From the NCBI GenBank assembly GCA_021795795.1, contig JAJYPA010000535.1:1-5603 (forward strand): a stretch of 5,603 nt of DNA, in the 5' to 3' direction. The position numbers and the translations under genes were made by a program. This document shows, in pieces, positions 1 to 5,603 of this stretch (positions are counted from its first letter, which is position 1; each line of letters begins with the position of its first letter). The DNA is from Pseudomonadota bacterium (GTDB taxonomy: Bacteria > Pseudomonadota > Gammaproteobacteria > Halothiobacillales > Halothiobacillaceae). The notes beneath the pieces are model-generated. The model had not been told where the DNA came from and searched no databases. It was given only the letters and a program-made list of their open reading frames with translations.

Positions 1-1
1 A

Positions 2-232
2 CGAAAGACCGACCGCAACGCAGCCCAGGAGCAAACTCGGGCACCTCGTAATCGGGCCGCAGAAGGCCGCTACGAGACTGCCTATACCAAGGCAGGGGTA
101 AGGGTGGCCAACCAGGAGAAACGCGCTCAGGCGCAAGCCATGCGCGCCCAGGGCCTATCAACGCGAGACATCGCCGTCGCTTGTGGCGTCGGCAAGAGCA
201 CGGTCGATAGGTGGTGCAAAAGTGTCCCGTAA
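2..232 (+). CDS. Probable plasmid replication initiator, C-terminal fragment with helix-turn-helix
   Basis: Open reading frame entering from the left edge, 76 codons ending at TAA 230-232; the N-terminus is outside the window. The visible part is a charged, helical stretch rich in Arg, Ala, Glu and Gln, followed by a clear helix-turn-helix at the extreme C-terminus (STRDIAVACGVGKSTVDRW, about residues 52-70). Replicase/primase-type Rep proteins of small proteobacterial plasmids often end in a basic linker plus an HTH of this form, and the rest of the window looks plasmid-like (Xer site, DnaA-like box). Serine resolvases also end in such an HTH, but the residues before it do not resemble the resolvase linker. 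That this is coding is fairly sure; the Rep assignment is an inference from a fragment without the catalytic domain. Confidence 0.55.
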   Translation, partial: RKTDRNAAQEQTRAPRNRAAEGRYETAYTKAGVRVANQEKRAQAQAMRAQGLSTRDIAVACGVGKSTVDRWCKSVP

Positions 233-272
233 TCGCCCCAGCCTTGTATATCCCCCCGGAGGGTATGGTGTA

Positions 273-290
273 GCCTGCCCGCCGCCAGGC
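273..290 (+). other. Short GC-rich stem-loop after the rep stop
   Basis: GCCTG (273-277) and CAGGC (286-290) can pair around an 8-nt loop, 40 nt after the stop of the upstream gene. No T-tract follows, so it is not a convincing intrinsic terminator. It may only shape the leader of the following small reading frames. Confidence 0.3.
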
Positions 291-314
291 AATGTCAAAC
301 AGAAAAAGGAGATC

Positions 315-410
315 ATGCTGGCCCGCTCACGGGGCAGCTCCGCAGCCGCGCTCACGCGGCAAGGCCTGCCCGACCCTAAGACGGGCTTTCGCACAGGAGA
401 CGACCGTTGA
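315..410 (+). CDS. Possible 31-aa leader peptide coupled to the next gene
   Basis: A 31-codon frame beginning at ATG 315. It is preceded by AGGAG (307-311), a strong ribosome-binding sequence but only 3 nt from the ATG. It ends in TGA at 408-410, so the stop overlaps the TTG start of the next gene as TTGA, a classic arrangement for translational coupling. The product is Arg/Ser/Gly-rich without a recognisable domain. Two GC-rich stem-loops fall inside it: GCCGCG/CGCGGC at 345-360 and GCCCG/CGGGC at 368-386. They lie just before the ribosome-binding site of the next gene, so ribosome passage could open that site. The frame is also open upstream to a GTG at 183, but that extension overlaps the rep gene and lacks a binding site. 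Real coding is uncertain. Confidence 0.35.
   Translation: MLARSRGSSAAALTRQGLPDPKTGFRTGDDR
345..386 (+). promoter_or_regulatory. Tandem stem-loops before the 407 gene
   Basis: GCCGCG (345-350) pairs with CGCGGC (355-360) around a 4-nt loop, and GCCCG (368-372) pairs with CGGGC (382-386) around a 9-nt loop. The second hairpin ends 8 nt before the ribosome-binding sequence AGGAGA (395-400). Their position inside the short upstream frame suggests control of translation, or possibly a weak pause or attenuation site (only TTT follows). This is inference from position. Confidence 0.3.
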
Positions 411-700
411 AAAAACCATCCCTGCAACAGCGTGTTTATGCGGCGATTAAGTCCGACCAGTTGGTCAGGACCACCGGCACCCCGGCCGAACAGATGACCG
501 ACTTCGAGCTGACCCGATTCCTGATAGAGCGCACCCCGGAACCGGATATCGAGTACTACCTGGCGGCGGCCTATCACGGCGCGCGCGTGGAAGTCTCCGG
601 GACGCCCGCCGTTCGGGTAGCTGGCGAAGGCCTGGATGGCGCCCCGATGGATGTGACTATTTACGACGGACGGCCCAATGGAACCCGAACTGACCAATGA
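407..700 (+). CDS. Small protein of unknown function in the rep operon (TTG start)
   Basis: A 97-aa frame. The start is TTG at 407, chosen because AGGAGA (395-400) lies at ideal spacing and the TTG overlaps the preceding stop; the first in-frame ATG (494) would lose 29 residues and has no such signal. The product is soluble and slightly acidic, with a predicted helical N-terminal half (QQRVYAAIKSDQLV, then TDFELTRFLIERTPEPDIEYYL) and a more strand-like C-terminal half. No signal peptide, membrane segment or catalytic motif is visible. I do not recognise the family. It overlaps the next gene by 23 bp, and its high third-position GC matches the rep fragment, so it probably belongs to the plasmid backbone. 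Confidence 0.7.
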   Translation: MKKPSLQQRVYAAIKSDQLVRTTGTPAEQMTDFELTRFLIERTPEPDIEYYLAAAYHGARVEVSGTPAVRVAGEGLDGAPMDVTIYDGRPNGTRTDQ

Positions 701-932
701 CCGCGCCCGGCGCGAATGGCAATGGCTGTGCCGGGAGGTCGGCGAGACGGTGGCGCGGGCCACGATAGCCGCCCTGCCCGGCCATCGCCGACCGTATCCG
801 CTGAATATCGCCCGTGCGCTGGACGTGGAACTGCCGCCGGAGGAAAAGTTGCCGCCGCTGTTCGTGCCCGCCGATGAATCAGTGATGGATGCGGCCCTGG
901 CGCAGGCGCGCCAGGCGTTGCGCGGCCGCTAG
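678..932 (+). CDS. Small protein of unknown function, last gene of the rep cluster
   Basis: An 84-aa frame from ATG 678 to TAG 930-932, starting inside the end of the preceding gene (23-bp overlap, different frame). Only a weak purine stretch (GACGGA, 664-669) precedes the ATG, so translational coupling is likely. The product is predicted helical at both ends (RARREWQWLCREVGETVARATIAAL and VMDAALAQARQALRG) with a proline-rich middle (LPPEEKLPPLFVP). The middle and C-terminus suggest a small DNA- or protein-binding partner, but no known domain is recognised. GC-rich codon use matches the two upstream genes. It is the last gene on this strand before the R-M module. Confidence 0.65.
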   Translation: MEPELTNDRARREWQWLCREVGETVARATIAALPGHRRPYPLNIARALDVELPPEEKLPPLFVPADESVMDAALAQARQALRGR

Positions 933-1204
933 GCTTTGGGGGTCGATAAGGGGTCCCCTCATAATGGGTGTTTTTGCCCAAACCGACAAATCGGGCTATT
1001 CCAGAATCCGGGTCAACTCTCCAAGTAGCCGACCCAGGCAAAGCGTCTCGGTGAATCTTGAAACCCGCTTTGCACGGTCTGAATCGAGAAACCAGTTTCA
1101 TGAGTAGGTTTCGAGAACGCCAAGGGACTGATTCATCGTGTCACAGTGACGGGCGTGGGGAGACTCTCAAAAACGGTCTGTTTGAAGAAGAAAGCGAATC
1201 CCCG
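933..1204. other. Intergenic junction between plasmid backbone and R-M module
   Basis: No credible gene in these 272 bp. Three short dyads are present: AGGGGTCCCCT (949-959), GAAACC/GGTTTC (1088-1093 with 1107-1112), and GTCACAGTGAC (1140-1150). None is followed by a T-run in either direction, so no intrinsic terminator can be assigned to the 678-932 gene or to the endonuclease gene ending at 1205. The switch from GC-rich backbone to AT-richer R-M sequence lies in this stretch, roughly after 1080. I found no obvious target-site duplication shared with the other end of the module. Confidence 0.5.
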
Positions 1205-1846
1205 TTAGAGCACTTTCACGCATCTACCTGAAAGCCGAGCTTGCGGGTTGAACTGTAATAGTTTGTATTTCTCACCCTCCGCTCGCTCAGCACTGAAGTA
1301 AAGCGGATAAGAGAGATTGCCACAGGTGTTGCGAATAATGTCAGTGTCTTTCCCGCGTGGGGGATGAAGCTGAAAATTTGTGCTGGTAATTTCGCCAATG
1401 CTGCGTTTGTCATACCATGACGAGCACATTTCACGGAAGACTTCATCTTGTTGAGTACGTACAACCCATATTCGGCAGCGTGCGGTATTACGCACCGTCT
1501 CATCCCACAACACCAAATAGAGGTGCGGCATGCCATCAAGGCTATCAATTTTGTCGGAAGTAGATGCTTTGGTTCCAGCCTTGATAACTCCGTTGAATCG
1601 TGGGGTATCAATTGCTTTCCAGGTATTAGCCCCTTTTACGTCAGAGCCATCGTCCAAGTCGGCTCCTTTTTGCCGTTCAAGACCCTTCACTCCGCACAGG
1701 GTGCTTACGATTATCTGTGACCAACCACGAGTATCCATTGGCACTGGATGACCGGTTTCAGTGGCATAAGGTTCTACGGCATAGAAAGATTCAAAGTGAA
1801 GGTCGAGTAAAGCAAGCGTTTTGTCAGTTGTCTTGTTTGTCATCAT
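1205..1846 (-). CDS. Type II restriction endonuclease, MamI-like (predicted GATNNNNATC)
   Basis: A 213-aa frame from ATG 1846 (or the adjacent ATG 1843) to TAA 1205-1207. The frame is open further upstream to 1975, but that part is the regulator gene read in another frame. The central segment is the hallmark: ERQKGADLDDGSDVKGANTW (residues 57-76), then IDTPRFNGVIKAG. GAD (D63) followed by DVK (D69, K71) fits a PD-(D/E)XK-type metal-binding and catalytic centre. I recognise the overall pattern as MamI-like; this is from memory of the family and was not searched. The predicted role is cleavage of unmodified DNA at GATNNNNATC in the cytoplasm, supported by two such sites in the module's own control region. 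The start overlaps the regulator gene by 23 bp with no good ribosome-binding site, suggesting coupled, delayed expression. No frameshift is seen. Confidence 0.65.
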   Translation of the reverse strand: MMTNKTTDKTLALLDLHFESFYAVEPYATETGHPVPMDTRGWSQIIVSTLCGVKGLERQKGADLDDGSDVKGANTWKAIDTPRFNGVIKAGTKASTSDKIDSLDGMPHLYLVLWDETVRNTARCRIWVVRTQQDEVFREMCSSWYDKRSIGEITSTNFQLHPPRGKDTDIIRNTCGNLSYPLYFSAERAEGEKYKLLQFNPQARLSGRCVKVL

Positions 1847-2060
1847 GTTCGCACTGGCTGATAAGGTCGGAAAGTTTTTCACTAAGAGCCAACGCCAACT
1901 TCTCCATAGTCTCGATTGATGGCACGGCGACGCCGCGCTCAATCTCCCCGAGATAGCTGCGGTTAAGGTTGGCAAGCTCAGCCAGCGCCTCCTGCGACAG
2001 TCCGCGAGACTCGCGGTTGGCTCGGATAACCAGACCGAATTTGATGGCTATAGCAATCAT
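1824..2060 (-). CDS. XRE-family (Cro/CI) HTH regulator, probable controller protein of the R-M system
   Basis: A 78-aa protein, almost entirely one lambda-repressor-like DNA-binding domain: helix 1 around IKFGLVIRANRESRG (residues 6-20), the helix-turn-helix from LSQEALAELA to SYLGEIERG (21-43), then the usual VPSIETMEKLALAL helices (46-59) and a short charged tail. Size and fold match R-M controller (C) proteins, which bind dyads upstream of their own operon to time endonuclease expression after methylation. It is the first gene of the leftward unit, overlapping the endonuclease gene, and is divergent from the methyltransferase. Two matching dyads (2066-2079 and 2115-2128) are candidate operators. 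ATG 2060 has only a poor ribosome-binding sequence, as is common for leaderless C genes. The HTH call is firm; the controller role is from context. Confidence 0.88.
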   Translation of the reverse strand: MIAIAIKFGLVIRANRESRGLSQEALAELANLNRSYLGEIERGVAVPSIETMEKLALALSEKLSDLISQCEHDDKQDN

Positions 2061-2065
2061 CTCGG

Positions 2066-2079
2066 TAGATTCTTATCAA
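2066..2079. promoter_or_regulatory. Dyad O1 containing GATNNNNATC, upstream of the regulator gene
   Basis: TAGAT, TCTT, ATCAA: a 5+4+5 dyad with one mismatch in the outer arm. Its core GATTCTTATC (2068-2077) is an exact GATNNNNATC. It lies 6 nt upstream of the regulator's ATG (2060), so bound protein or adenine methylation here would act on leftward transcription or translation start. Confidence 0.6.
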
Positions 2080-2085
2080 ACTCGC

Positions 2086-2115
2086 TTGACATCCACATGC
2101 CATAGCCAGCAGAAT
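2086..2115 (+). promoter_or_regulatory. Promoter of the methyltransferase gene
   Basis: Perfect -35 TTGACA (2086-2091), an 18-bp spacer and a -10-like CAGAAT (2110-2115, 4 of 6 matches to TATAAT). Transcription would start near 2122, inside dyad O2, giving a leader of about 20 nt with GGAAG (2132-2136) as ribosome-binding sequence 5 nt before ATG 2142. Confidence 0.6.
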
Positions 2116-2128
2116 AGATGCGAATCTA
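2115..2128. promoter_or_regulatory. Dyad O2 containing GATNNNNATC, over the methyltransferase transcription start
   Basis: TAGAT, GCGA, ATCTA: a perfect 5+4+5 dyad with core GATGCGAATC (2117-2126), again GATNNNNATC. It touches the predicted -10 and covers the predicted start of the methyltransferase transcript, so binding here should reduce methyltransferase expression. It repeats O1 49 bp away. Confidence 0.6.
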
Positions 2129-2141
2129 AACGGAAGCGCCC

Positions 2142-4223
2142 ATGAATGACCTTTCCCCCCCTGCAGACCCGCTGCACGACGGCTACACGAAAATTTATGA
2201 CGCACTCTCGGAGCTACGAGAGGGGTTCCACCGATCAGGCAGACTAGATGACTCCAACGCCAAACTCGACGAAGTATCGAAACTATTCGCAACGTACCTG
2301 GCGTTCAAAAATGGTCAAATTACTTTATTTCCAAGCGTGTCTTCAACTGCGCTTATACCCGAGTTGCAATCGGCATTTGCGGCCACTGTAGCGCTCCCTG
2401 AGTACCGCCTTGATTCAGGGGGTTCAATATTTGGAACCCAGCCGACGTTAGCGATACGAGATGGCGATGAATCGTTGGCAAAAGACTTAGTAAGACTTGT
2501 TCGTGATTGTATCGACTTAGCTTTTGATCTACGTGCTAAAGGACGACCGTTTGACATTCTCAATGAAGCATTCGGACATTTTGTGCGCGACAATTTTCGA
2601 AGCAACGTAGAAGATGCGCAATATATGACTCCACCTGAAGTGGTCGATTTTATGGCGGATATGGTGCTACACGATCTAGTTGTTGAGGACCCAGCAGCAC
2701 ACGACCAGAATAAACATTGGACCGTTCTTGATCCATCCTGTGGCGTGGGGTCTTTCCTTGCTGCAATCTATCACCGCGCACGTTATAGCGACTGGCTTAA
2801 TCCAAAACGTTTGCGCCTTGTCGGCCAAGATAAGGTAGAGCGAATGGTGCGCTTGTCAACCATTAACCTTAATTTGTTTGATGTGGAGGAGCATCGAATA
2901 ACAGTTGGAAACTCTTTGGAGCGAGGGTCGTCAATTGATAATCTAAACGGGTGTGTGGATATCATTCTTACCAATCCTCCATTTGGTGCCAGATTTGATC
3001 AAGATCATGTAGCTGCATCATGCGCTGATAACACCCCATTCTTTTCTTCACTACGTCGATCGACGGCCAGCATAGACTCCGAGTTGCTATTTCTAGATCG
3101 CAACTTAAGGCTCCTGCGAGATGGTGGGCGATTGCTTATTGTTGTCCCCGATGGCGTTGTGTCAGCGAAGGGAATTGCAGCATTGCTTCGGCAACACCTG
3201 GGCGGTGAGGCAACGCTTCGGGCTGTTGTTGAATTACCTGCCACCACATTTGCACAAGCTGGTACCAGAACGAAAACAGCCGTGCTTTATTTGCAGAAAG
3301 GTCGCGGCCAAAAGAAAACTTCTGTATTTATGGGCGTCTCTAAAGACTTAGGGTTTCAGGTGTCATCGCGTAAGGGTGTGCAGATTAAGATGCCACAAGG
3401 ACATAATGATCTACACGCCATTCTGGCTGCCTACAAAGTAGACAGCGTCATCCGTGAACATGCGGTCGTAAAAGTTTTGCGTGCAAATCCGTCGTGCGTA
3501 CTTGTCCCAGAGATGGATGTTCTGAAAGGAAGCTGGACACCAAATCATTACAGCGCATCGCGCTTTGAAAGCATTGAATCACTTAGCAATGGCGCTGATT
3601 TTGATTTGGTGCCATTGTGTGACTTGGTTGAATTTTGTTCCGATACTCGCAAAGCTGAAGCTTGGAACAAGGGATGTGGATTTATTTCTGTATTGCACAT
3701 ACTGGGTGAGGGCTTCGTTGATGTTGGGGGGGCATTGAGCTATGCACCAAAAACCCCTGGTGTTCCGACTTACCCGGGGGAGTTGCTACTATCTAGAATA
3801 AACCCGCGAATTCCTCGCGTGTGTGTAACCCCCGACCTTGGGGTTAAAACTTTATGCTCGTCAGAATTTGAAATCATGAAAACAAGAAATGGGGTCGATG
3901 TTTATTCACTGGCTTATTTATTACAAACCGGAACTGTACAAAACCAGATTCGGAGCCTGACCTCCGGAACATCTGCTTCCCACAACAGGATTCGTACTTC
4001 TGAGTTAAGCCAAGTGATGGTCCCAATTGCCAGGCCCGCAACAAAGAAGGCCAAGCTATTGGCAGACATATCAAAAAACTATCGTGAAGCGTTGATTGCC
4101 CTCGCGGTCAGCGCAGAAAAACTTGCAAGGATTCGCGAGAAAGATCATCAGCTATTTGACTGCCGGGTTAGCCCAGGGGATCGGAGAGCGCATGAATACT
4201 CCCAGAGCGACTTTCAACCGTAG
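2142..4223 (+). CDS. Type II gamma-class N6-adenine DNA methyltransferase with fused HsdS-like specificity domain
   Basis: A 693-aa protein. Residues about 1-150 form a helical HsdM-like N-terminal region, followed by QYMTPPEVV (160-168), SAM-binding motif I DPSCGVGSF (197-205), and catalytic motif IV NPPFG (278-282). The order I then IV marks the N6-adenine gamma class. From about 466 (TPNHYSASRF) to about 655 the sequence turns HsdS-like: LLLSRIN, SSEF (573-576) and GTSASHNRI (609-617) are typical of Type I specificity half-subunits. So it is an M-S fusion with one target-recognition domain, suited to methylating a two-part palindrome such as GATNNNNATC as a dimer. The start at ATG 2142 has GGAAG 5 nt upstream. 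It protects host DNA from the adjacent endonuclease. The last 18 or so residues overlap the convergent gene on the other strand and look unlike a conserved C-terminus. Confidence 0.93.
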   Translation: MNDLSPPADPLHDGYTKIYDALSELREGFHRSGRLDDSNAKLDEVSKLFATYLAFKNGQITLFPSVSSTALIPELQSAFAATVALPEYRLDSGGSIFGTQPTLAIRDGDESLAKDLVRLVRDCIDLAFDLRAKGRPFDILNEAFGHFVRDNFRSNVEDAQYMTPPEVVDFMADMVLHDLVVEDPAAHDQNKHWTVLDPSCGVGSFLAAIYHRARYSDWLNPKRLRLVGQDKVERMVRLSTINLNLFDVEEHRITVGNSLERGSSIDNLNGCVDIILTNPPFGARFDQDHVAASCADNTPFFSSLRRSTASIDSELLFLDRNLRLLRDGGRLLIVVPDGVVSAKGIAALLRQHLGGEATLRAVVELPATTFAQAGTRTKTAVLYLQKGRGQKKTSVFMGVSKDLGFQVSSRKGVQIKMPQGHNDLHAILAAYKVDSVIREHAVVKVLRANPSCVLVPEMDVLKGSWTPNHYSASRFESIESLSNGADFDLVPLCDLVEFCSDTRKAEAWNKGCGFISVLHILGEGFVDVGGALSYAPKTPGVPTYPGELLLSRINPRIPRVCVTPDLGVKTLCSSEFEIMKTRNGVDVYSLAYLLQTGTVQNQIRSLTSGTSASHNRIRTSELSQVMVPIARPATKKAKLLADISKNYREALIALAVSAEKLARIREKDHQLFDCRVSPGDRRAHEYSQSDFQP

Positions 4224-4797
4224 CGACATAGCGCCGCTGCACAGGCGACCAACTGAAAAAGACAGCCTTTTCGCGAGCAATGGTTGCACCGAAGACACCG
4301 GAAGGCATCTCAAGATCAATGCGCCACAATGATTCCAACGGCTCGCGGCCAATGATCTTCGCTACGAGTTCAAGCGTATAGGTGCCACCGGAAAACAAGA
4401 ACCGAGTTTCAGTGTCGAGCGGGTTGAAGTGGTGGTTCGTGACAACGCCGGTTTCAGGAACAAATAGACCGCTGCCGCGAACAAGCTCCTTATCACCGTG
4501 GCCCCAGAACGAAAACTCCGCGCAACGTGAGCCCTCGCGGACCCGAAGAAAGAGGCTCTCCACGACCTGCCCGCGTTTGGCCGTACTGACAAGGAGCACC
4601 CGCAAGAAAATCTTTGCCAGAGGCACTTTCGTTCCGACAAAGTCGTACCGGAAGGCGATGAATGAGGGATGCGTGCTACGGACGGTGCCTCGGCGCAAGA
4701 CGGTGAACCACAGCGTAAACAGCGAAACCGCCAGTGCGACTACCGAGACAACGGGTGAAATGTCGGCGAGGGCCATAGAGGCTAACATGGAGGTCAC
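4168..4797 (-). CDS. Membrane-anchored protein of unknown function
   Basis: A 209-aa frame from GTG 4797; in-frame ATGs at 4788 and 4776 are alternative starts, and no start has a strong ribosome-binding sequence (GGTG lies 5 nt before ATG 4788). Residues about 13-34 form one hydrophobic membrane segment (VVSVVALAVSLFTLWFTVL), followed at once by RRGTVR. By the positive-inside rule this puts the C-terminal 170 residues in the cytoplasm. That domain is rich in alternating hydrophobic residues with Gly, Phe and Trp (FSFWGHGDKEL, SGGTYTLELVAKI), suggesting a beta-sandwich. I do not recognise the family. It lies 21 nt after the nuclease-like gene on the same strand, so the two are probably one operon. 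Its 3' end overlaps the methyltransferase gene by 56 bp, convergently. Confidence 0.75.
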   Translation of the reverse strand: MTSMLASMALADISPVVSVVALAVSLFTLWFTVLRRGTVRSTHPSFIAFRYDFVGTKVPLAKIFLRVLLVSTAKRGQVVESLFLRVREGSRCAEFSFWGHGDKELVRGSGLFVPETGVVTNHHFNPLDTETRFLFSGGTYTLELVAKIIGREPLESLWRIDLEMPSGVFGATIAREKAVFFSWSPVQRRYVATVESRSGSIHALSDPLG

Positions 4798-4818
4798 CGG
4801 GCGCAGCGCATGGTTGCG

Positions 4819-5208
4819 TCATGGCTCAACAAACAGTGCATCAACGAGCCCCTGTGAGATAGAGAACTGTTCCATGTCAGCCTTACGGTTGACGCGGAGG
4901 CCGGCAACTTGGTCTTTTGGCACCAAGTACACCTTGGTCTGGTCTAGCAGTAGCTCAGTGTCGTATCCGTGCAGACTTACGAGTGCAAGCAGATGGTACT
5001 TCTCAGGAAGACCACGCGGAGTGGCAAACCGTGCGGTGCAGGTCTTGACCTGAATAGTTCTGATCGCATAGCCCTTGGGGGCGATCAGATCGTTGCCGCT
5101 GTCCTTTATTGGAGCAGCAGCTTGCACTCCATACTGAAGCAGGCGGGTCTGCACAAGCAGCTCTCGGATCGTGCCTTTAGCCATGCTCTTAGATATAGGA
5201 TTGGCCAC
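4819..5208 (-). CDS. Small stand-alone PD-(D/E)XK nuclease-like protein
   Basis: A 129-aa frame from GTG 5208; ATG 5184 (residue 9) is an alternative start with AAGAG just before it. The residues fit the PD-(D/E)XK core: K11-GTIRE16-LLVQTRLL (helix with the first acidic residue), D40 in SGNDLI (strand, metal ligand), and Q53-V-K55 in IRTIQVKT (the D/E replaced by Gln, as in several Hjc- and intron-endonuclease-like families). Such small proteins resemble Holliday-junction resolvase or group I intron-type endonucleases. No DNA-binding or other domain is fused, so a partner may supply specificity. It is the first gene of a probable operon with the membrane protein 21 nt downstream. The nuclease fold is likely; substrate and role are unknown. 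Confidence 0.75.
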   Translation of the reverse strand: MANPISKSMAKGTIRELLVQTRLLQYGVQAAAPIKDSGNDLIAPKGYAIRTIQVKTCTARFATPRGLPEKYHLLALVSLHGYDTELLLDQTKVYLVPKDQVAGLRVNRKADMEQFSISQGLVDALFVEP

Positions 5209-5227
5209 GGGTTGAGCCTAACAAGGA

Positions 5228-5242
5228 GTTATGCCGCATAAC
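5228..5242. repeat. Perfect palindrome upstream of the nuclease-like gene
   Basis: GTTATGC (5228-5234) and GCATAAC (5236-5242) are exact reverse complements around one base. It lies 20 bp upstream of the GTG start of the leftward operon, a good place for an operator; no regulator for it is visible in the window. Confidence 0.55.
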
Positions 5243-5265
5243 ATTGGATGATCTTCCTGGTGGTT

Positions 5266-5296
5266 CACGAGACAGTAGGTGCCGTTTTGTCTCGTG
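5266..5296. repeat. 9-bp inverted repeat (stem-loop)
   Basis: CACGAGACA (5266-5274) pairs perfectly with TGTCTCGTG (5288-5296) around 13 nt. No T-run follows on the plus strand and none of note on the minus strand, so it is not a typical terminator. Confidence 0.6.
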
Positions 5297-5311
5297 GCCG
5301 TGGTCCACGGC
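5297..5311. repeat. Perfect GC-rich palindrome
   Basis: GCCGTGG (5297-5303) and CCACGGC (5305-5311) around one base, directly abutting the preceding inverted repeat. It suggests a protein-binding site rather than a hairpin because the loop would be too small. Confidence 0.55.
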
Positions 5312-5360
5312 TGGACGAATAGCCTGTTTTGTTGGGTTCATGGCCTGCCGGTTGAGGGCT

Positions 5361-5375
5361 GTTTTGAGACAAAAC
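5361..5375. repeat. AT-rich palindrome sharing an 11-bp inverted repeat with 5283-5293
   Basis: GTTTTG (5361-5366) and CAAAAC (5370-5375) around AGA. GAGACAAAACG (5366-5376) is also the exact reverse complement of CGTTTTGTCTC (5283-5293), so the same half-site occurs twice in opposite orientation within 94 bp. Confidence 0.55.
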
Positions 5376-5560
5376 GATCATCCCATGAAAATCCCGTTGC
5401 ATTACTATCGTTAGATGATGGCGTTGGTGAGCAGTATGGCGGCGGATCGCTGAAGGGGCAAGTGTCGAGGCCTGTGCTCTGCCGCTTTTTTCGGCCTGGG
5501 CGCTTTCCCGTTCCCGGTCAGGGCGTTGTCGGCGTTGCCCACAGGATGCCCCACGGATTT

Positions 5561-5569
5561 TGTGGATAG
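5561..5569 (-). other. DnaA-box-like 9-mer
   Basis: The minus strand reads CTATCCACA, 8 of 9 matches to the DnaA box TTATCCACA. It sits 4 bp before the Xer-like site. Single boxes occur by chance, and no iterons or AT-rich opening region are visible, so an origin cannot be claimed. Confidence 0.35.
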
Positions 5570-5573
5570 GTTG

Positions 5574-5601
5574 GGTGCGCGTAAGTCGTGTTATGTAAAA
5601 C
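5574..5601 (+). other. psi/dif-like XerC/XerD recombination core
   Basis: The XerC-like arm GGTGCGCGTAA (5574-5584) differs from the E. coli dif arm GGTGCGCATAA at one base. A 6-bp centre GTCGTG (5585-5590) follows, then the XerD-like arm TTATGTAAAAC (5591-5601), 9 of 11 matches to TTATGTTAAAT. From memory, the pSC101 psi core has a very similar XerC arm and a XerD arm ending in AAAC. Such sites let host XerCD resolve plasmid multimers. The 6-bp centre and the non-coding DNA on the XerC side fit a plasmid psi-type site; a chromosomal dif or a pdif module end are alternatives. Confidence 0.75.
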
Positions 5602-5603
5602 AA

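Follow-up and report, generated by a model that had tools for sequence, protein, structure and literature searches.

A palindromic site conserved upstream of the methyltransferase gene in MamI-type restriction-modification loci, and its probable role in autoregulation

The DNA analysed, here called the window, is a stretch of 5,603 nucleotides hosting a restriction-modification (R-M) module. The endonuclease gene (R) and a small controller-like gene (C) are transcribed divergently from the methyltransferase gene (M), and the sites dealt with below lie for the most part between C and M. The features are the following:

1205..1843, minus strand: MamI-family type II restriction endonuclease (R), 212 aa, matching Pfam RE_MamI; it starts within the last part of the C gene
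1824..2060, minus strand: C (controller)-like XRE helix-turn-helix protein, 78 aa, recognised by profile and PDB matches
2068..2077, no strand: C-side GATNNNNATC site, GATTCTTATC, at 7 bases from the start codon of C, its end 8 bases before the predicted M -35
2086..2091, plus strand: predicted -35 of the M promoter, TTGACA, top match in the sigma-70 scoring too
2110..2115, plus strand: predicted -10 of the M promoter, CAGAAT, at a spacer of 18
2117..2126, no strand: M-side GATNNNNATC site, GATGCGAATC, an exact match spanning the predicted transcription start (about -5 to +4); this is the conserved copy
2142..4223, plus strand: single-chain adenine methyltransferase (M), 693 aa, with an HsdM-like catalytic part and a C-terminal putative target-recognition domain
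2997..3006, no strand: third GATNNNNATC copy, within M, expected by chance
3582..4061, plus strand: putative target-recognition domain of M, residues about 481-640, limits set by hand

The R protein fits the Pfam family RE_MamI (PF09567) with an E value of 6.3e-40 and 137.2 bits, above the curated cut-off of 25, and the MamI-like character attributed to it in an earlier note on this DNA is therefore confirmed. Relatives in the database amount to 884 proteins at E <= 0.001, out of 993 candidates. The start of R was set after P0001, a 212-aa entry that probably is the window R itself. The regulator named in the same note is C-like by Pfam (HTH_3, E 1.3e-14), by PADLOC (Control_protein, E 3.7e-14) and by comparison to PDB, where C.AhdI is the best match (E 3.5e-9), followed by C.BclI (E 8.4e-9). 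The window has a small XRE helix-turn-helix gene adjoining R on its upstream side, the arrangement by which C-protein-regulated R-M systems are recognised.

In M, the Pfam domain N6_Mtase (E 3.3e-30) covers residues 138-398. The structure model (pLDDT 84.4, pTM 0.85) matches the folds of PacII M, StySJI M and M.BseCI. Matches of the HsdM type cover the catalytic part; the M.BseCI match spans residues 152-653, and the matches reaching the C-terminal domain (M.BseCI, 7eew) are whole enzymes. A long C-terminal helix (residues 635-671) follows the putative recognition domain in the model. HsdM-like part, C-terminal domain and long helix, all in one chain, make up the composition of composite gamma M~S enzymes of the XmnI/DrdI kind. 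Compared to the window M, 17 relatives are on average 45% identical over residues 481-640 versus 50% over residues 131-410. The C-terminal domain is thus nearly as conserved as the catalytic part, which fits one specificity common to the M lineage.

Beyond the module, the window hosts on the minus strand two adjacent ORFs (4168-4797 and 4819-5208) of unassigned function, the second having only a sub-threshold match to PDDEXK_5 (E 0.012). The tract 5215-5337, bounded by GCCTAAC and GTTGGGT and including an internal inverted repeat (5266-5274 / 5288-5296), has the look of an integron attC site; its hairpin z is -1.8. The plasmid location assumed in the earlier note, and with it the suggested bias in plasmid establishment, found no support, as neither a near match of the window nor a match of the endonuclease was found among 72,556 plasmid records. 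The window M matched 500 plasmid records, none covering 80% of it, and identity was about 30% or less among the 40 matches listed. The M proteins of loci L022 and L015, two of the homologous loci described below, gave no plasmid match at 1e-30. R had no match in phages, and no relative of R or M was found in viral contigs.

Exact matches to GATNNNNATC are three in the whole window, at 2068-2077, 2117-2126 and 2997-3006, as the earlier note had reported. The total is unremarkable, since 1.27 copies are expected from dinucleotide shuffles and at least three were obtained in 25/200 shuffles. The distribution is not, because two copies fall in the 81 bp between the start codon of C (ending at 2060) and the start codon of M (from 2142). 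Two or more copies occurred in 0.019% of 200,000 shuffles of those 81 bases, and the claim that the clustering is not fortuitous stands. GAT-N4-ATC is the sole gapped palindrome found twice in the interval out of 832 tested (3+3 bases, spacer 0-12), and both copies share the longer inverted match TAGATTC..ATC. The TTGACA and CAGAAT pair, fitting the consensus at 10/12 bases, is the only promoter-like match within 1990-2200 (one found versus 0.2 expected in shuffles). One base separates its -10 from the M-side site. The predicted M promoter (2086-2115) is flanked at the sequence level by both sites which, on the specificity assumed for the system, would place its own recognition sequence in the M promoter.

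Homologous loci were collected by scanning genome contigs with an endonuclease alignment. The 27 loci obtained include 21 with a related M, four with a remote M (27-29% identity) and two in which no M was found. Near-duplicates (L009 of L008, L010 of L007, L021 of L022) were removed. Loci L013, L018, L020 and L024 were dropped for their remote M, L005 because no related M was found beside R, and L027 because neither R nor M was found. The 18 dereplicated loci left and the window make up the counted set of 19. M starts were assigned by rule to the nearest ATG before a conserved motif; R starts, needed for the analysis of R-upstream regions, were taken from the match or the ORF start. Four extra regions were not counted: L039 duplicates L021, the M of L041 is remote (28%), and a related M is missing from L040 and L042. 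Genome searches with PF09567 gave matches in 1/398, 2/87, 3/394, 4/64, 1/345 and 2/385 genomes, and only G512, G787 and G879 were new with respect to those already represented. Pairwise identity of the M proteins has a median of 39% and a minimum of 32%, as calculated on 18 of the 19 loci.

In the counted set, 18 of the 19 loci carry GATNNNNATC in the 200 bp preceding M, for a total of 25 copies; without dereplication, the site occurs at this distance in 19 of the 21 related-M loci, plus the window. Dinucleotide shuffling of the M-upstream regions gave on average 1.05 loci with a site, and 6 at most over 2000 rounds. The nominal P of 2e-23 assumes independent loci and overstates the significance, as the loci are related. 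Elsewhere in the same loci, 32 copies were counted in 162 kb; of 789 other windows of 200 bp, 28 contain the site. GAT-N4-ATC ranks first among the 832 gapped palindromes. The next ones, ATT-N2-AAT and AGA-N6-TCT, are found in 9/19 loci each, and are probably for the most part the same sites in a shorter or longer view. GAT and ATC at spacers of 0-3 and 5-10 bases occur in only 0-2 loci. According to record titles, the site-bearing loci belong to seven phyla, namely Pseudomonadota, Actinomycetota, Bacteroidota, Desulfobacterota, Latescibacterota, Cyanobacteriota and Bacillota.

The exception is L007, along with its near-duplicate L010. In both, the C-M-R arrangement is intact and the 200 bp next to M contain no exact match; near-sites with one mismatch are located at -27 and -57, and L010 has an exact copy at -250. 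Homologues devoid of the site had been named in the earlier note as a finding that would refute its reading. Mostly, they do not occur, as 17 of the 18 dereplicated related loci other than the window carry it. The note had also taken the clustering in the window as support for the MamI assignment; such support it does give, and the homologues give it far more strongly.

Conservation concerns the M-side copy only. The copy next to C is peculiar to the window: in the nine remaining divergent C-M loci, the 250 bp preceding M never hold two copies (eight loci have one, L007 none). The notion of one site per promoter, by which both promoters would be controlled, is accordingly unsupported, and a requirement for both sites was rejected, as the pair is not conserved in divergent loci.

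The site is present upstream of M in 9/10 divergent loci with C, the window included, and in all nine non-divergent loci. A search with the C-protein profile in ORFs of at least 45 aa found no C-like gene in eight of the latter; in the ninth, L023, a C-like gene lies upstream of its two R genes. Within 300 bp upstream of R, no site was found in the nine dereplicated non-divergent loci, and one was found in 11 when near-duplicates are included. The four remote-M loci have no site within 250 bp upstream of M, nor within 300 bp upstream of R (221 bp only were available in L024). Being found upstream of M in both gene orders, not upstream of R, and missing where M is remote, the sites follow the M lineage.

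Gene content varies among the loci. RE_MamI-family endonucleases are paired with a remote M lineage (27-29% identity to the window M) in L013, L018, L020, L024 and L041, where GATNNNNATC is missing just upstream of M. A single M is accompanied in L021, L022 and L023 by two neighbouring R proteins, both of the RE_MamI kind. In L022 the products of the two genes (4504-5130 and 5151-5981, plus strand) measure 208 and 276 aa, and Pfam confirms each of them. The double R is possibly a two-subunit endonuclease, or the result of duplication. In L025 the R gene lies in two frames (4639-5129) and looks broken or mis-sequenced; M, C and the promoter site are all present. In L026 the R match (4501-4674) is limited to residues 14-74 and no R ORF was found; M and tandem sites are in place. 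Caulobacter sp. Root655 hosts at L005 (4474-5187) a MamI-family endonuclease beside which no related M or C was found, and the same genome holds also the L016 system.

Promoters were scored in the loci by generic sigma-70 weights. According to the top-scoring prediction, the site lies in the promoter or across the start in 12 of the 18 site-bearing loci. Sites are located only downstream of the predicted start in five (L001, L003, L004, L019, L025), and only far upstream in L012. Since the position of the site relative to the predicted start differs between locus groups, promoter calls are to be regarded as uneven. Tandem pairs at a distance of 18-19 bp are found in 6/9 non-divergent loci (L008, L012, L015, L022, L023, L026), and in L014 a second copy at 18 bp has one mismatch. 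Relative to the best predicted start, the paired sites of L022 and L026 span -64..-55 and -45..-36; those of L023 lie one base further upstream, and those of L015 span -29..-20 and -10..-1. In divergent loci, a C is found at -7 before GAT in 10/10 sites, and an A at -6 in 8/10; these bases are perhaps a weak -10 element directly preceding the site, or part of a larger operator. As the motif is constant and positions vary, interference with RNA polymerase would suit the data better than activation.

Control of an M promoter at the system's own site is known already for a few experimentally studied systems, CfrBI, AhdI and LlaDII, the last belonging to another enzyme family and having another sequence than the window system. 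The three precedents are described in PMC12707154, PMC5333194 and PMC4824078, and making transcription depend on M activity is defined as 'apparently rarely used' in a passage of the first, a review. CfrBI had been chosen as a model in the earlier note. The analogy holds for the presence of the own site in the M promoter region; yet the C-side copy is not conserved, and it is AhdI that shares most with the window system. As outlined in the relevant section of PMC12707154, AhdI (GAC N5 GTC) combines a C protein, the same C.AhdI that best matches the window C, with methylation of the M promoter, and recognition is bipartite by a gamma-type enzyme according to the corresponding entries of PMC3874165. 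AhdI differs for having separate M and S subunits (same entries of PMC3874165), whereas M and the putative recognition domain form one chain in the window, and for having convergent CR and M promoters, whereas C-R and M are divergent in the window. In CfrBI, R and M are divergent and the own site sits in the stretch shared by the overlapping promoters. Methylation weakens the binding of RNA polymerase to the M promoter, but also lets the R promoter take over, and the passages on CfrBI in PMC12707154 make no mention of a C protein, while a C-like gene is present in the window. In LlaDII, promoter methylation regulates the M gene only, as stated in the same review section (PMC12707154).

As for related enzymes, the entries of PMC3874165 assign to M.BsaBI the recognition sequence GAT N4 ATC, identical to that assumed for the window system; BsaBI is listed there as 2M + 2S, with separate subunits, unlike the single-chain window M. 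M.XmnI and M.DrdI are given in the same entries as one-chain M~S enzymes thought to be dimeric in action. These entries hold no regulatory data on BsaBI, XmnI or DrdI. No paper on the regulation of a MamI-family system was recognised among the matches listed in literature searches (e.g. the best 20 of 645).

The observations are best accommodated by a type II R-M module of the MamI kind (R, C and a single-chain M), in which M probably regulates its own gene by way of the sequence that it recognises, GATNNNNATC, copies of which lie on the M promoter. The predicted specificity is drawn from the assignment of R to the MamI family, the GAT-N4-ATC footprint in 18/19 loci and the conserved C-terminal domain; M would modify these copies, and the effect would plausibly be repression. 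In a new host, or whenever M is too scarce, sites would be unmethylated and the M promoter would fire. As M accumulates, sites would become methylated or occupied, and the promoter would be turned down; expression would recover once sites are unmethylated again. M would in this way be kept just sufficient, the timing of R being left to C. The earlier note had suggested regulation by adenine methylation. A functional role of the site is supported by its occurrence upstream of M in 17/18 other loci, but methylation and occupancy by M are indistinguishable from sequence.

It is conceivable, though it seems rather unlikely, that M represses its promoter mainly as an operator-binding protein, by occupying versions of the site that it binds tightly, methylation having a secondary role. 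Promoter sites are not random in sequence. Eight of the 25 have TGTA or TACA as their N4 spacer, versus 0.24 expected from local composition, and none of the 34 copies elsewhere in the loci, remote-M loci included, has either spacer. In non-divergent loci, moreover, sites tend to conform to A-GATNNNNATC-T, with A before in 12/15 and T after in 14/15. Preferences extending beyond the recognition site, if real, suggest selection for affinity, and hence tight binding of M; but AT-rich promoters and shared ancestry may account for part of the bias. Short local similarities between 120-bp upstream regions were found in six locus pairs. Tandem sites 18-19 bp apart look, in addition, too close for two large dimers to bind simultaneously, and the Pfam matches of M include no helix-turn-helix family.

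Other readings set the site apart from M. The palindrome could be the operator of C, or of another regulator, and coincide with the MamI sequence. In the window, the C-M intergenic region is bordered by the two copies, which have the inverted TAGATTC..ATC match in common, and the C at -7 recurs in all 10 sites of divergent loci; but the site is present in 8/19 loci in which no C-like gene was found, and the exact GAT-N4-ATC core of 18 loci is the MamI/BsaBI sequence, so that this reading is very improbable. As a C-box, the motif was rejected on account of the eight site-bearing loci with no C-like gene found in ORFs of at least 45 aa; in a C-box search of the 10 divergent loci, the widest-shared gapped palindrome besides GAT-N4-ATC was found in 5/10. 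Still less probable is that sites have no regulatory role and are there to be cut by the endonuclease of the module, serving self-destruction or mobility. Provided that the assumed specificity is correct, cleavage at an unmethylated copy would indeed fall within the M promoter, but placement tracks the M start, and no site lies upstream of R in the nine non-divergent loci. The chance clustering of a short motif in the window would suit the three copies per 5.6 kb, which are within the random range; it may be disregarded for practical purposes, given the rarity of the 81-bp pair among shuffles and the recurrence of the site in 17/18 other loci.

To the few cases of M promoters controlled at their own site, autoregulation by M, the reading preferred here, would add near-universality in one M lineage, within the loci compared, independence from gene order and from C, a tandem form and non-random spacers. 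A wider proposal, put forward tentatively and with less confidence, is that throughout the lineage M is its own repressor, reading operator-grade versions of the site, marked by TGTA/TACA spacers, A..T flanks and, in non-divergent systems, pairs at 18-19 bp. This would provide a graded, methylation-sensitive autoregulatory switch, working with or without C, which seven phyla would have retained or set up again at differing places in the promoter. The promoter footprint may also reveal the recognition sequence of M from sequence alone, GAT-N4-ATC being the first of 832 palindromes. Should the same rule apply to other families, the specificity of enzymes not yet characterised would become predictable.
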